From the NCBI RefSeq assembly GCF_023078475.1, contig NZ_CP095741.1, positions 2,728,001 to 2,792,000 of the forward strand: DNA of 64,000 bases. The letters run 5' to 3'. Position numbers and translations under genes: made by a program. The notes under the pieces were generated by a model. That model searched no databases. It was given only the letters and a program-made list of their open reading frames with translations, and was not told the DNA's origin. Positions within the stretch are counted from its first letter, which is position 1. Every line of letters begins with the position of its first letter. Origin of the DNA: Luteibacter aegosomaticola (lineage in GTDB: Bacteria; Pseudomonadota; Gammaproteobacteria; Xanthomonadales; Rhodanobacteraceae). Below, one piece after another: positions 1 to 64,000 of this stretch.

Positions 1-2947
1 CCCACCGTTTTAGCCACGCCACGACGGGCGCCAGAACGGTGGAGCGCGCGTACAGGCGCCGCCGCGGAACCGAAAGCGACACCCGCGTACCTCCGCCCTC
101 GGGCCGTACCCACGACAACCGCCCACCAAGGCGCCTGGTGCGCTCGCGTAATCCAGGCAGGCCGAAGTGGCCGTCACGCTGCCCCGCGGCCGCCACGGCA
201 TCTTTCATGCCTACGCCGTTATCGGCCACGGATGCATGGAATCGCCGCCCGTAGTCGATCGCCAGTTCAACCCGGGTTCCCTGCGCATGGGTGAAAGCGT
301 TGATCAGCATCTCGGCGATCGCGGAACGAACTTCGCGACCCGCGCCACCTTCCATCTCGACCACCGTACCGCTCACCGACGACACGAACGCGATCGTTTC
401 CTGGCGCGAGAGCCGCTGGCCAAGATCAATGAGCGCAGCAGCCGGAAACCGGTCATCCTCACCATGGGCGCGCAGGTCATCGAGCCGCGCACGGCTCTCA
501 CTGGCCGTCTCGCGTGCAAGTTCCGCGACGCGCACCAGGCGCGCCCGCAAGGTAGCGTCCGCGACATCACCGGCCATCGCCTGCAGTTGCAGTGCCGTAC
601 CCTGCGCGCCCTGCAGGATCGTGTCGTGCAGGTCGCGCGCCACGGCCGTCCGCTCATCGAGACGAATACGCCACTGCCGCGCCACCTGGCCGACGCGCCA
701 ACGGTGCAAGGTATAGACGACGATGGCCACGGCCAGGACAACGAGCAACGCGAACCATCCTGTCTGGTACCAGGCGGGCGCCACGCTCACATGGAAGCTG
801 GCGCTGCGGGTGTTCCAATCGCCAGCGTCGTTACCCGCCTGCACGTGGAAGGTGTATTCACCCGGCGGCAGGTTGGTGTAGTACGCCGCCCGGCGACTCG
901 CTGCATCCTGCCAGGCGTCATCGAACCCATCCAGGCGATAACGGAAACGCGCGCGCTCGGGAACGCCGAGGACGGGCGAGGTGTACATGATTTCGAGATC
1001 GCGCATGCCCGGGCCGAGGTTCGCGGCACCGTTGGCCACGGCATCACTCCCTTTCGAATGCACCGACAGGATCCGCGCGGGCGGCGGAAGCATCTCGGCA
1101 GGCAAATGCATGGGATCGATGCTGGCAGCGTTACTAAGGTTCTGCACCCAAAGCCGGCCATCCCCACCTACCTTCAACGACGGTAGCGAGCGAACATCGG
1201 ATGGCAGCCCCTCGACGCCATCGAGTGCATCGAATGTCCGGATGTCGCCCGGGAGCGGCGTGTTTGCAAGCGGCCCCAGAAGGCGCGGCGAAAGCCGCAC
1301 CAGGCCATTCAGCCCATGCACCCAGAGGTTGCCACCCGCGTCGAACGCGATCCCCGTCGCGTCGCTCAACACAGCGCCCGCCACGGTCAACGTCCGGAAG
1401 CGGCCCTGCCGCAGGACTTGAACACCCCCCAGGCCCGCGATCCACAATTCGCCATCGCGCCAGGCCAGGGCGCGGACCGTGCCGATCGCGAGGCCATCGG
1501 CCACGCCGAACGCGCGGTGCACCTGGCCATCGATCCGCACCAGCGCATTGTTCGCGCCACCCACCCAGATCGCGCCATCCGGTGCAAGCGCCACGGCGGC
1601 CGCCTTCATCGACAGATCAGCCGGCGCCAGAACACCGCCATCCAGCACCTGTACCGACGCCTTGCCCTTCAGCACCACGAACCACGTGCGCCCGGAGGTT
1701 TCGCGTGCCATGGCGATGGGGAACAAGCCGCCATCCAGTCCGCCGGCGCGTACGGCGCCTTCGCCATCCATCCGCCACAGCTCACCGCGCGTGGCCGTCC
1801 AGGCCGCCTTTCCATCCCAGAACATGGACATGGCAAAGCGTGGTGCGGGCGTCGGCAAGAGTTGCCGGCCATCCCAGCGCAGGAGCGGGTTGTTCTCGCT
1901 GCCTATCCAGACATCGCGACCTTGCCCCGGCATGATGCTCAGGGAGTGGGCACCCCGCGGCACAGGCAGCGGCGCAAACGGCGTGACACGGAACCGGTCG
2001 ACGCCGCTTTGCGTACAGATCCAGACGTTGCCTTCGCTATCTTCCATGCCGCGATAGGCATAGTCGCCACTGAAGCCGTCGCGCGAGCCGAAGGTTTCCT
2101 CGTTCGCCCCCGGCACGTCAGGTGCCTCCAGCCGGTGCACGCCATCGCCAAGGTCAGGCAGCCATATACCGCCATACCGATCGGGGATCACATCGCCCGC
2201 GAAACCATCGACCGGACCGAGCGGCACCAGGTGCGGGCCGTCCATGCGAAAGCGCCAGATCTTCTTGTCGCGCGCGCGAACAAACAACCAACCCGGCCGG
2301 ATCAAGGCCAGCCCGAAGGTCTCCGCCGGTGCCGGCGCGATGTCCACGGGCTCTCCCTCGCCAGCCCGCAGGACCCAGAGCCGCCCGGCGCGGGCTATCC
2401 AGACATCGCCGCTATCGCGGTCGACCGTGAACGCATCCAACGGCGCACCACCAGTGAAGCGGAACACGATCCGGGATTGCGTGCCGCGCAGCACCGCCAG
2501 GGCACGCCGGTCCGCAAGCCAGACATCCGACCCCTTGCCGGCCGCAAGCTGCGACGTCACCGCCTCACGCAACCCCGGCAACGCATCGACATGCGTCAGG
2601 TGGCCATCTTTGAGGATAGACAGCCGGTCCGCGGCATAGTCGATGACGAGGCTCCCATCCGGCCGGGCGAAAAGCCGGTTCGTCGAGATGGCCAGGAGGT
2701 GCTCGCCCTTTGCGGGGATGAACTGCCTGAACCGTACGCCATCGAAAAAGAACAGGCCACGGTCGCTGCCGAACCAGAGATAGCCATCACGGGTCTGGGC
2801 GATGCCATCCACTTCCGTCGGCGCGCCGTCGCGACGGGTGAAGGCCGTATGTTCGAAGCGGGACAGCGGGATAGGCCCCGCCATGGCGCCAGCCGCCCAC
2901 GCGGAGGCCACCAACACCCAACCGGCCACCCAGGATTTCAAACGCAT
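1..2947 (-). CDS. Sensor histidine kinase with beta-propeller input (Reg_prop/Y_Y_Y/HisKA_3), cut by the window's left edge
   Basis: Reading the minus strand from the ATG at 2947 gives an open frame of about 982 codons that runs off position 1 without a stop. It starts with a signal peptide (about residues 1-23) followed by repeated propeller-type segments (motifs such as DGYLWFGSDRGL and GDVWIARAGRLW), a Y_Y_Y-like domain (about 640-705), one membrane helix (about 712-735), a HisKA_3 dimerisation domain with phospho-acceptor His774 in ARDLHDT, and a HATPase domain with N-box Asn883 (EMLINAFTH). This is the hybrid two-component-like sensor layout: a periplasmic propeller senses an unknown ligand and a cytoplasmic kinase phosphorylates a NarL-type partner, most likely the divergent regulator at 3096. 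About 20 residues follow the kinase domain before the edge, so little should be missing. The ligand cannot be told from sequence. Confidence 0.85.
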   Translation of the reverse strand, partial: MRLKSWVAGWVLVASAWAAGAMAGPIPLSRFEHTAFTRRDGAPTEVDGIAQTRDGYLWFGSDRGLFFFDGVRFRQFIPAKGEHLLAISTNRLFARPDGSLVIDYAADRLSILKDGHLTHVDALPGLREAVTSQLAAGKGSDVWLADRRALAVLRGTQSRIVFRFTGGAPLDAFTVDRDSGDVWIARAGRLWVLRAGEGEPVDIAPAPAETFGLALIRPGWLFVRARDKKIWRFRMDGPHLVPLGPVDGFAGDVIPDRYGGIWLPDLGDGVHRLEAPDVPGANEETFGSRDGFSGDYAYRGMEDSEGNVWICTQSGVDRFRVTPFAPLPVPRGAHSLSIMPGQGRDVWIGSENNPLLRWDGRQLLPTPAPRFAMSMFWDGKAAWTATRGELWRMDGEGAVRAGGLDGGLFPIAMARETSGRTWFVVLKGKASVQVLDGGVLAPADLSMKAAAVALAPDGAIWVGGANNALVRIDGQVHRAFGVADGLAIGTVRALAWRDGELWIAGLGGVQVLRQGRFRTLTVAGAVLSDATGIAFDAGGNLWVHGLNGLVRLSPRLLGPLANTPLPGDIRTFDALDGVEGLPSDVRSLPSLKVGGDGRLWVQNLSNAASIDPMHLPAEMLPPPARILSVHSKGSDAVANGAANLGPGMRDLEIMYTSPVLGVPERARFRYRLDGFDDAWQDAASRRAAYYTNLPPGEYTFHVQAGNDAGDWNTRSASFHVSVAPAWYQTGWFALLVVLAVAIVVYTLHRWRVGQVARQWRIRLDERTAVARDLHDTILQGAQGTALQLQAMAGDVADATLRARLVRVAELARETASESRARLDDLRAHGEDDRFPAAALIDLGQRLSRQETIAFVSSVSGTVVEMEGGAGREVRSAIAEMLINAFTHAQGTRVELAIDYGRRFHASVADNGVGMKDAVAAAGQRDGHFGLPGLRERTRRLGGRLSWVRPEGGGTRVSLSVPRRRLYARSTVLAPVVAWLKRW

Positions 2948-3095
2948 GCGCTCCGCCCGTAAACCATCCGCCATCGCCGGGCGGCGCCACCCTTCATAGG
3001 ACACCGCAAAGGGTACGCAAAGATCTTGCCTGAAAATAGCGTTCTTTGAGACTCGAACCTTTTCCTGCGCAAGGACCCATGCGACCATCGCGGCC

Positions 3096-3716
3096 ATGGA
3101 TGCCTCCCGCACCACGCTCGCCACCCGCGTCCTGATCGCCGATGACCATCCGGCGATGCGCGAAGGGCTGCGCGCCGCTTTCCACCGGGAACCCGATATC
3201 GATGTCGTCGGCGAGGCCTGCGACGGCGCCGAATGCCTCCGCTTGCACGAAGCACTGGCGCCGGATGTCACGCTTCTCGACCTGCAAATGCCGGGCACCG
3301 ATGGCCTCGCGGCGCTCACGCAACTGCGCGCCCGCGCACCGGCCGCGGCGCTCATCGTGCTCACCACCTTCGAAGGCGATGGCCACCGCGCACGCGCGAT
3401 GGCGGCCGGTGCTTCCGCGTACCTGCTTAAATCCGCGCCCCTGGACGACATCATCGCAGCCGTCCGCGCGATGGCTACCGGCACCATGGTGACCGGCACC
3501 CCAACCGCTACGCAGCGGGAGCCGCTGACCGAGCGTGAAGCACGTGTCCTGCGCCATGTTGCCCAAGGCATGACCAACCGCGAGATCGCGCAAGCCCTCT
3601 ATGTCTCCGAGGACGCCATCAAATCACGCATGAAGCGCATCCTTGAGAAGCTCTCCGCGAAGGATCGTGCCCACGCCGTGCGCATCGGTATGGAACACGG
3701 CTTCATCGACCTCTGA
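3096..3716 (+). CDS. NarL/FixJ-family two-component response regulator
   Basis: The 206-residue protein has an N-terminal receiver domain with the acidic pair in LIADDHP, phospho-acceptor Asp62 in LLDLQMPG and the conserved Lys in AYLLKSAP. A LuxR-type helix-turn-helix follows from about residue 145 (LTEREARVLRHVAQGMTNREIA). It should bind DNA when phosphorylated. It is transcribed divergently from the propeller-type HisKA_3 kinase that starts 148 bp away, and kinases of that type pair with NarL-type regulators, so the two are inferred partners. The length is normal and no residue is missing. Its regulon is unknown. Confidence 0.9.
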   Translation: MDASRTTLATRVLIADDHPAMREGLRAAFHREPDIDVVGEACDGAECLRLHEALAPDVTLLDLQMPGTDGLAALTQLRARAPAAALIVLTTFEGDGHRARAMAAGASAYLLKSAPLDDIIAAVRAMATGTMVTGTPTATQREPLTEREARVLRHVAQGMTNREIAQALYVSEDAIKSRMKRILEKLSAKDRAHAVRIGMEHGFIDL

Positions 3717-3800
3717 CGATTCACCCGTTCGGGTAGTTGGCCCCCGCTGAAGTGCCCCCTAGGCTTGGCTGCCGACGTGCTTCGCCATGGGAGCCGAGCC

Positions 3801-4733
3801 ATGCCATCCGGTGTCTATGGGCCGCTTCTCGGCCGCGCCTACGGGCAACCCGCCGCCCTGTTTCGCGCGAGCACCACCCATGGCGGCCATACGCTGGCAG
3901 CGACGTCGCTGCGCCACGAACAACATGGCTTCGGCCTCAGCGAGCCGCACGCAGCAGCCGATGCGTTCATGGTGGTCGTGCAGCTCAGGGCGCTGGCCCG
4001 GCATGAGCTACGGATGGACGGCCAAACGATTTACGCAGGCGCCATCGAGGCCGGCAGTACCTGCCTGGTCGATCTCACTGCGCATCCCCAGGCGTACTTC
4101 GCCGATCCGTTTGAAGCGATGCATTTCTTCATTCCGCGAGAGGCTCTACGCGAGTTCAGCGATGAAGCCTGCCGCGAGCCCATCACGCGTCTCGTTCCCC
4201 CGGGCGAGGTATTCGTCGCTGATCACGTGACACGCGCCATCGCAGAATGCATGCATCGCCAGCTGATCGATGGCTACGCTGACGACCGCCTACTGGTAGA
4301 CCATGCCCTCCTCGCGCTTCGTGCGCACGTGGCCGTCCGCTACGGCGGCGGGCAACTCATCCAGCCGCGCACGCGGCTGGGCCTTGCGCCCTGGCAAAGG
4401 CGGCGGGCCCAGGAACTGCTCCACGCGCACATCAGCGACGGCATCAGCCTCAAGGACCTCGCGCGCGAATGCTGCCTGTCCGAAAGCGGCCTATTACGCG
4501 CGTTTACCACGACCATGGGCACCAGCCCGCACCGTTGGCTCTCCACGCGACGGATCGAACTGGCCATGGAGCTCATCCGGGGTACCGACCGGCCGCTGGC
4601 GGATATCGCCGTCGCGACCGGTTTTGCCGACCAGGCGCACTTCACCCGGGTATTCGGCAAACACGTCGGTGTTAGCCCTGGCGCGTGGCGCCGCCAGGTG
4701 GCACGCGGCCCCGTCGAAGAAGCCGCCGCATGA
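3801..4733 (+). CDS. AraC-family transcriptional regulator
   Basis: The 310-residue protein has a C-terminal AraC/XylS DNA-binding region with two helix-turn-helix units (about residues 215-300; SDGISLKDLARECCLSESGL and LADIAVATGFADQAHFTRVF). The N-terminal half resembles the cupin-like ligand domain of this family. I chose the ATG at 3801, behind a GGAG-like stretch; an in-frame TTG lies upstream at 3765 but would add 12 unconvincing residues. It stands alone after the response regulator with an 84-bp gap and shows no obvious operon partner, so its target and effector are unknown. Confidence 0.85.
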   Translation: MPSGVYGPLLGRAYGQPAALFRASTTHGGHTLAATSLRHEQHGFGLSEPHAAADAFMVVVQLRALARHELRMDGQTIYAGAIEAGSTCLVDLTAHPQAYFADPFEAMHFFIPREALREFSDEACREPITRLVPPGEVFVADHVTRAIAECMHRQLIDGYADDRLLVDHALLALRAHVAVRYGGGQLIQPRTRLGLAPWQRRRAQELLHAHISDGISLKDLARECCLSESGLLRAFTTTMGTSPHRWLSTRRIELAMELIRGTDRPLADIAVATGFADQAHFTRVFGKHVGVSPGAWRRQVARGPVEEAAA

Positions 4734-4818
4734 CGGCCGCTTGCCCTCTACCGAATTTGCGCATCCGCGGCGTCGCAGGTTGGAAAAGCTGTGCCGGGAC
4801 CCCTTGGGAACGAGCGCA

Positions 4819-5061
4819 ATGCCGGTCGACGCCGTACAAGTCATTCGACGCCGAAACCTTCGTCTTCTCGTCGCGGAGTTAAGGGCGGACGGCATCACGC
4901 AATGGAAAGCCCTGGCCCAGGCCTTAGGCATCGACCCTGGCGTGCTGGACGATATCCGCACCGGCGCAACGATCTCCGATCCGCTGGCCCGCGAGATCGA
5001 GTGGGCGATGCAACGGCCCGCGCACTGGATGGATCGCGCATCGCACGGTGAACTGGCCTGA
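4819..5061 (+). CDS. Small helix-turn-helix protein
   Basis: An 80-residue protein starting at the ATG at 4819. Its middle (QWKALAQALGIDPGVLDDIRTG) has the spacing of a Cro/C1-type helix-turn-helix, and the C-terminal part (AREIEWAMQRPAHWMDRAS) looks like the end of such a domain, where it contacts a partner or forms a dimer. Function is inferred from this resemblance alone. A longer reading frame begins at 4303 inside the preceding gene, but its first 170 residues are an overlap artefact. It ends two bases before the convergent small membrane protein. Confidence 0.6.
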   Translation: MPVDAVQVIRRRNLRLLVAELRADGITQWKALAQALGIDPGVLDDIRTGATISDPLAREIEWAMQRPAHWMDRASHGELA

Positions 5062-5063
5062 AG

Positions 5064-5366
5064 TCAAAAGCCGGCCATGATGTTCCCGTAGACGCCCGCC
5101 ACCACAAGCACCATGCCTGCGAGCACCACCAATTTGGATGTGAGCGAGGTACGCAGCTCTCCGCGCTTGGCCATGGCGTACACCTCAACCAGCCGCAAGC
5201 CGATCGGTGCCCCGGGCGTGAATGCAAGATTCCAGCACATCAGAAGCATGCCCAGCATCACCATGACGTTGGGGCGGGTCGGCGCCACTGCCGCGAGATT
5301 GATACCCATCAAGGCAATCAATAACGCACCTAACTGCCTGACTCGGGACGGCGACCGCGTTGTCAC
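5064..5366 (-). CDS. Small membrane protein of unknown function
   Basis: A 100-residue protein with a GTG start at 5366. Three hydrophobic segments are visible: about residues 12-28, 32-48 and 78-97. A short charged loop (MAKRGELRTSLTSK) separates the second and third. It belongs to no family I recognise. It is tail-to-tail with the helix-turn-helix gene, two bases apart, and about 100 bp downstream of the anti-sigma gene on the same strand, so it could be the last, loosely attached gene of that operon. Confidence 0.6.
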   Translation of the reverse strand: MTTRSPSRVRQLGALLIALMGINLAAVAPTRPNVMVMLGMLLMCWNLAFTPGAPIGLRLVEVYAMAKRGELRTSLTSKLVVLAGMVLVVAGVYGNIMAGF

Positions 5367-5465
5367 AAGCTAGCGGCCATGTTTTGCATGGGAGTTGACT
5401 TGAACATGGGCTGATCGTACCGGAACCAATATGCCGAATTTGCGGGCTCTGTCACCTAATGGGGC

Positions 5466-6239
5466 TTACGTCACCGAATTCAGCAGATCGCGGAAATGCA
5501 GCAATTCATCACGATCCATATCGGACACGATGATGGCCTTTTGCCCGCCAAGGTTAGCGTTTTCGAGGGAATATCCCTGCATTTGCACGGCCTCATGACC
5601 CTCATGTGTTACCGGTCCGGGTAGTACAAAGACATCGATCAGGTGTTTCCCGTGGCGATAGACCAGGACGGGAACGCGTTCATTGCCCACGTAATCCACC
5701 CGCCCCCCCATGAGTGCGTATCCCTGTGCAGCAAAATCGCGCACGACGGGCGCCGTTGCTACCTTGCCGGCGAACCAGGGTTTCACGGTGTGCTGGTCAG
5801 TCGACACGACATCGATGGGCGATGCCGCAGCCAATGCACGCCAGTGGCTGGCGAAAAGGTCACGATCCAGCTGGGATTCGGCATGGCCGGATGAGGCGAC
5901 CTGATTCCACATACCCAGCGTGAAGCCACCCGCCGTGAACGCCAGCACCCATGAGGCGGCCAGGGCCAGCCAGGTCCGCCGCCTGGACGACCCACGGCGA
6001 TCACTCGACGGCGGCATCGCGACGGTGGCGCTCTCGGCGACCCGCCGCCGAAGCGTGTCGGGCGCGCTGAATCGCGGCACATCGTGGCGAAGCGCCCGGC
6101 GTAATGCATCGAGTTCGATGAGCGCCGCCTGGCAATCCGCGCACGTATCCAGATGCGCCTCCACCTCGCGGCTTGTCGCGCGATCCAGTTCCCCATCGAA
6201 GTACAGCGGCACGAGCTCCGCAGCCGTCTTACAGTCCAT
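5466..6239 (-). CDS. Zinc-finger anti-sigma factor (zf-HC2) of an ECF system
   Basis: A 257-residue protein starting at ATG 6239, which overlaps the last 11 bases of the sigma factor gene, so the two are translationally coupled. The N-terminus carries the zf-HC2 pattern (HLDTCADC), the zinc-binding anti-sigma fold that holds an ECF sigma factor inactive. One membrane helix lies at about residues 88-110 (TWLALAASWVLAFTAGGF), followed by a periplasmic domain of about 145 residues. This indicates a membrane-bound anti-sigma factor sensing an envelope or redox signal. The signal is not identifiable. An in-frame ATG further upstream (6260) is less likely because it would overlap more deeply with the sigma gene. 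Confidence 0.88.
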   Translation of the reverse strand: MDCKTAAELVPLYFDGELDRATSREVEAHLDTCADCQAALIELDALRRALRHDVPRFSAPDTLRRRVAESATVAMPPSSDRRGSSRRRTWLALAASWVLAFTAGGFTLGMWNQVASSGHAESQLDRDLFASHWRALAAASPIDVVSTDQHTVKPWFAGKVATAPVVRDFAAQGYALMGGRVDYVGNERVPVLVYRHGKHLIDVFVLPGPVTHEGHEAVQMQGYSLENANLGGQKAIIVSDMDRDELLHFRDLLNSVT

Positions 6240-6783
6240 GCGGTGCCTCCACGGTGCCATCGTCAGTCAGCGCTTTCTGCAGCAGCGCGCGCCCACGCGC
6301 GAGTCGGGACATGACCGTGCCGATGGGCGCTTCCAGAACGTCCGCGATCTCGCGATAGGACAGTTCTTCGATTTCACGCAAGATGAGTACCTCTCGAAAC
6401 ATGGCCGGCAGGCGATCCAGGTGCATCGCCATCTGGCGCCGGCGAATCGCTCCATCCACCTGGTCTTCGACCCCACCGCTCTCGTCGTGCGGCATGAGCC
6501 GCTCGGCAGCAACGGGATTGTCATCAATCGCAACGTTGGCCTTTTCCTTGTTGCGCAACGCCAGACGAGCGAGGCAGCAGTTCCGGACGATGGCCAGCCA
6601 CCATGCCCGCGCGTTGCCACCGGCATAGGTATCGCAGGCACGGGCGGCACGGAGGTAGGCGTCATGCACAGCGTCCGCCGCATCCTGCTCGTTACCTAGC
6701 AGCCAACGGCCCAGGTTGTAGGCAGCATCGAGATGGCGTAATGCCAGATCGTCGACCACCGCGCGGTTGCCCGTCGCCATCAT
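6229..6783 (-). CDS. ECF-family RNA polymerase sigma factor
   Basis: A 184-residue sigma-70 family protein with region 2 (DAADAVHDAYLRAAR, then ARAWWLAIVRNCC) and region 4 with its helix-turn-helix (LPAMFREVLILREIEELSYREIADVLEAPIGTV; shown here only by its key parts LSYREIADVL and GTVMSRLARGR). Length and layout are those of an ECF factor. It sits 27 bp after cytochrome b561 and overlaps the zinc-finger anti-sigma gene, forming a three-gene operon. Such operons usually respond to oxidative or envelope stress and are autoregulated, but that is inference here. Confidence 0.92.
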   Translation of the reverse strand: MMATGNRAVVDDLALRHLDAAYNLGRWLLGNEQDAADAVHDAYLRAARACDTYAGGNARAWWLAIVRNCCLARLALRNKEKANVAIDDNPVAAERLMPHDESGGVEDQVDGAIRRRQMAMHLDRLPAMFREVLILREIEELSYREIADVLEAPIGTVMSRLARGRALLQKALTDDGTVEAPHGL

Positions 6784-6810
6784 GTGTGCTGGATTCCCAT
6801 GGCCACCCCG

Positions 6811-7386
6811 TTATACGCCGCCCAGCATCCGCTGGATAACCCCGTCACGGTCGATAAACCGGTGCTTCAACGCCGCCCCGATATGGCCGACGACGAGGAT
6901 GCAAAGCACCCAGACCAGGGTGACATGGAGGGTATCGGTAAGCAGGCGCAAAGGCTCGTCCTTGCCGATCAGCACAGGAAGGTTCCCCAGCCCGAAGAAG
7001 CTGACCGGGTGCCCTCCCGCCATCCGATGCAGGTAACCGGTCAACGGCACGACGAACATCAGCGTGTAAAGCAGCCAATGCAGGCCGTGGGCAGCCCGTC
7101 GCTGCCAGGAGGGAATGGATGCAGGGAGCGCCGGCGGCTGGTGCGTCGCACGCCAGAACAGCCGGAATACGGCCAGGCCGAAAATCAGAGTGCCGAACGA
7201 GGCATGGTAGAAAAGCACCTGGTCATGGCCCGGCGCGGTCTTCGGGAACGTCTCCATGAAGAATCCCAGGCCGATGTTGAGAAAGATCAACAGGGCGATG
7301 CTCCAGTGCATCGCGATAGCGACCCTGGAATAGGACGTCGACCGAGTGGTCACGATGCTGGGCAAGATCTGGGCTGGCGTGGACAT
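6811..7386 (-). CDS. Cytochrome b561-family membrane protein
   Basis: A 191-residue protein with four predicted membrane helices and the histidines expected of the cytochrome b561 / Ni-Fe hydrogenase b-type family (AIAMHWSIALL near the start, LFYHASFG, AAHGLHWLLY, TLHVTLVWVL), which coordinate two hemes. It probably moves electrons across the inner membrane, from quinol or to a periplasmic acceptor. It is the first gene of the operon with the ECF sigma factor and its anti-sigma factor, which suggests it is a target of that sigma factor, for example as a quinone or superoxide redox enzyme under oxidative stress. Confidence 0.88.
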   Translation of the reverse strand: MSTPAQILPSIVTTRSTSYSRVAIAMHWSIALLIFLNIGLGFFMETFPKTAPGHDQVLFYHASFGTLIFGLAVFRLFWRATHQPPALPASIPSWQRRAAHGLHWLLYTLMFVVPLTGYLHRMAGGHPVSFFGLGNLPVLIGKDEPLRLLTDTLHVTLVWVLCILVVGHIGAALKHRFIDRDGVIQRMLGGV

Positions 7387-7433
7387 GGCAAGGACCTCGG
7401 GTGCACGGCACCGACAGGGTGCCCATGCAGACC

Positions 7434-7462
7434 TAGATCATCCGCGGCCATGTTTTATTCCC
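7434..7462 (-). promoter_or_regulatory. Possible ECF-type promoter upstream of the cytochrome b561/sigma operon
   Basis: On the minus strand, 48 bp before the cytochrome b561 start, GGGAATAA is followed after 15 bases by GATCTA. GGAAT-type -35 boxes are common for ECF sigma factors, so this may be the autoregulated promoter of the operon. The match is by eye only. Confidence 0.35.
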
Positions 7463-7571
7463 GCCCTGCCCCTCTCCGATTTATCTGGCGCCAAAGTAGG
7501 CCTACATCGTTTTCAGCCGAAGCCTACAAGAAGACGCGGGCCCTTCGCCAAGCGCACAGCTTTAGCATCGA

Positions 7572-8180
7572 ATGACCCCAACAAACGCGGCGCTCCGGCT
7601 CATGACAGCAACTTTTCGAGAAGACAAAACCTTGCGCCAACGCAAAACAGCAAGCGCATCGTTTGCATCACCGGTCCGGCAAGTCGATCATCAGCGCCTG
7701 GAGACTCGAGTGACGGTGTTGGAATTGACGATAGCCGAACGATTGAACAGCGTGTCCGTAGAGACTAAAGGTCTACGCGAGAGCCTAGATGTCCGACTCA
7801 CCACGATGGAGAAGAGCACTGACGGCCGGCTCACCACGATGGAGAGGAACACTGATGTCCGCTTCGCTTCCGTGGAAAAGGCCATTAGCGATCTGCGTGA
7901 AACTTTCGACGTTCGATTCATCGCGATGGAGACGCGTATGGACGTGATGCAGAAGAGCATGGATGCTGGCTTTGATCGCCTTTCGGACAAGATCACCGGC
8001 ATGAATGCGCTCTTGACCCAACGTATCGACCAGTGCGCTACCAAGCTACAGGTATTTCTTTGGGGCTTCATCATGCTTTCTGCACTCGCGTCCGGCGCCA
8101 TGGGGTTGGCCTCGGCGATCTACCGGCAACACGGCGAAACGTTTACCCCCGACGTTATCGACACGTTCCGCGGAAAGTAG
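7572..8180 (+). CDS. Coiled-coil protein with a C-terminal membrane anchor
   Basis: A 202-residue protein whose middle (about 55-150) is a set of near-repeats of the form [20 protein letters not shown] and [20 protein letters not shown], a heptad-like coiled coil. A hydrophobic helix follows (about 165-188, [17 protein letters not shown]) and then a short tail. This resembles small coiled-coil membrane proteins of unknown role; I recognise no catalytic motif. A related gene of the same design, but frameshifted, lies at 24262-25094. The first 45 residues are less regular, and an internal ATG at 7602 could be the true start. Confidence 0.7.
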
Positions 8181-8326
8181 GGATGCCGCCGCGCGACGTT
8201 AAGACGATGTCAACGCATGTGTCGTGTAGACGTGCAAGCGATGGGTCTTTATTGACTTTGCCTGCGCACCGCGGGCATCGTCATCGCAACCATTCCGTTG
8301 CGCCAGATCGCATGCCAGGGAGCATC

Positions 8327-9328
8327 ATGATGAAGATCCGCATCGCGCTCCTCGCGCTTTCCGCCGCGACAATGTCGCTGCCTGTCGTCGCAAAGGACGT
8401 CACGCTGCTCAATGTCTCCTATGACCCGACGCGCGAACTGTACAAGTCGCTCAATAGCGCCTTTGCTGCCGACTGGAAGGCGAAGCACGGGGATACGGTC
8501 ACGATCCGCATGTCGCACGGGGGTTCGGGCAAACAGGCGCGTGCCGTCGTTGATGGACTTCCCGCTGACGTGGTGACGTTGGCCCTGGCGTACGACATCG
8601 ATGCCATCGCCGACCGGGGCCTGACCGGCAAGGACTGGCAGACCCGATTGCCGGAAAACGCTTCACCCTATACCTCAGCCATCGTCTTCCTCGTCCGCAA
8701 GGGCAACCCCAAGGGCATCCACGATTGGGGCGATCTCGTCCGAAACGGGATACAGGTCGTTACGCCGAACCCGAAGACATCCGGCGGCGCACGCTGGAAT
8801 TTCCTCGCGGCCTGGGGCTATGCCCTCAAACAGCCCGGCGGCAACGACGACAAGGCCCGGGCCTTTGTGAAAAGCCTCTACCAGCACGTGCCCGTGCTCG
8901 ACACCGGCGCACGCGGTGCCACGAACACGTTCACCCAGCGCGGTATCGGCGATGTGCTGGTCGCATGGGAGAACGAGGCTTTGCTCGCCAAGCGCGAGCC
9001 CGGTGGCGACCAGTTCGATATCGTCACACCTTCCGTAACTATCCTCGCGGAGCCCCCCGTCGCTGTCGTCGACAAGAACGCTACCGACCACGGGACACGA
9101 GAAGTAGCGGACGCATACCTCAAGTTCCTGTACACGCCACAGGCTCAGGACATCGAAGCGCGTAATTTCTACCGCCCGCGTTCCGCGGATGTTGCCGCCA
9201 AATATGCCGCGCAGTTCCCCGACGTGAAGACGTTCACGCTCGCCGAGGTCTTTGGCGACTGGCGCAAGGCGCAGGCTAAGTTCTTCGCCGAGGGCGCGGT
9301 TTTCGACCAGATCGGACCGGGCAACTAG
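8327..9328 (+). CDS. sbp: Sulfate ABC transporter substrate-binding protein
   Basis: A 333-residue periplasmic sulfate/thiosulfate-binding protein with a signal peptide (about 1-23) and family signatures ([39 protein letters not shown]). Two adjacent ATGs occur at 8327 and 8330 behind CCAGGGAGC; I took the first. It delivers sulfate to the CysTWA permease encoded immediately downstream: cysT begins three bases after its stop. The name could equally be cysP, since sequence alone does not separate sulfate from thiosulfate specificity. Confidence 0.95.
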
Positions 9329-9330
9329 GT

Positions 9331-10155
9331 ATGCGCCGGAGGGTCTTGCCAGGCTTCGGCCTCAGCCTGGGCTATACCGTGACGTGGCTGGGGCTGGTGG
9401 TGCTTCTTCCGCTGGCGGCCCTCGCATGGAAAGCGTCGGATATCGGCACGGCGGGCGTCCTCAAGCTATTCACGTCGCCCCGCACCCTCGCGGCCCTGAA
9501 GCTCAGCTTTGGCGGCGCATTCCTGGCCGCCCTTGCCAACGTTTTCATGGGTCTTATCGTCACCTGGGCCCTCGTACGTTGTCGCTTCCCCGGCCGCCGG
9601 ATCCTCGATGCGCTCATCGACCTTCCTTTCGCCCTGCCCACCGCCGTGGCGGGCATCGCGCTGACCGCGATCTACGCACCCAATGGGTGGATCGGCCAAT
9701 GGTTGGCACCGCTGGGCATCAAGGTCGCGTATACACCGCTCGGCGTGCTTCTCGCGATGGTGTTCGTAGGTTTCCCATTCGTCGTACGCACCTTGCAGCC
9801 GGTACTGCAGTCGCTCGAGCGTGACGTCGAAGACGCCGCCGAGAGCCTCGGCGCGACACCCGGCCAGACGTTCCTGCGCGTCATCCTGCCGCCACTGCTG
9901 CCCACGCTGCTCACAGGCTTCGCCCTGGCACTGGCGCGCGCCGTCGGCGAGTACGGCTCGGTGATCTTCATTGCCGGCAATATCCCCCTCCGGTCGGAAA
10001 TCGCACCCCTCCTCATCGTGCAGCGGCTGGAGGAGTTCGACTATGCCACCGCGGCGGCGCTGGGCGTGGTCATGCTTGCCTTCTCGCTTACCTTGCTCGT
10101 CGCCCTTTCCGCATGGCAGCGCTGGACGCGCCGATGGGCGGAGGTGCCTGCATGA
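9331..10155 (+). CDS. cysT: Sulfate ABC transporter permease CysT (CysU)
   Basis: A 274-residue inner-membrane permease with about six membrane helices and the EAA loop that contacts the ATPase (EDAAESLGATPGQTFLRVILP). The order sbp-cysT-cysW-cysA is the standard sulfate uptake operon. It starts three bases after sbp and its stop overlaps the cysW start (ATGA). Together with CysW it forms the membrane channel for sulfate import into cysteine biosynthesis. Confidence 0.95.
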   Translation: MRRRVLPGFGLSLGYTVTWLGLVVLLPLAALAWKASDIGTAGVLKLFTSPRTLAALKLSFGGAFLAALANVFMGLIVTWALVRCRFPGRRILDALIDLPFALPTAVAGIALTAIYAPNGWIGQWLAPLGIKVAYTPLGVLLAMVFVGFPFVVRTLQPVLQSLERDVEDAAESLGATPGQTFLRVILPPLLPTLLTGFALALARAVGEYGSVIFIAGNIPLRSEIAPLLIVQRLEEFDYATAAALGVVMLAFSLTLLVALSAWQRWTRRWAEVPA

Positions 10156-11015
10156 CGACCTTCCACACAGGGCGCGGCATCAGCATCCGGCGGCGCATGG
10201 GCCGCGCGATGCTCATCCTCATCGCGTGCGCTTTCCTCTGCCTGTTCCTGGTGGTGCCGCTGGCTTCGGTGTTCGTTGAAGCTTTCCGCCAGGGCGCCCA
10301 CGCCTTCCTTGAAAGCATCGACGACCCCGACGCCCTGGCGGCGATCCGGCTCACCTTGTTGGTCGCCGCGATCACCGTGCCACTTAACGTCGTGTTCGGC
10401 GTAGCCGCCGCGTGGGCCATGACCCGCTTCACCTTCCGGGGAAAGGCGTTGCTCGGCGCGCTCATCGACCTGCCGCTCTCTGTCTCACCCGTGGTCTCAG
10501 GCCTTCTCTTCGTTCTGATGTTCGGTGCGCAGGGATGGTTCGGCCCATGGCTCTCGGCGCACGGGGTAACGGTGATCTTCGCAGTGCCGGGGCTTATTCT
10601 CGCGACCCTGTTCATCACCCTGCCCTTCGTCGCGCGCGAACTCATCCCGCTGATGCAAGCCCAGGGCAGTGAAGAGGAAGAGGCGGCGCGCGTGCTGGGG
10701 GCAAGTGGCTTGCAGACGTTCTTCCGGGTCACCTTGCCCAACATCCGCTGGGCGCTCCTCTACGGCGTACTTCTCTGTAACGCCCGCGCCATGGGCGAGT
10801 TCGGCGCGGTGTCGGTCGTTTCCGGGCATATCCGGGGGCTCACGACCACCATGCCGCTCGAAGTCGAGATGCGTTACAACGAGTACAACTACGTGGGCGC
10901 CTTCGCCATCGCCGCGCTACTCGCCCTTCTGGCCCTGCTCACGCTCGCGGTGAAAGCCGCCCTGGAGTGGCGTTACCACGGGGACGCGAACAGCGCACCC
11001 CGCCAGCGCCGCTGA
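10152..11015 (+). CDS. cysW: Sulfate ABC transporter permease CysW
   Basis: A 287-residue permease, paralogous to CysT, with six membrane helices and an EAA loop ([22 protein letters not shown]). The start at 10152 overlaps the cysT stop; an upstream in-frame start at 10113 would lie inside cysT and is rejected. Conserved sulfate-permease segments such as [18 protein letters not shown] are intact. It pairs with CysT in the membrane complex. Confidence 0.95.
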
Positions 11016-11023
11016 GAACCTCC

Positions 11024-12148
11024 ATGACCCTGGCACTCAAGCATCTGTCCCGCCGATTCACCGATACCGCGGCGCTCGACGATGTCAGCCTGGACATCGC
11101 GCCGGGCGAATTCGTCGCACTCGTCGGGCCCTCGGGCTCGGGCAAGACCACGCTGCTACGCATCCTCGCCGGGCTCGACTACCCCGACGCGGGGCGCGTC
11201 ACCCAGAACGGCGACGACTTCCTCGCCGCCACCGCCCGCGAACGGAATGTCGGCCTCGTCTTTCAGCACTACGCCTTGTTTCGCCACCTCACCGTCAGCG
11301 AGAACGTGGCCTTCGGCCTTCGCGTGCGTCCACGCAAGCGTCGGCCTTCACGAGCCGACATCCGTACGCGTGTCGAGGCGCTACTGGCACGCGTGCAGCT
11401 ATCGGATCTGGCCAAGCGTTATCCGAGCCAGCTCTCCGGGGGCCAACGACAGCGCGTGGCCCTTGCCCGTGCGTTGGCCGTCGAGCCCGAGGTACTGCTG
11501 CTCGACGAGCCGTTCGGCGCGTTGGATGCACAGGTGCGAACAGCGCTGCGCCGCTGGCTCCGCGAGCTCCACGAAGAACTGAAGCTCACCACGGTCTTCG
11601 TCACGCACGACCAGGAAGAGGCGCTTGAACTCGCCGACCGGATCGTCGTCATGAACCGTGGCCGGATCGAACAGGTGGGCACGCCGGAGGCGATCTACCA
11701 CGAGCCCGCCACGCCGTTCGTGTGCGAGTTCGTCGGCCGCACCAATCGCATTGCCTTGCGGCGCGAGGGCCACACCTGGGCGGCGGGCGCATGGTCCACG
11801 CCGGCCGGCACCACGGGCGGCCGCTTTGCGTCGGCCGTGGCCTATATCCGGCCCGAGCATCTCGCCCTGACGGTGCCGGAAGGACAGCCCGCATGGCAGG
11901 CACGGCTACGGCACATCTACCTCGCGGGCAGCGTGGCGCATCTCGACATCCACGTGGCCGACATTGACCAGACGCTCGAAGTCGACGTCGCGAGCGAAGA
12001 TCTTGGCCGCCTGGCACTCGTGCAGGGCGCTGCGCTTCGCGTTGCTCCCACCCGGTTTGTCGCCTTTCCCCTGGACGACGAACAGAGCGACGCACCTGTG
12101 ATCAGCGAACGCTGGGGCGCCGCGTTAGCCATTGATTCGAGGAGCTGA
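11024..12148 (+). CDS. cysA: Sulfate ABC transporter ATP-binding protein CysA
   Basis: A 374-residue ABC ATPase with Walker [11 protein letters not shown]-loop VFQHYALF, signature LSGGQRQR, Walker B VLLLDEP and H-loop VTHDQEEA, followed by a C-terminal regulatory (TOBE-like) region from about residue 235. It powers import through CysT/CysW. I chose the ATG at 11024, eight bases after the cysW stop. It closes the operon, and a strong hairpin follows 20 bp later. Confidence 0.95.
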
Positions 12149-12167
12149 CGGTCCCACCTTCCGCCAC

Positions 12168-12197
12168 GCGGCGCCGGTGACAAGACACCGGCGCCGC
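12168..12197. terminator. GC-rich hairpin between convergent cysA and cytochrome c genes
   Basis: A perfect 12-bp inverted repeat (GCGGCGCCGGTG with six-base loop ACAAGA) sits between the convergent cysA and cytochrome c genes. There is no long T-run on either side, so it may act as a bidirectional terminator or only protect the 3' ends. Confidence 0.6.
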
Positions 12198-12204
12198 ACT
12201 GCGA

Positions 12205-13629
12205 TCAGGCCTTACGCTTCCGCCGCCGCGTCATGGCCACGACGAGCCAAAGCACGAGCGCAACCACAAGTACACCGCCAGGCACCAGGAACGGCGTAAG
12301 GCGAAGCAGGAGTGGTTTCGGCCCACCGGCCCGAATACCCGCGACGGTATCCGCACTCACCTGCACATCCGGGTTACCGAAGTGCTGCTCTACATAGGTG
12401 GCGACAGCCGCCACCTGCGCATCGCTTAGGTCACGGGCAAACGCCGGCATGGCCACATGCAGGTCAGCGCCCTTGCGGTCGATGCCATGCAGGATCGCCA
12501 TGACCAGGTTATCCGGTGCCGACATACCCACTGCACGGTTATGGCTCAGCGACGGGAAGTACTGGTTCTGCGTACCCAGGCCATCAGGCTGATGGCAGCT
12601 GGCACACGCACCGGCATAGAGCGTCGCGCCATCCGTGGTGGTTGCCACGCGCAGGGCCTCGGGATCCACCGCACCATCCGGACGCACCGGCTCGCGCTCG
12701 CCCAGCGCGGGGATCGCACGCGCACCGGCGTACTCGAAAGCAGCCTTCGTATCGTTCGGGTCGCGGATGCCCCTCACGGTCTTCAGGTACGCCGCCATCG
12801 CGTACAGATCGTCGTCCGACAGATGGCTGAGGCTCTGTTCCACCGCCTCGGCCATGCCACCGCCCGCCTGACCCTTGCCCTTGACGTGGCCGTTCTTCAG
12901 GTAGGCCGCGATGTCGTCCTCCGACCACGCACCGATGCCGCTGACGGCGTCGGACGTGATGTTCGGCGCGATCCAGCCATCGACCTTGGCACCGGACAGG
13001 TAAGCGCTGGCATCTTCGGCCATCAGGAACGTACGCGGCGAGTGGCACGAGCTGCAGTGGCCCAGCGTATCCACGAGGTAGTGGCCACGCGCGACGCGGG
13101 CGTCTTCACTGCCTTGCGCCGGGTGCATCCCGTTGCCCAGGTACAGTAGGTTCCAGCCTGCCATCGTCCAACGCATGCTGTACGGGAACGGCAGCTTCGT
13201 TGCCGGGACCGTGTTGTCGTCAGCCTTCACTCCCTGGGTGAAGTAGACATACAGCGCGTGCACGTCGTCATCCGTCAGGCCGGCGTATGCCGTGTATGGC
13301 ATGGCCGGATAGAGGTGTTCGCCCCTGGCATTGATGCCCTTGCGCAGCGCGTCGGCGAACTGCGCTTCACTGTACCCGCCAATGCCATGGCTGTTCGACG
13401 GCGTGATGTTGGACGCATAGATATTGCCCATCGGCGAACCGATGGCGCGGCCGCCCGCGTACTGATGCGACGCATCCGAGGTATGGCAGGCAGCGCAATC
13501 AGCCGCCGTGGCGACCATCTTGCCGCGGGCGATCAGGTCGCTGTCCTGCGCGTGGGCGCCCAGCGCCAGCGCACCGGCCACCACGATGGCCGCGCGGCCC
13601 AGCCAATGTGACGTGAGGTTCACTCGCAT
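12205..13629 (-). CDS. Tri-heme cytochrome c subunit of a membrane-bound dehydrogenase
   Basis: A 474-residue secreted protein with a signal peptide (about 1-27), three c-type heme sites (CAACH at residues 45-49, CSSCH near 190, CASCH near 330), each in a cytochrome c domain, and a C-terminal membrane helix (about 445-467) before an RRRKRKA tail. This is the electron-transfer subunit of the sorbitol/gluconate/alcohol dehydrogenase class: it takes electrons from the flavin subunit and passes them to the quinone pool. The start at 13629 overlaps the GMC stop by one base (TGATG), so it is coupled. The longer frame to 13764 lies inside the GMC gene and is rejected. Confidence 0.93.
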   Translation of the reverse strand: MRVNLTSHWLGRAAIVVAGALALGAHAQDSDLIARGKMVATAADCAACHTSDASHQYAGGRAIGSPMGNIYASNITPSNSHGIGGYSEAQFADALRKGINARGEHLYPAMPYTAYAGLTDDDVHALYVYFTQGVKADDNTVPATKLPFPYSMRWTMAGWNLLYLGNGMHPAQGSEDARVARGHYLVDTLGHCSSCHSPRTFLMAEDASAYLSGAKVDGWIAPNITSDAVSGIGAWSEDDIAAYLKNGHVKGKGQAGGGMAEAVEQSLSHLSDDDLYAMAAYLKTVRGIRDPNDTKAAFEYAGARAIPALGEREPVRPDGAVDPEALRVATTTDGATLYAGACASCHQPDGLGTQNQYFPSLSHNRAVGMSAPDNLVMAILHGIDRKGADLHVAMPAFARDLSDAQVAAVATYVEQHFGNPDVQVSADTVAGIRAGGPKPLLLRLTPFLVPGGVLVVALVLWLVVAMTRRRKRKA

Positions 13630-15215
13630 CAGATTTCCTTGTTGATCGTGTCGGCAATGCGGATCGACAACGCCACGCCGGTAAGCGTGGGGTTGATCAC
13701 GCCCGAAGCAGGAATGACGCCGGTCGTCGCCAGGAACAGGTTGTCGTGGTCGTGGGTGCGGCAATCGCCGTTCACCACGGAGTCCTTCGGATCGCTGCCC
13801 ATGATCACCGAGCCCATGATGTGGTCGCGGTTCTGCCAGCCGGACTCGTCCTCGATGACCTCGGCGTTGAAGATCTTCGCGAAGCGGGCGTAATCCTTCT
13901 TCGCGACTTCCTTGCCAGCCTTCACGTAGTCGTCGACGTCGTAGTTCACGCGCAGCATGGGGATGCCAAGGGCATCCTTCTTGTCGCTCGGCGTCACCCG
14001 GTTGGTCGGGCTGGGCAGCATTTCGAACACGGTTCCCACGTCGATCCAGCGTGCGGCGTCGTGGCGGATGCGCTCATCCAGTTCCGGACCGATCACGCCC
14101 TGCTTGAGCAAGCGCTCGGTGATCGTGCGGTTCGGCACGGCATTCGACATGGAATGCTTCACCGCGGAATGCTGCTTGCGGAAATCGCCATCGCGCCAGT
14201 TGAAAATGCCACCCTGCTGAACGGCACCGCGCCCCGGCCACAGCGGCTCGTCGCCGATCATCAGCAGGCCGATACCGGTGTGGTCCATGAGGTTGCGGCC
14301 CACCTGGTCCGACGAGTTGGCCACGTCGGACATCAGCAGCAGTTTCGGCGTCTCCAGGCCATGCGCGGCAACCACGAAGTAGCGCGCCGTGAGGCGCACA
14401 TCGCTGCCGTCCGGCTTGCGGTAGTGCACCGCGACGATCTTGTTCCCCGCGCCCTTTTCCAGCTTGTACGCGGTGGCCTCGGTGATCAGCTTCGCGCCTG
14501 CGTTCTCCGCATGCGTGGCATGCATGTCGCCGCTGTACATCGCACCAATCGGGCACACCGGCATGCAGTTGTTGTTGCCACAGCAGGCCGGGCGGCCGTC
14601 GTAGGGCTTGGTCACGCGGCCGTTCGGCTCGTGGATATAGTGATAACCCTCGGGCGCGAGGCGCTTCACGAGCTGCTGGTTCATGTAGGTCGTGGCATCG
14701 GGCGGCAGCGGGTAGCCCTTCGAGCGCGGCGGCCACGCCTTGCCGCCCTGCCCGCTCTGGTCTTCCTCACCGTTGCCCGCCACGCCCAACGCCTCTTCGG
14801 CGCGCTGGTAATACGGCTCGAGCGTGTCGTAATCGATCGGCCAGTCGCGGCCCACGCCATAGAGCGTCTTCAGCTTCATGTCGTTCGGCAGGTAGCGCCA
14901 GCACGCCGCGGCCCAGTGCCACGTGGTGCCGCCGACCAGCTTCAGCATGCCGGGGCGGAAGTCGAACGAGCCGGTGTTTTCCAGGTACTCCGGATCGTAC
15001 GACGTGTGCGCCCAGGGCTCGTTCGGATAGGGGTCGTTGAAGTTGGCTTTGCGCGACGAGGTGCGGAAGTTCTCGAGGATCTTCCAGCGCGGGATGCGCG
15101 AGCCGGCTTCAAGCAGGATGACGGAGCGGCCCTGTTTCGCGAGTTCGTAGGCGGCGTTGCTGCCAAGCGCGCCCGAACCGATCACGACAACATCGGCGTC
15201 GTAAGTGGTAGTCAT
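13629..15215 (-). CDS. GMC-family FAD dehydrogenase, large subunit of a periplasmic sugar/polyol dehydrogenase
   Basis: A 528-residue flavoprotein with the FAD-binding dinucleotide fold at the N-terminus (VVIGSGALGSNAAYELA, then LLEAG) and GMC C-terminal motifs (HDNLFLATTGVIPASGVINP). A CPIGAMYSG segment containing clustered cysteines matches the gluconate/sorbitol/fructose dehydrogenase branch. It has no signal peptide of its own and would be co-exported with the Tat-type small subunit encoded just upstream. It oxidises a sugar, polyol or sugar acid in the periplasm; the substrate cannot be assigned. Start at ATG 15215. Confidence 0.92.
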   Translation of the reverse strand: MTTTYDADVVVIGSGALGSNAAYELAKQGRSVILLEAGSRIPRWKILENFRTSSRKANFNDPYPNEPWAHTSYDPEYLENTGSFDFRPGMLKLVGGTTWHWAAACWRYLPNDMKLKTLYGVGRDWPIDYDTLEPYYQRAEEALGVAGNGEEDQSGQGGKAWPPRSKGYPLPPDATTYMNQQLVKRLAPEGYHYIHEPNGRVTKPYDGRPACCGNNNCMPVCPIGAMYSGDMHATHAENAGAKLITEATAYKLEKGAGNKIVAVHYRKPDGSDVRLTARYFVVAAHGLETPKLLLMSDVANSSDQVGRNLMDHTGIGLLMIGDEPLWPGRGAVQQGGIFNWRDGDFRKQHSAVKHSMSNAVPNRTITERLLKQGVIGPELDERIRHDAARWIDVGTVFEMLPSPTNRVTPSDKKDALGIPMLRVNYDVDDYVKAGKEVAKKDYARFAKIFNAEVIEDESGWQNRDHIMGSVIMGSDPKDSVVNGDCRTHDHDNLFLATTGVIPASGVINPTLTGVALSIRIADTINKEI

Positions 15216-15235
15216 GGTGGTGTTCCTTGCGCGGC

Positions 15236-15817
15236 TCAGTCGGTCGCGATGCTGGCGGGCGCCGCGGCCCAGTAGTCGGTACCTGCGCGGGCGTAGGTGG
15301 GGATCACGGTGACATCGCGGGTCGGCTCGAACATGAGCGCACCGGTGTACGTGATGAACTGGGTATCGTCCTTGACGGCAAGGCCCACCGGGGTGCCGGT
15401 GTAGCCGAGATACCAACCGCTGACGATGCTGACCGCGAGCGCCTTAAGCGCGGCGTCGTTGTCGACAGCCGAACCCTTGAAGCGGCGCATATCCGTGATG
15501 CCCGCGGCATCCATCGCACGGACCAGGCCGGTAACCTTTTCGCCAAAGGCGCGATCGCCCCGTGCCAGCGCCGCGAAGAGGCGCGCTGAGATATCCGACG
15601 GAAGATGCTCGCGGCCCGTGAGGCGCTGGCCGAGCTTGAGGAAGGCATCGAGTTCGGCCGGACTAGCCTGCGCGGGCGATGCGGCGTAGGCCATGCGGGC
15701 CCAGGGAAGAAGTGCACCGGCGGCGGCCACGAGGCCGGCGGATACAAGCACGCGGCGACGTGCTGGGTTTTCAGGCAAAGCGTCGCCTGCCCCCGATGGA
15801 ACATGGGGTTTAGACAT
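15236..15817 (-). CDS. FAD-SLDH family small (gamma) subunit with Tat signal
   Basis: A 193-residue protein starting at ATG 15817. The N-terminus has a twin-arginine type signal (ARRRVLVSAGLVAAAGALLPW), and the remainder matches the small subunit of membrane-bound FAD sorbitol/gluconate dehydrogenases (LTGREHLPSDISARLFAAL, SGWYLGYTG). It probably helps fold and export the GMC subunit, 20 bp downstream. The three genes form one operon in the order small subunit, flavoprotein, cytochrome c, downstream of a LacI-type regulator on the same strand. Confidence 0.88.
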   Translation of the reverse strand: MSKPHVPSGAGDALPENPARRRVLVSAGLVAAAGALLPWARMAYAASPAQASPAELDAFLKLGQRLTGREHLPSDISARLFAALARGDRAFGEKVTGLVRAMDAAGITDMRRFKGSAVDNDAALKALAVSIVSGWYLGYTGTPVGLAVKDDTQFITYTGALMFEPTRDVTVIPTYARAGTDYWAAAPASIATD

Positions 15818-15885
15818 GGATGAGGCTTCCTTTTGCGACGGCTGAGGAGCGGGAGAACCCTGAAAGTATGAACAGCGGTGCTGAG

Positions 15886-15920
15886 GTAAAACCGTCAATG
15901 CGGGAAATTGATGGTTTTAC
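15886..15920. repeat. Near-perfect 14-bp inverted repeat between the LacI-type gene and the dehydrogenase operon
   Basis: GTAAAACCGTCAAT and its near-complement ATTGATGGTTTTAC (one G/T difference) are separated by seven bases. The right arm ends one base before the LacI-family stop codon. It could be a terminator for that gene or a regulator-binding operator for the operon; no T-run follows, so an operator role is as likely. A second, shorter symmetry (GGTTT-N6-AAACC) overlaps the right arm. Confidence 0.5.
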
Positions 15921-15921
15921 G

Positions 15922-16947
15922 TCAAACCACGTCAGGCAGGTTCTCGCGCATCACGATGCTCGTCGGCTGCAGCATCGGCGACGGCGCCGCCGCTCGACCA
16001 AAGCGTGCCAGCACGTGCTGGAGCGCGCGTGCGGCCTGTCCGGCAAGGTTCTGGTCGAGCACGGCATCCATGTGGCCCAGCTCCAGCAAGCGTCGGTTAC
16101 TGCTGGTCAGGTCGTGGCCGATGAAGATCACATCATGGGGCTTCGTCTCGGCCATCAGCACCTCAGCGACGCCCTCGTCGCCCACGGAGGTGTTGTAGAT
16201 GCCACGCAACCCCGGCACGGCGCGCAGTACATCGCGGGTGATGTCGGCCGTGCTGCCAGGATCCTCGCGACTGTCACCGCGCGCGATGATGCGCACGTTC
16301 GGGAAGTGCTGGCGCAGCACCTGGGCAAAACCGCGTTCGCGCTGCTCATGGCTGCGGAAATGGTGGTAGCCCTTGATGATCAGCACCGGCCCACCCTGCG
16401 GGCCGAGGAACCGCCCCATCAATTCGCCAGCCAATCGACCGGCCGCCTCGGTATCCGTGCCCACGTACGCCATGCGACCACTACCAGGAATGTCGGACGC
16501 CAGCGTCACCACGGGACACTGCGAGCTCACGCGCCGCACCGCATCGCGCACCACCGGATGATCGTGCGTGGTCAGCACCAGGGCATCGGCATCACGCGCC
16601 AGCGCCTCGATCTGCTCCGCGATGGCCGCGGGCTCGATGCTATCGAAGGTGTGCACGGCGCAACGCACCTTGAGCTGGTGCATGGCCACCTCGTGGCCGC
16701 CGAAGCGTAGCGCCAGCTCCTTGTAGAAATGGATGGTCGGCGACTGCATGAGGATCGGCACATTGAGCCAGCGCGCTGGCGGCGTCTCGATCACCCGGTT
16801 GATCTTGAGCCGCTTGGCCGCTTCGAGCACCAGCGATTGCGCACGCTCACTGACTCCGCCGCGCCCGTTGAGCACCCGGTCGACCGTGGCCGGGCTGACA
16901 TGGGCGGCGGCGGCGAGGTCGATGATGCGGGCTTTCTGCTTTGGCAT
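15922..16947 (-). CDS. LacI-family transcriptional regulator
   Basis: A 341-residue protein with an N-terminal LacI helix-turn-helix (IIDLAAAAHVSPATVDRVLNG) and a periplasmic-binding-protein-like sugar domain. The C-terminal region (ADALVLTTHDHP, GIYNTSVGDEGVAEVL, DQNLAGQAARALQ) matches the RbsR-like branch that binds pentoses or polyols. Start at ATG 16947; the earlier in-frame start at 16974 lacks support. It lies directly upstream of the dehydrogenase operon on the same strand and probably controls it in response to its sugar substrate. Confidence 0.88.
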   Translation of the reverse strand: MPKQKARIIDLAAAAHVSPATVDRVLNGRGGVSERAQSLVLEAAKRLKINRVIETPPARWLNVPILMQSPTIHFYKELALRFGGHEVAMHQLKVRCAVHTFDSIEPAAIAEQIEALARDADALVLTTHDHPVVRDAVRRVSSQCPVVTLASDIPGSGRMAYVGTDTEAAGRLAGELMGRFLGPQGGPVLIIKGYHHFRSHEQRERGFAQVLRQHFPNVRIIARGDSREDPGSTADITRDVLRAVPGLRGIYNTSVGDEGVAEVLMAETKPHDVIFIGHDLTSSNRRLLELGHMDAVLDQNLAGQAARALQHVLARFGRAAAPSPMLQPTSIVMRENLPDVV

Positions 16948-17028
16948 GGCGCTAAAATTTGATGCAGTGCACAAATTCTAGCACTGTTGTGTGCGCATGC
17001 CTTTCCTGCTGCTTTCCCGCGCGACGGG

Positions 17029-18909
17029 TTATCGCTGCCGATCGAGGTTTTCGGTAAGTATCCGGCGCACCTCCAGCACGGCCTGCGGCGTCTCCTGCAC
17101 GCTGTGCCCAAACACGATCACCTTCTCACTGGCTGCACCAGCGAGGTGCGAACTCCAGTACGGAACGAGGCCGTCATCGCTATCTTCCAACGGACCTTCC
17201 GGGTTGCGACGGGCAATGATCGAGTGGTAACGCACGGTGGGGTCGATAGGCAGTTTGGCAGCCGCGCGGACGAACGCATCATCCGCCCGCAGGTTATCGA
17301 TACTGTTAGGCACCAACGCGACCTTCTTCCCCTGCGCATCGCCGTCATCCCCCGCCAGGTCGGCGAGCATGCCGCCGAAGCGGGTCACGACCGCCGCCGG
17401 CAAGCGGATCAGGTTCGAGAGCAGGCGCGAAAGCCGGTTGGTCGCGAAGTCCGTCCCGCGATGCGGGGCCGCGATGAAGATGGCTTCATCGAAGTTGGGG
17501 AGCGCCGTGAAGCGCAGGTAGGGATCGATATCCCTGGCGCGCCGCGCGATATACGCCTTCTTGCGTGCATTGCCCTGGGTAATGTCATTCACGATCAGGT
17601 CGCCCGACGAGGACACCATGAGGCGTGCCAGGATGCCGCCCATGCTGTGCCCGATGATGACCATGTGTTGTGACGCGACCGCCTGCCCACCCGGGTCGAA
17701 ATGCGCCAGCGTCCGAGCGAAGGCATCACGTATCGCCCGGTTATTCAGCGGCAGCGGCATGTTGGTCGGGTAGTAGACCTGCCACACCTGGAAATGCCTG
17801 CGCAGTCGCTCGTCGCCCAGGATGTCATTCGCCACGTTCACCCAAGCCTCCGGACTGGAAGCAAGGCCGTGTAGCAGCAGGATCACACGGCGGTTGGGGT
17901 CATACGGCTGCATCAGGTAGATACGCGGCTGGCTGATACCGCGCGATCGCCCGAACAACGTGGCAAGCGACTGCGTCGCAAAGCCGGAACGCGCCAGCCA
18001 GAGTCCGTAGCCCGCCGTGAAATTGCCCGCCAGCGGCACCGTGGTGTTGCCTACCGAAACGGTCGCATCACGGAACGGGTCATGCCCCTCCAGCACGGCA
18101 TCGCGTGCGTGGAGTACCTCGTCGAGGGTATCGCCGGAGAATCGGAGGAATGCCGTGGCTGAAGGCGTAGGCATGGCCTGGTAAGCGCGATCGGTCGTCG
18201 CGCCGTCCTCGGGCCGGACATCGACCACGAGTTCCGCGCCCAGGCCGTCACGCCGGTAGGTGCTGCGGATGCCGTTGAAGCGCAATGCCGATGCCGCAAC
18301 GACTTCGCGCGGCCGTTCGTTCGCCCACGACAGGCTATGGAGGTCCACGACCACATGGGTAGACCCCACGTCCGTCGCCAGCGCGACGCCGGGGCGCTCA
18401 CGTGCCCGATGTCCCAGGTCGATCGCGAACTGCTGAACGGCGTAGTTGTAATAGTCACGCACCTGGGTCTGGCGATCCTCGAACGCGCGCGCGGACGCAT
18501 CGCGCTCGCTGAAGAACAGATACGCGTAGGCGTGGCGGGCCACCTCGAAATACGCCTGATCCCGCGCGAGCTCAGCCGGCGCACCCACACCGAACTCGCC
18601 ACGCGTCGCCCTCGCCAACCATAGTTCCGCGATGGCCGATTGCCTGCGCTCCTCCGCCATGGGTGAAACCGCTGCAAGCGCATCGATACACGGCAACGGC
18701 GCGCGTTCGCACGGCTCGTCGTCGAGGCCGGCCATGGCGAGGGTTTCGGCCGTCTGGCCGCTGAGATGGCGGCCGGAAAGGATGTCGCCCCGGCGCTGGG
18801 CGATGTAATCGCGCGGGGACACATCGCCCACGGTGACCATGGCGCAACCGGCGGAAAGCACGATGGCACCGAGCAACACGGCCCGGACGAACCACCGCTC
18901 GACGAGCAT
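17029..18909 (-). CDS. Lipoprotein alpha/beta hydrolase (lipase/esterase type)
   Basis: A 626-residue protein (ATG 18909; a GTG at 18921 is possible) with a lipoprotein signal ending in the lipobox LSAGC near residue 22. The first half is a helical, poorly conserved region. The second half is an alpha/beta hydrolase with oxyanion segment LLLHGLASS, nucleophile Ser in VIIGHSMGGI, a C-terminal Asp candidate (EDSDDGLVPYWSSHL) and His in IVFGHSVQE. This fits an outer- or inner-membrane anchored esterase or lipase. The substrate is unknown. It follows a small 59-residue frame by 19 bp. Confidence 0.88.
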   Translation of the reverse strand: MLVERWFVRAVLLGAIVLSAGCAMVTVGDVSPRDYIAQRRGDILSGRHLSGQTAETLAMAGLDDEPCERAPLPCIDALAAVSPMAEERRQSAIAELWLARATRGEFGVGAPAELARDQAYFEVARHAYAYLFFSERDASARAFEDRQTQVRDYYNYAVQQFAIDLGHRARERPGVALATDVGSTHVVVDLHSLSWANERPREVVAASALRFNGIRSTYRRDGLGAELVVDVRPEDGATTDRAYQAMPTPSATAFLRFSGDTLDEVLHARDAVLEGHDPFRDATVSVGNTTVPLAGNFTAGYGLWLARSGFATQSLATLFGRSRGISQPRIYLMQPYDPNRRVILLLHGLASSPEAWVNVANDILGDERLRRHFQVWQVYYPTNMPLPLNNRAIRDAFARTLAHFDPGGQAVASQHMVIIGHSMGGILARLMVSSSGDLIVNDITQGNARKKAYIARRARDIDPYLRFTALPNFDEAIFIAAPHRGTDFATNRLSRLLSNLIRLPAAVVTRFGGMLADLAGDDGDAQGKKVALVPNSIDNLRADDAFVRAAAKLPIDPTVRYHSIIARRNPEGPLEDSDDGLVPYWSSHLAGAASEKVIVFGHSVQETPQAVLEVRRILTENLDRQR

Positions 18910-18928
18910 CCGGCAAGCCACTCCGGGT

Positions 18929-19108
18929 TTACTGGCCGGAACGAAGGCGGGCGCGACGAATCAGGGTGACGGGCGCTGCCGCGACCTTGCCACCCTGTTC
19001 CGCGCCGGGCCCAACGGCCTTCGGGAGCGTCGCATCACTCGTCGGCGGAACGGCAGGTGCCTTCCCATGCGGCCGCTTACCCTTGGGCTTGCTGTCGTTC
19101 TTATCCAT
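18929..19108 (-). CDS. Possible 59-residue basic, proline-rich protein
   Basis: ATG at 19108 opens a 59-codon frame, rich in Lys, Pro and Ala (MDKNDSKPKGKRPHGKAPAV at the start), ending in TAA at 18929. It lies between the SDR gene and the hydrolase on the same strand, with GGGA nine bases before the start. It is short, compositionally biased and without a recognised family, so it may be a leader or a chance frame. It is the only frame that fills this gap. Confidence 0.4.
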   Translation of the reverse strand: MDKNDSKPKGKRPHGKAPAVPPTSDATLPKAVGPGAEQGGKVAAAPVTLIRRARLRSGQ

Positions 19109-19177
19109 ACGCGTCCCAGTGGCCGAGGGTGCATTGTCCTCCCAAGGCCACGCCAGCCGTCAACCCGGCCCAGCGCC

Positions 19178-19900
19178 TTAGTGCGCCGAAGCCGTGGGCC
19201 GCACCACGATCTCGCTCACGTCCACGTCGCCAGGCTGTTCGATCGCAAAGCGGACGGCACGCCCGATGGCGTCCGGCTGCAGGGCGACGGCGCGCCACGC
19301 TTTCATCGCCTCTGCCGCGCCCGCATCGGTGATCGTGCTGGCCAACTCACTTTCCACCACACCGGGGTGGATGCAGGTGACGCGGATATCGCGGGACTCC
19401 TGGCGCAGGCCATCGGAAATCGCCCGCACCGCGAATTTCGTGGCGCAATAGACGGCAGCCGTCGGCGATACCGCGAGGGCGCCGATCGAGGCGATGTTGA
19501 TGACGTGGCCGCGCTTGCGCTCGAGCATATGCGGCAGCACGGCGGCGATGCCGTAAAGCACGCCCTTGATGTTGACGTCGACCATCTGGTCCCATTCGTC
19601 GACATGCAGGGCCGCAAGCGGTGAGAGCGGCATGACGCCGGCATTGTTGATGATGACATCGACATGCCCCCAAGCCGCCCGCGCCGCGTCCGCGAAGGCC
19701 TGCACGTCCGTGCGCGAGGTGACGTCGAGCGCGCGGTACAGCGCGGTGCCCCCGGCGGCGTTGATCTCCGTCGCGATGCGCTCCAGCCGGTCCGTCCGGC
19801 GGGCGCCGAGGAAGACCCGCGCCCCGGCGGCCGCCAGTTCGCGGGCGATGCCCTCGCCAATGCCGCTCGATGCGCCGGTGATCAGTACGGTCTTGTCCAT
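19178..19900 (-). CDS. Short-chain dehydrogenase/reductase
   Basis: A 240-residue classical SDR with cofactor loop TGASSGIG (residues 8-15), NNAG structural motif, catalytic Ser in NIASIGALAVS and the YCATK Tyr/Lys pair. The Arg residues after the second strand (LGARRTDRL) favour NADP(H). The substrate is unknown. It is transcribed divergently from a LysR-type regulator, which is the standard layout for a regulated target. Confidence 0.9.
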   Translation of the reverse strand: MDKTVLITGASSGIGEGIARELAAAGARVFLGARRTDRLERIATEINAAGGTALYRALDVTSRTDVQAFADAARAAWGHVDVIINNAGVMPLSPLAALHVDEWDQMVDVNIKGVLYGIAAVLPHMLERKRGHVINIASIGALAVSPTAAVYCATKFAVRAISDGLRQESRDIRVTCIHPGVVESELASTITDAGAAEAMKAWRAVALQPDAIGRAVRFAIEQPGDVDVSEIVVRPTASAH

Positions 19901-19977
19901 GGTGGATGTCCTTGGTGAGAGAGGACATCACGGTAAGAGTCGGCTCCCCACTGGACAATCCAGCAAACCATTGACTC

Positions 19978-20000
19978 ATTGGTTAGTATGGTTAACCAAT
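19978..20000. promoter_or_regulatory. Inverted repeat (LysR-type operator) overlapping the LysR start codon
   Basis: ATTGGTTA-N7-TAACCAAT spans the 23 bp ending in the first two bases of the LysR ATG. A further AACCA/TGGTT pair overlaps its left side, giving several spaced copies of the same half-site. This is the arrangement of a LysR-family binding site that controls both the regulator and the divergent SDR gene. Confidence 0.6.
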
Positions 20001-20901
20001 GAACCTAGACCTCAACCTGCTCCAGGCTTTCGTAGCCGTCGCCGAAACGGGCAACTTCCGGGCCGCGGCGGATCGCCTTGGCGTGACCCGGTCCGCCGTC
20101 AGCCAGGCCATGCGCCGGCTGGAGGATCAGTTGAGCGTTGCCCTCGCCCGCCGGACCACGCGCAGCGTGAGCCTGACCGAAGCCGGTGCGCGGCTGTACG
20201 CGGACGTGGCGCCAAACCTCGCCGAACTGGCAGCGTCCATGGAAGCCACCGGGAGCCTGGCCGGCATGGCGCGCGGTCAGTTACGCCTTGCGGTATCCAC
20301 CATCGCCGAACGCTTTCTCGACGGGCCACTGCTCGCGGCCTTCATGCTCGCGAACCCCGGCATCGAGCTTGATGTCACGGTAACCGACGAGGAGTTCGAC
20401 ATCGTTGCCGAGGGCTACGACGCCGGTGTCCGCCTCGGCGAAGTGATCGAGCAGGACATGATCGCGATCCCGGTGTCCGGGCCCATGCGACAGGTGGCCG
20501 TCGCGAGCCCCGATTATCTTGAACGGCACGCAGCGCCAGCCCATCCGCGCGACCTGACCGCGCATCGCTGCATCGGCTGGCGGCCCGCGCCACACGTCGC
20601 ACCGTACCGCTGGGAATTTGAAGCGGACGGCGAACCCTTCGACGTCGCCGCAGGCGTCGGCATGACCACCAACGATGTATGGCTGATGCTGCGCACCGCC
20701 CTGGCGGGCGGTGGCATCACCTTTGGCACCGAAGATACGTTTCGCCCATACATCGACCGCGGCGAACTGGTGTCGCTGCTTGAGCCGTGGCTTACACCGT
20801 TTCCAGGATTCTTTCTTTACTACCCTGGGAGGCGTCATCTTGCGCCCAAGCTGCGGGCACTCGTGGATCATGTGAAGGCGTTTCCGCAGCCGTCGCGGTA
20901 A
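19999..20901 (+). CDS. LysR-family transcriptional regulator
   Basis: A 300-residue protein with an N-terminal winged helix-turn-helix ([20 protein letters not shown], then [18 protein letters not shown]) and a substrate-binding domain. It is divergent from the SDR gene with 98 bp between starts, and the palindrome described above sits in its start region. Its last 110 bp overlap the 3' end of the convergent chemoreceptor gene, so both coding frames share DNA there. It likely regulates the SDR gene and itself. Confidence 0.92.
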
Positions 20902-22429
20902 GTATCCGGAAGAACGCGACCTGCTCCAGCAACGCACCCGCCAGATCGCTGGCCTGCTGGCTCGCGGCGCTGGCTTCTTCGACGAGCGCCGCGTTTTGCT
21001 GCGTCACGGCATCGAGCTCGGTCACGGCGTTGTTCACCTGCTCAATGCCGGCCGATTGTTCTGTCGATGCCTGCGCGATCTGCGCGACGATGGCAGACGC
21101 CTGCGTGGCAATCTGTTCCATCGCCTCCAGCGCTTCACCAGTCTGAAGCACAAGCGCCGCCCCCTCTTCCACGCGTTCTTCCGTCGTGCCAATCAGCGTC
21201 TTGATTTCGTGCGCGGCCTCTTTGCTCCGCTGCGCGAGGCGGCGCACTTCCGCGGCAACCACGGCAAAACCCCTGCCCTGTTCACCTGCCCGGGCCGCTT
21301 CCACCGCGGCATTGAGCGCAAGCAGGTTGGTCTGGAACGACAATTCGTCGATAAGCTCGACAATGCCACCGACGGCGACGCTCGCCTCGCGGATCCGCGA
21401 CATCGCAAGTACCGCATTCCCCGACATGCTGCGCGCTAACGCAGCATCGGCTTCGAGCGATCTGGTGAGTTCCCGCGCAGCAATGGCGCCGTCGGCGTTC
21501 TGGCGAACCGAAGCTGTCATCTGCTCCATCGACGCTGCTGTTTCTTCCAGGCTTGCCGCTTGCTCCTGCGTACGCGACGAAAGCTCATCGTTGCCCGCGG
21601 CGATATCACGTGCGGCGTGGTCGACCTGTTCGGCGTTCTGGCGCACCTGGCGAACGATCGCCGTGAGGTTTTCATCCATTGCGCCCAGCGAACGAAGCGT
21701 CTCGCTCAACTCATCACGCCCACTCACCTGCAGCGTGTGCCCCAGCTCGCCATCACGAATGCTGGAAGCAAGGTCGCGTGCGCGCACCAGCGGGCGAAGG
21801 ATGGAGCGCGCCAGGATGAATCCGACAACACCGAGGATCAGTGTCGCCAAAGCGACCATCAGGCCGATGACGATGTAGGTACCGCGCTGGATCGCCAGTG
21901 CCGTGGCATAGCTATCAGCGGCTTCCTTGACGTTATCCGACACGATGGTATCGATGGCCGCACTTTCCGCCGAAAACGCCGGACCCACCTCAGAAAGCAT
22001 GAAGGCTACGGCTGCCTCGTGCTGGCCATCGGTCATCATCTTTTCGAGTTTCAACTTCAGGCCGCGCGCCTTCTGTTGTGCGGCGATAAAACGATCCGCG
22101 GCGGCCTGCTCCTGCGGCGAGCTGACCATGGCCGGGTAATACGCTTTCCAGGGCTTATCCATTTTCGCCACGAGCGCGTTCGTGGCAGCAATACCTTCGG
22201 CAGCGCCTTCAGGCGTGCCCTTGAGCAGTGCGCGATTCAGGGCCGTACGATTCTGATTGAAGAGGTCACGCACCTCGTTGACATCGACGATCGGCATCAG
22301 CGCCGTGTGGTACATCGCGGCAAGGCGCGCGTCGGTCTGTTGCAAGGCATACAAGGCGGCTCCGCCTACCGCCAACACGGCTACCACCGCGAGGCCGAGC
22401 ATAAGGAGGATGCGATCACGTATTTTCAT
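20792..22429 (-). CDS. Methyl-accepting chemotaxis protein
   Basis: A 545-residue chemoreceptor: membrane helix 1 (about 8-30), a periplasmic four-helix-bundle type sensor (about 35-185; [20 protein letters not shown]), membrane helix 2 (about 190-215), HAMP, then the signalling coiled coil with the conserved tip [20 protein letters not shown]. It relays ligand binding to CheA/CheW. No CheR-tethering pentapeptide is seen at the C-terminus. It is preceded by a flagellar-type promoter. The 3' end overlaps the convergent LysR gene by 110 bp. Confidence 0.93.
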
Positions 22430-22461
22430 GGGGTCCTTCCAAAGTGAGGGCTTCCCCGTCC

Positions 22462-22488
22462 GTATCGGCCACCTAATTTGCCGCTTAA
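22462..22488 (-). promoter_or_regulatory. Sigma-28 (FliA)-type promoter of the chemoreceptor gene
   Basis: On the minus strand, TTAA-N15-GCCGATAC lies 33 bp upstream of the chemoreceptor ATG. It matches the flagellar consensus TAAA-N15-GCCGATAA at ten of twelve positions with the correct spacing. A GGAAGGA ribosome-binding site follows just before the ATG. Confidence 0.7.
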
Positions 22489-22628
22489 GGGCATATTTGC
22501 CGAAATTGATTAATTTGTTTCCTAGGAACAGCCCGCCAACACGCCCCCGACACGTGCCGATGTCGCCGCAAGATATTGCGCCCCAACAAGTCCTAAGAAA
22601 TTCACCCAGCTAACACAAGGGTGAAAAC

Positions 22629-23648
22629 GTGGCATCCTTTAGCCATCGAAAACACCACCACAGGGCTGGGAGCTGGAAGACGGTGAACGGAGTCGCGCGC
22701 GGGCAGCGCATGGATCACACGCCCTGGCAGTGGGGGCAGCATCTGGCTGTCGCCGCCGCTTACGGCGCGTGCTACGAGATCGCCCGCTACCTTTCGTTCC
22801 CCCAGTGGATGCTCACGGCTGGCCTCCGCCTCGCCGCACTCCTGCTCCTACCCCGGCGCTACTGGCCCGCCCTCGCCCTGGGTGAATTCCTCCCCCTCCT
22901 CGAAAGCTCGGCCGCGAACGCGCCGGACCTCGGCATCGGCTGGGCCATCTCGGCTTCGGTGCCTATGGTGGTGTTGTGGATGGCGATCATGACGCCGCTA
23001 CGGGCGCGTTGGTCGCTGTACGACAGCCGCGGCGATGTACGCATCCCCATGGTGCTCGTGGCCGCTTTGGGCGTCTCCGTCGTGACCGCCATTGCCACCC
23101 TGCTCACGGCCGAGGCAGCGATCCTCAACGGCCCGGACGGCAGCTGGCCCGATCCGAATACCGGGCCACTGGGCTATTTCATGGCCTACACGCTCGGTGC
23201 CTACCTCGGTGCCCTGACGTTGACCCCGATGGTGCTGGCACTCCGTGAGCGCTTTCGACACCTCCGCGGCGTCCCGTTGAACTTGCAGCTCATCGCGCGG
23301 AGCCCATTGTTCCTCGACACCGTGCGCTGGCTATTGCCCATGCTGGCGGCGACCACCTGGGTGGCTATCAATACGCACGACGAGACGTTGCGCCAGGCCG
23401 CACGCCTGGCACTCGTCCTGCCCGTGCTCGGCATGGCCTGGCGTCACGGATGGCACGGCACCGCCATTGGCGGCATGGTGGCCAGCATGGCTCTTGCCAT
23501 CGTCGCTTCGATCGCTTCGCCTGGCCTGCTCGCCGAACCCGGCACCATCCGGGTTGAAGCCATCATGGCGCTGGCCATCTCCGGCACCTTGCTGGTGCGC
23601 GTGCGTGCACCCGTGGCCCGCACCGCCCATCAAGCCAGCCGTACCTGA
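22629..23648 (+). CDS. Stand-alone MASE1-domain membrane protein
   Basis: A protein of up to 339 residues with about eight membrane helices and MASE1 character (AAYGACYEIARYLSF, then an acidic loop and repeated hydrophobic segments). MASE1 is usually the sensory part of GGDEF or histidine kinase proteins, but here no output domain follows and the frame ends soon after the last helix. I use the GTG at 22629, behind AAGGGTGA; GTG 22683 or ATG 22710 would also fit, and the first helix starts only after residue 35. It may signal through a separate partner. The convergent small gene begins 200 bp downstream. Confidence 0.75.
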   Translation: MASFSHRKHHHRAGSWKTVNGVARGQRMDHTPWQWGQHLAVAAAYGACYEIARYLSFPQWMLTAGLRLAALLLLPRRYWPALALGEFLPLLESSAANAPDLGIGWAISASVPMVVLWMAIMTPLRARWSLYDSRGDVRIPMVLVAALGVSVVTAIATLLTAEAAILNGPDGSWPDPNTGPLGYFMAYTLGAYLGALTLTPMVLALRERFRHLRGVPLNLQLIARSPLFLDTVRWLLPMLAATTWVAINTHDETLRQAARLALVLPVLGMAWRHGWHGTAIGGMVASMALAIVASIASPGLLAEPGTIRVEAIMALAISGTLLVRVRAPVARTAHQASRT

Positions 23649-23652
23649 CGGC

Positions 23653-23679
23653 CTTGGGGCGGCAGGCTGCCGCCCCAAG
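23653..23679. terminator. Hairpin between the MASE1 gene and the convergent small gene
   Basis: CTTGGGGCGGCAG and its exact complement CTGCCGCCCCAAG flank a single base, giving a 12-13 bp stem five bases past the MASE1 stop. It lies 12 bp past the stop of the small minus-strand gene, so it may terminate both. There is no T-run. Confidence 0.6.
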
Positions 23680-23690
23680 CCTTAAGCCCG

Positions 23691-23846
23691 TCAGGGGCCC
23701 TTGACGGAACACACCAGCGGGTTGCACGGAAGATCCAGCGCCTTTGTGCCGGTGGTGGTGGGGGTCGGTGCGTTGGCGGCGGCAGTCGCACCGCACGAAA
23801 CGGCCAGCAGGAAGCCGACAACGAGGGTCTGATAGATCGTGCGCAT
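23691..23846 (-). CDS. Small secreted protein, 51 residues
   Basis: ATG 23846 follows a good ribosome-binding site (AAGGAG, nine bases before the start) and opens a 51-codon frame. It has a signal peptide (about 1-23, MRTIYQTLVVGFLLAVSCG) and a short mature part with Thr/Pro repeats and two cysteines near the end (LPCNPLVCSVKGP) that could form a disulfide. It has no family I recognise. The strong SD and signal peptide make it more likely real than chance. Confidence 0.65.
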   Translation of the reverse strand: MRTIYQTLVVGFLLAVSCGATAAANAPTPTTTGTKALDLPCNPLVCSVKGP

Positions 23847-24000
23847 GGCGAACTCCTTACATGTGTGATAGGAGTCTTTAGCCTAGCCGAGGGCTCTCAG
23901 CCGCCGCCTGTGCGCTCGATGAACTGCCGGATCGGTGCATCACCTGAGCGTCGAAGGCTATTTTCGGCCGGGACTTAACGGCCATTCATGTACCGGGCAG

Positions 24001-24118
24001 TATATTTATTCCCAAGGTTGCCGAGAGGCACCAGTCCCACGCATCTCCGGCGGTTCCCCTGCTGCCTTTGCATCGATGGATCCACCCCGAGCCCGCGGCC
24101 CCCTCCGCGGGCTTTTTA
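24001..24118 (+). ncRNA. Candidate small RNA ending in an intrinsic terminator
   Basis: No protein-coding frame fits 23847-24261, yet GCCCGCGG-N6-CCGCGGGC (24091-24112) followed by CTTTTTATT is a textbook intrinsic terminator on the plus strand. The only upstream plus-strand gene is MASE1, and its end already has a hairpin and a convergent gene. TATATT at 24001-24006 is a possible -10 box, so a transcript of about 105 nt is likely. The -35 box is weak and no known RNA family is recognised by eye. Confidence 0.4.
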
Positions 24119-24261
24119 TTGCCTGTCGTTTCGCGCAGCACGCATCTTGAGTATTTGCTCGCCAAGGCGCCGCTCTACCAGGTGCAGGAAAGCCTGACAT
24201 CCGGAGTCGAGAGACGCCTACGTAACGACGCGGGCACATCGCTTCGAGAGCCGACCTATCC

Positions 24262-25094
24262 TTGAAAAACTCATCAGGCAAGGCGTCAAGAACACCTATG
24301 ACGGCGATAGCACCGCAAGTAAATCACCCGAAGTCCGAGCACACGAGTGCGCGCGGCATTGCGTCACGCATGGGCAACTTCGATGATTCGTCGATGAACT
24401 TGAACTACCGACTTACCAACGTGGAACACGCGCTCGCGAAAGTCGATGACGACATGCGCGACGTAAAGGATCGCCTTGGCTCACTTGAATGCGCCGTCGT
24501 CAGGCTCGACGGACGGATCGACGGCCTCGAGATCAAGATGGATAGTGGCTTCCATGCACTAAGCGAAAAGATCGACGCGTCGAACCGGCAACTCGACGTA
24601 CGGTTCGAAGCCATGATGCAGCGGTCTGATGCAAAGTTCGAAGCGATGGCGCAGGACTTCACGGGCCAGCTAAAAGCCGCCACACAAGAATCGAAGGCTG
24701 ATCTCAAGGCAGCCACGCAGGAGTCGAAAGCCGACCTCAAGGCAGCCACGCAGGAGTGAAAGCATGGTTCGACGCGACCATGCAACGATCTGACGCGATG
24801 GCTCAGGAGTGGAGGGCCGAACTTAAGGCAGCCAGACAGGAGTCGAAAACATGGTTCGAGGCGACCATGCTGCGATCCGACGCAAAATCTGAAGCGATGA
24901 CACAGGAGTCGAACGCCAGATTCGCAGCGGTGAACGAGGCGCTTGATCGCGTTCCTACGAAGTTGCAGCTCGCTCTGTGGGGTGGCGGCGCGTTTGCTTC
25001 CCTCTTCGTGGCGGCGATGGCTGTCATCGCGGTGCTTTTGCGCGCTCAGGGCTACGTGATCGCCTCTGAGATAGTGAAAAGCGTGGTGCCTTGA
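24262..25094 (+). pseudogene. Coiled-coil membrane protein gene broken by a single-base deletion
   Basis: The 5' part (TTG 24262 or ATG 24298) encodes a regular coiled coil of repeated ATQESKADLKA units that stops at TGA 24757-24759. The next frame (24756-25094) continues with repeats of the same kind (WFDATMQRSDAMAQ, WFEATMLRSDAKS) and ends in a membrane helix. Other copies of the repeat read GAGTCGAAA; here it reads GAGTGAAA, so one C is missing. Restoring it gives one protein of about 277 residues designed like the intact gene at 7572. It is a recent inactivation, a sequencing error, or a frameshifting site. Confidence 0.75.
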
Positions 25095-25134
25095 ACCTAT
25101 GTCGCGTCGGGCCGACGCCAACATCCCCGGATGA

Positions 25135-26010
25135 TCAAACCCCAAGCCTGGACGCCTGACGAGTTGGCCCCGCACCGTCGACCGAGGACGACCTCGCTAC
25201 CGTACGCAACGCGGCCACCTGGGTGGCCGTCGGAAGCGGCCGCTTGGCCTGCGCACCGGAAAGCAACGGGCTGGCCATGGCATCGCGCAGGAGCTCGACG
25301 GCACCGAGGACCGCCTTGATCCGGCGCTCCTCCATGCCGGATACCCCGAACGTCTCGAGGAGATCGTCCGCGGCTTCGCACAGGCGTGCGATCAGGTCAA
25401 ACAGGGCACGCTCGCCCTCTTCCCCCGCGGGCGCAAGGCGCCCGGCAAACGCGAGTGCAGCCGATAGCTGGGCGAGGTAACGCGATGCATCCTTTTCCGC
25501 CCCGAGAAGGCCGTCGACCACGGCGGGCTCGGAGGCGGCCTCCGAGCGAACGGGCGGGATCACTGGCGGGTTGATCGCCATGTTCTCGTAGGCAGAAAGC
25601 TCGATCGGGTGCGCTGCACGGATACCATCGATGCGCTTACGAGCGTCGGTATTGGCATCAACCCCGAAGGCGCGATCGGCCAGGGCGTGGAAGAACTCCG
25701 CTTGGGAGCGCAGCCACTGGGGCACGCTGGAATCCCTGCCCACCACCGCCGGCGCCTGCTTGGCGAGGACGAAACGCAATGCACTCGTTTCGTAGTAGCG
25801 GTTGACCACACCACCGCCGTGGTTGTGGATGACTTCAGCCAATCCCGCCAGATGCCGGCCAAACAGCGCGCTGCGCCGCTCGGCCACTTCGCAGCGCTCC
25901 TGCCATTCGCCGGCCGAATCGCGAATCCGTGCCAGTCTCCAGCCCAGGTAGATACTCGTGGCGAAAAACAGTGAGCCAAAGGCGGCAAGAACGACGAGCA
26001 CGGGGGTCAT
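25135..26010 (-). CDS. Membrane-anchored protein of unknown function
   Basis: A 291-residue protein starting at ATG 26010 behind AGGAAG. One N-terminal membrane helix (about 2-24, PVLVVLAAFGSLFFATS) is followed by a helical, partly coiled-coil soluble region with no catalytic motif I recognise. It ends 40 bp from the preceding broken coiled-coil gene and lies opposite to the following response regulator. An upstream ORF extension to 26145 gives a poor N-terminus and was rejected. Confidence 0.65.
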   Translation of the reverse strand: MTPVLVVLAAFGSLFFATSIYLGWRLARIRDSAGEWQERCEVAERRSALFGRHLAGLAEVIHNHGGGVVNRYYETSALRFVLAKQAPAVVGRDSSVPQWLRSQAEFFHALADRAFGVDANTDARKRIDGIRAAHPIELSAYENMAINPPVIPPVRSEAASEPAVVDGLLGAEKDASRYLAQLSAALAFAGRLAPAGEEGERALFDLIARLCEAADDLLETFGVSGMEERRIKAVLGAVELLRDAMASPLLSGAQAKRPLPTATQVAALRTVARSSSVDGAGPTRQASRLGV

Positions 26011-26247
26011 GGGGCTTCCTGCGTGGCGGCAAACGGGGGCCTTGAACCCAAGCATCGGGCCAGACCAAGGTTGTCGGCCGATAGGCGGCGATCTTGAATG
26101 GAGTGCCGCGGCAATGAGAGGAGTAATGAAAAAAAACCACAACAAATCATGCCCCTATGCCAATATCACCCGATTCTGCATAGGCATGAACAGTCCGGCC
26201 AACGCATAATGTCGTCGGCTTGGCAGAGCGTATTGGGGCGGCAGTAC

Positions 26248-26913
26248 ATGGACGAGTCGGTGCACGAGAAGCGAGCGTGGGTTGTCGATGACGACCCCGC
26301 GGTAAGGGAGCGCCTGTCCCAGCTGATCCTGCAGGCGCTCGGCGACGACGCTCACCTCTCCACGGCAGAAGATATCGCCCAGGCCAAGACGCAATTCCAT
26401 GCCTCCACGGGAGGGCTCGCATTGGTGGACATCGGCCTCCCCGATGGCAACGGCATCGAGCTGATCGCCTGGCTTCAGCTGCACCACCCTCAGGTGACGA
26501 CGGTCGTGGTGTCGGCGTACGGCGCCGAAGACACCGTCGTTGCCGCGCTGCGATCCGGCGCGGCGGGTTACCTGCTCAAGGAGCGCGACGACACCGAGCT
26601 CCTGCTCTCGCTACAGAGCATCAAGCGCGGCGGCGCCTTCATCGATCCGTTCGTCGCGCGACGCATCCTTGCCCTGCTACCCACGGAAGTACCGCCCACA
26701 CCGGAACCGCCTCGCGACGCGACGCTTTCCGACCGCGAGGTGGAAATCCTGCGCCTGGTGGCCCGTGGCTACAGCAACCGGGAGATCGCGGAACTCACGT
26801 CGCTGTCCCGATTCACCATCGAGGACTACACCAAGAAGATCTACCGCAAGCTCGCGGTCAACTCACGCACCGCTGCGGTATTCGAGGCCAAGGCCATGGG
26901 ATGGCTGCATTGA
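26248..26913 (+). CDS. Response regulator (receiver plus LuxR-type HTH)
   Basis: A 221-residue NarL-type regulator with receiver acidic pair in WVVDDDPAV, phospho-acceptor Asp61 in LVDIGLPDG, the conserved Lys in YLLKERD, and a C-terminal LuxR helix-turn-helix (LSDREVEILRLVARGYSNREIA). Start chosen at ATG 26248; an in-frame ATG at 26209 would add 13 residues. Its stop (TGA) overlaps the kinase ATG at 26913, so the pair is one operon with translational coupling. Confidence 0.9.
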   Translation: MDESVHEKRAWVVDDDPAVRERLSQLILQALGDDAHLSTAEDIAQAKTQFHASTGGLALVDIGLPDGNGIELIAWLQLHHPQVTTVVVSAYGAEDTVVAALRSGAAGYLLKERDDTELLLSLQSIKRGGAFIDPFVARRILALLPTEVPPTPEPPRDATLSDREVEILRLVARGYSNREIAELTSLSRFTIEDYTKKIYRKLAVNSRTAAVFEAKAMGWLH

Positions 26914-28763
26914 TGTGGCGTGCGCTAGCGTGCCTGGTTATCGCGTTGGCCACCGCATGCGGCCCGCAAGGCGCATGGGCGAGCACACCATCCTATGTCG
27001 AGATCACCGCGGCTGAGGCGGCGCCGGCCGACTGGAACGCCACGACGCCACCCAGCGACGGCTGGACCCCGGTTCACCTGATCGACTTCTGGGACGCGCG
27101 CTGGCCTGACCACAGCGGCGTGGTCTGGTATCGCCTCCATTGGAACCAGGACAACGCCGACCAGCCCACGGCACTCCTCGTGAACTACGTGAGCCTCGCC
27201 AGCGCCATGTACGTCAATGGCAGCCTGGTGTACCGGGACGCCAGCCTCGTGGAACCCCTGTCGCGAAGCTGGACACGGCCGCAGTACTTCCTGCTCGACA
27301 AGCCACTGCTAAAACAGGGAAGCAACACCTTGCTCGTCCGCGTCTCCGGCCTGGCCAGCTACCAGCCGGGCTTCGGGACCGTGGAAGTGGGCGACCCGGC
27401 GGTAGTGCACCCTCGCTACCTCGACGGCGTGCGCTGGCGGTATGAGCTGCAAATGCTCGACCAGATGGTGGCCCTCGTATTCGGCGGCCTCTTCGCGATT
27501 ATCTGGATCCTGCGCCGCAAGGACAGCAGTTACGGCTGGTACGCGCTGAGCACCCTGCTCTCCTTCGTCTACGGCCTCAACTACACAGCCACCACCATCT
27601 GGTCCCTGACGACCACCGATGCCTGGGAAGCCGTCAACGCCGCCGCCTACCTGGCCGCCGGCTGCAGTTTCGCGGTGTTCCTGTTGCGCTACGTCGACCG
27701 GCGATGGCCGCGGCTGGAACGCGCGTTCCTCATCCTCAACGTCGTATCCATCGCGGCCGTTTGCGTCGCCCCCACACCGTCAGGGATCCATCGTGGATGG
27801 TGGTTCGCGGTAGGCGGCGTGATCTATTACGCGGCGACGCTCGGCTTCGCATGGCACGCACTGCGTACACGCCGTACGGATCACCTCGTGCTGTGCGCGT
27901 GCCTGATGATCCCCCTGCTGGTATCCGTCCATGACTTCCTCCTGTACTACGGGATCATCCGGAGCGACCGCTACCTGCTCGCGGTGACTTCACCGCTGAC
28001 CGTCATCGGCATGGGTTTCGCCCTGGCGTATCGCTTCGCCGTGGCGATGCGGCGCGTGGAAGGCTTCAACCTGGAGCTCACGCATGAAGTCGGCATCGCC
28101 ACACGCCAGCTCAGCGACACGCTCACTCGCGAACACACGCTCGCGATCGAAAACCTGCGCATCGGCGAACGCCTGAACCTCGTTCGCGACCTCCACGACG
28201 GCTTCGGCGGGAGCCTGGTCGGGGCGATCACATCGCTGGAGCGATCTCCGCCCTCACCGGTGGGCGAACACACCATCGGCGTGCTCCGTGAGCTGCGTGA
28301 TGACCTTCGCCTGATCGTGGACACCACCACGTACGAACAGGCAGCCGATCTCGGCAGCCTCATGGCGACCTTCCGTCACCGCTGGAGCCAGCGTCTGGAG
28401 CTGGCCGATATCGACAGCCAGTGGCAGTTCGATGGCCTGGACGGCCTGCATCTGGGGCCTGCGCACAGCCTCGACCTGATGCGCTTCCTGCAGGAAGCGC
28501 TCACCAACGTCCTCAAGCACAGCTGCGCGCGCCGGGTGCGTATCGAGCTGCTAGCCGATGGGGAACGCCTGCGCCTCGAGGTATCCGACGACGGCCTCGG
28601 CTTCGACGAAAACACAAAGACCTCAGGCGCCGGACTCGCCAGCCTGCGGGCGCGGGCGAACCGGCTGCATGGCACGCTACAGCGGACCACGGCACCGGGC
28701 CAGGGCGTCTCGGTATCGCTGGACATGCCAGCCATAGCGATGCCCCGGCTGCCGGTGACCTGA
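26913..28763 (+). CDS. Sensor histidine kinase with extracellular jelly-roll and multi-helix membrane input (HisKA_3)
   Basis: A 616-residue kinase: signal peptide (about 1-24), an extracellular domain of about 150 residues resembling the 7TMR-DISM/galactose-binding type (WYRLHWNQDN, LLVNYVSLASAMYVNG), seven or so membrane helices (about 175-385), a HisKA_3 domain with phospho-acceptor His428 in LVRDLHDGFGGSL, and a HATPase domain (FLQEALTNVLKHS, DDGLGFDE, GAGLASLRARA). It is the partner of the adjacent regulator. The same input architecture recurs at 37896-39230 without a kinase. A start at 26901 is possible. Confidence 0.88.
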   Translation: MWRALACLVIALATACGPQGAWASTPSYVEITAAEAAPADWNATTPPSDGWTPVHLIDFWDARWPDHSGVVWYRLHWNQDNADQPTALLVNYVSLASAMYVNGSLVYRDASLVEPLSRSWTRPQYFLLDKPLLKQGSNTLLVRVSGLASYQPGFGTVEVGDPAVVHPRYLDGVRWRYELQMLDQMVALVFGGLFAIIWILRRKDSSYGWYALSTLLSFVYGLNYTATTIWSLTTTDAWEAVNAAAYLAAGCSFAVFLLRYVDRRWPRLERAFLILNVVSIAAVCVAPTPSGIHRGWWFAVGGVIYYAATLGFAWHALRTRRTDHLVLCACLMIPLLVSVHDFLLYYGIIRSDRYLLAVTSPLTVIGMGFALAYRFAVAMRRVEGFNLELTHEVGIATRQLSDTLTREHTLAIENLRIGERLNLVRDLHDGFGGSLVGAITSLERSPPSPVGEHTIGVLRELRDDLRLIVDTTTYEQAADLGSLMATFRHRWSQRLELADIDSQWQFDGLDGLHLGPAHSLDLMRFLQEALTNVLKHSCARRVRIELLADGERLRLEVSDDGLGFDENTKTSGAGLASLRARANRLHGTLQRTTAPGQGVSVSLDMPAIAMPRLPVT

Positions 28764-28774
28764 TCGTCGCTTCG

Positions 28775-31627
28775 TTACGGACCGAACTTCTTCTCTACCC
28801 CCAGCAGGATCGACTGGTTGTCGCGGCTCGTGTTGTCCAGATAGTTCTGGTACTCGGCGCGCAGCAACCAACCGCTGTTCGTCTGCAAGGACACGCCGGC
28901 GCCCAACATCGAGTGATTACGCGACTGGCTGTAAAGCGTGGCCTGGTACAGCGGGCCATTCAGCAGATCAGCGTATCGCATCGTCGCCGTGCTCGAACCC
29001 TGGAAGTCGTGCCCGAACTCGAAGCGCAACTGCGGTGACCACGTGCCGTAATCACGCTTGGCGAGCCACTGCGCAAGCAAGCCTGCCGTCGCCGTGGTCG
29101 TCGTCACCGTCTGACGCTGGTAGTCCAGCGCGTAGATCGCATCGCCGGTTTCCGTATAACCATCCAGCGAAGCGCGTGCCAGATCCACGCGGCCGTATGG
29201 CGTCAGCGACATGTTATCGGCTTGGTGCTGGTAACCCGCGGACAAGGAGCCAAAGAACTGGCGGCCATCGCGACTGCCATGAACCCTGCCGTTGTTATCG
29301 GTGACGAAACGGCGTGCGTCGAACTGCAACCACTGGTAACCGACGATCGCGTCAACGTACGTCTTCTCGCTCGGCTGGTAGCTTCCGTAGACGGCGACGT
29401 TGTAACTGTTGACCGAACTACGGCTCCCGTTCTGACCGATATCGGACTGATCGTGGCCGTATCCGACGCCCGCACCGACGGTCAGCCGGTGAGTGACCTG
29501 CTTGTCCACGCCGAAACTCAGGCCGGAGGTGGTGAAGTCGATGCCGTTGTCGCTGGCACCCGCCTGCATCTTGCCGAAGTTCACCGCGCCGCCAGTCCAG
29601 AAGGCGAGATCGCCCTGCGCGGCGACTGTTCCACTGTGCGGCACAGCCGGAGCGGGTTCATCGTCGGGCGAATACGGACCGTAATGGCCGTTCCCATCGT
29701 TGTAGCGCTGCAGGCCATCCCACGTATCGGGGCGAGCCTGACTGCTGGCCGAGGCCATCGTGATGCCGTTGGTAAACCCACTCACGCCATTGCCACCGTG
29801 CAGGCTTTCCAGGCGGCGCTGGAAGTTGTTGATCTGGCCGGTCGCCATGCGGCGCGTCGCATCAGCCTGCGCGCCGAGCACCCCGAGTACTTCGGCATTC
29901 TTCGACGGATCGCTACGCGGCGTCACACTAATCGACACCGTGCCCGGCGCTGATTCCGCGAACGCATTGCTAAGTGTATAGCTCACCTGCGCAGCGCCAC
30001 TGAAAGCGGGCGCAGCGGCGAATGCCATCACATAGCCATTGGCGGTCGCCTGCACGGTCGCGGTACCTGCATTGCTCGGCGATACGGCAACGATCCTCGC
30101 GGCCGTGAACGGACCGCCATGCGCGGTGGCCGTCAGGTTCACCTGCATCGACGTGCCGGCGATCGCTGAGCCGGTAAGCGAAGGTGCCACCGGCACCGGA
30201 TTGACGGTCAAGGTGACATGCGCCGGTGCGGACGCACCATAGGCATTGCTGACGGTGTAGTCGAAACCGAGCGTGCCCGAAGCATCGGCCGGGGCGGTAT
30301 AGATCAGGTCCGTGCCCTGCACCACCACCGTGCCCGACGTAGGCTGCGCCACCACGGCCGCGCTGACGAACGGCCCATTGGTGGCACCGGTCAGGGCGTG
30401 GAGGGTCACCGCCTTACCGGCCAGCACGGTCACAACCTGCGGCGACGCTACCGGCACGGCACCGGCAGCGACCGTGATTGTCACCGTCGCCGGGTCCGAC
30501 GTGCCGCCCGGCCCCGTCACGGTGTACTTCAGCGTATCGCTGCCGAAGTAGTAACTGGCCGGCGTATAGATCAGGTTCAACCCACTCACCACCACCGTGC
30601 CGTGCGCTGGCTGCTGTATCACGGCGACGCTGGTCACCGGGCCGCCTGCACTGGTCACCGGAATCGTTACCGCCGTATTGGCTGGGGTGGTGCTCGATCC
30701 GTTGACCGCAATTGGGCCCTGCTGGCCAATGGTGACCGTGTAGGGCTGCGACCCCGTGAAGCCCAGTCGATCGGTACCCGTCACCGTGACATTGAACGAA
30801 CCCGACGCCGTCGGGGAGCCCGACAACACGCCCGTGGGCCTCAGGGTCAGACCCGACGGTAACGCGCCACTGGTCACTGAGAAGGTATAGGGCGCCGTAC
30901 CCCCGGAAGCGGTCAACGTGGTCGAGCTATAGACATCACCGACCTTGCCCTGCGGCAGGGTGACTGGTGTCAGCGCGATGCCCGGTGCGTTGACGACGAT
31001 CTGATAAGCCTTGTCTGCCGTCTGTGTCGAGGAGTCAGTTGCGCGCACGCTGAAATTGAAGGTGCCGGCTTGGATCGGGGTCCCTGAAATGACACCCGCT
31101 GGATTCAGCGTCATGCCCACAGGCAGGGTGCCGCCGGTCATCTGGAACGTATACGGCGCGGCACCACCTGTGGCGATGATGTTGATGGAATACGCCGCGC
31201 CGCCCACGGCACTCGGTAAGGGCGAAGGCGTAGCGAACTCGACTGCGGTACCGGGAATGAGGATCTGGAACGATTGCGTGACCTCCGGCGCCGGCAAATA
31301 CGTACCGTCGCCGGGCTGGTCAGCGTGGATCGTGCAGGTACCTGGCGACACCGTCGTCAACACCCCACCCGACGTCACCGTGCAAACATTCGTCGTGCTG
31401 GAGGTAAACAACACCGACAAGCCAGAAGAGCTGGTCGCCTGCATTTGCGGCGAGGTGCCGAAGTTCTGTCCGCCCGGATTGTTGAAGGTAATGGTCTGCG
31501 TATCGGCCGCAGCGGCCTCGGCCAGCCCTGGCAGGCATACCAGGCAGACCACCCATAGCCATAGCGAAGCGGCACGCATCCATAGTGGCATGCGCGCCCG
31601 TGGGCGCCGTGAAGGCGACAAAACCAT
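28775..31627 (-). CDS. Autotransporter with Ig-like repeats and C-terminal beta-barrel
   Basis: A 950-residue outer-membrane protein: long signal peptide (about 1-41), passenger (about 45-600) made of putative Ig-like units of about 80-90 residues (He_PIG type: FQMTGGTLPVGMTLNPAGVISGTP, recognisable from APYTF and LPSGLTL; then Cadherin/VCBS-like APAHVTLTVN), a linker, and an autotransporter beta-barrel (about 690-950; GVGYGHDQSDIGQN, YQWLQFDARRFVT). It probably displays the passenger at the cell surface, for example in adhesion. The C-terminal residues are KKFGP instead of the usual terminal Phe. Confidence 0.88.
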   Translation of the reverse strand: MVLSPSRRPRARMPLWMRAASLWLWVVCLVCLPGLAEAAAADTQTITFNNPGGQNFGTSPQMQATSSSGLSVLFTSSTTNVCTVTSGGVLTTVSPGTCTIHADQPGDGTYLPAPEVTQSFQILIPGTAVEFATPSPLPSAVGGAAYSINIIATGGAAPYTFQMTGGTLPVGMTLNPAGVISGTPIQAGTFNFSVRATDSSTQTADKAYQIVVNAPGIALTPVTLPQGKVGDVYSSTTLTASGGTAPYTFSVTSGALPSGLTLRPTGVLSGSPTASGSFNVTVTGTDRLGFTGSQPYTVTIGQQGPIAVNGSSTTPANTAVTIPVTSAGGPVTSVAVIQQPAHGTVVVSGLNLIYTPASYYFGSDTLKYTVTGPGGTSDPATVTITVAAGAVPVASPQVVTVLAGKAVTLHALTGATNGPFVSAAVVAQPTSGTVVVQGTDLIYTAPADASGTLGFDYTVSNAYGASAPAHVTLTVNPVPVAPSLTGSAIAGTSMQVNLTATAHGGPFTAARIVAVSPSNAGTATVQATANGYVMAFAAAPAFSGAAQVSYTLSNAFAESAPGTVSISVTPRSDPSKNAEVLGVLGAQADATRRMATGQINNFQRRLESLHGGNGVSGFTNGITMASASSQARPDTWDGLQRYNDGNGHYGPYSPDDEPAPAVPHSGTVAAQGDLAFWTGGAVNFGKMQAGASDNGIDFTTSGLSFGVDKQVTHRLTVGAGVGYGHDQSDIGQNGSRSSVNSYNVAVYGSYQPSEKTYVDAIVGYQWLQFDARRFVTDNNGRVHGSRDGRQFFGSLSAGYQHQADNMSLTPYGRVDLARASLDGYTETGDAIYALDYQRQTVTTTTATAGLLAQWLAKRDYGTWSPQLRFEFGHDFQGSSTATMRYADLLNGPLYQATLYSQSRNHSMLGAGVSLQTNSGWLLRAEYQNYLDNTSRDNQSILLGVEKKFGP

Positions 31628-31803
31628 GCGTGTTCCCCTGTGACTAGCTGAATCGGCCGGCTTTTGGGCCGAGCAGCAGGGACACTAGGGATATCGCGGA
31701 CGGGGGTGAAGACCCGAAATCAGGGGTATGGCGGGACGCACGTCCAGGCTAGACGCGTGGACCAAGACGCCGCGAACGGCATCAGGCCTGGACCGATCAG
31801 ACG

Positions 31804-32448
31804 TTACCAGCGTTCGCGTAAGCTCGCCACGAGCTCCCGGAATCGCTCAAGACCGATATGTTTCCGGGCCACGAGATTATCTTCGTGCTCCTTCGCGAGC
31901 ATATCGAACGCCCCCTTGTCGCGCAGAAGATACGCCATGATGGTCGACCGACTCGCCCGCTTATCATGCAGCGGCGACAAGAGCCAGTGAATGGGCTCAT
32001 TGCCACCCAGCGCAACCATCGCTTCACGGATGTCAGCGTACCTTTCGAAGAACGGCAGCCCCGTGGCGACTACGGCCATCGTGAACTCCTCGACGGCAAG
32101 ATCAACATCCTCGGCACATCCAATCGGCCACGAAATCGACTTACCTTGCACCAGATTTCCGTATCCGACACCCAGCGTGACGATCTTCCTTCGCTCTGTA
32201 CCACTAAGCGAGGGAAGCACATCGTTCGTCAACTCCTCAACCGCGTCGATACGTAGCCCGAAATCGAGCATCACTTCAAAATCAACGCCGGGATGGCGGA
32301 CAAGCGCATAGTGCGCCACGCCAGTACCCGACTTCATGCGAATACGAAAGGCTTGATCCCCTTTCGTCCCCTTGAATCCCAGGGGAGCCAGTTGGGTATT
32401 GACCTGCGCAAAGAAGGAGTCGGCCAGTACAGTCAACGTGGTAGTCAA
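31804..32448 (-). CDS. Uncharacterised protein, about 214 residues
   Basis: A cytoplasmic-looking protein with no signal peptide or membrane helix. TTG 32448 follows AGGGGAG by eight bases and removes an N-terminal basic extension that runs to 32589 and has no family character. Features seen are LAPLGFKGTKGDQAFRIR near the N-terminus, and a C-terminal charged helix (ERFRELVASLRERW). It resembles DUF4304-like or immunity-type proteins only loosely. It stands alone between the autotransporter and the VOC gene. Confidence 0.5.
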   Translation of the reverse strand: MTTTLTVLADSFFAQVNTQLAPLGFKGTKGDQAFRIRMKSGTGVAHYALVRHPGVDFEVMLDFGLRIDAVEELTNDVLPSLSGTERRKIVTLGVGYGNLVQGKSISWPIGCAEDVDLAVEEFTMAVVATGLPFFERYADIREAMVALGGNEPIHWLLSPLHDKRASRSTIMAYLLRDKGAFDMLAKEHEDNLVARKHIGLERFRELVASLRERW

Positions 32449-32810
32449 TACGGATGCTCCCCTGCTCGAATGACCTGGGTGGTGTTCCTTCGGTCCGCGC
32501 CGCGACCTGCTTTCTCGGGATATTACATCCCTTGCCCTCAAGATCGATCGCTGGGCGCGCCTCCGCAGCCTTACCAGCGGCTGGCACACCCCGGCTGGAG
32601 TCGATCCCGGGCCTTGCGCGCGTGGATGTATAGGTCGGGTCTGCGACTCGCGTGGCGGCTTGGAACGATTCGTGCGAAATACTCCGGCGGACTAAACCAA
32701 GGTGTGATGCGGTAACCGCAGGAAGAGAACGAAACAGCAGGAACGTTCATTTGAGGGCCTTAGGTATTCGGCAACAATTTTGCCAAACCCCTTCCGATCA
32801 GAGTCCCACC

Positions 32811-33800
32811 ATGAAATCCTCCCTGCTGTCGGTCGCTATCGCGACCGCACTCCTCTCGTTCGCCCCGATGGCAGCTTTCGCAGCGGCTGGGGACGCGCCG
32901 GTCGCGCCGGCCGTCCAGGTCCGTGGCGTGGACCATGTCGGTATCAACGTCCCCGACGTCGACGCCGCGAGCGCATTTTTCCACGACATGTTCGGGTTTG
33001 TGCCGGTCACCGAGATGCGCGACATCCCGGTCGACGCAGCCTTCAAGAAGACCTTCCACATGCACGCCGATGCCAAGGTCAAAAGCATCCGCATGCTCCG
33101 CGCCGGCGACGGTGCGAACATTGAGCTCTTCCAGTACGAGTCGCCCAGCGCCGTCAAGGAACAGCCGTTCTACGACGACATCGGCGCATCGCATATCGCG
33201 CTTTATACCGACAACATCGACGCCGCGGTGGCTTCGCTCCGCGCCAAAGGCGTCACGGTGCTCACCGACCCCATCAAGATGACCCAGGGACCGGCCGCCG
33301 GTAACGCCTGGGTGTACTTCCTCACGCCGTGGGGCGCCAAGATGGAGCTCGTGAGCTACCCCAACGGCCAGGCTGGTGAAGCCGCCGCGGGCGTGTACCT
33401 GTGGAAAGCACCGGTGAAGGCAACCACCGCACCGCTCGACCGCGCCGTCGTCGACAACCTCGTCAAGCACTACGTCGCGATGCTCAACGATCCGAGTGCG
33501 GAGAGTCGCGCTAGCGCGATCGATACGTACTACACGAACGACACCGTCTTCAACGACCCGGAAGGCCTGATCAACGGCAAGGCGGAACTCAACGCGCTCG
33601 TCGGCAAGCTCCAGGCCGCGAACAAGGGATTTACCTTCCGCCAGACCGGCGCCGTCGTCGTGCAGAACGGCAGCGTGCGGGTGCCCTGGACGTTCGGTCC
33701 CGCCGCACAGCCGAAGAAAATCACCGGCGAGGACATCCTGACCCTCGTTGACGGCAGGATCGCCACGACCACCGTCTTTCTTAACCGCATCGCGCACTGA
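32811..33800 (+). CDS. Secreted VOC-family protein fused to a SnoaL/NTF2-like domain
   Basis: A 329-residue protein from ATG 32811 with a signal peptide (about 1-25, FAPMAAFAAA). The first half is a glyoxalase/bleomycin-type VOC domain (about 38-190; VRGVDHVGINVPDVDAASAF, IELFQYESP, VYFLTPWGAKMEL), where His/Glu candidates of a metal site are present. The second half (about 205-329) is a SnoaL-like cone domain (VVDNLVKHYVAMLND...VFNDPEG, ILTLVDGRIATTTVFLN). It is followed by a small monooxygenase two bases after the stop and an AraC regulator. The reaction is unknown; a periplasmic detoxification or aromatic role is inference. Confidence 0.75.
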   Translation: MKSSLLSVAIATALLSFAPMAAFAAAGDAPVAPAVQVRGVDHVGINVPDVDAASAFFHDMFGFVPVTEMRDIPVDAAFKKTFHMHADAKVKSIRMLRAGDGANIELFQYESPSAVKEQPFYDDIGASHIALYTDNIDAAVASLRAKGVTVLTDPIKMTQGPAAGNAWVYFLTPWGAKMELVSYPNGQAGEAAAGVYLWKAPVKATTAPLDRAVVDNLVKHYVAMLNDPSAESRASAIDTYYTNDTVFNDPEGLINGKAELNALVGKLQAANKGFTFRQTGAVVVQNGSVRVPWTFGPAAQPKKITGEDILTLVDGRIATTTVFLNRIAH

Positions 33801-33802
33801 GG

Positions 33803-34150
33803 ATGGAAACGGCCATGATCCCTACCCCAAGCTCCGCGCTCTATCTCCACTACGTCGTCAAGGAAGGCAAGGTCAATGAACTGCTCGGCCACCTGCGAAC
33901 CATCCTCGATGAGTGCGCGAAGGAAGACGACTTCATCACGGCGATCCTCCACCAGACGCCGGAACGCCCTCTCGAGCTGACGCTCTACGAACTGTGGCGT
34001 GGCACCAGGGAGACATTCGCCCAGACCCAGGGCACGCGCGCCTATCGAAAGGTTTACATGGAAGCGAGCCGGCCGCTTGTAGACAGCGTGCAGGTCAGCT
34101 GGGATACGCCCATCCACGTCTGGGGCCAGTTCGGTCCACTCGGCGGCTGA
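33803..34150 (+). CDS. ABM-superfamily small monooxygenase
   Basis: A 115-residue (or 111, if ATG 33815 is used) dimeric alpha-beta barrel protein with the ABM pattern (YLHYVVKEGKVNELLGHLRTI, then LELTLYELWRGTRETF). Such enzymes are cofactor-free or heme-linked monooxygenases acting on quinols or aromatic compounds. It is one base pair from the VOC gene and likely in the same transcript. The AraC regulator follows 112 bp downstream. Confidence 0.75.
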   Translation: METAMIPTPSSALYLHYVVKEGKVNELLGHLRTILDECAKEDDFITAILHQTPERPLELTLYELWRGTRETFAQTQGTRAYRKVYMEASRPLVDSVQVSWDTPIHVWGQFGPLGG

Positions 34151-34262
34151 CTGCGATCCGTCAATACCCCTCGAAGGGGATGCGTATCCTTGCCAATGCA
34201 ATAACCTGTGACACACGGGCCTTATTGCCCTCCAAGCCGCATTGACGCCTGGAGCCCCCTTC

Positions 34263-35156
34263 GTGGAATCCGCTGCAAACAACCGGGTAGAACGCTTTGC
34301 GCCGCTACCCGAGAACGTCGTATCGCTGGAGATGCGACAGCATCACTGGCACGGGGCACGCTTTGATGTCCATGAACAACGCAGTGTCGGCCGCGTTTCG
34401 TATCACCTGTGCTACGAGAACGAAACGCGGCTTTCTGCCCTGCTGGAGGAAGTCGGAACCGGGCGCGCGGAGCCACGCCTCAGCGCTGACAAACCCTGCA
34501 CTGTCGAATACCAGCCCCGGCATATGACGCTTGTTCCGGCCGGGATGGATTTGTGGGGGCACTCCGACGATATCCATTACATGAAAGACGCCACCATCGC
34601 TTTCGATCTCGACGCACTCGAACAGCGATTCGAAGGGATTTTTAAACGAAGCGCATTCCTGGAGCCACGGATACGCATGGCTGATGAGCGCATTGCTTCC
34701 ATCCTGCAGCTGCTGAGCGATGCAGTGGGTAGCGATGATCCTTCCGTACAGCTCTATGGTGATGGCCTCATCGCAAGCCTGGTCGCTAGCCTGATGAGCC
34801 CGCATCGCCCCGTCGCAACACCCAAGGGCGCGCTAGCCCAGTGGCAGGTGCGGCGGATCACTTCGCACCTCCATGACCGACTCCCGGAACGGGTGGATCT
34901 TGCGGAGCTGGCGTCGCTTGCGGGTCTCTCGCCAGCCCATTTCAGCCGGGCATTCAAGCTTTCTACCGGGCTCGCGCCGTATCAATGGCAGCTGGATATG
35001 CGAGTGCGCCGCGCGCAGGAGCTCCTGGAAACAAGCAAGCAGACCCTTGATGAGGTCGCAGACGCATGCGGGTTCGCTGATGGTTCGCACTTTGCGCGAA
35101 CGTTTAAGCGTTTCTCGGGATGCACGCCTTCTGAGTGGCGGCGCCGGCGGTTGTAA
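34263..35156 (+). CDS. AraC-family transcriptional regulator
   Basis: A 297-residue protein from GTG 34263, behind GGAG at a good distance; TTG 34242 is an alternative. The C-terminal AraC domain carries both helix-turn-helix units (VDLAELASLAGLSPAHFSRAF and LDEVADACGFADGSHFARTF). The N-terminal half has an AraC-type cupin-like domain. It follows the VOC and monooxygenase genes on the same strand and may regulate them. Confidence 0.88.
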   Translation: MESAANNRVERFAPLPENVVSLEMRQHHWHGARFDVHEQRSVGRVSYHLCYENETRLSALLEEVGTGRAEPRLSADKPCTVEYQPRHMTLVPAGMDLWGHSDDIHYMKDATIAFDLDALEQRFEGIFKRSAFLEPRIRMADERIASILQLLSDAVGSDDPSVQLYGDGLIASLVASLMSPHRPVATPKGALAQWQVRRITSHLHDRLPERVDLAELASLAGLSPAHFSRAFKLSTGLAPYQWQLDMRVRRAQELLETSKQTLDEVADACGFADGSHFARTFKRFSGCTPSEWRRRRL

Positions 35157-35167
35157 CTCCCTCTCGA

Positions 35168-35923
35168 TCAGGGTGCGTCGTGGAAAATGATGCCTAGCGT
35201 GTGCCGGCGGCCTCGGTGAAGGCGGCTCACGCCGTGCCTCATCTTCACCTGGTAGTCGCCTCGGGTGCCACGCATCGGGCGCACGTCGACGGCGAAAATG
35301 ACAGCATCCCCCTTCCTTAGCGGTACAACGATCGGCCGGGTCTGCATGCGCGGACGCTGCTCGGTCATCACGAACTCGCCGCCATCGAAGTCCTCGCCAG
35401 GCTCGGAGAGCAGCACCGCGACCTGCAGAGGGAAGACGTGCTCGCCGTAGAGGTCCTGATGCAGGCAGTTGTAGTCGCCTTGGGAATACTGCAGGAGCAA
35501 CGGCGTGGGTCGCTCCTGGCCTGCTTCATGGCATCGCTTAAGGAAAGCGTCGTGGTCGGATGGGAACCTGACCGTGCGACCCAGGCGTTCGTGCCAGGCG
35601 TTCGCGATGGGCACGAGCCTGGGATAAATCGACGTTCGCAGCGACTGAACCAACGATGGCAGCGGGTAGCTGAAGTAGCGGTATTCGCCCTTGCCGAAGC
35701 CGTGGCGCGCCATGACGACATGGCTCCTGAAGCCCTTGCCGCTCGCGTAGAGCGCTGCCATGTTGTCGCATTCGGTAGCATTCAGTAGACCAGGCAGGAG
35801 CGCCCAACCCTGCGCATCCAGGGACGCTGCCACCTCGGGCCAAGCAAAGGACTCCAGTCGATCGGTGTTGCGCGAGCCGCTCACGTTGTCACCCCTCACC
35901 TTTTGGAAAGGCAACATTCGCAC
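35168..35923 (-). CDS. 2-oxoglutarate/Fe(II)-dependent oxygenase
   Basis: A 251-residue protein with the facial triad: His and Asp in CLHQDLYGEHVFPLQV and the distal His in MRHGVSRLHRGRRH, followed by the 2-oxoglutarate-binding Arg nearby. The fold segment LSEPGEDFDGGEFVM is typical of 2OG-Fe(II) (prolyl-4-hydroxylase-like) oxygenases. Its substrate is unknown. Several start codons are in frame in the first 20 codons; I show the longest, 35923. It is tail-to-tail with the AraC gene, 11 bp apart. Confidence 0.8.
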   Translation of the reverse strand: MRMLPFQKVRGDNVSGSRNTDRLESFAWPEVAASLDAQGWALLPGLLNATECDNMAALYASGKGFRSHVVMARHGFGKGEYRYFSYPLPSLVQSLRTSIYPRLVPIANAWHERLGRTVRFPSDHDAFLKRCHEAGQERPTPLLLQYSQGDYNCLHQDLYGEHVFPLQVAVLLSEPGEDFDGGEFVMTEQRPRMQTRPIVVPLRKGDAVIFAVDVRPMRGTRGDYQVKMRHGVSRLHRGRRHTLGIIFHDAP

Positions 35924-35981
35924 GGCATCAGGCTGCGAACACTCCGAATCTTGCTATGAACCCAGTCGGCTCTGGCAGTTC

Positions 35982-36215
35982 TCAGCCAGGGAGAATCTTG
36001 GGATCGGCAACGATGACCTCGTGATCCCCATCGATAGCCCCAGGGCTGTCCGAGTAGTGATCGTGGTCTCGTCCGGTGCCGGACTCTTGTTTATCGGCCT
36101 GCGAGAGAAAGAAATGCGCGAGCGAGCGAAGCTGTTCCGGACCCGCGACGAAGGTGACCTCGTCCATGAACAACAACGTGTCAGGTACACCTGCCGATCG
36201 GCCAAAGACTTTCAT
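35982..36215 (-). CDS. Small protein resembling the Imm32 immunity family
   Basis: A 77-residue protein starting at ATG 36215. The pattern LRSLAHFFLSQADKQ, then an acidic His-rich stretch (GRDHDHYSDS) and a short C-terminal strand (HEVIVADP), resembles Imm32, a family of cytoplasmic antitoxin-like immunity proteins. I judge the resemblance to be suggestive only. It follows the acyl-carrier-like gene on the same strand with a 40-bp gap. AAGGATG lies about 14 bases before the start. Confidence 0.5.
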   Translation of the reverse strand: MKVFGRSAGVPDTLLFMDEVTFVAGPEQLRSLAHFFLSQADKQESGTGRDHDHYSDSPGAIDGDHEVIVADPKILPG

Positions 36216-36255
36216 AGTACGAGATCCATCCTTGTTTATTTGTAGATGTCTTAGT

Positions 36256-36663
36256 TCAATGCGCGCTGTGGTCGCATGCCCCGATGCGTTCTTCGCTTGC
36301 CAGCCAGTTCAACAGATCCTGGACAGTTACCAACGGAGGCGGCGTATTGGGTGTCCGCCTCCTAATCAGCACCTCTAGTGCGTCCTGAGCTTCGCCCAAC
36401 TCCCAGCTGTCTACTTTGAAGATCGAGGCAAGAGTATCGCTCGGCCGCAGCTGACCGGGTCGAATATGGAGCTCTCCGGCAACGACCCTAAAAACATGTT
36501 CAAATAGCGCCAGGGGAACATCGGCCTGGGTCGTCGCATGCAAGCGTGGAAGATCAATATCCTCTCTTCCCGCGACCAGGCTTTTGCGGGGCCCTCTAGC
36601 GAGTGCGAATACCGACCCGAGAACAACAACGGCAAGGATGGCAGCGAGGGCATTCATGGACAT
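36256..36663 (-). CDS. Membrane-anchored protein with an acyl-carrier-protein-like domain
   Basis: A 135-residue protein (ATG 36663; ATG 36657 also in frame). An N-terminal membrane helix (about 5-22, LAAILAVVVLGSVFAL) is followed by a domain (about 50-130) whose pattern resembles an acyl carrier protein: LRPSDTL, then KVDSWELGEAQDALEVLI in place of the usual DSLxxxE, and TVQDLLNWLA at the end. The Ser of DSW would carry phosphopantetheine if it is modified. DUF1493-type proteins have a similar fold. The function is unknown. Confidence 0.55.
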   Translation of the reverse strand: MSMNALAAILAVVVLGSVFALARGPRKSLVAGREDIDLPRLHATTQADVPLALFEHVFRVVAGELHIRPGQLRPSDTLASIFKVDSWELGEAQDALEVLIRRRTPNTPPPLVTVQDLLNWLASEERIGACDHSAH

Positions 36664-36726
36664 AGTTTGCCTCAAGTACAGGCCACAGCACGTTAGCGGA
36701 ACTACGGAAGGCATCAGGAGCTTGCC

Positions 36727-37104
36727 TTGACCAAGCTCGATCGGATCATCGACATTTTCTTCGCCACGCTTTCCGGCGGACTTCTGCTTGTCCTTGTACC
36801 CATCGCCATCGCGGGCATGAGCTATACCGCCGCCCCCCCCCCCTTGATAGGGATAGCACTAGGAGCGCTCGTGTGGGGGCATCTTAGAGGGTTCAATTGG
36901 GCCGCCAAGGCGACCGTAATGCTCCTAGTCCTGGGGAATATATTCGCCATTTTTGACTTTTTCCCTCCCTTTGGGGACGAAGTTCACCCGGGCCTTTCGC
37001 TCGGTGAACGGCTTCTCGGACTGTCGTTCGTAACCGCTGCCTGTGTGTCACTCATCGTCGTGCTTTACTTCCGCCAACGGTCCAGGGGCGCGGAGCCACG
37101 ATGA
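36727..37104 (+). CDS. Small membrane protein with an 11-base C tract
   Basis: A 125-residue protein from TTG 36727 with about four membrane helices and no recognised family. The run of 11 C bases at 36833-36843 encodes the Pro stretch in YTAAPPPLIG. Slippage in this run would shift the frame early in the protein. Its stop overlaps the start of the next small frame (ATGA at 37101), so the three genes to 37924 form a coupled chain. It is divergent from the acyl-carrier-like gene. Confidence 0.55.
   Translation: MTKLDRIIDIFFATLSGGLLLVLVPIAIAGMSYTAAPPPLIGIALGALVWGHLRGFNWAAKATVMLLVLGNIFAIFDFFPPFGDEVHPGLSLGERLLGLSFVTAACVSLIVVLYFRQRSRGAEPR
36833..36843. repeat. Poly-C tract (11 bases)
   Basis: Eleven consecutive C residues lie inside the small membrane protein gene. 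Long homopolymer runs in coding DNA can cause phase variation by slipped-strand mispairing, or can be assembly errors. No other run this long was seen in the window. Confidence 0.75.
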
Positions 37105-37208
37105 ACGTCAAACTTGCTACCCTTTCGTTCGCCCTGGCGCTGTCCATTCAGACCGCCAACGCGACCGACGAGGGTAGGACGAAGACGAGACGGAGGGCGA
37201 GACTGTGA
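37101..37208 (+). CDS. Possible 35-residue secreted peptide in a coupled operon
   Basis: ATG 37101 overlaps the stop of the membrane protein gene and opens a 35-codon frame with a signal-peptide-like start (MNVKLATLSFALALSIQTAN) and a basic tail. Its stop (TGA 37206-37208) overlaps the GTG at 37205 of the following gene. The double overlap suggests it is translated, but the short, truncated-looking protein could also be the remnant of a longer secreted protein. Confidence 0.4.
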   Translation: MNVKLATLSFALALSIQTANATDEGRTKTRRRARL

Positions 37209-37924
37209 CGTCGAAAAGCCGCGGCGAGGCTGCGCTGACCATCGCTGAACGCGAGGCGTTCGAGGCATTGATAAGTTTCACCGTCAAGATGCGCGACCTG
37301 GGCTGGCCTTCCCTGCCGGGGCTACTGGGCGGTATGCAGCCCATCGACGGCTTTCCATCGGACCCAGGGGTTTGGGAAGATTGGCATCAGGTCATCATGT
37401 CGTTAGCTCAGGGCGTCGCCCGGCCCGGGGAACGCCGTCTATCGAGCGAGGCTGCCTACAAGGCCGTCTTTCTATTCCTCGGACGGCAGTTCCAGAAGCG
37501 AGGCATTGAAAGCCTCACGGAGGTGGTCGCGCGCCTTGAAGCCACCCCGCCAGATAGTCTCGCCCGTGAAGTCACGGAGGATTGGAACGATATTCTTCGA
37601 CAGACACATCCGATGAATGACATTCCGAACCTACACGATGCGACGCTCATTTCCGTTCACGTCGACTGGGCGCAGAAAGGCGCTTGCATCCGAGTCCGGC
37701 ACGGATGGCCGCCTACATTCAGTGACTTGACCTTGTCCGGCCTTCAGCGGATTTCATTGACGGCCTTGGACGAATGGGGGCCAAGCCTTCACATCCTCAG
37801 CGTCAGAACCGAACCGAATGACAAGTCCTGCCGGATTATCATCGAGATGCAAAGCGGCGACACGATCGACGCCACCGCTAAGTCCATCGAGTTTTTTAAC
37901 GCACCTGAAGTGATGGACCCTTGA
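37205..37924 (+). CDS. Hypothetical protein with an immunity-like C-terminal half
   Basis: A 239-residue protein from GTG 37205. The first half is helical with no recognised motif. The second half (about 140-230; NLHDATLISVHVDWAQKG, then IEMQSGDTIDATAKSIEFF) has the beta-strand-rich layout and the HDATL/DW signature seen in several polymorphic-toxin immunity families. No toxin gene is next to it. It overlaps the tail of the convergent sensor-like gene by 29 bp. Function is not assigned. Confidence 0.5.
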   Translation: MTSKSRGEAALTIAEREAFEALISFTVKMRDLGWPSLPGLLGGMQPIDGFPSDPGVWEDWHQVIMSLAQGVARPGERRLSSEAAYKAVFLFLGRQFQKRGIESLTEVVARLEATPPDSLAREVTEDWNDILRQTHPMNDIPNLHDATLISVHVDWAQKGACIRVRHGWPPTFSDLTLSGLQRISLTALDEWGPSLHILSVRTEPNDKSCRIIIEMQSGDTIDATAKSIEFFNAPEVMDP

Positions 37925-39230
37925 TGCTCGATTGCTGAGACCGGACCATCAGTAGACCGAAAATAACCACGATGGCACCGGCATAAGCGTATTGGCCTCG
38001 GGCCACACCGACGCCAAACGGAAACCAGATACCAGGAATACCGAGCGCGTTCACTTCGGTGGCGAAGATGCCTACACCGATCAACACGGCAGCAAGGGCG
38101 GCGACGTAACCGACCCAGGTCCGTGTGCGCCCTACGCCAAGCGCGACGACCCAGATGTAGAACAATGCGAACGCCAGGCGAATCACGGTAATCGCACTAT
38201 CGGCAACCGACGCGACGCCAGGCGCCACGCTCGCCCACGGACGTCCCAGCCACGCCAATATCACGTACGCCACCGTACACGCCACGACCGCAGGCAAAAC
38301 CCAACGCTGGCGCGCGACATCGAACCAGTCGCGCCATGCCAGCACCCATGCGGCAAGCACGAGTGGCCTGAGCAATACGGTCACCAGGAAATCATAGGCG
38401 TGCAGGCTAAGCCACGGCGTCCAGTAGAACAGCACCTGGTTGATCCGCAGAGCCGCCAACAACAGAAGCGCCACAGCGAGCCAGCGGCCGCGCTCGCCAC
38501 CACCCGGCACCCGTAGCGCCATGACCATGATCGCGAGAATGGTGAAAGCCAACGGTTCGACGGCGTCCGCGACATAGCCCACGAACGTCTTCAGCCACTG
38601 CACCTGATGGAGCTGCGCGATCGCATCGACCGTGCCAAGGGTTGGTGCGACATGGATGCCACCATTCTCCGGGCCCGCATCAAGCGGATCCATCCAGACG
38701 CGGAATGCGAGGTGGTACATGCGAGGCTCGCCAGGAGCGCCCGCGGGCAGCATGAACACGGTGGGACGTACGCCATACACCTTCGGAATAGGACCGCTAA
38801 AGTCGCCCGAAGTCCCCAACCGCACGCCATCAACGTAAAGCTCGTACGTCGAATCCACGAGCGTGGGTGCGGCCAGCGCAACAGGTTGACCACCGTCGAC
38901 CGTCACAGACAGCCGGTACCACGCAAAGCCTGTGTAGTCGCGATGCCCCCGCTGACCCCAACCGACCACGTAGCCCGGCAGCCCGACATCGCCATCGTGA
39001 GCGTCGGGAGCCGCCGTCAGGTCCACGCTTTCCCACGAAGCATCATCAAAGGCCGGCGCCGCCCAGCGCTGGTCGTCGCCGATGTGGAATCGCCATGGGC
39101 CCGTTAACGGCACTGCCGATGTCCCGAGCGCGACGTGTTGCGCGGGCTGCTCCGCCGATGCAGCCCATGAAGGGAGCCCGAACAGGAGGGTCAACAGGCA
39201 CAAGACAGGCAGGGTCGCAAACCAGCGCAT
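37896..39230 (-). CDS. Multi-helix membrane receptor without an output domain
   Basis: A 444-residue protein with a signal peptide (about 1-23), an extracellular jelly-roll of the beta-galactosidase-like type (WRFHIGDDQRWAAPAFDDASW, FAWYRLSVTVDGG), and about seven membrane helices (about 215-435). The layout matches the input half of the kinase at 26913. Here the protein ends within a few residues after the last helix (LMVRSQQSSIKGPSLQVR) with no kinase, GGDEF or phosphatase domain. The C-terminus overlaps the neighbouring accessory gene by 29 bp, so the output part may have been lost when accessory DNA was inserted. Confidence 0.75.
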   Translation of the reverse strand: MRWFATLPVLCLLTLLFGLPSWAASAEQPAQHVALGTSAVPLTGPWRFHIGDDQRWAAPAFDDASWESVDLTAAPDAHDGDVGLPGYVVGWGQRGHRDYTGFAWYRLSVTVDGGQPVALAAPTLVDSTYELYVDGVRLGTSGDFSGPIPKVYGVRPTVFMLPAGAPGEPRMYHLAFRVWMDPLDAGPENGGIHVAPTLGTVDAIAQLHQVQWLKTFVGYVADAVEPLAFTILAIMVMALRVPGGGERGRWLAVALLLLAALRINQVLFYWTPWLSLHAYDFLVTVLLRPLVLAAWVLAWRDWFDVARQRWVLPAVVACTVAYVILAWLGRPWASVAPGVASVADSAITVIRLAFALFYIWVVALGVGRTRTWVGYVAALAAVLIGVGIFATEVNALGIPGIWFPFGVGVARGQYAYAGAIVVIFGLLMVRSQQSSIKGPSLQVR

Positions 39231-39316
39231 GGACTCTCCAGGAGGCCGTCACGTGTGGCATGAAGCTTAGCGCCTCGAGCGGCGCGTGACGCGCGCTGCA
39301 GCTCGAACGCCTCCCG

Positions 39317-40357
39317 CTAGCCCGTGAAGCCCACAAGGTCGACCTTAGCGCCCGACGGCCGGCCTTGATCGTCCAATGAACCCCGAAAGTGCTCCCGATA
39401 GTCATCCGGAAGCACATGCATCGTGCGCATAAATGCACGACGCAGGGCTTGCTCATCTCCGAAGCCAGAGAGCACTGCAACGCGCTTCAGGGGCAACCCC
39501 GTCTCTTCCAACGCTCGCCGCGCCCCGTCGAGGCGCATGCCTTCCACTGCCTTCGCGGGCGTCATGCCCATGCGTTGCCGGTAGACGCGAGCGAACGTAC
39601 GTGGGGCCATGCATACGCGCCCAGCGAGCTGTTCGACGCGGAGATCCGCATCGAGGTTGGCGGCCATCCAGGCATGTAGGTCACCGAACACATCGCCGCC
39701 CGTGGCCTGGGCGGCTAACGGCGAGCTGTACTGGGATTGGCCGCCTGACCGTTTCACAAAAACGACAAGCTGCCTGGCCACCTCAATGGCGACACGGTGG
39801 CCGTGGTCTTCTTCAATGAGCGCGAGAGTCAGGTCGATGCCGGACGTCACACCGGCCGACGTCCAGACCTGCCCATCCCGAACAAAGATGCTTTCCGCAT
39901 CCACGTTCACCGCCGGATAGCCCGTAGCCAGACGCTTCGCCCATTGCCAATGGGTCGCCGCGCGGCGACCGTCGAGCTGGCCGGCCGCTGCAAGAAGGAA
40001 GGCCCCTGTGCAGATAGAACAGACTCGACGGCATTGGGCAGCCCGCGCCGCCACCCACTCCGAGACGGCCGGCGACACCTCGTAGGTGTCGTCCCGGCAG
40101 CCACCCGGGGCCACCAGGGTATCGATCGCAACCCCATCAAGCGACGACAGGGGTTCGCTCATGACCTGCAAGCCGGCACTCGTGGTGACCAGGCCGCCGG
40201 ATTCCGAGGCGACTACCATGACGTAAGGCGTCGCCCGGCTACCTGACTGGAGACGATTGGCCGTGTGGAAGGCCTGCATCGGGCCAGTCAGATCAAGCAC
40301 ATTCATGTGCTCGTGCGCCAGGAGGACAACGCGCCGCAAGGAGGGAATGGATGCCAC
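39317..40357 (-). CDS. GlxA-type regulator (DJ-1/PfpI domain plus AraC HTH)
   Basis: A 346-residue transcriptional regulator: an N-terminal DJ-1/PfpI domain (about 8-200) with the nucleophile-region Cys in VCSICTGAFLLA, and a C-terminal AraC DNA-binding domain (about 230-325; LRVEQLAGRVCMAPRTFARVY, LKRVAVLSGFGDEQALRRAF). Proteins of this type regulate stress or catabolic genes, but the effector is unknown. It lies 14 bp downstream of a DJ-1 domain lipoprotein on the same strand. Confidence 0.88.
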   Translation of the reverse strand: MASIPSLRRVVLLAHEHMNVLDLTGPMQAFHTANRLQSGSRATPYVMVVASESGGLVTTSAGLQVMSEPLSSLDGVAIDTLVAPGGCRDDTYEVSPAVSEWVAARAAQCRRVCSICTGAFLLAAAGQLDGRRAATHWQWAKRLATGYPAVNVDAESIFVRDGQVWTSAGVTSGIDLTLALIEEDHGHRVAIEVARQLVVFVKRSGGQSQYSSPLAAQATGGDVFGDLHAWMAANLDADLRVEQLAGRVCMAPRTFARVYRQRMGMTPAKAVEGMRLDGARRALEETGLPLKRVAVLSGFGDEQALRRAFMRTMHVLPDDYREHFRGSLDDQGRPSGAKVDLVGFTG

Positions 40358-40371
40358 GTTAGCCTGCTCGG

Positions 40372-41511
40372 TCAGCGAGAGCGTTTCCAGGGAAACTCGA
40401 AGACCAGCGCAACGCCATCGGCCGTTGCCTGACCATACCGCTGCATGATGCCATCAAGCGCTCCGTCGAGCGCGGTGGCGGTCCGTTCTGTAGGGGGAAC
40501 CACCGGCCTGCCCGCTATGCGTTGAGGAGGCGAGTCCGGCCATAGGGTGAGGCCATGACGCGTGACCACGGGACGCCCATCCGCAGTCGTCACGAAGGCG
40601 CGGCTGCGACCAGTCGATGAGTAAGCGTCGACGGTCAGCGCCAGGCTCACCTCGTCGATGCCGCCCGCAACTGCAATGACAATGAGGTCTTGCGTGTGCC
40701 ACCACCGGTTCGTGTAGGCGACCTTGGCGAGAGGCCAGGCCGTGCCTGAGAGGTGAGGCTCAAACGCACTTGTATCGTGCACGGGCGACCAGTCATCCAC
40801 GCCGAGGTCACGGGCAATGCGAGTAGACGCGGCACGCCCGTGGATCGCCTCAATCAAGGCGATCGACACCGGAACCGCCGCACTGACCCCGCTGGTGGAA
40901 ATCCACGACCCATCGGCGAGGTAGCGCCGATCCCGCACCCAGCGTACCGATGGATACGACTTGATCCTGGCTGACTCTGTCGACCAGTGCGCAGTGGCAA
41001 ATCGTCCCGCAAACAGCCCGGTCTGCGCGACGATCAACCCGCCATTGCAGATGCTCACCGTGGTCGCACCTTTGCCTACCTGCGACTTCAACCAGTCGAT
41101 CAGGGCCTGCGAGGACGCCTGCGCGGGCACGACGACATAGTCGGCTCCCTCCGGCACCTGCTCGTCGAAGCCGTGCAACGTGCTCTGCCCCTGAATGCGC
41201 GGCCCCGGCTGGCCCATATCCGTAAACGTGGACAACGCGTCGTCGCCGGTGGTCACCACCTTGACGTCCAGCCCTTCGTCTCGGGACAGAATGCCGAAGG
41301 GCACGAGCAGGTCACTTAGCTCGGCGCCTTGGTTGTTAGCAACAATGGCGACTACGGGGCGGCTATGTCCCAGCCGACTTTCGTACTTCGGAAGAGATCC
41401 GGGCTCGGCCCCGGAGGACACGACCCGCTTAGCGGGCGCGCAGGCACAGAGGGCTGCCGTGGCAAGAACGAGCAGTTGCGCCAACAACCGGCCTATACGG
41501 GAATGTTCCAT
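40372..41511 (-). CDS. DJ-1/PfpI-family lipoprotein
   Basis: A 379-residue protein with a lipoprotein signal (lipobox ALCAC near residue 24) and a DJ-1/PfpI fold (PVVAIVANNQGAELSDLLVPFG, VSICNGGLIVAQTGLFAGR with Cys in the nucleophile-loop position). It is paired with the DJ-1/AraC regulator directly downstream. A sensor or hydrolase role in the periplasm is inference. The C-terminal third (after about 270) is an extension of unknown role. Confidence 0.8.
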   Translation of the reverse strand: MEHSRIGRLLAQLLVLATAALCACAPAKRVVSSGAEPGSLPKYESRLGHSRPVVAIVANNQGAELSDLLVPFGILSRDEGLDVKVVTTGDDALSTFTDMGQPGPRIQGQSTLHGFDEQVPEGADYVVVPAQASSQALIDWLKSQVGKGATTVSICNGGLIVAQTGLFAGRFATAHWSTESARIKSYPSVRWVRDRRYLADGSWISTSGVSAAVPVSIALIEAIHGRAASTRIARDLGVDDWSPVHDTSAFEPHLSGTAWPLAKVAYTNRWWHTQDLIVIAVAGGIDEVSLALTVDAYSSTGRSRAFVTTADGRPVVTRHGLTLWPDSPPQRIAGRPVVPPTERTATALDGALDGIMQRYGQATADGVALVFEFPWKRSR

Positions 41512-41644
41512 CGTGAAGCGCCACCAGAGATGAGCGCTGATTCTTGTCGGGCATTACGCCGCACGCCACGCCAGATGGGCATCATTTCCTGCCAGCCGAT
41601 CGGGGCGGCTTCCAGATCGCGAAGGCACCACTAGCACGGCGCGG

Positions 41645-42094
41645 TCAGTGCCCCACCTGGGCCGTAGCGCCGCCTGGCTGACCCACAGGGCCATTGGGAC
41701 AGGGATTTCCTGGGAGCTTGCTATAGGTGGCGTTGCGTTGCGTGCGTGTGGACGTGAACGTCAAATTGCCCTGACCATCAGGCTTGAGGATGAACCCGAT
41801 GGGCCCCTTTCCGGGAAGCATTAGCCGGGTAAACATTTCCCCATCAAACACATGCACCCTCCCACGGACATCCACGCGGCAGCCGATGCCCTGCATGATG
41901 TATGTTCCATCCGCTTCGATGCCAAAGGTATCGGGCGGCATCGGATCCTCGTTTCGCGATACCTTCCAGTAGCCGACCATCCAGGGTTCGATGCCCGGGT
42001 GTGGCGAGGTGGTTCGCGCATGCGAAGCAACATGCACGGATGCAAGGAGCGTGATCAGCACTAGGCCCGAGCGATGAACAAATCGCCATCTCAT
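41645..42094 (-). CDS. Small secreted protein of unknown function
   Basis: A 149-residue protein from ATG 42094 with a signal peptide (about 1-27) and a mature part that looks like a small beta-rich domain (WMVGYWKVSRNEDP, then KGPIGFILKPDGQGNLTF). No family is recognised. It follows two membrane protein genes on the same strand with a 25-bp gap, so it is probably the third gene of that operon. Confidence 0.6.
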   Translation of the reverse strand: MRWRFVHRSGLVLITLLASVHVASHARTTSPHPGIEPWMVGYWKVSRNEDPMPPDTFGIEADGTYIMQGIGCRVDVRGRVHVFDGEMFTRLMLPGKGPIGFILKPDGQGNLTFTSTRTQRNATYSKLPGNPCPNGPVGQPGGATAQVGH

Positions 42095-42119
42095 ATCGTC
42101 AATCCTCTGTGACACGCGC

Positions 42120-42563
42120 TTAGCACTTCACAACACTCGGCCTAACTCCCACTGCCAACTCGATGGCGTCAAGCAGTTGGCTAGCGACCGTCTCAGGCAG
42201 ACTCATCGTATGGCCTGTGATAGCACCGTTTCTTCGAACATACACCCGCCGCGATGTTGACGGCGCCCCACGCCGGGGGAGTCGAATGTGCAATGTCACG
42301 TCCGCGCCTTCACCCAAGGTAAGCACCCTGCTCTTCCCGATAGGAAAGGAGAATGCCAAGTCCTGGAGAACCAGGTCGCCACGCACGACCTTGATGGACT
42401 GCCGACGAATCCAGACCCACAGAACGACGACCGCCAAGCCCCCGCACAGAAGCAGTGCATGACGCCACCCTGCGATAACTAAGAAGCATCCGAGCCCAAC
42501 GCAAACGAACGTCTGAAGCAGACGCCTCTCGTACGCACAGATCCATTGGGTATTCACATCCAT
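42120..42563 (-). CDS. Small membrane protein with a PH-like domain
   Basis: A 147-residue protein from ATG 42563, behind GGAGTGGCG. Two hydrophobic segments (about 15-45) are followed by a soluble part (VVRGDLVLQDLAFSFPIGKSRVLTLGEG) whose strand pattern resembles a small PH-like or bacterial PH domain. No family is firmly recognised. It is 16 bp from the M50-like gene upstream and part of its operon. Confidence 0.55.
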   Translation of the reverse strand: MDVNTQWICAYERRLLQTFVCVGLGCFLVIAGWRHALLLCGGLAVVVLWVWIRRQSIKVVRGDLVLQDLAFSFPIGKSRVLTLGEGADVTLHIRLPRRGAPSTSRRVYVRRNGAITGHTMSLPETVASQLLDAIELAVGVRPSVVKC

Positions 42564-42579
42564 CGCCACTCCTCTCCCG

Positions 42580-43395
42580 TTACTTGGGAGCCCGAGCGGT
42601 CGAAGTGCCCGACCCGATTGATTCGTGGCCACCGAACCTTACCCCTGGCCCAAGGACTCCCACGAAGACAAGGAGGACGACCAGAGCCCCGACAAGCCAC
42701 GCTGTAGCGCGGCCAATGGTCGCCCCGATGGGCAGCCCATCGTCTTGCACCATGGCAGCAATGGCCGGTAAGCCTGCCATGCAGACAAAACCGCCGCTCA
42801 CGCCAGATAGCAGCACGAGGCTGGGAATGGGGTTCAATGCAGCCCCGAGGACGAACAAGACGCTACCGGCGAGATAGGCCGGCCAAAGCAAAGACGGCAG
42901 GCTGCCCGCGCTGATCCCGGAGGCCCGCAGTCGTTGCGCCAACGCGGCCGCGGCGACCCGCAGGCTAGCGTAATAGCCCAGAGCTCCTACCATGCCCATC
43001 CCGATGCGCCAGGCGACGTGCGGCTCAAGCCCACGCGTCGCGGCGGCGAGATCGCCGAAATCCAGCACACCGGAATACACGCCATAGCCAAACCCGTTCA
43101 GCAGGTTCACGACGCCAAACAGCCAGACGAAGAAGGCGCCAGGCCCAAAACCGGCACCACGACGAAACCAAATCATCGTGACGACACCCAAGACGACGTT
43201 GAGTGCCGGGCCGGCTAATGCAATCCAGGGGTTCGTCGCATCCGTGCTTAAGGCGACCGTCGATATAGAAAGAATGCTCACGCCGGAGGAAAGCAACGCG
43301 GCAACCCCGTGCCCGAGCGCCTCGTGCGCGACATCGACCGCGGCGAAGGCCACGATGCCGATAGCCGCAGCGACCACCCACTCCTTGTGCCCCAT
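42580..43395 (-). CDS. M50-like membrane metalloprotease or related membrane protein
   Basis: A 271-residue multi-helix protein. The first helix contains DVAHEALGHGVA, a HExxH-type zinc site in a membrane helix, and further on there is a GPALNVVLG segment like the second M50 motif. This fits a site-2 protease-like fold, although many such proteins have no proven protease activity. It heads a three-gene operon with a PH-like protein and a small secreted protein. I use ATG 43395. Confidence 0.65.
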   Translation of the reverse strand: MGHKEWVVAAAIGIVAFAAVDVAHEALGHGVAALLSSGVSILSISTVALSTDATNPWIALAGPALNVVLGVVTMIWFRRGAGFGPGAFFVWLFGVVNLLNGFGYGVYSGVLDFGDLAAATRGLEPHVAWRIGMGMVGALGYYASLRVAAAALAQRLRASGISAGSLPSLLWPAYLAGSVLFVLGAALNPIPSLVLLSGVSGGFVCMAGLPAIAAMVQDDGLPIGATIGRATAWLVGALVVLLVFVGVLGPGVRFGGHESIGSGTSTARAPK

Positions 43396-43464
43396 GGCCA
43401 TCCTTTTCCTCCCCTTGGTTGTGGGGGATTCTAACCAGAGGATGGAGGTGTTGCGCGTTGCCCG

Positions 43465-43731
43465 CTAGATCGGCAACGGCTGCTGCGGGATCCACGAGGC
43501 GAGGACCATCGGGGCCTTCTCATTCCCCGGGATCACCGGCACCCGTACGGTCTGCAGGACCGCCCTCGCGGCGCCCTGCCGGCGCACGACGATGGTGAGG
43601 TGATTGCCGGTCCGGTTCCATCGGACCAGGTTGGTGGGGTCAACCGTATCCAGACAGGCGCCGTCCTCGTAGAGGGCCAGGCCGAACTGCTCGTGTGCTT
43701 CCACTACGTCCATGCCCATCCCCCAGGTCAT
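43465..43731 (-). CDS. Small hypothetical protein
   Basis: An 88-residue protein (82 if ATG 43713 is used) containing alternating strand-like segments (HLTIVVRRQGAARAVLQTVRV). No family is recognised and there is no signal peptide. It lies just upstream of the M50-like operon (70 bp) on the same strand. Confidence 0.45.
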   Translation of the reverse strand: MTWGMGMDVVEAHEQFGLALYEDGACLDTVDPTNLVRWNRTGNHLTIVVRRQGAARAVLQTVRVPVIPGNEKAPMVLASWIPQQPLPI

Positions 43732-43821
43732 AGCCTCACGGCACGGGCGATGATCTCAACGACGGGAGCGCCTGTCTGTCAGGCAAGGCTTACACCGATT
43801 CGGACACGCCACCCGCGGCGT

Positions 43822-44253
43822 TTACCGCCGGCGTCCGTCGATGCTGATCCGGCCCGCACCGAATGCAGCCACATAGAGCATGCCGCCGCAAATCGAGACG
43901 TTCTTTAGGAAATGGATCAGCTGGTTCTGGTCGGCGAAGTTGTGGTGGAACGCCAGTGCCGTGCCCAGTGAGAAAACGGCAAGAATCAGCCCGACCGGCC
44001 GAGTCAGGAAGCCAACGAGCAAGAGCGTGCCGCATCCGAGCTCAACGGCAAGGGCGATGGCATACCCCACCTCCGGCAGCGGCAGGCCGACCGACTTGAT
44101 GTAGGCGATCGTCATGGCCGGGGCGGCGAGCTTGCCGATGCCGGAGAAGAGGAAAAGCACGCTAAGCAAGACGCGGCCGAGTGCCGTGGTCCACTGCTGT
44201 GCCGGGGTGATTGCCGCTGGGCCGCTGGATGGGGAAAAAATGCGCGCACTCAT
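43822..44253 (-). CDS. DoxX-family membrane protein
   Basis: A 143-residue protein with four membrane helices and the DoxX family layout (ALGRVLLSVLFLFSGIGKL, LAVELGCGTLLLVGF, FHHNFADQNQLIHFLKNVSI). The family includes quinone-linked redox helpers of the terminal oxidase system. No partner gene is adjacent; it stands between two unrelated minus-strand genes. Confidence 0.85.
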   Translation of the reverse strand: MSARIFSPSSGPAAITPAQQWTTALGRVLLSVLFLFSGIGKLAAPAMTIAYIKSVGLPLPEVGYAIALAVELGCGTLLLVGFLTRPVGLILAVFSLGTALAFHHNFADQNQLIHFLKNVSICGGMLYVAAFGAGRISIDGRRR

Positions 44254-44361
44254 AAAAGGTCCTGTGGTTGGAGATCGGGCCTTACTAGCCCGGACCGTTT
44301 ATCCCACAGGTGAAGCGCCCGTTGATTGGAGTATCCACGCGGCGCCTTTCAACCCTCTGGC

Positions 44362-44709
44362 TCAGCCCTTCTTTAGGAAGCACACCTTGAGCACGAGACC
44401 CTTGATCTTCTCCGAGTTCCCCTCGATGTGCTCCGCATCGCCCTCTACCAGGCGGATATTGCGGATGACCGTGCCTTGCTTGAGCGGGATGGAAGAGCCT
44501 TTGACCTTCAGGTCCTTGATTACCACGACGGTATCGCCGTTGTTGAGCACGTTGCCATGAACGTCGCGCACCGGAGCCTCACCCTCTTCGGTATTGGAAG
44601 CGTGTTCGGGCCATTCGTGGGCGCAATCGGGGCAGATATACATGCCACCATCGCTGTACGTATTTTCCATGCCGCACATGGGGCAAGCTGGAATGCTGGG
44701 CGCGTTCAT
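44362..44709 (-). CDS. yjdM: Zinc-ribbon protein of the PhnA/YjdM family
   Basis: A 115-residue protein with two CxxC pairs at the N-terminus (CPMCGMENTYSDGGMYICPDC), then a small beta-barrel region (LNNGDTVVVIKDLKVKGSS, IKGLVLKVCFLKKG). It matches the YjdM/PhnA family, which is distinct from phosphonoacetate hydrolase. A zinc-binding or alkylphosphonate-related role is not demonstrated. Confidence 0.88.
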   Translation of the reverse strand: MNAPSIPACPMCGMENTYSDGGMYICPDCAHEWPEHASNTEEGEAPVRDVHGNVLNNGDTVVVIKDLKVKGSSIPLKQGTVIRNIRLVEGDAEHIEGNSEKIKGLVLKVCFLKKG

Positions 44710-44825
44710 GGGTAGATCCCTTAAAAATAAAGCAGGTATGACACTATTGCCGCGAAAAATGCGCTGCGAAGAAATATCGAGAAGCGAGGCGTCGTTAACT
44801 ATCGGCGCGATTATACGTCGTCCGC

Positions 44826-45251
44826 TTACCGCTTGGCGGCACGCCGCCGCGACGAAGAAACAGGAGGCGTCCGGTACGGCCGTTCAAGGCAGATCGCGGA
44901 CAAGTCGCGCTTCTTCGGCACCAGGGTGGATTTGCGCTGCATCGGGTCTTTCATCCGCCGAATGTCGTACCAGACCTCGTCGTCTTCGACCTCCGATCCC
45001 AGGCTCATCAGGTCCGTAACCCCGACAAACTCGATGAATACCTTCGCACCCTCGTCGTTCTTGAACGCGGATTCACCCTCCTTTCCCCGCTGCATGGCCG
45101 CCTTGTAGGCGAGCTCTGCAGTCTCGGTTTCGATGAGCAGAATGCGCTCTTCAACAATCCGGAAGCCACCCGGCTTATCGTCTTCGGACCGGAACTGGAA
45201 AAGCAGCTTCGCCGCATAGCGTCCGTCAGGCGTTAGCGAAGTAAGGGGCAT
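44826..45251 (-). CDS. DUF4288 family protein
   Basis: A 141-residue protein starting at ATG 45251, behind AGGAG. The order of motifs (YAAKLLFQF, then LIETETAELAYKAAMQRG, FIEFVGVTDLMSLG and EVWYDIRR) fits DUF4288, which has members near immunity genes. Its C-terminus is basic (SSRRRAAKR). Function unknown. Confidence 0.7.
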   Translation of the reverse strand: MPLTSLTPDGRYAAKLLFQFRSEDDKPGGFRIVEERILLIETETAELAYKAAMQRGKEGESAFKNDEGAKVFIEFVGVTDLMSLGSEVEDDEVWYDIRRMKDPMQRKSTLVPKKRDLSAICLERPYRTPPVSSSRRRAAKR

Positions 45252-45381
45252 TTTATGAAGTCTCCTCATAGCTAATCGATTTCGATGCGTCGGCAGACCG
45301 AGGAGCCCCTACGGCCATCGCCTCGCTCCCACTTGGTATCCTAGGGTGCCACTGACGACTCATCACCTCAAAGGAACTGAT

Positions 45382-45708
45382 ATGCAGGTTATCGATCACG
45401 AGCCGTCCGCCTGGTTCCTTTTCAGCGAGGACGATCAGCTGTTTCTCGATGTGTCATGCAATAACGGCCCCGTTGGTTATAGCGTGCTCATCCCCCTCGA
45501 CGCGAATGAACACGCGAAGTTTCAGGCTGGCGGACACGAGTACGTCGATCAGCTTGCGAACAGGATTCGGGAGTCCGCTCCGCTGGTTCGGGGCAGCATG
45601 TCCGTCTACAGCGAACGAGACGTGAGTCGCTTGCGCGGGGAACACGTTCTGACTGCTGTCAGCGAGTGGCGGAAGACAAGGGCAGCCCCTGCCCCGGACC
45701 AAGGCTAA
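45382..45708 (+). CDS. Hypothetical protein, 108 residues
   Basis: ATG 45382 follows AAAGGAACTGAT. The protein (AWFLFSEDDQLFLDVSCNN, then YVDQLANRIRESAPLVRGS) has a compact alpha/beta pattern seen in small immunity-type proteins, with no signal peptide. I recognise no named family. It begins the plus-strand run of small genes. Confidence 0.55.
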   Translation: MQVIDHEPSAWFLFSEDDQLFLDVSCNNGPVGYSVLIPLDANEHAKFQAGGHEYVDQLANRIRESAPLVRGSMSVYSERDVSRLRGEHVLTAVSEWRKTRAAPAPDQG

Positions 45709-45821
45709 CGGGGTCAATACGAGGTCGCCATTCTCGCCCCTGACACGCTCGCATCACGTCCAAGGTGGCTAGCTCTCTCAGCAATACGAGGCTCTCACTC
45801 CAAAAGCAGGAGATCCGCGCC

Positions 45822-46328
45822 ATGCCTGAGAAGAAAACCCTCGCCAAGGCCGCCAAAGATAAGCGCGAAGGCAAATCCGCATCGACGCAAGCCGGTGAGT
45901 TTGTCCATGAGGAGATAGAGCACATTCGCGAAGGCAAGCACGGAGCTCGCTCAGCCAAGCAAGCGATTGCCATCGGCCTGTCGAAAGCCCGACGGGCTGG
46001 CATAAAGGCCACGCCGTCGAAGACAACCAGCAAGGCGACAAAGAAGAAAGCGGCTCAGGATACCGCTGCCGCGAAGAAGCGCTCTTCGGGCACGGTGGCG
46101 AAGAAGTCCGCGACGAGAAAACGGGCGACCACAAAGGCGCTCAAACGCGAAGGCACGGCCGCTGCGTCAAAACGTGCGCTGTCTTCCCAAGCTACGAAGA
46201 GCGCAGCCAAGCGCACCACGGCCAGCAAGTCGGCGGCTGCCAAAAAGGCGGCAAGAACGAAGGGCCCGGCCGTTCGAAAAGCTGCGGCGAAGAAGGCTGC
46301 CCGGACTCGAGCTAGAAAGGCTTCCTGA
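45822..46328 (+). CDS. DUF6496 / histone H1-like basic protein
   Basis: A 168-residue protein from ATG 45822. The first third carries the DUF6496-type pattern (FVHEEIEHIREGKHGARSAKQAIAIGLSKARRAG; key elements EIEHIREGKHG and AIGLSKARR). The remainder is a long Ala/Lys tail with KKAAAKK-type repeats like histone H1-like proteins, which bind DNA. It is a nucleoid-associated-type protein. The Lys/Ala tail is compositionally biased and its exact length may vary between strains. Confidence 0.8.
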   Translation: MPEKKTLAKAAKDKREGKSASTQAGEFVHEEIEHIREGKHGARSAKQAIAIGLSKARRAGIKATPSKTTSKATKKKAAQDTAAAKKRSSGTVAKKSATRKRATTKALKREGTAAASKRALSSQATKSAAKRTTASKSAAAKKAARTKGPAVRKAAAKKAARTRARKAS

Positions 46329-46535
46329 CTCCAGTAGCCATCGGGACACCTTACCGCTCGGCGGCGGAGGGCCTATCCGGCGTCCCGCAGCCGCCGCCGT
46401 AGGAAAGCCAGCGTCAGACCTTCCGTCTTCCGCGAGTGTAGCCATTTAGCGCGGCATGTACGAGACGTCCCTGCGCGACCCCTCTGTCGCATCAGGATAA
46501 TCGAGGCGGTTTCGCTCGGCTCGGCGTATACCCGT

Positions 46536-46760
46536 TTGCGACCTCGTCCGCAGCCAGAGGGTTTTCCGAACCACTACACTTCCGACTGGCGTCAGGGGGC
46601 GCCGTCCCTATCGCCATGGAGGCGCGTCCATGCTTCACGAGGTGCGAAGCAACACACTGTCCATCTATGCCAATGCGAATTTGAACCAGGACAAGAGGAC
46701 GTTACGCTCGCCGACATCATCCGCGCGGCCTCGCCGGCATGGTGGAGAAAACATCAATGA
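46536..46760 (+). CDS. Doubtful short frame upstream of the first tandem paralogue
   Basis: A 74-codon frame whose last part (VTLADIIRAASPAWWRKHQ) looks protein-like and whose stop overlaps the next start (ATGA at 46757). The first half is compositionally poor, so it may be a fragment of a longer gene. No other gene can be supported in 46329-46756. Confidence 0.25.
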   Translation: MRPRPQPEGFPNHYTSDWRQGAPSLSPWRRVHASRGAKQHTVHLCQCEFEPGQEDVTLADIIRAASPAWWRKHQ

Positions 46761-47086
46761 CCAATGACGCATCCAGTGTTAACGGTTCCATTGTCTTCAA
46801 GCTCAAGCCCTACTACTCCTACTCCGACGAGAAGCACTTCTTTGCGTGGCTTGAATCCATAGAGGGTGTCATCGACGTCAAAGGCACTGCCAGGGGATTG
46901 CACGTCTCGTTTGACGCGCCCTTGCTGTCGCGTGCCGGGGCCTACGATCTCATCGCACTGTTCTCGCGGTACGGGTGTCCGCTCGCGCCGATACGGCCAT
47001 TCATCAGTCCCGTCGACTCAGAGTATTTTGAGAGCCCGGATAGCTACTGGTTCGAAGAACTTTACGGCAACGACCCGGCGACTTAG
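46757..47086 (+). CDS. Small protein, paralogue A of a tandem pair
   Basis: A 109-residue protein sharing its whole pattern with paralogue B at 47623: YYSYSDEKHFFAWLESIEGV, FDAPLLSRAGAYDLIALFSRYG and EYFESPDSYWFEELYG. The pair is clearly duplicated. No signal peptide, membrane helix or known family is visible. The position among other short orphan genes suggests an immunity role, which is inference. Confidence 0.6.
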   Translation: MTNDASSVNGSIVFKLKPYYSYSDEKHFFAWLESIEGVIDVKGTARGLHVSFDAPLLSRAGAYDLIALFSRYGCPLAPIRPFISPVDSEYFESPDSYWFEELYGNDPAT

Positions 47087-47181
47087 TTAGCGCCCGGGGT
47101 CAAGCGACACTGACGCAAGACGACGACCATTCGAGAGATGCCGCTACTTCGCAACGCAATCCATAAAATAGGTACGTCACA

Positions 47182-47532
47182 ATGATTCACACGAGTAGAC
47201 TGGCCCTGCCGTTCATCGCTCTTATGGCATTGGCAGGCTGCGCGGATAGATTGCAGTCGTGTAGGGGCATGGCGACGGCCGAAGGCGTTGAGGGTGCCGC
47301 CCCAGCCATCGCAGCGTTCAAAGACCATCTCAAGACATATTCATCCGGGTCGGATCTGGACGTCTTTTTCGGAGATTTCCGCCACTACGACCTCGCCATC
47401 ACTACATCGGACTCGACGTTCGAGTATGAGTTCATCCCCCGGAGTGAGGGGAAGGGATACAAAGGCGGTGGTGCTCGCTATGTGGTGAGCCGCGATACCG
47501 GTCACATCGTTCGGACCGAGTACATGAAATGA
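47182..47532 (+). CDS. Small lipoprotein
   Basis: A 116-residue protein with a lipoprotein signal (lipobox LAGC at about residue 20) and a small beta-rich domain (FRHYDLAITTSDSTFEYEF). It lies between the two paralogues. Its family is not recognised; it might be a secreted immunity protein. Confidence 0.6.
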   Translation: MIHTSRLALPFIALMALAGCADRLQSCRGMATAEGVEGAAPAIAAFKDHLKTYSSGSDLDVFFGDFRHYDLAITTSDSTFEYEFIPRSEGKGYKGGGARYVVSRDTGHIVRTEYMK

Positions 47533-47622
47533 TTTTCCGTCGAATAACCTAAACGCCAGCCACAATGTGGCCGCTTTGTAACTCGGACGAAGATCTTACG
47601 AATCGAACTGACGTTTAAAAAA

Positions 47623-47955
47623 ATGCCTATCGACAGCTTCATCGTATTCAAGGAAAAGCGATATTTCTCGTACTACGACGAGAAGTACTTTTACGCTTGG
47701 CTCGAGTCCATCGAGGGTGTTGAGAAAGTTGTAGGCATTGATGCAGGCAACCTCCGGGTTGAGCTCTCCGCCCCCTTCCTCAGTCGAACCGGCGCATTCG
47801 ACCTCATCGCCCTGTTTACCCGATATGGCCATCCATTGGCGCCCCTGCGTGACCATATTGCACCGGAGGACATCGACTATTTCCAGCGACCTGAGGCCCG
47901 ATGGTACGAAGCGCTCTTCGGGCACGCGAATCCCGCCGATTCCGCCGATTCTTGA
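47623..47955 (+). CDS. Small protein, paralogue B of a tandem pair
   Basis: A 110-residue protein, about half identical to paralogue A by eye (YFSYYDEKYFYAWLESIEGV, SAPFLSRTGAFDLIALFTRYG, DYFQRPEARWYEALFG). The two genes are 536 bp apart with the lipoprotein between them, so this looks like an old local duplication. No known family. Confidence 0.6.
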   Translation: MPIDSFIVFKEKRYFSYYDEKYFYAWLESIEGVEKVVGIDAGNLRVELSAPFLSRTGAFDLIALFTRYGHPLAPLRDHIAPEDIDYFQRPEARWYEALFGHANPADSADS

Positions 47956-47967
47956 AATACCCAAGAA

Positions 47968-48279
47968 ATGCTCATGCACCAGCAAGACGACGAGCAATAC
48001 CTGAACTACCTATCGCAACTCCATGGCAACCTCGAGGTGTTGAGCGCCAACGCCCTGGAACAGTGCGATTGGAAACCCCTTCGCCTGAATGACCACGCCG
48101 GACTTGACGACCATGACCTCCACGAACGAAATCCTTCAAGAAGCGCTCGTCGGGCGACAGCTCTCAGCTGTGACGTTCGTCATGGACTATTTCCAGCTCG
48201 ACTTCGATGGCAACCGCCTCACCGTTTACGGGCCGCCAGTGATCTCATTGGAGCAGGAAATCCAAGGAGGTTTTCGTGA
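47968..48279 (+). pseudogene. Truncated hypothetical gene
   Basis: The first 42 residues (HQQDDEQYLNYLSQLHGNLE, LSANALEQCDWKPLRLN) look like a genuine N-terminus, but from about 48096 the frame becomes an overlap of the next gene, with low-complexity residues such as RRATALSCDVRHG. It is most likely the 5' remnant of a lost gene, fused by chance to the shadow of the gene at 48113. Confidence 0.4.
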
Positions 48280-48457
48280 TCGACTGTGCGCCTTTATCGC
48301 CCACGACGTTACGTCTGTGCGTGAAGTTGAGAACGTGGCCTTGTACATCTTGTTCGAAGGATTTGGCCAGCTTTCAGTTCTCCTGGATGAAGAGTCGCGT
48401 GTTACGGTCGAGGCCGCAGAGCTTCATAGCGCAGGAAGGACGATTCTCATATGGTAG
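48113..48457 (+). CDS. Immunity-like protein of about 114 residues
   Basis: A compact protein with a strand-helix pattern often seen in polymorphic-toxin immunity families (LSAVTFVMDYFQLDFDGNRLT, VENVALYILFEGFGQLSVLL). No signal peptide. The start at 48113 is chosen because upstream in-frame codons read into the broken frame. No toxin gene is adjacent. Function unproven. Confidence 0.5.
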   Translation: MTSTNEILQEALVGRQLSAVTFVMDYFQLDFDGNRLTVYGPPVISLEQEIQGGFRDRLCAFIAHDVTSVREVENVALYILFEGFGQLSVLLDEESRVTVEAAELHSAGRTILIW

Positions 48458-48506
48458 TAAGTACGGGCGTCGGCCCGACCCCTGCTCAAGACGAATTGAA
48501 CAAGAG

Positions 48507-48710
48507 GTGTTGAAAGCGCCGGACGTATCAAAAGATATCCTTGTTGCACTAAACCACGGCGGTACGCGCGAAAAGGCACTCGAGCAGCTGCGTGCCATCG
48601 TTGATGAGGGCCTCTATCGAGTCTTTTGCATCTCTCCGAGTTACGGCGCCACAGTTTTTGCTCTCGTCAAAGGAGTGACGATAGTCGAGGGCGCAGTAAT
48701 GCTCGAGTAA
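48507..48710 (+). CDS. Short hypothetical protein, possibly truncated
   Basis: From GTG 48507, a 67-residue protein (VLKAPDVSKDILVALNHGG, then VFCISPSYGATVFALVKGV) is well formed but lacks a convincing SD, and the upstream frame has no good start. It could be the C-terminal remnant of a longer gene. It ends the plus-strand series. Confidence 0.4.
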   Translation: MLKAPDVSKDILVALNHGGTREKALEQLRAIVDEGLYRVFCISPSYGATVFALVKGVTIVEGAVMLE

Positions 48711-48794
48711 CGGTCCAGCGCTTCCAGCGAAGATGATCCCGTCTTTCCGATCCCGATCTGGCAACGCAAGGTCTTTTCACGAAATTAAAAAGGT

Positions 48795-48823
48795 CAAAAA
48801 AACCGCCTTTCGGCAGTCTTTTT
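48795..48823. terminator. Intrinsic terminator with GAAA tetraloop
   Basis: On the minus strand, ACTGCC-GAAA-GGCGGT, with one T-G wobble pair, is followed by seven T residues, giving a strong intrinsic terminator for the minus-strand gene ending at 48982. On the plus strand the same hairpin has a C-A mismatch but is also followed by a T-run, so it may serve both directions. Confidence 0.75.
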
Positions 48824-48981
48824 AAAAACTTTGACTTTTGCAGCGTGACTCCCGAGGGAATCGTCGTCGGCTCCGGCGCTGCACCAGCTTACCGACCGCG
48901 ACCGACTATAAGGAGTTGAGGGCAAGCGTCAACCTACCTTCGCGTGCAGCCCCGGGGGCAAGAATGCCACGCAACCTATCC

Positions 48982-49356
48982 CTATGCGGCCTTAGAACGA
49001 AGGCAGAGACCGAAGTCCCCGGCCTCGTCGTCAATCACATCCTCAATCCAGAACTCGACTCCCGGAAATTCAGATGCCACCTTGGCTGACCAGGCGCTAC
49101 GGACAATGGACAAAATCGCCTGCGCCGCAGGGTCATCCGATTCCCAATCGTCACCACAGACCTCAGTGATGAACCGCTCCAGGAATACCGTGTTCATGAA
49201 CGCCTGAGCGACGTCAACGGAAGGATTGCGGCCGATCCGTTCGCGGAGAGACGTCTCTGACGTTGACCCGTCCTTGAAGAAGACCAGCCCATCGATCATC
49301 ACCACCGGGGGAAAAATGTGGTCTAACCAGTACGCGAGTTGATGCAAGATCATCAT
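48982..49356 (-). CDS. Hypothetical protein, 124 residues
   Basis: A small protein (ILHQLAYWLDHIFPPVVMIDG, then ERFITEVCGDDWESDDPAAQA and EFWIEDVIDD) without signal peptide or membrane helix. Its C-terminal acidic part and small size are like those of many immunity-type proteins; no family is assigned. The terminator at 48.8 kb follows. Confidence 0.5.
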   Translation of the reverse strand: MMILHQLAYWLDHIFPPVVMIDGLVFFKDGSTSETSLRERIGRNPSVDVAQAFMNTVFLERFITEVCGDDWESDDPAAQAILSIVRSAWSAKVASEFPGVEFWIEDVIDDEAGDFGLCLRSKAA

Positions 49357-49533
49357 GGGTCGTCCTTGTACTACTTCGGTTTAGGGCTGCCATGCGAAAC
49401 GTGCGACGTTCAATACGCCAAGGCAGGCTCTTCTGTTCAGCGGGAACCCCTGTACTGCAATGGACGAGATCGACGCCGCATTGTACGAAGGCACCAGAAA
49501 GCCGGATCAGTCCGCCACTAGGCGGACGATGGC

Positions 49534-49785
49534 CTAGCCCACCTGAACCACGCCGCGCATTGCCTCCCAGCTCATCTGCGCCCTAGCCTCCCCCAACTGC
49601 CTTGTCCCATGCAAGGTCATCGCCGCGATGGCTTCCAGGGAAAGAGCCAGGTGCTTGCAGTCGACCTTGTCGGCTTCGTGGATCAGGTCCGCTAGCGTGG
49701 CGGTGACGCCGCGGGCGTATTGCAGCCACAGGGTGGCGTCGTTCAACAGGTCGTGGGTGGTTTGCTGTTCGTTGGGTGTCGTCAT
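49534..49785 (-). CDS. Small helical protein (DUF3077-like)
   Basis: An 83-residue helical protein from ATG 49785 (THDLLNDATLWLQYARGVTA, then HLALSLEAIAAMTLHGTRQL). The pattern resembles small proteins of the DUF3077 type that are often preceded by structured leader DNA. The upstream region here (49861-50240) is unusually rich in hairpins. The frame from 49860 adds an unconvincing N-terminus. Confidence 0.55.
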   Translation of the reverse strand: MTTPNEQQTTHDLLNDATLWLQYARGVTATLADLIHEADKVDCKHLALSLEAIAAMTLHGTRQLGEARAQMSWEAMRGVVQVG

Positions 49786-50030
49786 GTCGCTCGTCCTTCT
49801 GCCATGCGTCCGCGCTTTGACGTGGCACGACAGGCACACACCTGCCATGCCACGGACCATAGGATCGCGGGTTCACCGGATACCCGTGTCCGGGTGCCGG
49901 ATGGCTTGATTGATGAAGTGAGTGCGGTGATGACCGTCCATGAGGTGCACCAGGCGTCACGCCTGCCTCATTCGATCAAGAATTACCTCAAAGATGGGAC
50001 TCGCCGCGGTTCTTCAACCGTGCCTACAGG

Positions 50031-50114
50031 TTAGGCAGGCGGTCCGTTGACCGGTGAGGTGTCGCCGGGGGGATTCGGCGGGCGAGCGAGTGCCGTATGA
50101 TCTGGGGTAGCCAT
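50031..50114 (-). CDS. Possible 27-residue leader peptide
   Basis: On the minus strand, GAGG lies seven bases before ATG 50114, which opens a 27-codon frame (MATPDHTALARPPNPPGDTS at the start) rich in Pro, ending at TAA 50031. It could be a leader peptide for the helical protein downstream. Hairpins at 50007-50020 (loop CTTC) and 49941-49970 follow it. Confidence 0.4.
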   Translation of the reverse strand: MATPDHTALARPPNPPGDTSPVNGPPA

Positions 50115-50144
50115 AATCAACCTCGATAGAGTTGGTTTTGGTTA

Positions 50145-50240
50145 GCGGGTCAGGGGTGTTGGTAGCACCTCTGGCTCGCGACTTTCACCGCGTGGAGCGG
50201 TGGTCACCAGCGCAGGGCAGATGGTGTGTGCGCTGGTGAC
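50145..50240 (+). ncRNA. Three tandem hairpins suggesting a structured RNA on the plus strand
   Basis: Hairpin 1 (50145-50179) has a 14-bp stem around TTGGTAG. Three of its pairs are G-T/T-G wobbles as plus-strand RNA but would be A-C mismatches on the minus strand, so the folding RNA is the plus strand. Hairpin 2 (50186-50202) is CACCGC-GTGGA-GCGGTG. Hairpin 3 (50203-50240) is a perfect 12-bp repeat (GTCACCAGCGCA) with a 14-base loop, adjoining hairpin 2 directly. No coding frame or T-run fits, and no named RNA class is recognised. Confidence 0.5.
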
Positions 50241-50457
50241 GTGGGGAACGTAGCAGATTGCGTGTGGGTTGTGTTCACGCATGCGGCACGTAGCTTAGGT
50301 GCTCGTTGCCATGGCTAGGCAGAATGCAGACTGTTCGATCTAGACCGCCTCAGGTGCGACGGTTGATAGGTGCTCGATGCATTTTGACTTGACCGGCCTT
50401 TTTCAGAATGCCCTGAACAACGAACACGTGCTTACCACGAACAAAGGGGACAACCAC

Positions 50458-51075
50458 ATGAAGACCGCAAGGACCATTGCCTTGGTAGCGATCAGCATGG
50501 CGGCCGCGTTAGGAATGCCGGCGGCCGCTGTCGCACAGACTGCGACCACTACAACGGACTCCGCCGATGTCTACAAGGCATTCCTGCATCACTGGAGGGG
50601 CAAGAACCGCCAGCCCATCAACGTGGCACGTGTTGCTGAGCCGATGCACCCCGAGGGCGAAGATGGCGGTTGCGAGGGCCATCCCGATATCGAAGCCCTC
50701 ATCAAGAGCCCCGCTGAACGCATCGACGATCTCAGCCAGGTGCTCGGGCCAGACCCGTCCATTCACTATGTCGATCGGTCGACCTGGCACCCTACTGACC
50801 CGCAGCACATGATCGATCAGGGAAAGAAGGTCGACGCGGCCGTGAATGCAGGCATGTCAGCGGCCTTACTCACCTTCTCGGCGATCGCCTTCAACGAGCA
50901 CCGCGACGTGGCAGTCTTCAGATATGGCTTCGTTTGCGGCCGTCTGTGCGGTAGCGGTGCTATCACGGTCATGCGCAAGAATGGCAGCATATGGGAATCC
51001 GATCCCCGGCAGTGCGCCCAGTGGATATCCGAGACGATGCCGCTTGATCGTCAGCTGCGCATTGCCCGCAGGTAG
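50458..51075 (+). CDS. Secreted protein of unknown function
   Basis: A 205-residue protein from ATG 50458 with a signal peptide (about 1-26, AALGMPAAAVAQ). The mature part contains a conserved-looking pattern with four cysteines near the C-terminus (FVCGRLCGSG, DPRQCAQW), which may form disulfides. The first 27 codons upstream of the ATG are non-signal and rejected. No family is recognised. Confidence 0.6.
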   Translation: MKTARTIALVAISMAAALGMPAAAVAQTATTTTDSADVYKAFLHHWRGKNRQPINVARVAEPMHPEGEDGGCEGHPDIEALIKSPAERIDDLSQVLGPDPSIHYVDRSTWHPTDPQHMIDQGKKVDAAVNAGMSAALLTFSAIAFNEHRDVAVFRYGFVCGRLCGSGAITVMRKNGSIWESDPRQCAQWISETMPLDRQLRIARR

Positions 51076-51194
51076 GCCGAGGCCGAAAAGCCGGAAATGC
51101 ATCATGCGCGGGAAATCAGAAGCCCGCGGGGGTTTAATCGGCCGACGCCACGCCACACTCGCGCCGCGTGGATGTCAGGCGTTGGTCGTGCCGC

Positions 51195-51674
51195 CTACTT
51201 GTTAAGAGAGAAGTAACCGACGAGGGCCTTCCCATCGGGCATCGTCTGCGACTGCGCCACGGCGATCACCTGGCTATTGGACAGGCGCCAGAAAGACGAG
51301 GCCACGGGCTCTTCCGCACTAACCTCCTTCGCAATTTCCTTAGCGTGGTAGGTGTCGGAAAGGCGATTGTTGAGCTCGGCGTGCAGCACGATCCATTGCG
51401 GCCCGATTTTCGGTACGTACCCGACGAACACGAATACCCGCTGCCCCGTCACCTGATATCCCCTGGCTTTCGCTTGCGCAGTGACTCCCCGGACGAAAGC
51501 GGTTTGCTCTTGAGGGTAGGTGTCGGCCCCTATTGGCGTCCTCGGGCTGTAAGCGATGCTGACGGGCAGTTGGTCGAGAGACATGTGCGTGTCCGTGGCG
51601 AGGGACGAGCAAGCCGCGCCCCCAAACATCAGTGTGACCGTAGCGAGGGCGATAGAGCGTGCAAACGTCTTCAT
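51195..51674 (-). CDS. Lipoprotein of unknown function
   Basis: A 159-residue lipoprotein (lipobox GGAAC at about residue 22). The mature part (FVFVGYVPKIGPQWIVLHAEL, then SSFWRLSNSQVIAVAQSQ) is beta-rich and without a known family. It lies on the minus strand, convergent to the secreted protein at 50458. Confidence 0.6.
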   Translation of the reverse strand: MKTFARSIALATVTLMFGGAACSSLATDTHMSLDQLPVSIAYSPRTPIGADTYPQEQTAFVRGVTAQAKARGYQVTGQRVFVFVGYVPKIGPQWIVLHAELNNRLSDTYHAKEIAKEVSAEEPVASSFWRLSNSQVIAVAQSQTMPDGKALVGYFSLNK

Positions 51675-51798
51675 GTCATCGCATCATCACTGGGCCGGTC
51701 GGACCGTAAAGGTCCTGATCCGTGAGATCGCTCACTGCGCACTCCCTGGCTTAGACTGACCATCCGGACCTTACCCACCCTCAGACGCACAGGCAACC

Positions 51799-52041
51799 AT
51801 GGACGCCAAACCGATGATACGCGCCGCCTTCGCCCTCATCAGCTTGGTTTCGACCTCACTTCTGGCATGTGCCATATCAGCTCACGAGACAACCCCGTCG
51901 CCCGCGCTCGCTCACACCTCGACAGCCGCTGCACGCTCCCACGTTGATCACGACCAAACCATTACCGCTGCCGCCCACGACCAGGCGCTGCTGCCCGGCG
52001 CTCGCGATGGCGCTCAATGCGTTCTATCCCTGCTTGCCTAA
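51799..52041 (+). pseudogene. Truncated paralogue of the secreted protein at 52174
   Basis: An 80-residue frame with a signal peptide, ending ALLPGARDGAQCVLSLLA and then a stop. The same segment in the gene at 52174 (ALLPDARDAGGRVLAFLS) continues for 145 more residues, so this copy has lost its C-terminal part. Confidence 0.55.
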
Positions 52042-52173
52042 GGTGGCAAAGACACACCCAGTGACATCGCAGGGCTAACAGAAGGTCATGGCTGACAAGG
52101 GGAACCCCCAGGGTCCATTCGGGAGCTTCAAATACACAACTTGCTATACGGATCCCACGGAGAAGGAATTCAA

Positions 52174-52845
52174 ATGCTGCGCACGACTGTCAGGATCGCT
52201 AGCCTTTCCGCAACACTTCTATTGGCGTGTGCCGCGCTGGCGAGCGAGCCGACCGGCCCTCAGGCCACCAGCGCTCGCACCGCTCCCACACGCCCTTCCG
52301 CTGTTGAGGGCCATGCCAACGCCGTTGCCACTTCACCGGCACTTCTGCCTGATGCGCGCGACGCCGGAGGACGCGTCCTGGCCTTCCTATCCGACGTGTC
52401 GTCGACGGCCGCCTTCACGCCAGCTGGGATCGGCCGAGCCATGGACGTTACGCTGAACCCAGACCCCAACAACGATCGCGGCTGGGCCGCCTACCACAGC
52501 CCTGATATCGGCTACGGCTGGACCTATTGGGTCCAGTTCGCTGAAGGCGAGGCCACGATGAAGCCGGGGTTCCGCTTTTGGTTTGCTCATGACGACCGTG
52601 CAGCCAACGCAGCCCCTGTGTGCGCCCTTCCCTTGGACCAAGTGCGAAGGACGCTCGCGGCTCACGGCTGGTCCGAGCGGCAGCTCCCCTCGGAACTCGC
52701 GGGCATCCGGGCCATCGAATTCACCCGAGGCGATGTGGTGCTGACGCTGACGCCACGGGATGGTGCAGACGTGAACGGCACGGCCTGTGTTCTGTCGCTG
52801 CAAACTAACGATGGTCGTCCCGCAGCTCCTCAGCGCTCGTCGTAG
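52174..52845 (+). CDS. Secreted protein of unknown function
   Basis: A 223-residue protein from ATG 52174, behind AGAAGGAATTCAA, with a signal peptide or lipobox-like LLACAALAS. The mature part has pairs of conserved-looking segments (DRGWAAYHSPDIGYGWTYW, RAIEFTRGDVVLTLTPRDG) and two cysteines. No family is recognised. It is the intact partner of the truncated copy 133 bp upstream. Confidence 0.6.
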   Translation: MLRTTVRIASLSATLLLACAALASEPTGPQATSARTAPTRPSAVEGHANAVATSPALLPDARDAGGRVLAFLSDVSSTAAFTPAGIGRAMDVTLNPDPNNDRGWAAYHSPDIGYGWTYWVQFAEGEATMKPGFRFWFAHDDRAANAAPVCALPLDQVRRTLAAHGWSERQLPSELAGIRAIEFTRGDVVLTLTPRDGADVNGTACVLSLQTNDGRPAAPQRSS

Positions 52846-52873
52846 GCCATCCTTAGGAAAAGGATCCATAGAT

Positions 52874-53440
52874 ATGCGGAACAAAACCAAGGTGGGCCTG
52901 CTATTCGTCATTGCCATCTCCATTGGCGCGGCTGTGCACGGCATATTCAGGCCTCACACCGTAAAGGGCGCGTTTCCCGTGACAGTCCCTTTCGCCCTCG
53001 ATGCTGTGGGGAACAGTGTCACTATCCCGTTCGACATCGATAGCGGCAATGTGGATGCTAAACGGCACGTCATGATCGGCATAGATGTACCCGGTTCGGC
53101 AGACTTTCCGGCGGTCGAGGACGTCCGAGTCAACACCCGGCTGCTTCGGGTCCGTGTCTGTTACGACGACCATGGAACTCATGTGCCTATCGAGACCGAG
53201 GACACCGAGACGATCATCGCCAGGAACACTGGGAAGGCACGCCCCCGTACGGACTCGACGGTGTGTCGTCTTCATCTCTATGCGAGTGTCGATGATCAAG
53301 CGAACCTCTCGGCCTGTGGCTTCTACGCCAAGCGCGATGGGCATTACGTTGCGGAGGTTTCGACCATCGAGCCGATGCCCGCATTCAAGGGCGTCGCGAC
53401 TACCGCACGCGTAGACGACTATTACAACACCGGGGAATAA
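52874..53440 (+). CDS. DUF5625-like secreted protein
   Basis: A 188-residue protein from ATG 52874 with an N-terminal membrane/signal helix (about 5-22). The pattern FPVTVPFALDAVGNSVTIPFD resembles DUF5625 proteins, which are periplasmic or lipoprotein-type and of unknown role. It overlaps no neighbour and follows the preceding gene on the same strand by 28 bp. Confidence 0.55.
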   Translation: MRNKTKVGLLFVIAISIGAAVHGIFRPHTVKGAFPVTVPFALDAVGNSVTIPFDIDSGNVDAKRHVMIGIDVPGSADFPAVEDVRVNTRLLRVRVCYDDHGTHVPIETEDTETIIARNTGKARPRTDSTVCRLHLYASVDDQANLSACGFYAKRDGHYVAEVSTIEPMPAFKGVATTARVDDYYNTGE

Positions 53441-53453
53441 TGGAGAGGTGTAC

Positions 53454-53849
53454 ATGAACCACTGGATTGCCGGCACTGGACTGTTCTTCATAGCCATTGC
53501 TGCCGCACACGGGCAAGAAGCGTCAGTCGCCGAAAAACCATTGCGGCCGGCCTATTACACCTGCGTCAAAGCCGCCCACGGCGTGACACTGGCGCTCAAT
53601 GACTGCATCGGCAGTGAGCATAATTTCCAGGACAAGCGGTTGAACTCCGCGTATCAGCACCTGCGCACGAGCCTCAACAGCGACCAGCGCACGGCACTGC
53701 GTGACGAAGAGCGGGCCTGGATTGCCCAACGCGACAAGGCCTGCGCGCCAGACGAAGACGGCGGCACCGCCAGCCTGCTGGACGCTAACCAATGCCAGCT
53801 CGATCAGACGGCAGCCCGGGCGGCCGTCTTGGAAGGCCGAATCAGGTAA
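53454..53849 (+). CDS. Secreted LprI-type protein (DUF1311)
   Basis: A 131-residue protein from ATG 53454 with a signal peptide. The domain has the four-cysteine helical pattern of LprI (YYTCVKAAHGVTLALNDCIG, NSAYQHLRTSL, EERAWIAQRDKAC, ANQCQLDQTAARA), whose members include lysozyme inhibitors. It is 13 bp from the DUF5625-like gene and likely cotranscribed. It might protect against a cell-wall-degrading enzyme. Confidence 0.8.
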   Translation: MNHWIAGTGLFFIAIAAAHGQEASVAEKPLRPAYYTCVKAAHGVTLALNDCIGSEHNFQDKRLNSAYQHLRTSLNSDQRTALRDEERAWIAQRDKACAPDEDGGTASLLDANQCQLDQTAARAAVLEGRIR

Positions 53850-53949
53850 GCGTTGCCAACACCCCACGCGACGAGTGCTTTACGCATCTGCGAGCCACGG
53901 ACGATCGGTAAGCGACAGGTCGTCTCTGATGGCACTACACCACCCCAAG

Positions 53950-54348
53950 CTACTTCACGGGATGGATATTCGCCGCGGGCTGTCCGCCAAGGTCGAGACC
54001 GGTAAGTCCGCACTCGGAGAAGCTGATGCCGTACGCGTAGTTACTTTTCTTGAATATTCCAGTGACTTTGACAAGCGCCCCACTCTTTACGAGCCTTTCG
54101 TCGCCGAGATCTCCGACATTCAGAAGGCTGAGGCAGCCGGAATCGGCCTGCCAAAAATCGCCCTGATAGCCTTTGACAGTGGTGACGTACATCGCCTCTG
54201 GACCAATGTCCAAATAGCCCTGAACAGTCACCTCCTTCGCGTCGTAAGCATCCTTCGCTAGATTGACGGAGCGGATATCAACTTCGGTTTCCGCAGCAAC
54301 AGCCGTCGAACAACTGATCGCAACAACGGCGAGAACGACCTTTTTCAT
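53950..54348 (-). CDS. Secreted OB-fold-like protein
   Basis: A 132-residue protein from ATG 54348 with a signal peptide (about 1-19). The mature part (DAKEVTVQGYLDIGPEAMYV, then GALVKVTGIFKKSNYAYG) has the beta-strand spacing of a small OB fold. No family is named. It is on the minus strand, convergent to the LprI gene. Confidence 0.55.
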   Translation of the reverse strand: MKKVVLAVVAISCSTAVAAETEVDIRSVNLAKDAYDAKEVTVQGYLDIGPEAMYVTTVKGYQGDFWQADSGCLSLLNVGDLGDERLVKSGALVKVTGIFKKSNYAYGISFSECGLTGLDLGGQPAANIHPVK

Positions 54349-54473
54349 CGCATTCAGAGTGGCTACCACATCACACTCCTGCCGCTACCATTTAACAAAT
54401 CGAGTGGGCGACGATACATCCCTCTTCGTCACACTCCCCCTCAGGGCCCAATCTGAACGCGCCCGCCAACGTT

Positions 54474-54926
54474 CTAGTGGCCCGTCTTGGCTGATCTGGT
54501 CGATAGTGTTCGTTTGACTTCGTCATAGGCTGCCTTCGCCTCTTTCATGGGCGCCGAATTTCCGCAGTTGTCCACGAAGGCGTCCGTCGGCGTCTTAATG
54601 ATGAACAGCAGATTGGGCACACCCAGGTCCATGGGATAGCGCGCCGACGTATTCTCGGAATAGAGCCACAAACTCTTCGGCGCCGGCCCTTTGAGTACCT
54701 CGTTCACCTGGACAACGTAGATCGTGAAGATGTAACCCACGGGATCGTCAGGATCGGGGACCAAATGTTCTTCTGTGGCGGTTCCGACCACCACCATGGA
54801 GCTGTCGTGGGCTTCCTTCGCTATGGAGGGCTGCGCATCCAGGCAAGTGGCGAATGTAGCGCCGGGCATCAGGGACACCAGCATCCATGCGCAGGAGCAG
54901 GCAATGGGGCGAATCGGGCGGTTCAC
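54474..54926 (-). CDS. Secreted protein of unknown function
   Basis: A 150-residue protein with a signal peptide (about 1-26) and a mature beta-rich part (MVVVGTATEEHLVPDPDDP, IYVVQVNEVLKG) loosely reminiscent of tissue-inhibitor-of-metalloprotease-like domains. Two cysteines (TCLDAQ and NCGNS) are present. Function unknown. It is the last of the small secreted genes. Confidence 0.5.
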   Translation of the reverse strand: MNRPIRPIACSCAWMLVSLMPGATFATCLDAQPSIAKEAHDSSMVVVGTATEEHLVPDPDDPVGYIFTIYVVQVNEVLKGPAPKSLWLYSENTSARYPMDLGVPNLLFIIKTPTDAFVDNCGNSAPMKEAKAAYDEVKRTLSTRSAKTGH

Positions 54927-54996
54927 TGGGTGTCCCCTAGGCAGTTGACGTTGTCTGGAATCAAGCTCGAGGTCCCCGCCGAAGCGCCTGGCTAGT

Positions 54997-55260
54997 CTAC
55001 TGAACGATTGTCATCGGATCCCTCGCACGCGCGCGACTCGATGAGGTGTCGCAACCATAACCGTCCCGCGGGCGGGCCATATCAGCCTCTGAGACGTGAT
55101 GGGCGATTCTCTCTTCCGGTGACATGCCTCGCCAGGCGTCGAGATCGACGCAATGCTTGTCTACGGCGCCAGCGAGGCTACCTATTAGCCGTACTGCACC
55201 TGAGATGCCCTGGCTTCGTGAGTCAACCATCGGTAGCCGCGGCGCATTGGCCTGACGCAA
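54997..55260 (-). other. Poorly supported frame in a gene-poor stretch
   Basis: The stretch 54927-55583 holds no convincing gene. One minus-strand frame of 87 codons (54997-55260) contains VDKHCVDLDAWRGMSPEERI, which looks protein-like, but the start and end are weak. A plus-strand frame at 55008-55409 is judged a shadow. The stretch may be decayed gene material. Confidence 0.2.
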
Positions 55261-55583
55261 CGCACCGGGGAGGCGAACTTGCGCCTTTGCACGATTGCCA
55301 GCGGATTGGAATAAGGTGCCGCTGGCAAAGCGACGCCCCCACCTCGCAGCCTACGCCTACCCGCAACGCACGGCTTAAAGCGCGTCTCCACCCAACAGCC
55401 CTGCCTTAATTGAGGGATACCGACCTTGATCCAATCGACTGGATTGCGCCGACCACCATTCGTACTTACGATGCCGCCATTCCTGCGCGATGTCAGACAT
55501 CAGGACTCATTGGCCGCTTTGCCGTGCGTCGTAAGGCACTCCATGCTCAGCATTTCCACGAACACTTCGTAGTGGAGAAGTTA

Positions 55584-55994
55584 TCAGTGAGGGGGCGGGT
55601 CGAGCGCGCTGGAAAAGACCCCCAGCAACAGCCAGGTGCCGCAGGCAAACGACAAGAGGGCAAGAACGTCAATGGCCACATCGAGCCAGGCTTGATTGTT
55701 CACCCACGCCCAGACTTTGTACCAGCAATTGCTCTTGAACGCCTCATCTTCCACGCCACGGTACATGTACCAGGCGGCCCACTTGTTGATGAGGGCACCG
55801 GCGACCTGGAGAATCACGCCGCCAAGAAAGAAAAAGACAATGCCCCTGGCGTGACCGGAGTCACCGATGGCCTTGGCGACTTTATCGTTGGTGAGAAACA
55901 CCACTGGGCCACCGATGCCGTAGGCGACCATCCACGCGCGGAAGGTCTTTGAGTATTCGGCATAGTTGGCGTAGTAGATCTCGGGGTCCGGCAT
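55584..55994 (-). CDS. Membrane protein of unknown function
   Basis: A 136-residue protein from ATG 55994 with about three membrane helices (WMVAYGIGGPVVFLTN, GIVFFFLGGVILQVAGAL, VLALLSFACGTWLLLGVF). It follows a small basic protein gene on the same strand. No family. Confidence 0.55.
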   Translation of the reverse strand: MPDPEIYYANYAEYSKTFRAWMVAYGIGGPVVFLTNDKVAKAIGDSGHARGIVFFFLGGVILQVAGALINKWAAWYMYRGVEDEAFKSNCWYKVWAWVNNQAWLDVAIDVLALLSFACGTWLLLGVFSSALDPPPH

Positions 55995-56026
55995 CTTATC
56001 ACCCGTCAGTCCATTCGCCGGCGACC

Positions 56027-56230
56027 TCACCGGAATAGCGCCCGCAGGAGGGGCCAGAGACTGACCGTGGTCCGCGCATACGAACGGCTGTAGGCCGCAT
56101 TCCGTGGATTGGTGAGCCAGCCGCACCCATGTGGCGCATTGACAGCAAGCGAATAGGGGATCATGCGCTTGACCGCCATGAGTGCCGCAAGGGATTTCTT
56201 CAACGATGGTGTGCGGATGCCGATTTTCAT
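56027..56230 (-). CDS. Small basic protein often found near accessory genes
   Basis: A 67-residue protein (MKIGIRTPSLKKSLAALMAV at the start, then GWLTNPRNAAYSRSYARTT) of a type I recognise as a recurrent short hypothetical protein in accessory DNA of many bacteria. It has many basic residues. Role unknown. It is 33 bp upstream of the membrane protein gene, 163 bp downstream of the phosphoesterase-NTPase gene. Confidence 0.6.
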   Translation of the reverse strand: MKIGIRTPSLKKSLAALMAVKRMIPYSLAVNAPHGCGWLTNPRNAAYSRSYARTTVSLWPLLRALFR

Positions 56231-56392
56231 GTGTTTACCTCAGTCAATGCTGCATTCGTCGTTGTCTGAGGCACACCCGGCGCCCGCGTTCCACACCACT
56301 CCTCCGTCGACAATTGCCCGACACCGACGATTTCGGTGCCCGTATCCTCTGCCGCGGGGGAGCCGCCGGTCGCTCCAACAGCCCCCAGCTCC

Positions 56393-59300
56393 TCAACCAC
56401 GTCCGATCCTCCGCTGCGCGAGCGCCTGGAACGGAAGTGACTCGATACGGAAGCGGTCGAGAACGGCCCGTTTGAGCTCCTCTCGCACCGGAAAGAGGTA
56501 AAAGCGCCTCAGCAGGAACCGGCGCAGCACCGACTGCGGCAGTGGTGGCGCATGCCGAAGGGTGTCTTTCTCGAACTCCAAGACCTTGTCGGCGGGGAAG
56601 TCCGAGAAATGCTCAAGGGTTGTAATGAGCCTGAGCAGACGGCGCGTGTCAGTCCCGCCGAGGACGTCATCCAGGGTACGGGTAAGCGTCTCGGACCCAA
56701 CGGCATTGGCAATCTTGATGAGCGTGCCCACGGTCGTTGACGACACAAACGATGGAAGATACGTCTCGAGCATGCGAGTGATGTCGGTCTCAGTGAGCTC
56801 CGGGTCTTCCTTCCTGAGCTGAATGGCACGGAAGATGAGCATCTCGTTGCCATTTTCACCCATGAATTCGTGCAGGAACGACAGGATGCGAAGGCCAAGG
56901 GCAACGCAGGTGTCGGCCATGCGTGCCTTCTCATCGCGCTCGATCTCACCGGCATGGTTGCGCAACACTTGGCCGAGGACCTGTAGCGTCTTGAACGCGC
57001 CATTCATGGCGAGGGCGTCATTGAGACGCTGCTGCAGGCGTTGCTCAGTCACGTCGTAGACGTCGCGCTGGGCGCAGTCGGCGTCAACTTCGTCCTGGTG
57101 ATGGGACTCCAGCTCAAGCGTGCGGCTACCCGTCAACAAGACATGGCGGACATTGCCCGGGCTGAGGTCCGGTAGCGGCCCCTTGCGATCAAAGAGGTCC
57201 ACCTCGGGCTTTTCGGCAAAGAGGCCTTCCGCGTGAACCAATATCTTCTCGGCGATTCGGACGTCACGCTGGATGTGGGCGAGGAACAGGAGAACGTTGG
57301 CAGAGCGTTCTGTGTGGATGGACGCGACCAGCGCGTCAATACGGGGCTCGAGGCGCACCCAGTCCGTTTGCGACAGATGCCTTGCAAAGAAGTAGTAATA
57401 GTGGAACTCGTAGCAGAAGCGGACACATGACCCGCTTTCGTCGAGTAGGTCCGCTGCCACGAGCTGGGCCTGCATGGTGCGCAGCGATAAGCCGAGGTGG
57501 AACCGTTCGCAGTGGGCGACATGGAAGCGCTCGAACTCCTCCTGGCTCAACTGCTCGCGCCCGAGCGCATCGAGATGGGCAGCAAACGCAACGAGATATG
57601 CTTGGGATGTCACCACATCGCACGCCGAGACTTTCTGGAGCGCAGTGAGGATCATCGACTCGTAAAGGAAGCCATGCGAACCGCTCTGGACGACGGTATC
57701 AAGGTCCTGGGCAAGTTCTGCCCGCTGCAGGATGATGAGCACGAACACCGGCAGCGCCGGAAGCAGGTTGCGGCCAAGGGTCTCATCGACAACCTTGCAC
57801 AGCTTAGCAGCCACGATCTTGCGCGGGTCATCGTTGCGCAAGGGCTCGGCACCAATGGCAATCCAGCGCTCGATGAGTTCCATGCGGTGGGATGCCTTGC
57901 TGGGTAGCAGGTCAAACAGCTCGGTGTCGCTGAAGTGCTCGCTTGCAAGGAATTCCTCGAGGGCAACCTCCATGCCGGGGTAAGCGTCGACCATGAGGTA
58001 GATGGTGCCGAACTGGCGGGCCAGCAGGCGGACCCCTTCGGCAAACCCGGTCTTGAGCTGTGGCAGGTCGAAATCGTCGATGACCAGCGCCCTAGAGGCG
58101 GGCGGTAGCTGGCGATAGACATCCCGTGATTTCTTCCCGTAGAAGAGATCCACCGCCTCGTCGAACCGCTCTTCGAGCGCGCGTTCGCGCCAGCTGGAGA
58201 CATGCGTCGCCGAGAAATAAATTGGGTGAACACCCGATCGCTGCATGCCAAGCATCATCATCTTCGCCAGGGAGGTTTTTCCATGGCGCTCGCCGCCACG
58301 AATGATGACCACCGGGGACCGCTTACCCGAGACAAGGGACGCCGCCGGGATGACCAATGCGTCCGTGAGCAGCTGGCCAGTGTCCTTTTCGGGCCTGCCT
58401 GGTTTGATGTCAGGCCATACGTAGATGTCTTGGAGCCTCAGCTTCTCGACTCGACGATGCGTATAGTTCGCACCGGGACTGGACAGGAACCCAAGGCCGT
58501 CAGCCGATAGGCTCAGCGCGCCAGCCGCGCGGCCCGGCCACATGAGCATCTCCGCCTTCGAACGCTCCTCCCAGAGTCCGTAGTGGTCTCCGCGCCAGGC
58601 ATACGCCCTCGGCTGGTATCCGGTTTCCTGGTCGAGATAAATGGTCTGGAACGCACTCTCGTCGGGATGCTTCGCATCGTGGAAGACATGCGCATGGAGA
58701 TACACCATGCTTGCATCCTCGTGCAGGTTCGACACGCGTTCAGCCGTATTGATGTGCTCATGGCCCATCAAGAACAGGTCGCCAGCCAACGGGGCCCACT
58801 GGGCCAATGGCCAGTGACTTTCCGGTGTGAGCCAGTTGAGGGGGTGGTGCATGACCAACACCGTCCGGCGACTGCCATCGTAGTCGAACGCCGGCGTCGG
58901 CATGTGCAGCTTTCCTGCCACCTCCTTGAGCCGGGAAGTCACGGCCGAGTGCAGAACGACATAACGGACAGAGCGCAACTCATGGACGGTCAACCACGGC
59001 CCCTGATCGTTCCCGGTGGACGTCCATTGCCGGGCGAAACTGCGGTAGTTCCCGAGCACCGAAGCGACACCCTCGGCAATACCGTCGGTAATGGCATTCG
59101 GCGCTGTTTCGATGTTCTTGAGCAACACGTCGCGGACCGATTGATCCTTCGCCGAGAAATCACAGTCGTGATTTCCGGCGGCCAGCACATGCACTGGCTT
59201 GCTGCCAGTCCTATCAAGGATGGCGCTGTCGAGTGCCGCGAGAAACCGGCCGGCGGCCGAGAAATCCCCGACTGCCCCCGTTGATGCGATGTCACCACTG

Positions 59301-59434
59301 ATGACGATATGCACCTCGTCAACGTCCATCAACGGCGACAGCGCTGCGCTCGTCACCTTGGCGGCACGCTCTTCCAGTCCAGGCACCTTGTCGTCGAGGT
59401 GCATGTCGCTCAGATGCAAAATCAAGATACCCAC
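56393..59434 (-). CDS. Calcineurin-like phosphoesterase fused to a STAND-type NTPase (candidate anti-phage protein)
   Basis: A 1013-residue protein. Residues 1-280 are a calcineurin-like metallophosphoesterase with all metal motifs: Asp10/His12 in LSDMHLDD, Asp48 in SGDIAS, GNHD at 87-90, a metal His in VLVMHHPLNW (196-197) and GHEH at 224-227. From about residue 375 a P-loop NTPase follows, with Walker A GGERHGKTS (380-388) and Walker B ALVIDDFD (453-454), as in STAND proteins. Residues 600-1013 are helical, probably the sensing repeats. In STAND immune proteins, target binding by the C-terminus drives NTP-dependent oligomerisation and switches on the N-terminal effector, here probably a nuclease or nucleotide phosphoesterase. 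Target and effector activity are unknown. The cyclase-like gene lies 286 bp upstream on the same strand. Confidence 0.85.
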   Translation of the reverse strand: MGILILHLSDMHLDDKVPGLEERAAKVTSAALSPLMDVDEVHIVISGDIASTGAVGDFSAAGRFLAALDSAILDRTGSKPVHVLAAGNHDCDFSAKDQSVRDVLLKNIETAPNAITDGIAEGVASVLGNYRSFARQWTSTGNDQGPWLTVHELRSVRYVVLHSAVTSRLKEVAGKLHMPTPAFDYDGSRRTVLVMHHPLNWLTPESHWPLAQWAPLAGDLFLMGHEHINTAERVSNLHEDASMVYLHAHVFHDAKHPDESAFQTIYLDQETGYQPRAYAWRGDHYGLWEERSKAEMLMWPGRAAGALSLSADGLGFLSSPGANYTHRRVEKLRLQDIYVWPDIKPGRPEKDTGQLLTDALVIPAASLVSGKRSPVVIIRGGERHGKTSLAKMMMLGMQRSGVHPIYFSATHVSSWRERALEERFDEAVDLFYGKKSRDVYRQLPPASRALVIDDFDLPQLKTGFAEGVRLLARQFGTIYLMVDAYPGMEVALEEFLASEHFSDTELFDLLPSKASHRMELIERWIAIGAEPLRNDDPRKIVAAKLCKVVDETLGRNLLPALPVFVLIILQRAELAQDLDTVVQSGSHGFLYESMILTALQKVSACDVVTSQAYLVAFAAHLDALGREQLSQEEFERFHVAHCERFHLGLSLRTMQAQLVAADLLDESGSCVRFCYEFHYYYFFARHLSQTDWVRLEPRIDALVASIHTERSANVLLFLAHIQRDVRIAEKILVHAEGLFAEKPEVDLFDRKGPLPDLSPGNVRHVLLTGSRTLELESHHQDEVDADCAQRDVYDVTEQRLQQRLNDALAMNGAFKTLQVLGQVLRNHAGEIERDEKARMADTCVALGLRILSFLHEFMGENGNEMLIFRAIQLRKEDPELTETDITRMLETYLPSFVSSTTVGTLIKIANAVGSETLTRTLDDVLGGTDTRRLLRLITTLEHFSDFPADKVLEFEKDTLRHAPPLPQSVLRRFLLRRFYLFPVREELKRAVLDRFRIESLPFQALAQRRIGRG

Positions 59435-59720
59435 TGTGATCCCCCTGTCCCCGGGGCTCCCCAGCCCCCATCACATCATCAACGTCATCTGATTCTACGG
59501 GAAGCCTCCGGCCGCAGATCCCTTGATGCAAATTCGGCAATACCTAGCCTGGGACATCGTCGTCATCGAGGGCATCGATGCGGATGCCCGTTTTGAACAG
59601 AAACCCGATGACCGCAGGAGTGTGAGCGTAGGCAATAAGCGTGCGACTGCGAGCACCGACCTGCCGGAAGCCTCTGAAGCCAGCAAAATGTGCATTGCAG
59701 GATGTTCGCCGCAACTATTA

Positions 59721-60470
59721 TTAGTCACCAAGCTGATTGTGAGGAACAAAGCCAACAACCCCCTCGCGAACCAGTCTGTCTATCAGCCCCTTAGGGACAA
59801 GTTGACGGCGCTCAGTGACGGCTTGATGGAGCGCTAGAAACCAAAGGTATTTTTCTTTATGAGCCGGATTCGATGCCATCAAGCTCTGGGCGCGGTTGCC
59901 GGCTGAAAGCAGCCAATATCGATTGAACGGGTTGACGATGTTTCGGTCCCTAAAATGCAAAAGAGGCGTGACTACTACCGCATCAGGATCGCCGAGCAAC
60001 TGCGGATACCAAAGCTCATCGGCAAGCTCAATGTCGTCCGCCAGCATAACGGCAGGTATCGAAACCATGCTTTCTAGTTTCACCGCTCGGACTAAAGCAT
60101 CACTAACCACCAACAGGTCGTTACCGCGCTTACGCTCCCAATATCGTCCCTTCGCAATTCCGCCCCTCAGCATAAGGTCAGAGGCGAGAGCAAAGAACCA
60201 AATTCCTTGAACAGCCTTTAGGACCGGCCTAAGCTCCTTCCCGACGATCAAGATGGAATCTGAGTACATGGTGATCTTTACCTCGCTCGAGGCGAAGATA
60301 TCTTGACCCAACAACCGAGCCAGGCCCTTATAGATCTCCAGAGTCCTATCGAAGTCGGACGCAACCATGCTCGAGAAACCAAGAATGTCGCAGAAGGCGA
60401 CATAGTGCAGTTCGGAGTCTTCGGGCAGTGTCGTCTGGTCGAAGCTCTCGTCGGAATTCGTCTTCTGCAT
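59721..60470 (-). CDS. Class III nucleotidyl cyclase-like protein
   Basis: A 249-residue protein from ATG 60470, behind GGGGAG. It has the class III cyclase core: first metal Asp28 in FCDILGFS, second Asp71 in MYSDSILIV (43 residues apart, as in known cyclases), and the following strand LRGGIAKGRY. The usual Asn and Arg of the catalytic helix appear replaced (LVRAVKLES), so activity or nucleotide choice may differ. It has no membrane helix and its base composition looks more AT-rich than its surroundings. It lies upstream of the phosphoesterase-STAND gene on the same strand; whether the two are one system is inferred from position alone. Confidence 0.65.
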   Translation of the reverse strand: MQKTNSDESFDQTTLPEDSELHYVAFCDILGFSSMVASDFDRTLEIYKGLARLLGQDIFASSEVKITMYSDSILIVGKELRPVLKAVQGIWFFALASDLMLRGGIAKGRYWERKRGNDLLVVSDALVRAVKLESMVSIPAVMLADDIELADELWYPQLLGDPDAVVVTPLLHFRDRNIVNPFNRYWLLSAGNRAQSLMASNPAHKEKYLWFLALHQAVTERRQLVPKGLIDRLVREGVVGFVPHNQLGD

Positions 60471-60788
60471 TTTGCAACTCCCCAATTCGTATCTGTTGTC
60501 CGTGGAGGCATGCTGCCGTATCGAACGATAATTTGGGGCCGGCTAGTCGCCGCCGACCCGACCTCCGCGCGCTGCTCATCCTTTGCAAGCATGTGCAGGA
60601 GCCCCTCGCGCGGACAGACCAGTACCTGCCCCTGACCGAGCCACCGCGTACGGCCTACGCACCGCGTGACCTGAGCACACCATCGACCGTAGCCGTTCGC
60701 TGGCAGGGATATCTTCGTGGGAACGAATATAGGGATGAGAAATTTCTTCCCATAAAATCCACATGATTCATGGACTTATTCGCATTTC

Positions 60789-60828
60789 TGGCGGAGAGAG
60801 TGGGATTCGGCGGACTCACTCTCCGCCA
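60789..60828 (-). other. Sequence like a tRNA-Ser 3' end (possible attachment-site remnant)
   Basis: On the minus strand, CGAATCCCACTCTCTCCGCC plus A (60809 down to 60789) matches the last part of a typical tRNA-Ser gene, from the T-loop to CCA. Upstream of it lies an inverted GGCGGAGAG copy, so the segment folds on itself and no full tRNA is present. It lies at the edge of the accessory region and may be an attachment-site scar of an integrated element. Confidence 0.45.
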
Positions 60829-61025
60829 ACGCCTCGGGCCAATTTCAGGTGTACCGGAATGTGTCCCGGATCGTAACTTCCCTGCCCGGTCTGTCAAGCA
60901 ATCCAAAAGAAGATCCCGGCCGGTCCCTTGACGAACTCCCAGACCAGGGTAAGTTGAATTCAGACGGAGCCCATTTGCCGCCGGTCAGGTGGTTTAGAAA
61001 TTGATGCTGATGCTGCGTCGACAAG

Positions 61026-61048
61026 GCCGCCCCTCGGGGCGGCTTTTT
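61026..61048 (+). terminator. Intrinsic terminator
   Basis: GCCGCCCC and GGGGCGGC flank a two-base turn and are followed by TTTTT on the plus strand. No plus-strand gene ends just before it, so it may belong to a lost tRNA or small RNA. No protein gene can be supported in 60471-61423 apart from the tRNA-like segment. Confidence 0.75.
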
Positions 61049-61423
61049 GAATGTCCCCACCACCACCGGCTTCCGCATGAGCTCGCCACCTATCCGCCGC
61101 TAAGCGTTGTAACGCGGCCGATGCTGTCTGTCGTCACGACACCTGCCCACGCCCGGTGTGGATCATTGGCGAAAGGACGCACTGGCGGCATCGATAGTGG
61201 ACCGCGCGCCGTTGCCTTCAAGGCACGAGTGACCCACGGCAAGACCGACCCAACGCGCAACTGGGATGGTTTGGCTTTACGCTCAGGCTTAGGAAGGCCG
61301 GATGCGCGCGACGGCGCACGCCCGTTGTCGCTTGACGTCCCATTTATTCCGCGTGTGTTCCTATCCTCGACGCTCAACCGGCATCTGGCCGGCATCGGCA
61401 CACACCGTCTCCGGAGCACTGTT

Positions 61424-61873
61424 ATGACCTCCCCTTCCCGTTTCGTCCCGACACCCACCGGATACCTGATGGTCCTCACCGAGGGCGATGATGTCCTTGG
61501 CAATCTCGAGCGCCTGGCCCGGGACTGCGATATCGGTGCGGCCACCTTCACCGGATTCGGTTTCGTCCGCACGGTCACGTTTGGCTTTTTCGATTTCTCG
61601 GCCCGCCAATACAAGCCGGCGACGTTCGAGGCGTGCGAGCTTGCGTCAATGACCGGCACCATCGCCTGGAAGGATGATGCCCCCTCCATCCACGCGCATG
61701 GCGTCGCTTGTGATGCTGCATTCGCTAGCCACGGGGGACACTTGCTCGCCCTTGAGGTCGGGACCGGCTCGGTCGAGATTGCCGTCGTCGTGGCTGGGCA
61801 TGGGGACCGACGTCTGGTGCGCACGGTCGACCCGTCGATCGGAGCAAACATCCTCCGGCTGGATGAGACGTGA
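61424..61873 (+). CDS. PPC/DUF296 domain protein
   Basis: A 149-residue protein from ATG 61424, behind GGAG at eight bases. It matches the PPC/DUF296 fold: LTEGDDVLGNLERLARDCDI, then IHAHGVACDAAFASHGGHLL with the conserved GGHL. The family forms trimers and is found alone in bacteria or joined to AT-hooks in plants; the bacterial function is not well known. The longer upstream frame from 61001 is rejected. Confidence 0.85.
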   Translation: MTSPSRFVPTPTGYLMVLTEGDDVLGNLERLARDCDIGAATFTGFGFVRTVTFGFFDFSARQYKPATFEACELASMTGTIAWKDDAPSIHAHGVACDAAFASHGGHLLALEVGTGSVEIAVVVAGHGDRRLVRTVDPSIGANILRLDET

Positions 61874-62063
61874 GACGGACCAGTCCAAGGTAATCACGCG
61901 CTGTGCCGCCCGATGTGGCTAAACGCTGCCCGCCACCTTGACGTTTGAGGCGGCGATCCTTCCGGTGATTGAGCACGTGCCCGACGATGGGACCAATCCC
62001 TCGAAAGAACGCCATCGATTGAGCAGGAAGGCCAAAGCGAGGAGCGACAGTGCAGGCTGCACA

Positions 62064-63482
62064 TCACCCAGGGGGAATATGGCTATGCCGGAACAACCGC
62101 ATCGCCACATCGAGCCGGGCAATCCAACCCGCCTCGTCGAGCCGCGCACCAAGCATGCTTTCGACGCGATCCAGGCGGTAGTTGAGTGTATTCGGATGAA
62201 TCCCCAGTGCCGCCGCCGTCAGCCGGCGGTGCTGGGCCTGGTCGAAGTAGGTGGTCAGCGTCGTGAGGAGCTCAGGCTCCAGCGAGAGACGCTCGAGCAA
62301 CGCGTTGAGATAGCGCAGGACGTTCGGGGCACGAAGCACGCCATCGGTCACTGCAATCTCCGAGTAAGGATAGACGACGCCGTCGCCACCACTGCGCATG
62401 CCCGCATCCAGTGCCTTGAATGCCTCGTCGGCCGAATCGGCCCAGCCCGAGGCGCCCGCATTCGACAGTCCCACGCCGACCGACGTGACCTCGGGAACCG
62501 ACCTGACGATGCCTTGCGCAAGGCCAAGCAAGTGACGCTCGGTCGAAAGCACGGAGTCGCCCCGGTGCGTCGGGACCCAGACCACCAGCTTATCCCTGTG
62601 CATCATGTACACGAGCTCGTCGCTGGCCATCTTCAGTTGCCGCGCGATCCCGAGGACCACCTGGCCCAGCAGGGCATCGGTCCGGGAGGGAAACACATCG
62701 GGCAACCCAACGCCCATCACAAGGGCAACCCTCGGGATGGTCGGGTCGATACCGAGCGCCTCGCATACGCGCTGGAATGCAGCGGTATCACCCGGCGCGC
62801 CGAGCACCAGACCCAGCAACTCACGGCGCAGGGCTTCCTGGCCCCGGGTGCGCCGGTATTGCTCGTCGAGATACGCAGAACTCATGGTTTGCGCCACGGC
62901 ATCGAAGTGCTCGAGCAGGTAGGGAGAAACCGTATACAGGAGCCCATCGCGCAGGTCGGCGTCATCGGCCAGCCCCGCCAGCGTGCTACGCCAGAGCGCC
63001 TGTGACCCGACCCGCACCGCAGCGAGGACCGACGACAACGGGAGACCCTGTTGTGCGCGCTGGCGCCCGCTGGCAGCCACGGTACGTGTGTCGTCCTCAT
63101 TCGGCCCGTTACCGGTGAGCAACGTCTTGAACCAGATTGCGACCGTGCGACGGATGTTGCTGTGGACCTCGGCCGCGAGTGGTCCGGCCAAGCCCGCATA
63201 CGCGGCATTTGACGCCAGGATCGCCCGGTAGACGGCATCCGCAATGGCCCCCTGCTCCTGCGCCAGGCGCTCCGTCGCGACCCTCAACTTTGCATCCAGT
63301 AACGGGATGCACCGCACCTCATCCACACGCGCCCCGCTGCACTGCCAGACCATCCACGGTTGTAACAGCGCATCGGCACAATCCCCATTGGCAAAAACGC
63401 GGTATTCATTGTGGACTTCCACCGTGCGCGGAGAGGTCGCCAGCCGCACACGCTCGCCGCAATGAGGGACAATGACCTTCAT
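62064..63482 (-). CDS. PucR/CdaR-family transcriptional regulator
   Basis: A 472-residue protein ending in a PucR-type helix-turn-helix (about 410-460; LTAAALGIHPNTLNYRLDRVE). The centre has a GGDEF-like PucR domain (VGVGLSNAGASGWADSADEAF), and the N-terminal half has a helical sensor domain (FKTLLTGNGPNEDDTR, RAQQGLPLSSVLAAVRVG). ATG 63482 overlaps the start of the divergent paralogue. It regulates genes in response to an unknown metabolite. Confidence 0.85.
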   Translation of the reverse strand: MKVIVPHCGERVRLATSPRTVEVHNEYRVFANGDCADALLQPWMVWQCSGARVDEVRCIPLLDAKLRVATERLAQEQGAIADAVYRAILASNAAYAGLAGPLAAEVHSNIRRTVAIWFKTLLTGNGPNEDDTRTVAASGRQRAQQGLPLSSVLAAVRVGSQALWRSTLAGLADDADLRDGLLYTVSPYLLEHFDAVAQTMSSAYLDEQYRRTRGQEALRRELLGLVLGAPGDTAAFQRVCEALGIDPTIPRVALVMGVGLPDVFPSRTDALLGQVVLGIARQLKMASDELVYMMHRDKLVVWVPTHRGDSVLSTERHLLGLAQGIVRSVPEVTSVGVGLSNAGASGWADSADEAFKALDAGMRSGGDGVVYPYSEIAVTDGVLRAPNVLRYLNALLERLSLEPELLTTLTTYFDQAQHRRLTAAALGIHPNTLNYRLDRVESMLGARLDEAGWIARLDVAMRLFRHSHIPPG

Positions 63483-64000
63483 GACCACTCCGCGACTGCA
63501 CGGCCACCTCGTTGCCCTGGGACAGCAGCTCGCCCGGGACCCATCGCACATCGTCGCCCGGCTCAATGAACGGCTTGAGGCGACCGAGCCGGGCTATGCT
63601 GCGCTACCCGCACACGTCAAGCAGGATGTGCGCGAATTCATGCATTTCTCGGCCCACGTCTGGTTTCGAACCGTCCTCGACGGATTGCCTCCGACCGACT
63701 CGGACTGGGCCACGGTTGACGCTTGCGCGAGGCGGCGTGTTCACCAGGGCGTGAGCCTCGGGGCGGTCCTTCATGCCTGCAGGCTCGGGTCCCGCGAGCT
63801 TTGGGTCGAATTGCTCAACACGGCCGACCAGCCGTCAGAGCGCAATGCACTGCTGGACGCCTTTTCCGTCTATCTGCTCGATTATTTCGACGACCTCGCC
63901 CAACGCATTGCATCAGCCTTTCTCGACGAGCAGTTCCAGCGTGCACGATGGCGGGACGCGTTGCGCCATCAGTTGCTCAACGTCATCCTGAGCTTTCCTG
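63481..64000 (+). CDS. PucR/CdaR-type regulator, cut by the window's right edge
   Basis: From ATG 63481 (or ATG 63472) an open frame of about 173 codons runs off the right end. It aligns with the N-terminal half of the neighbour on the opposite strand: HVWFRTVLDGLPPTDSDWAT, HQGVSLGAVLHACRLGSREL, VYLLDYFDDLAQRIASAFLDEQ. The two are diverged paralogues. Their start codons nearly coincide, so at least one true start must lie elsewhere. The C-terminal DNA-binding domain would be outside the window. Confidence 0.75.
   Translation, partial: MTTPRLHGHLVALGQQLARDPSHIVARLNERLEATEPGYAALPAHVKQDVREFMHFSAHVWFRTVLDGLPPTDSDWATVDACARRRVHQGVSLGAVLHACRLGSRELWVELLNTADQPSERNALLDAFSVYLLDYFDDLAQRIASAFLDEQFQRARWRDALRHQLLNVILSFP

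What the first reader, a model, noticed from the sequence alone, without database searches (positions are those of the whole stretch)
56393..60470. Calcineurin phosphoesterase-STAND NTPase next to a class III cyclase-like gene: candidate defence system
The 1013-residue protein keeps every metal-site motif of a phosphoesterase and the Walker A/B motifs of a STAND NTPase, the design of NLR-like bacterial immune proteins. A 249-residue cyclase-like protein with both metal aspartates 43 residues apart lies upstream on the same strand, at the edge of an accessory region. Cyclic-nucleotide signalling next to a STAND effector with a phosphoesterase domain could make a two-part abortive-infection system. 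The 286-bp gap leaves open whether they are one transcript.
Basis: partly seen in the sequence, partly recalled or inferred. Interest (0 to 1): 0.82.

Follow-up and report, generated by a model that had tools for sequence, protein, structure and literature searches.

The report
DS-8-like antiphage protein, unrelated cyclase neighbour
The large gene is a distant cousin of DS-8, a recently tested single-protein phage-defence system that joins a phosphate-cutting enzyme to an immune-type switch; the small cyclase-like gene next to it appears to be a chance neighbour from a gene family often found in viral DNA.

Summary
Both genes exist as described. The 1013-aa protein matches, end to end, the NCBIfam model of the antiphage protein DS-8 (681 bits; curated cut-off 790). 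DS-8 is a published one-gene defence system, metallophosphatase plus NACHT (PMC13092281, passages). The window protein keeps the phosphoesterase metal motifs and intact Walker A and B. Of seven family relatives (neighbours of five scanned), three sit beside Septu, Lamassu or retron genes, and the same STAND half occurs fused to TIR domains. I read it as a divergent DS-8-like protein acting alone. The 249-aa neighbour has a confident class III cyclase fold and both metal aspartates but lacks the canonical asparagine. None of 56 other cyclase loci (many near-copies) held a DS-8-like gene, and none of 12 DS-8-like loci held this cyclase, within the flanks at hand. The two-gene abortive-infection idea is therefore not supported. 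Side findings: one DS-8-like clade lost the Walker A lysine, and one cyclase clade is paired with a ParA-type ATPase. Known kind, new member.

The parts
56393..59434 (-). DS-8-like metallophosphatase-STAND protein, 1013 aa, GTG start
   Evidence: ORF; NF053861.1 DS8_antiphage, residues 7-997, 681.4 bits, cut-off 790; PADLOC candidate PDC-S60, 159.9 bits over residues 313-983
58751..59422 (-). calcineurin-like metallophosphatase domain (residues 5-228), predicted effector
   Evidence: PF00149, over cut-off; motif residues identical in 8 of 8 sequences, window included
58271..58297 (-). Walker A motif GGERHGKTS (residues 380-388), lysine K386 present
57389..57553 (-). nSTAND_NTPase4 match (residues 628-682), part of the STAND/NACHT module
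   Evidence: PF24406, over cut-off
59435..59720 (.). 286-base intergenic gap; no promoter-like or terminator-like match by consensus scan
59721..60470 (-). class III cyclase-fold protein, 249 aa; D28 (codon 60387-60389) and D71 (codon 60258-60260) are the metal aspartates; probably an independent neighbour
   Evidence: PHROG 23933, unknown function, E 9.7e-13; neighbourhood counts

Best explanation
The 1013-aa gene is a stand-alone, DS-8-like antiphage protein. The C-terminal half is inferred to sense a phage product. The central STAND/NACHT NTPase would then bind ATP and assemble the protein, and this would switch on the N-terminal metallophosphatase, which hydrolyses a phosphoester (possibly a nucleotide) and stops infection. 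Shown here: homology over the whole length to DS-8, intact metal and P-loop motifs, the same STAND half fused to TIR in other proteins, and defence genes beside some relatives. Shown elsewhere for DS-8: defence as one protein, lost when the metallophosphatase or the NACHT domain is mutated. Inferred: that this member defends, its trigger, assembly and substrate. The cyclase-like gene is a separate member of a family scattered through viral contigs and genomes and is not part of the system.
For: Full-length DS8_antiphage match, 681.4 bits; 7 full-length relatives in 6 other genomes of the family score 752-1106 with the same model, 6 of 7 over its cut-off. DS-8 is a single-protein system whose metallophosphatase and NACHT residues are both needed (PMC13092281, passages). 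The two nearest relatives lie beside PDC-S11 and PtuA (L016) and directly downstream of LmuA-LmuC-LmuB (L017); L020 lies beside a retron VII reverse transcriptase and an integrase. The same STAND module is fused to TIR in L105, L106, L127, L128 and in L130, L131, L132 (the same gene as L105) and L134. No gene other than the DS-8-like gene recurs in more than 2 of 11 loci compared. Cyclase absent from 12 of 12 DS-8-like loci.
Against: The score is below the curated DS-8 cut-off (681 against 790), and the nearest relatives are only about 34-35% identical, so function may have drifted. None of the window's own neighbours scanned is a known defence gene (10 proteins, Pfam only; not scanned with PADLOC). 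Neighbours of 2 of the 7 family relatives (L018, L021) were not scanned, and L019 and L022 gave only weak partial matches. The structure model of this protein was too poor to use (pLDDT 52.7). No experiment on this protein.
Confidence: 0.78

Rival explanations
1. Two-part system: the cyclase-like protein makes a nucleotide signal on infection, and the phosphoesterase-STAND protein reads or degrades it.
For: Same strand, 286 bases apart, both inside a stretch that one relative lacks; cyclase fold with both metal aspartates; the DS-8 authors write of a cyclic nucleotide, not yet identified, as what DS-8 degrades.
Against: No co-occurrence in 12 DS-8-like loci or 56 other cyclase loci. DS-8 works as one protein. 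The cyclase lacks the canonical asparagine.
Confidence: 0.06
2. Both genes are defence genes, but independent: a small defence cluster in a variable region, the cyclase family being a prophage-spread defence or superinfection gene of its own.
For: Cyclase relatives are frequent in the viral collection (39 loci, many near-copies) and lie in varied gene contexts; the large gene is DS-8-like.
Against: No PADLOC model matches the cyclase; I know of no defence assay for its family; the other genes of the variable stretch that I scanned have no Pfam family or look like small secreted proteins.
Confidence: 0.3
3. The STAND-phosphoesterase has another cellular role (for example regulation), not defence.
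For: STAND proteins include regulators (general knowledge); no direct test here; below the DS-8 cut-off.
Against: Whole-length similarity to a tested antiphage protein, patchy distribution (8 of 233 genomes of the family, the window's own included), and defence genes beside three relatives.
Confidence: 0.12

Closest known systems
DS-8 (DefensePredictor system; NCBIfam NF053861 DS8_antiphage)
   Same: Same order of domains over the whole length: metallophosphatase, then STAND/NACHT, then C-terminal region; single gene.
   Different: Score 681 bits against a cut-off of 790; placed in a clade with L016-L018, apart from the relatives that score highest with the DS8 model.
TIR-STAND proteins with the DS-8-type STAND module (L105, L106, L127, L128, L130, L131, L134)
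   Same: Same STAND and C-terminal half (NF053861 positions from about 289-298 to 993-994).
   Different: TIR domain in place of the metallophosphatase (Pfam, for L130, L131, L132 = L105, L134 and L106; RefSeq annotation, for L127 and L128).
DS-9 (NCBIfam NF053862 DS9_1_antiphage)
   Same: Metallophosphatase domain is distantly similar (26.7 bits).
   Different: DS-9 is a two-gene system with a HAD phosphatase; far below the cut-off of 420.
Pycsar cyclase PycC (cUMP synthase, PDB 7r65)
   Same: The neighbour's model finds it among class III cyclases (Foldseek E 8.8e-6).
   Different: No match to PADLOC models; on a plasmid, the gene overlapping an annotated Pycsar effector (annotated hypothetical, PycC-like by my reading) scores -0.5 bits with the neighbour's profile; no Pycsar effector among the window neighbours scanned.
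Class III adenylate/guanylate cyclases (e.g. Rv1625c, PDB 7yz9)
   Different: The asparagine position (V127, assigned by me from the recalled motif) is not Asn in 24 of 24 sequences, and the arginine position (131) is Arg in 4 of 24; no Pfam match.

Membership tests
DS-8 antiphage protein (NF053861) | Full-length match to the family model | tested here: met
   residues 7-997 to positions 1-994 of 994, E 1.9e-204
DS-8 antiphage protein (NF053861) | Score over NCBI's curated equivalog cut-off (790 bits) | tested here: not met
   681.4 bits; so called DS-8-like, not DS-8
DS-8 antiphage protein (NF053861) | Metallophosphatase metal-binding motifs | tested here: met
   all present, identical in 8 of 8 sequences, window included
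DS-8 antiphage protein (NF053861) | NACHT/STAND NTPase with P-loop | tested here: met
   GGERHGKTS and ALVIDDFD; nSTAND_NTPase4 over cut-off
DS-8 antiphage protein (NF053861) | Acts as a single gene, no fixed partner | tested here: inconclusive
   no neighbour recurs in more than 2 of 11 loci, which is consistent; function not assayed
DS-8 antiphage protein (NF053861) | Protects against phage, needing both domains | not testable with these tools
   published for DS-8, no assay of this protein
DS-8 antiphage protein (NF053861) | Structural likeness of the metallophosphatase to SMPDL3A | not tested
   own model too poor (pLDDT 52.7)
Class III nucleotidyl cyclase (neighbour gene) | Cyclase homology domain fold | tested here: met
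Class III nucleotidyl cyclase (neighbour gene) | Two metal-binding aspartates | tested here: met
   24 of 24 aligned sequences, window included
Class III nucleotidyl cyclase (neighbour gene) | Transition-state Asn and Arg (positions assigned by hand from the recalled motif) | tested here: not met
   Asn 0 of 24, Arg 4 of 24; the window has Val and Lys
Pycsar system (neighbour gene) | PycC model match | tested here: not met
   no PADLOC match at E up to 1
Pycsar system (neighbour gene) | Adjacent Pycsar effector gene | tested here: inconclusive
   the adjacent gene is the metallophosphatase-STAND gene; ten further window proteins were scanned with Pfam only

The most novel reading that the evidence does not exclude
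The cyclase-like gene belongs to a widespread family, not described in what I could find (paper searches, listings only; PHROG 23933 of unknown function), of class III cyclase-fold proteins carried by viral contigs and bacterial genomes, with an altered active site (S70-D71, A129 and K207 identical in 24 of 24 sequences, no canonical Asn) and, in one clade, a fixed ParA-type ATPase partner; it could be a prophage nucleotide-signalling or superinfection system separate from Pycsar.
Probability: 0.3. Interest if true: 0.62.

Novelty: new member of a known kind. Interest (0 to 1): 0.33.

Why it matters
It adds a divergent member to a newly tested defence family and widens that family's sequence range. 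The comparison raises two testable points about DS-8-like proteins: the switch half is shared with TIR proteins, and one clade has lost the Walker A lysine although a NACHT residue was reported as essential in DS-8.

Tried and rejected
Two-gene abortive-infection system: rejected on the neighbourhood counts. Pycsar: no PycC model match and no sequence likeness to the PycC-like gene of the Paenisporosarcina plasmid. That plasmid does hold a DS-8-like gene with an annotated Pycsar effector about 3 kb away; I read this as two systems on one plasmid. Sequence searches of solved structures: nothing for either protein alone; the cyclase-family profile gave only matches that look like chance (best E 0.72); the profile of the large protein gave RecA-fusion and weak phosphohydrolase matches. 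Structure of the large protein: I used only window, L108 and L109, in line with the tool's stated list of sources; the model was poor and no fold search was made with it. Two further viral scans with L109 and L108 returned only those loci again. Finding the E. coli DS-8 by DNA similarity with L104 gave no match. Short direct repeats around the large gene look like chance.

Rows dropped or not followed: one match (L014/L026) is an EAL-domain protein and was not counted; the short G194:C6 match (L043) was not given flanks; L133 (pieces at contig ends) and L135 (match to positions 1-791) and the partial plasmid matches were not examined for neighbours; the 24-row cyclase alignment leaves out near-copies and the weaker matches.

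Papers: one search found DefensePredictor, read in passages. One search found no other paper holding both 'SMPDL3A' and 'phage defense'; 108 ('PDC-S60') and 99 (STAND, antiphage, metallophosphoesterase, TIR) gave none; of 101 and 114 I saw only the listings. Searches and look-ups failed.
Full report
What is there. The window holds two genes on the minus strand: 56393-59434 (1013 aa) and 59721-60470 (249 aa), 286 bases apart. A purine-rich, ribosome-binding-site-like stretch precedes each start (read by eye). A consensus scan found no promoter or terminator in the gap; its one promoter-like match (60870-60897, minus strand, upstream of the cyclase-like gene) is no more than shuffles give (mean 1.5).

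The large gene. Pfam finds Metallophos and nSTAND_NTPase4, both over cut-off. NCBIfam finds DS8_antiphage over the whole length, 681.4 bits against a curated cut-off of 790. PADLOC finds its candidate family PDC-S60. DS-8 is described in the DefensePredictor paper (PMC13092281; I read passages): a single-protein system with a metallophosphatase related to human SMPDL3A and a NACHT domain; [quoted passage not shown] what it degrades is not identified. The window protein has the same layout, with the metal motif residues identical in 8 of 8 aligned sequences (window included) and an intact P-loop. Because it misses the equivalog cut-off I call it DS-8-like rather than DS-8.

Relatives. In 233 genomes of the family, 8 have a match: 7 of these, the window's own included, hold full-length relatives (8 proteins; 7 besides the window's), and one holds only the phosphoesterase part. 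The 7 besides the window's score 752-1106 bits with the DS-8 model, 6 of 7 over the cut-off. In 369 genomes of the class, 5 match: the window's own, one more full length (L104, 1073.5 bits), two TIR-STAND (L105, L106) and one weak (L107). Two plasmids carry one, in the second case split over two reading frames (L125, L126). So the gene is patchy, as expected of defence genes.

Neighbours of relatives. I scanned 10 neighbour proteins, chosen by eye, from five of the seven family loci with PADLOC (L016, L017, L019, L020, L022; none from L018 and L021). Three loci gave strong matches: PtuA of Septu and PDC-S11 (L016), LmuA, LmuC and LmuB of Lamassu directly upstream (L017), and a retron VII reverse transcriptase (L020, which also has an integrase). 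L019 and L022 gave only weak partial matches (64 bits to mad2, 34 bits to E1-E2), and two of the ten proteins none. The two nearest relatives of the window protein are L016 and L017. In 11 loci compared (10 with the full-length gene, window included, and L023), no other gene recurs in more than two; the shared ones are one distant gene in L017 and L022 and three genes in L021 and L023. That fits a one-gene system.

Swapped effector. Several proteins share the STAND and C-terminal half but carry a TIR domain at the front: L105, L106, L127, L128 and L130, L131, L132 (the same gene as L105) and L134. In a 16-row tree of the STAND half the four TIR rows used fall together (83/84 support, not strong) among phosphoesterase rows (the tool warns of long branches and of unlike composition, the window row among them). 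This supports the view that the front domain is an interchangeable effector and the rest a sensor-switch.

Walker A. Of 16 STAND rows, 12 keep the Walker A lysine, the window included. The four that lack it (Ser in L019, Arg in L020, L021, L022) form one clade (100/99). These four score 940-1106 bits with the DS-8 model, but so does L104 (1073.5), which keeps the lysine. Whether the tested E. coli DS-8 belongs with them I could not learn: a DNA search with L104 found nothing in E. coli genomes, and the passages I read name no residue.

Where the small gene's relatives are. A scan of the viral collection gave 39 loci, nine at 42-51% identity; one genome locus, in Paraburkholderia sp. C35, is 55% identical. 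PHROG 23933, of unknown function, matches (E 9.7e-13). No match in the plasmid or phage-record collections at E 1e-5. In the class sample 5 of 369 genomes matched, the window's own included and one of them an EAL protein. A profile search found matches in 15 of 233 family genomes, the window's own included, several weak. In a 40-row tree the window protein lies in an 11-row clade with nine viral-contig rows and L011 (100/100). I did not verify for each viral contig that the gene lies inside the phage part.

Are they partners? A profile of the small protein found no relative in any of 12 DS-8-like loci (L016-L022, L104/L122, L108, L109, L125, L126; flanks from none on one side, or a 5.2-kb contig, up to about 10 kb). 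A profile of the large protein found no DS-8-like gene in 56 small-gene loci other than the window (17 from genomes with flanks mostly 8-10 kb; 39 viral with flanks of at most 5 kb, some almost none, and many near-copies: the tree keeps 39 distinct proteins besides the window's over 60 bits). One 17.8-bit match in L011 was not followed and is too weak to count. Three of the 17 genome loci (L118, L120, L121; 52-54 bits) are weak family members. G057 has a relative of each gene, but on different contigs. In the same genus, G104 lacks both genes at the matching place: nothing aligns to window 53441-60790. That fits joint or separate gain and does not decide. Six of the 57 small-gene loci (L024, L110, L113, L054, L055, L057) have a ParA-type ATPase gene directly upstream of the small gene, and these six form one clade (95/85); the window has none. 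The family's only recurring partner that I saw is therefore something else.

Verdict. The defence reading of the large gene is right but known in kind. The two-part signalling reading is unlikely. Mechanism: trigger sensing by the C-terminal half, NTP-driven assembly, and metallophosphatase activity that stops infection; only the homology, motifs and neighbourhoods were shown here, and the need for both domains was shown by others for DS-8.

Noticed in passing
L019, L020, L021, L022 (Walker A at the position of window residue K386): One clade of DS-8-like proteins has Ser or Arg in place of the Walker A lysine, while 12 of 16 related proteins keep it.
   Followed up: partly
L054, L055, L057, L024, L110, L113: A ParA/AAA_31-type ATPase gene lies directly upstream of the cyclase-fold gene in six loci that form one clade (Pfam run on four of the six); I found no description of such a pair (paper search 114, listing only).
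   Followed up: partly
L105, L106, L127, L128, L130, L131, L134: TIR domains fused to the DS-8-type STAND module.
   Followed up: partly
L125 (NZ_CP038016.1 12677-27472): A DS-8-like gene, restriction-modification genes and an annotated Pycsar effector with an overlapping PycC-like gene (my reading) lie within 15 kb on a Paenisporosarcina plasmid.
   Followed up: partly
L017:5754-12666: A DS-8-like gene directly downstream of LmuA-LmuC-LmuB on the same strand.
   Followed up: no
window 56379-56403 and 59462-59486: A 25-base imperfect direct repeat (80%) brackets the large gene; probably chance.
   Followed up: no
window 48982-56126: Small, mostly unassigned proteins, one of them LprI-like, partly rearranged relative to G104.
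   Followed up: no
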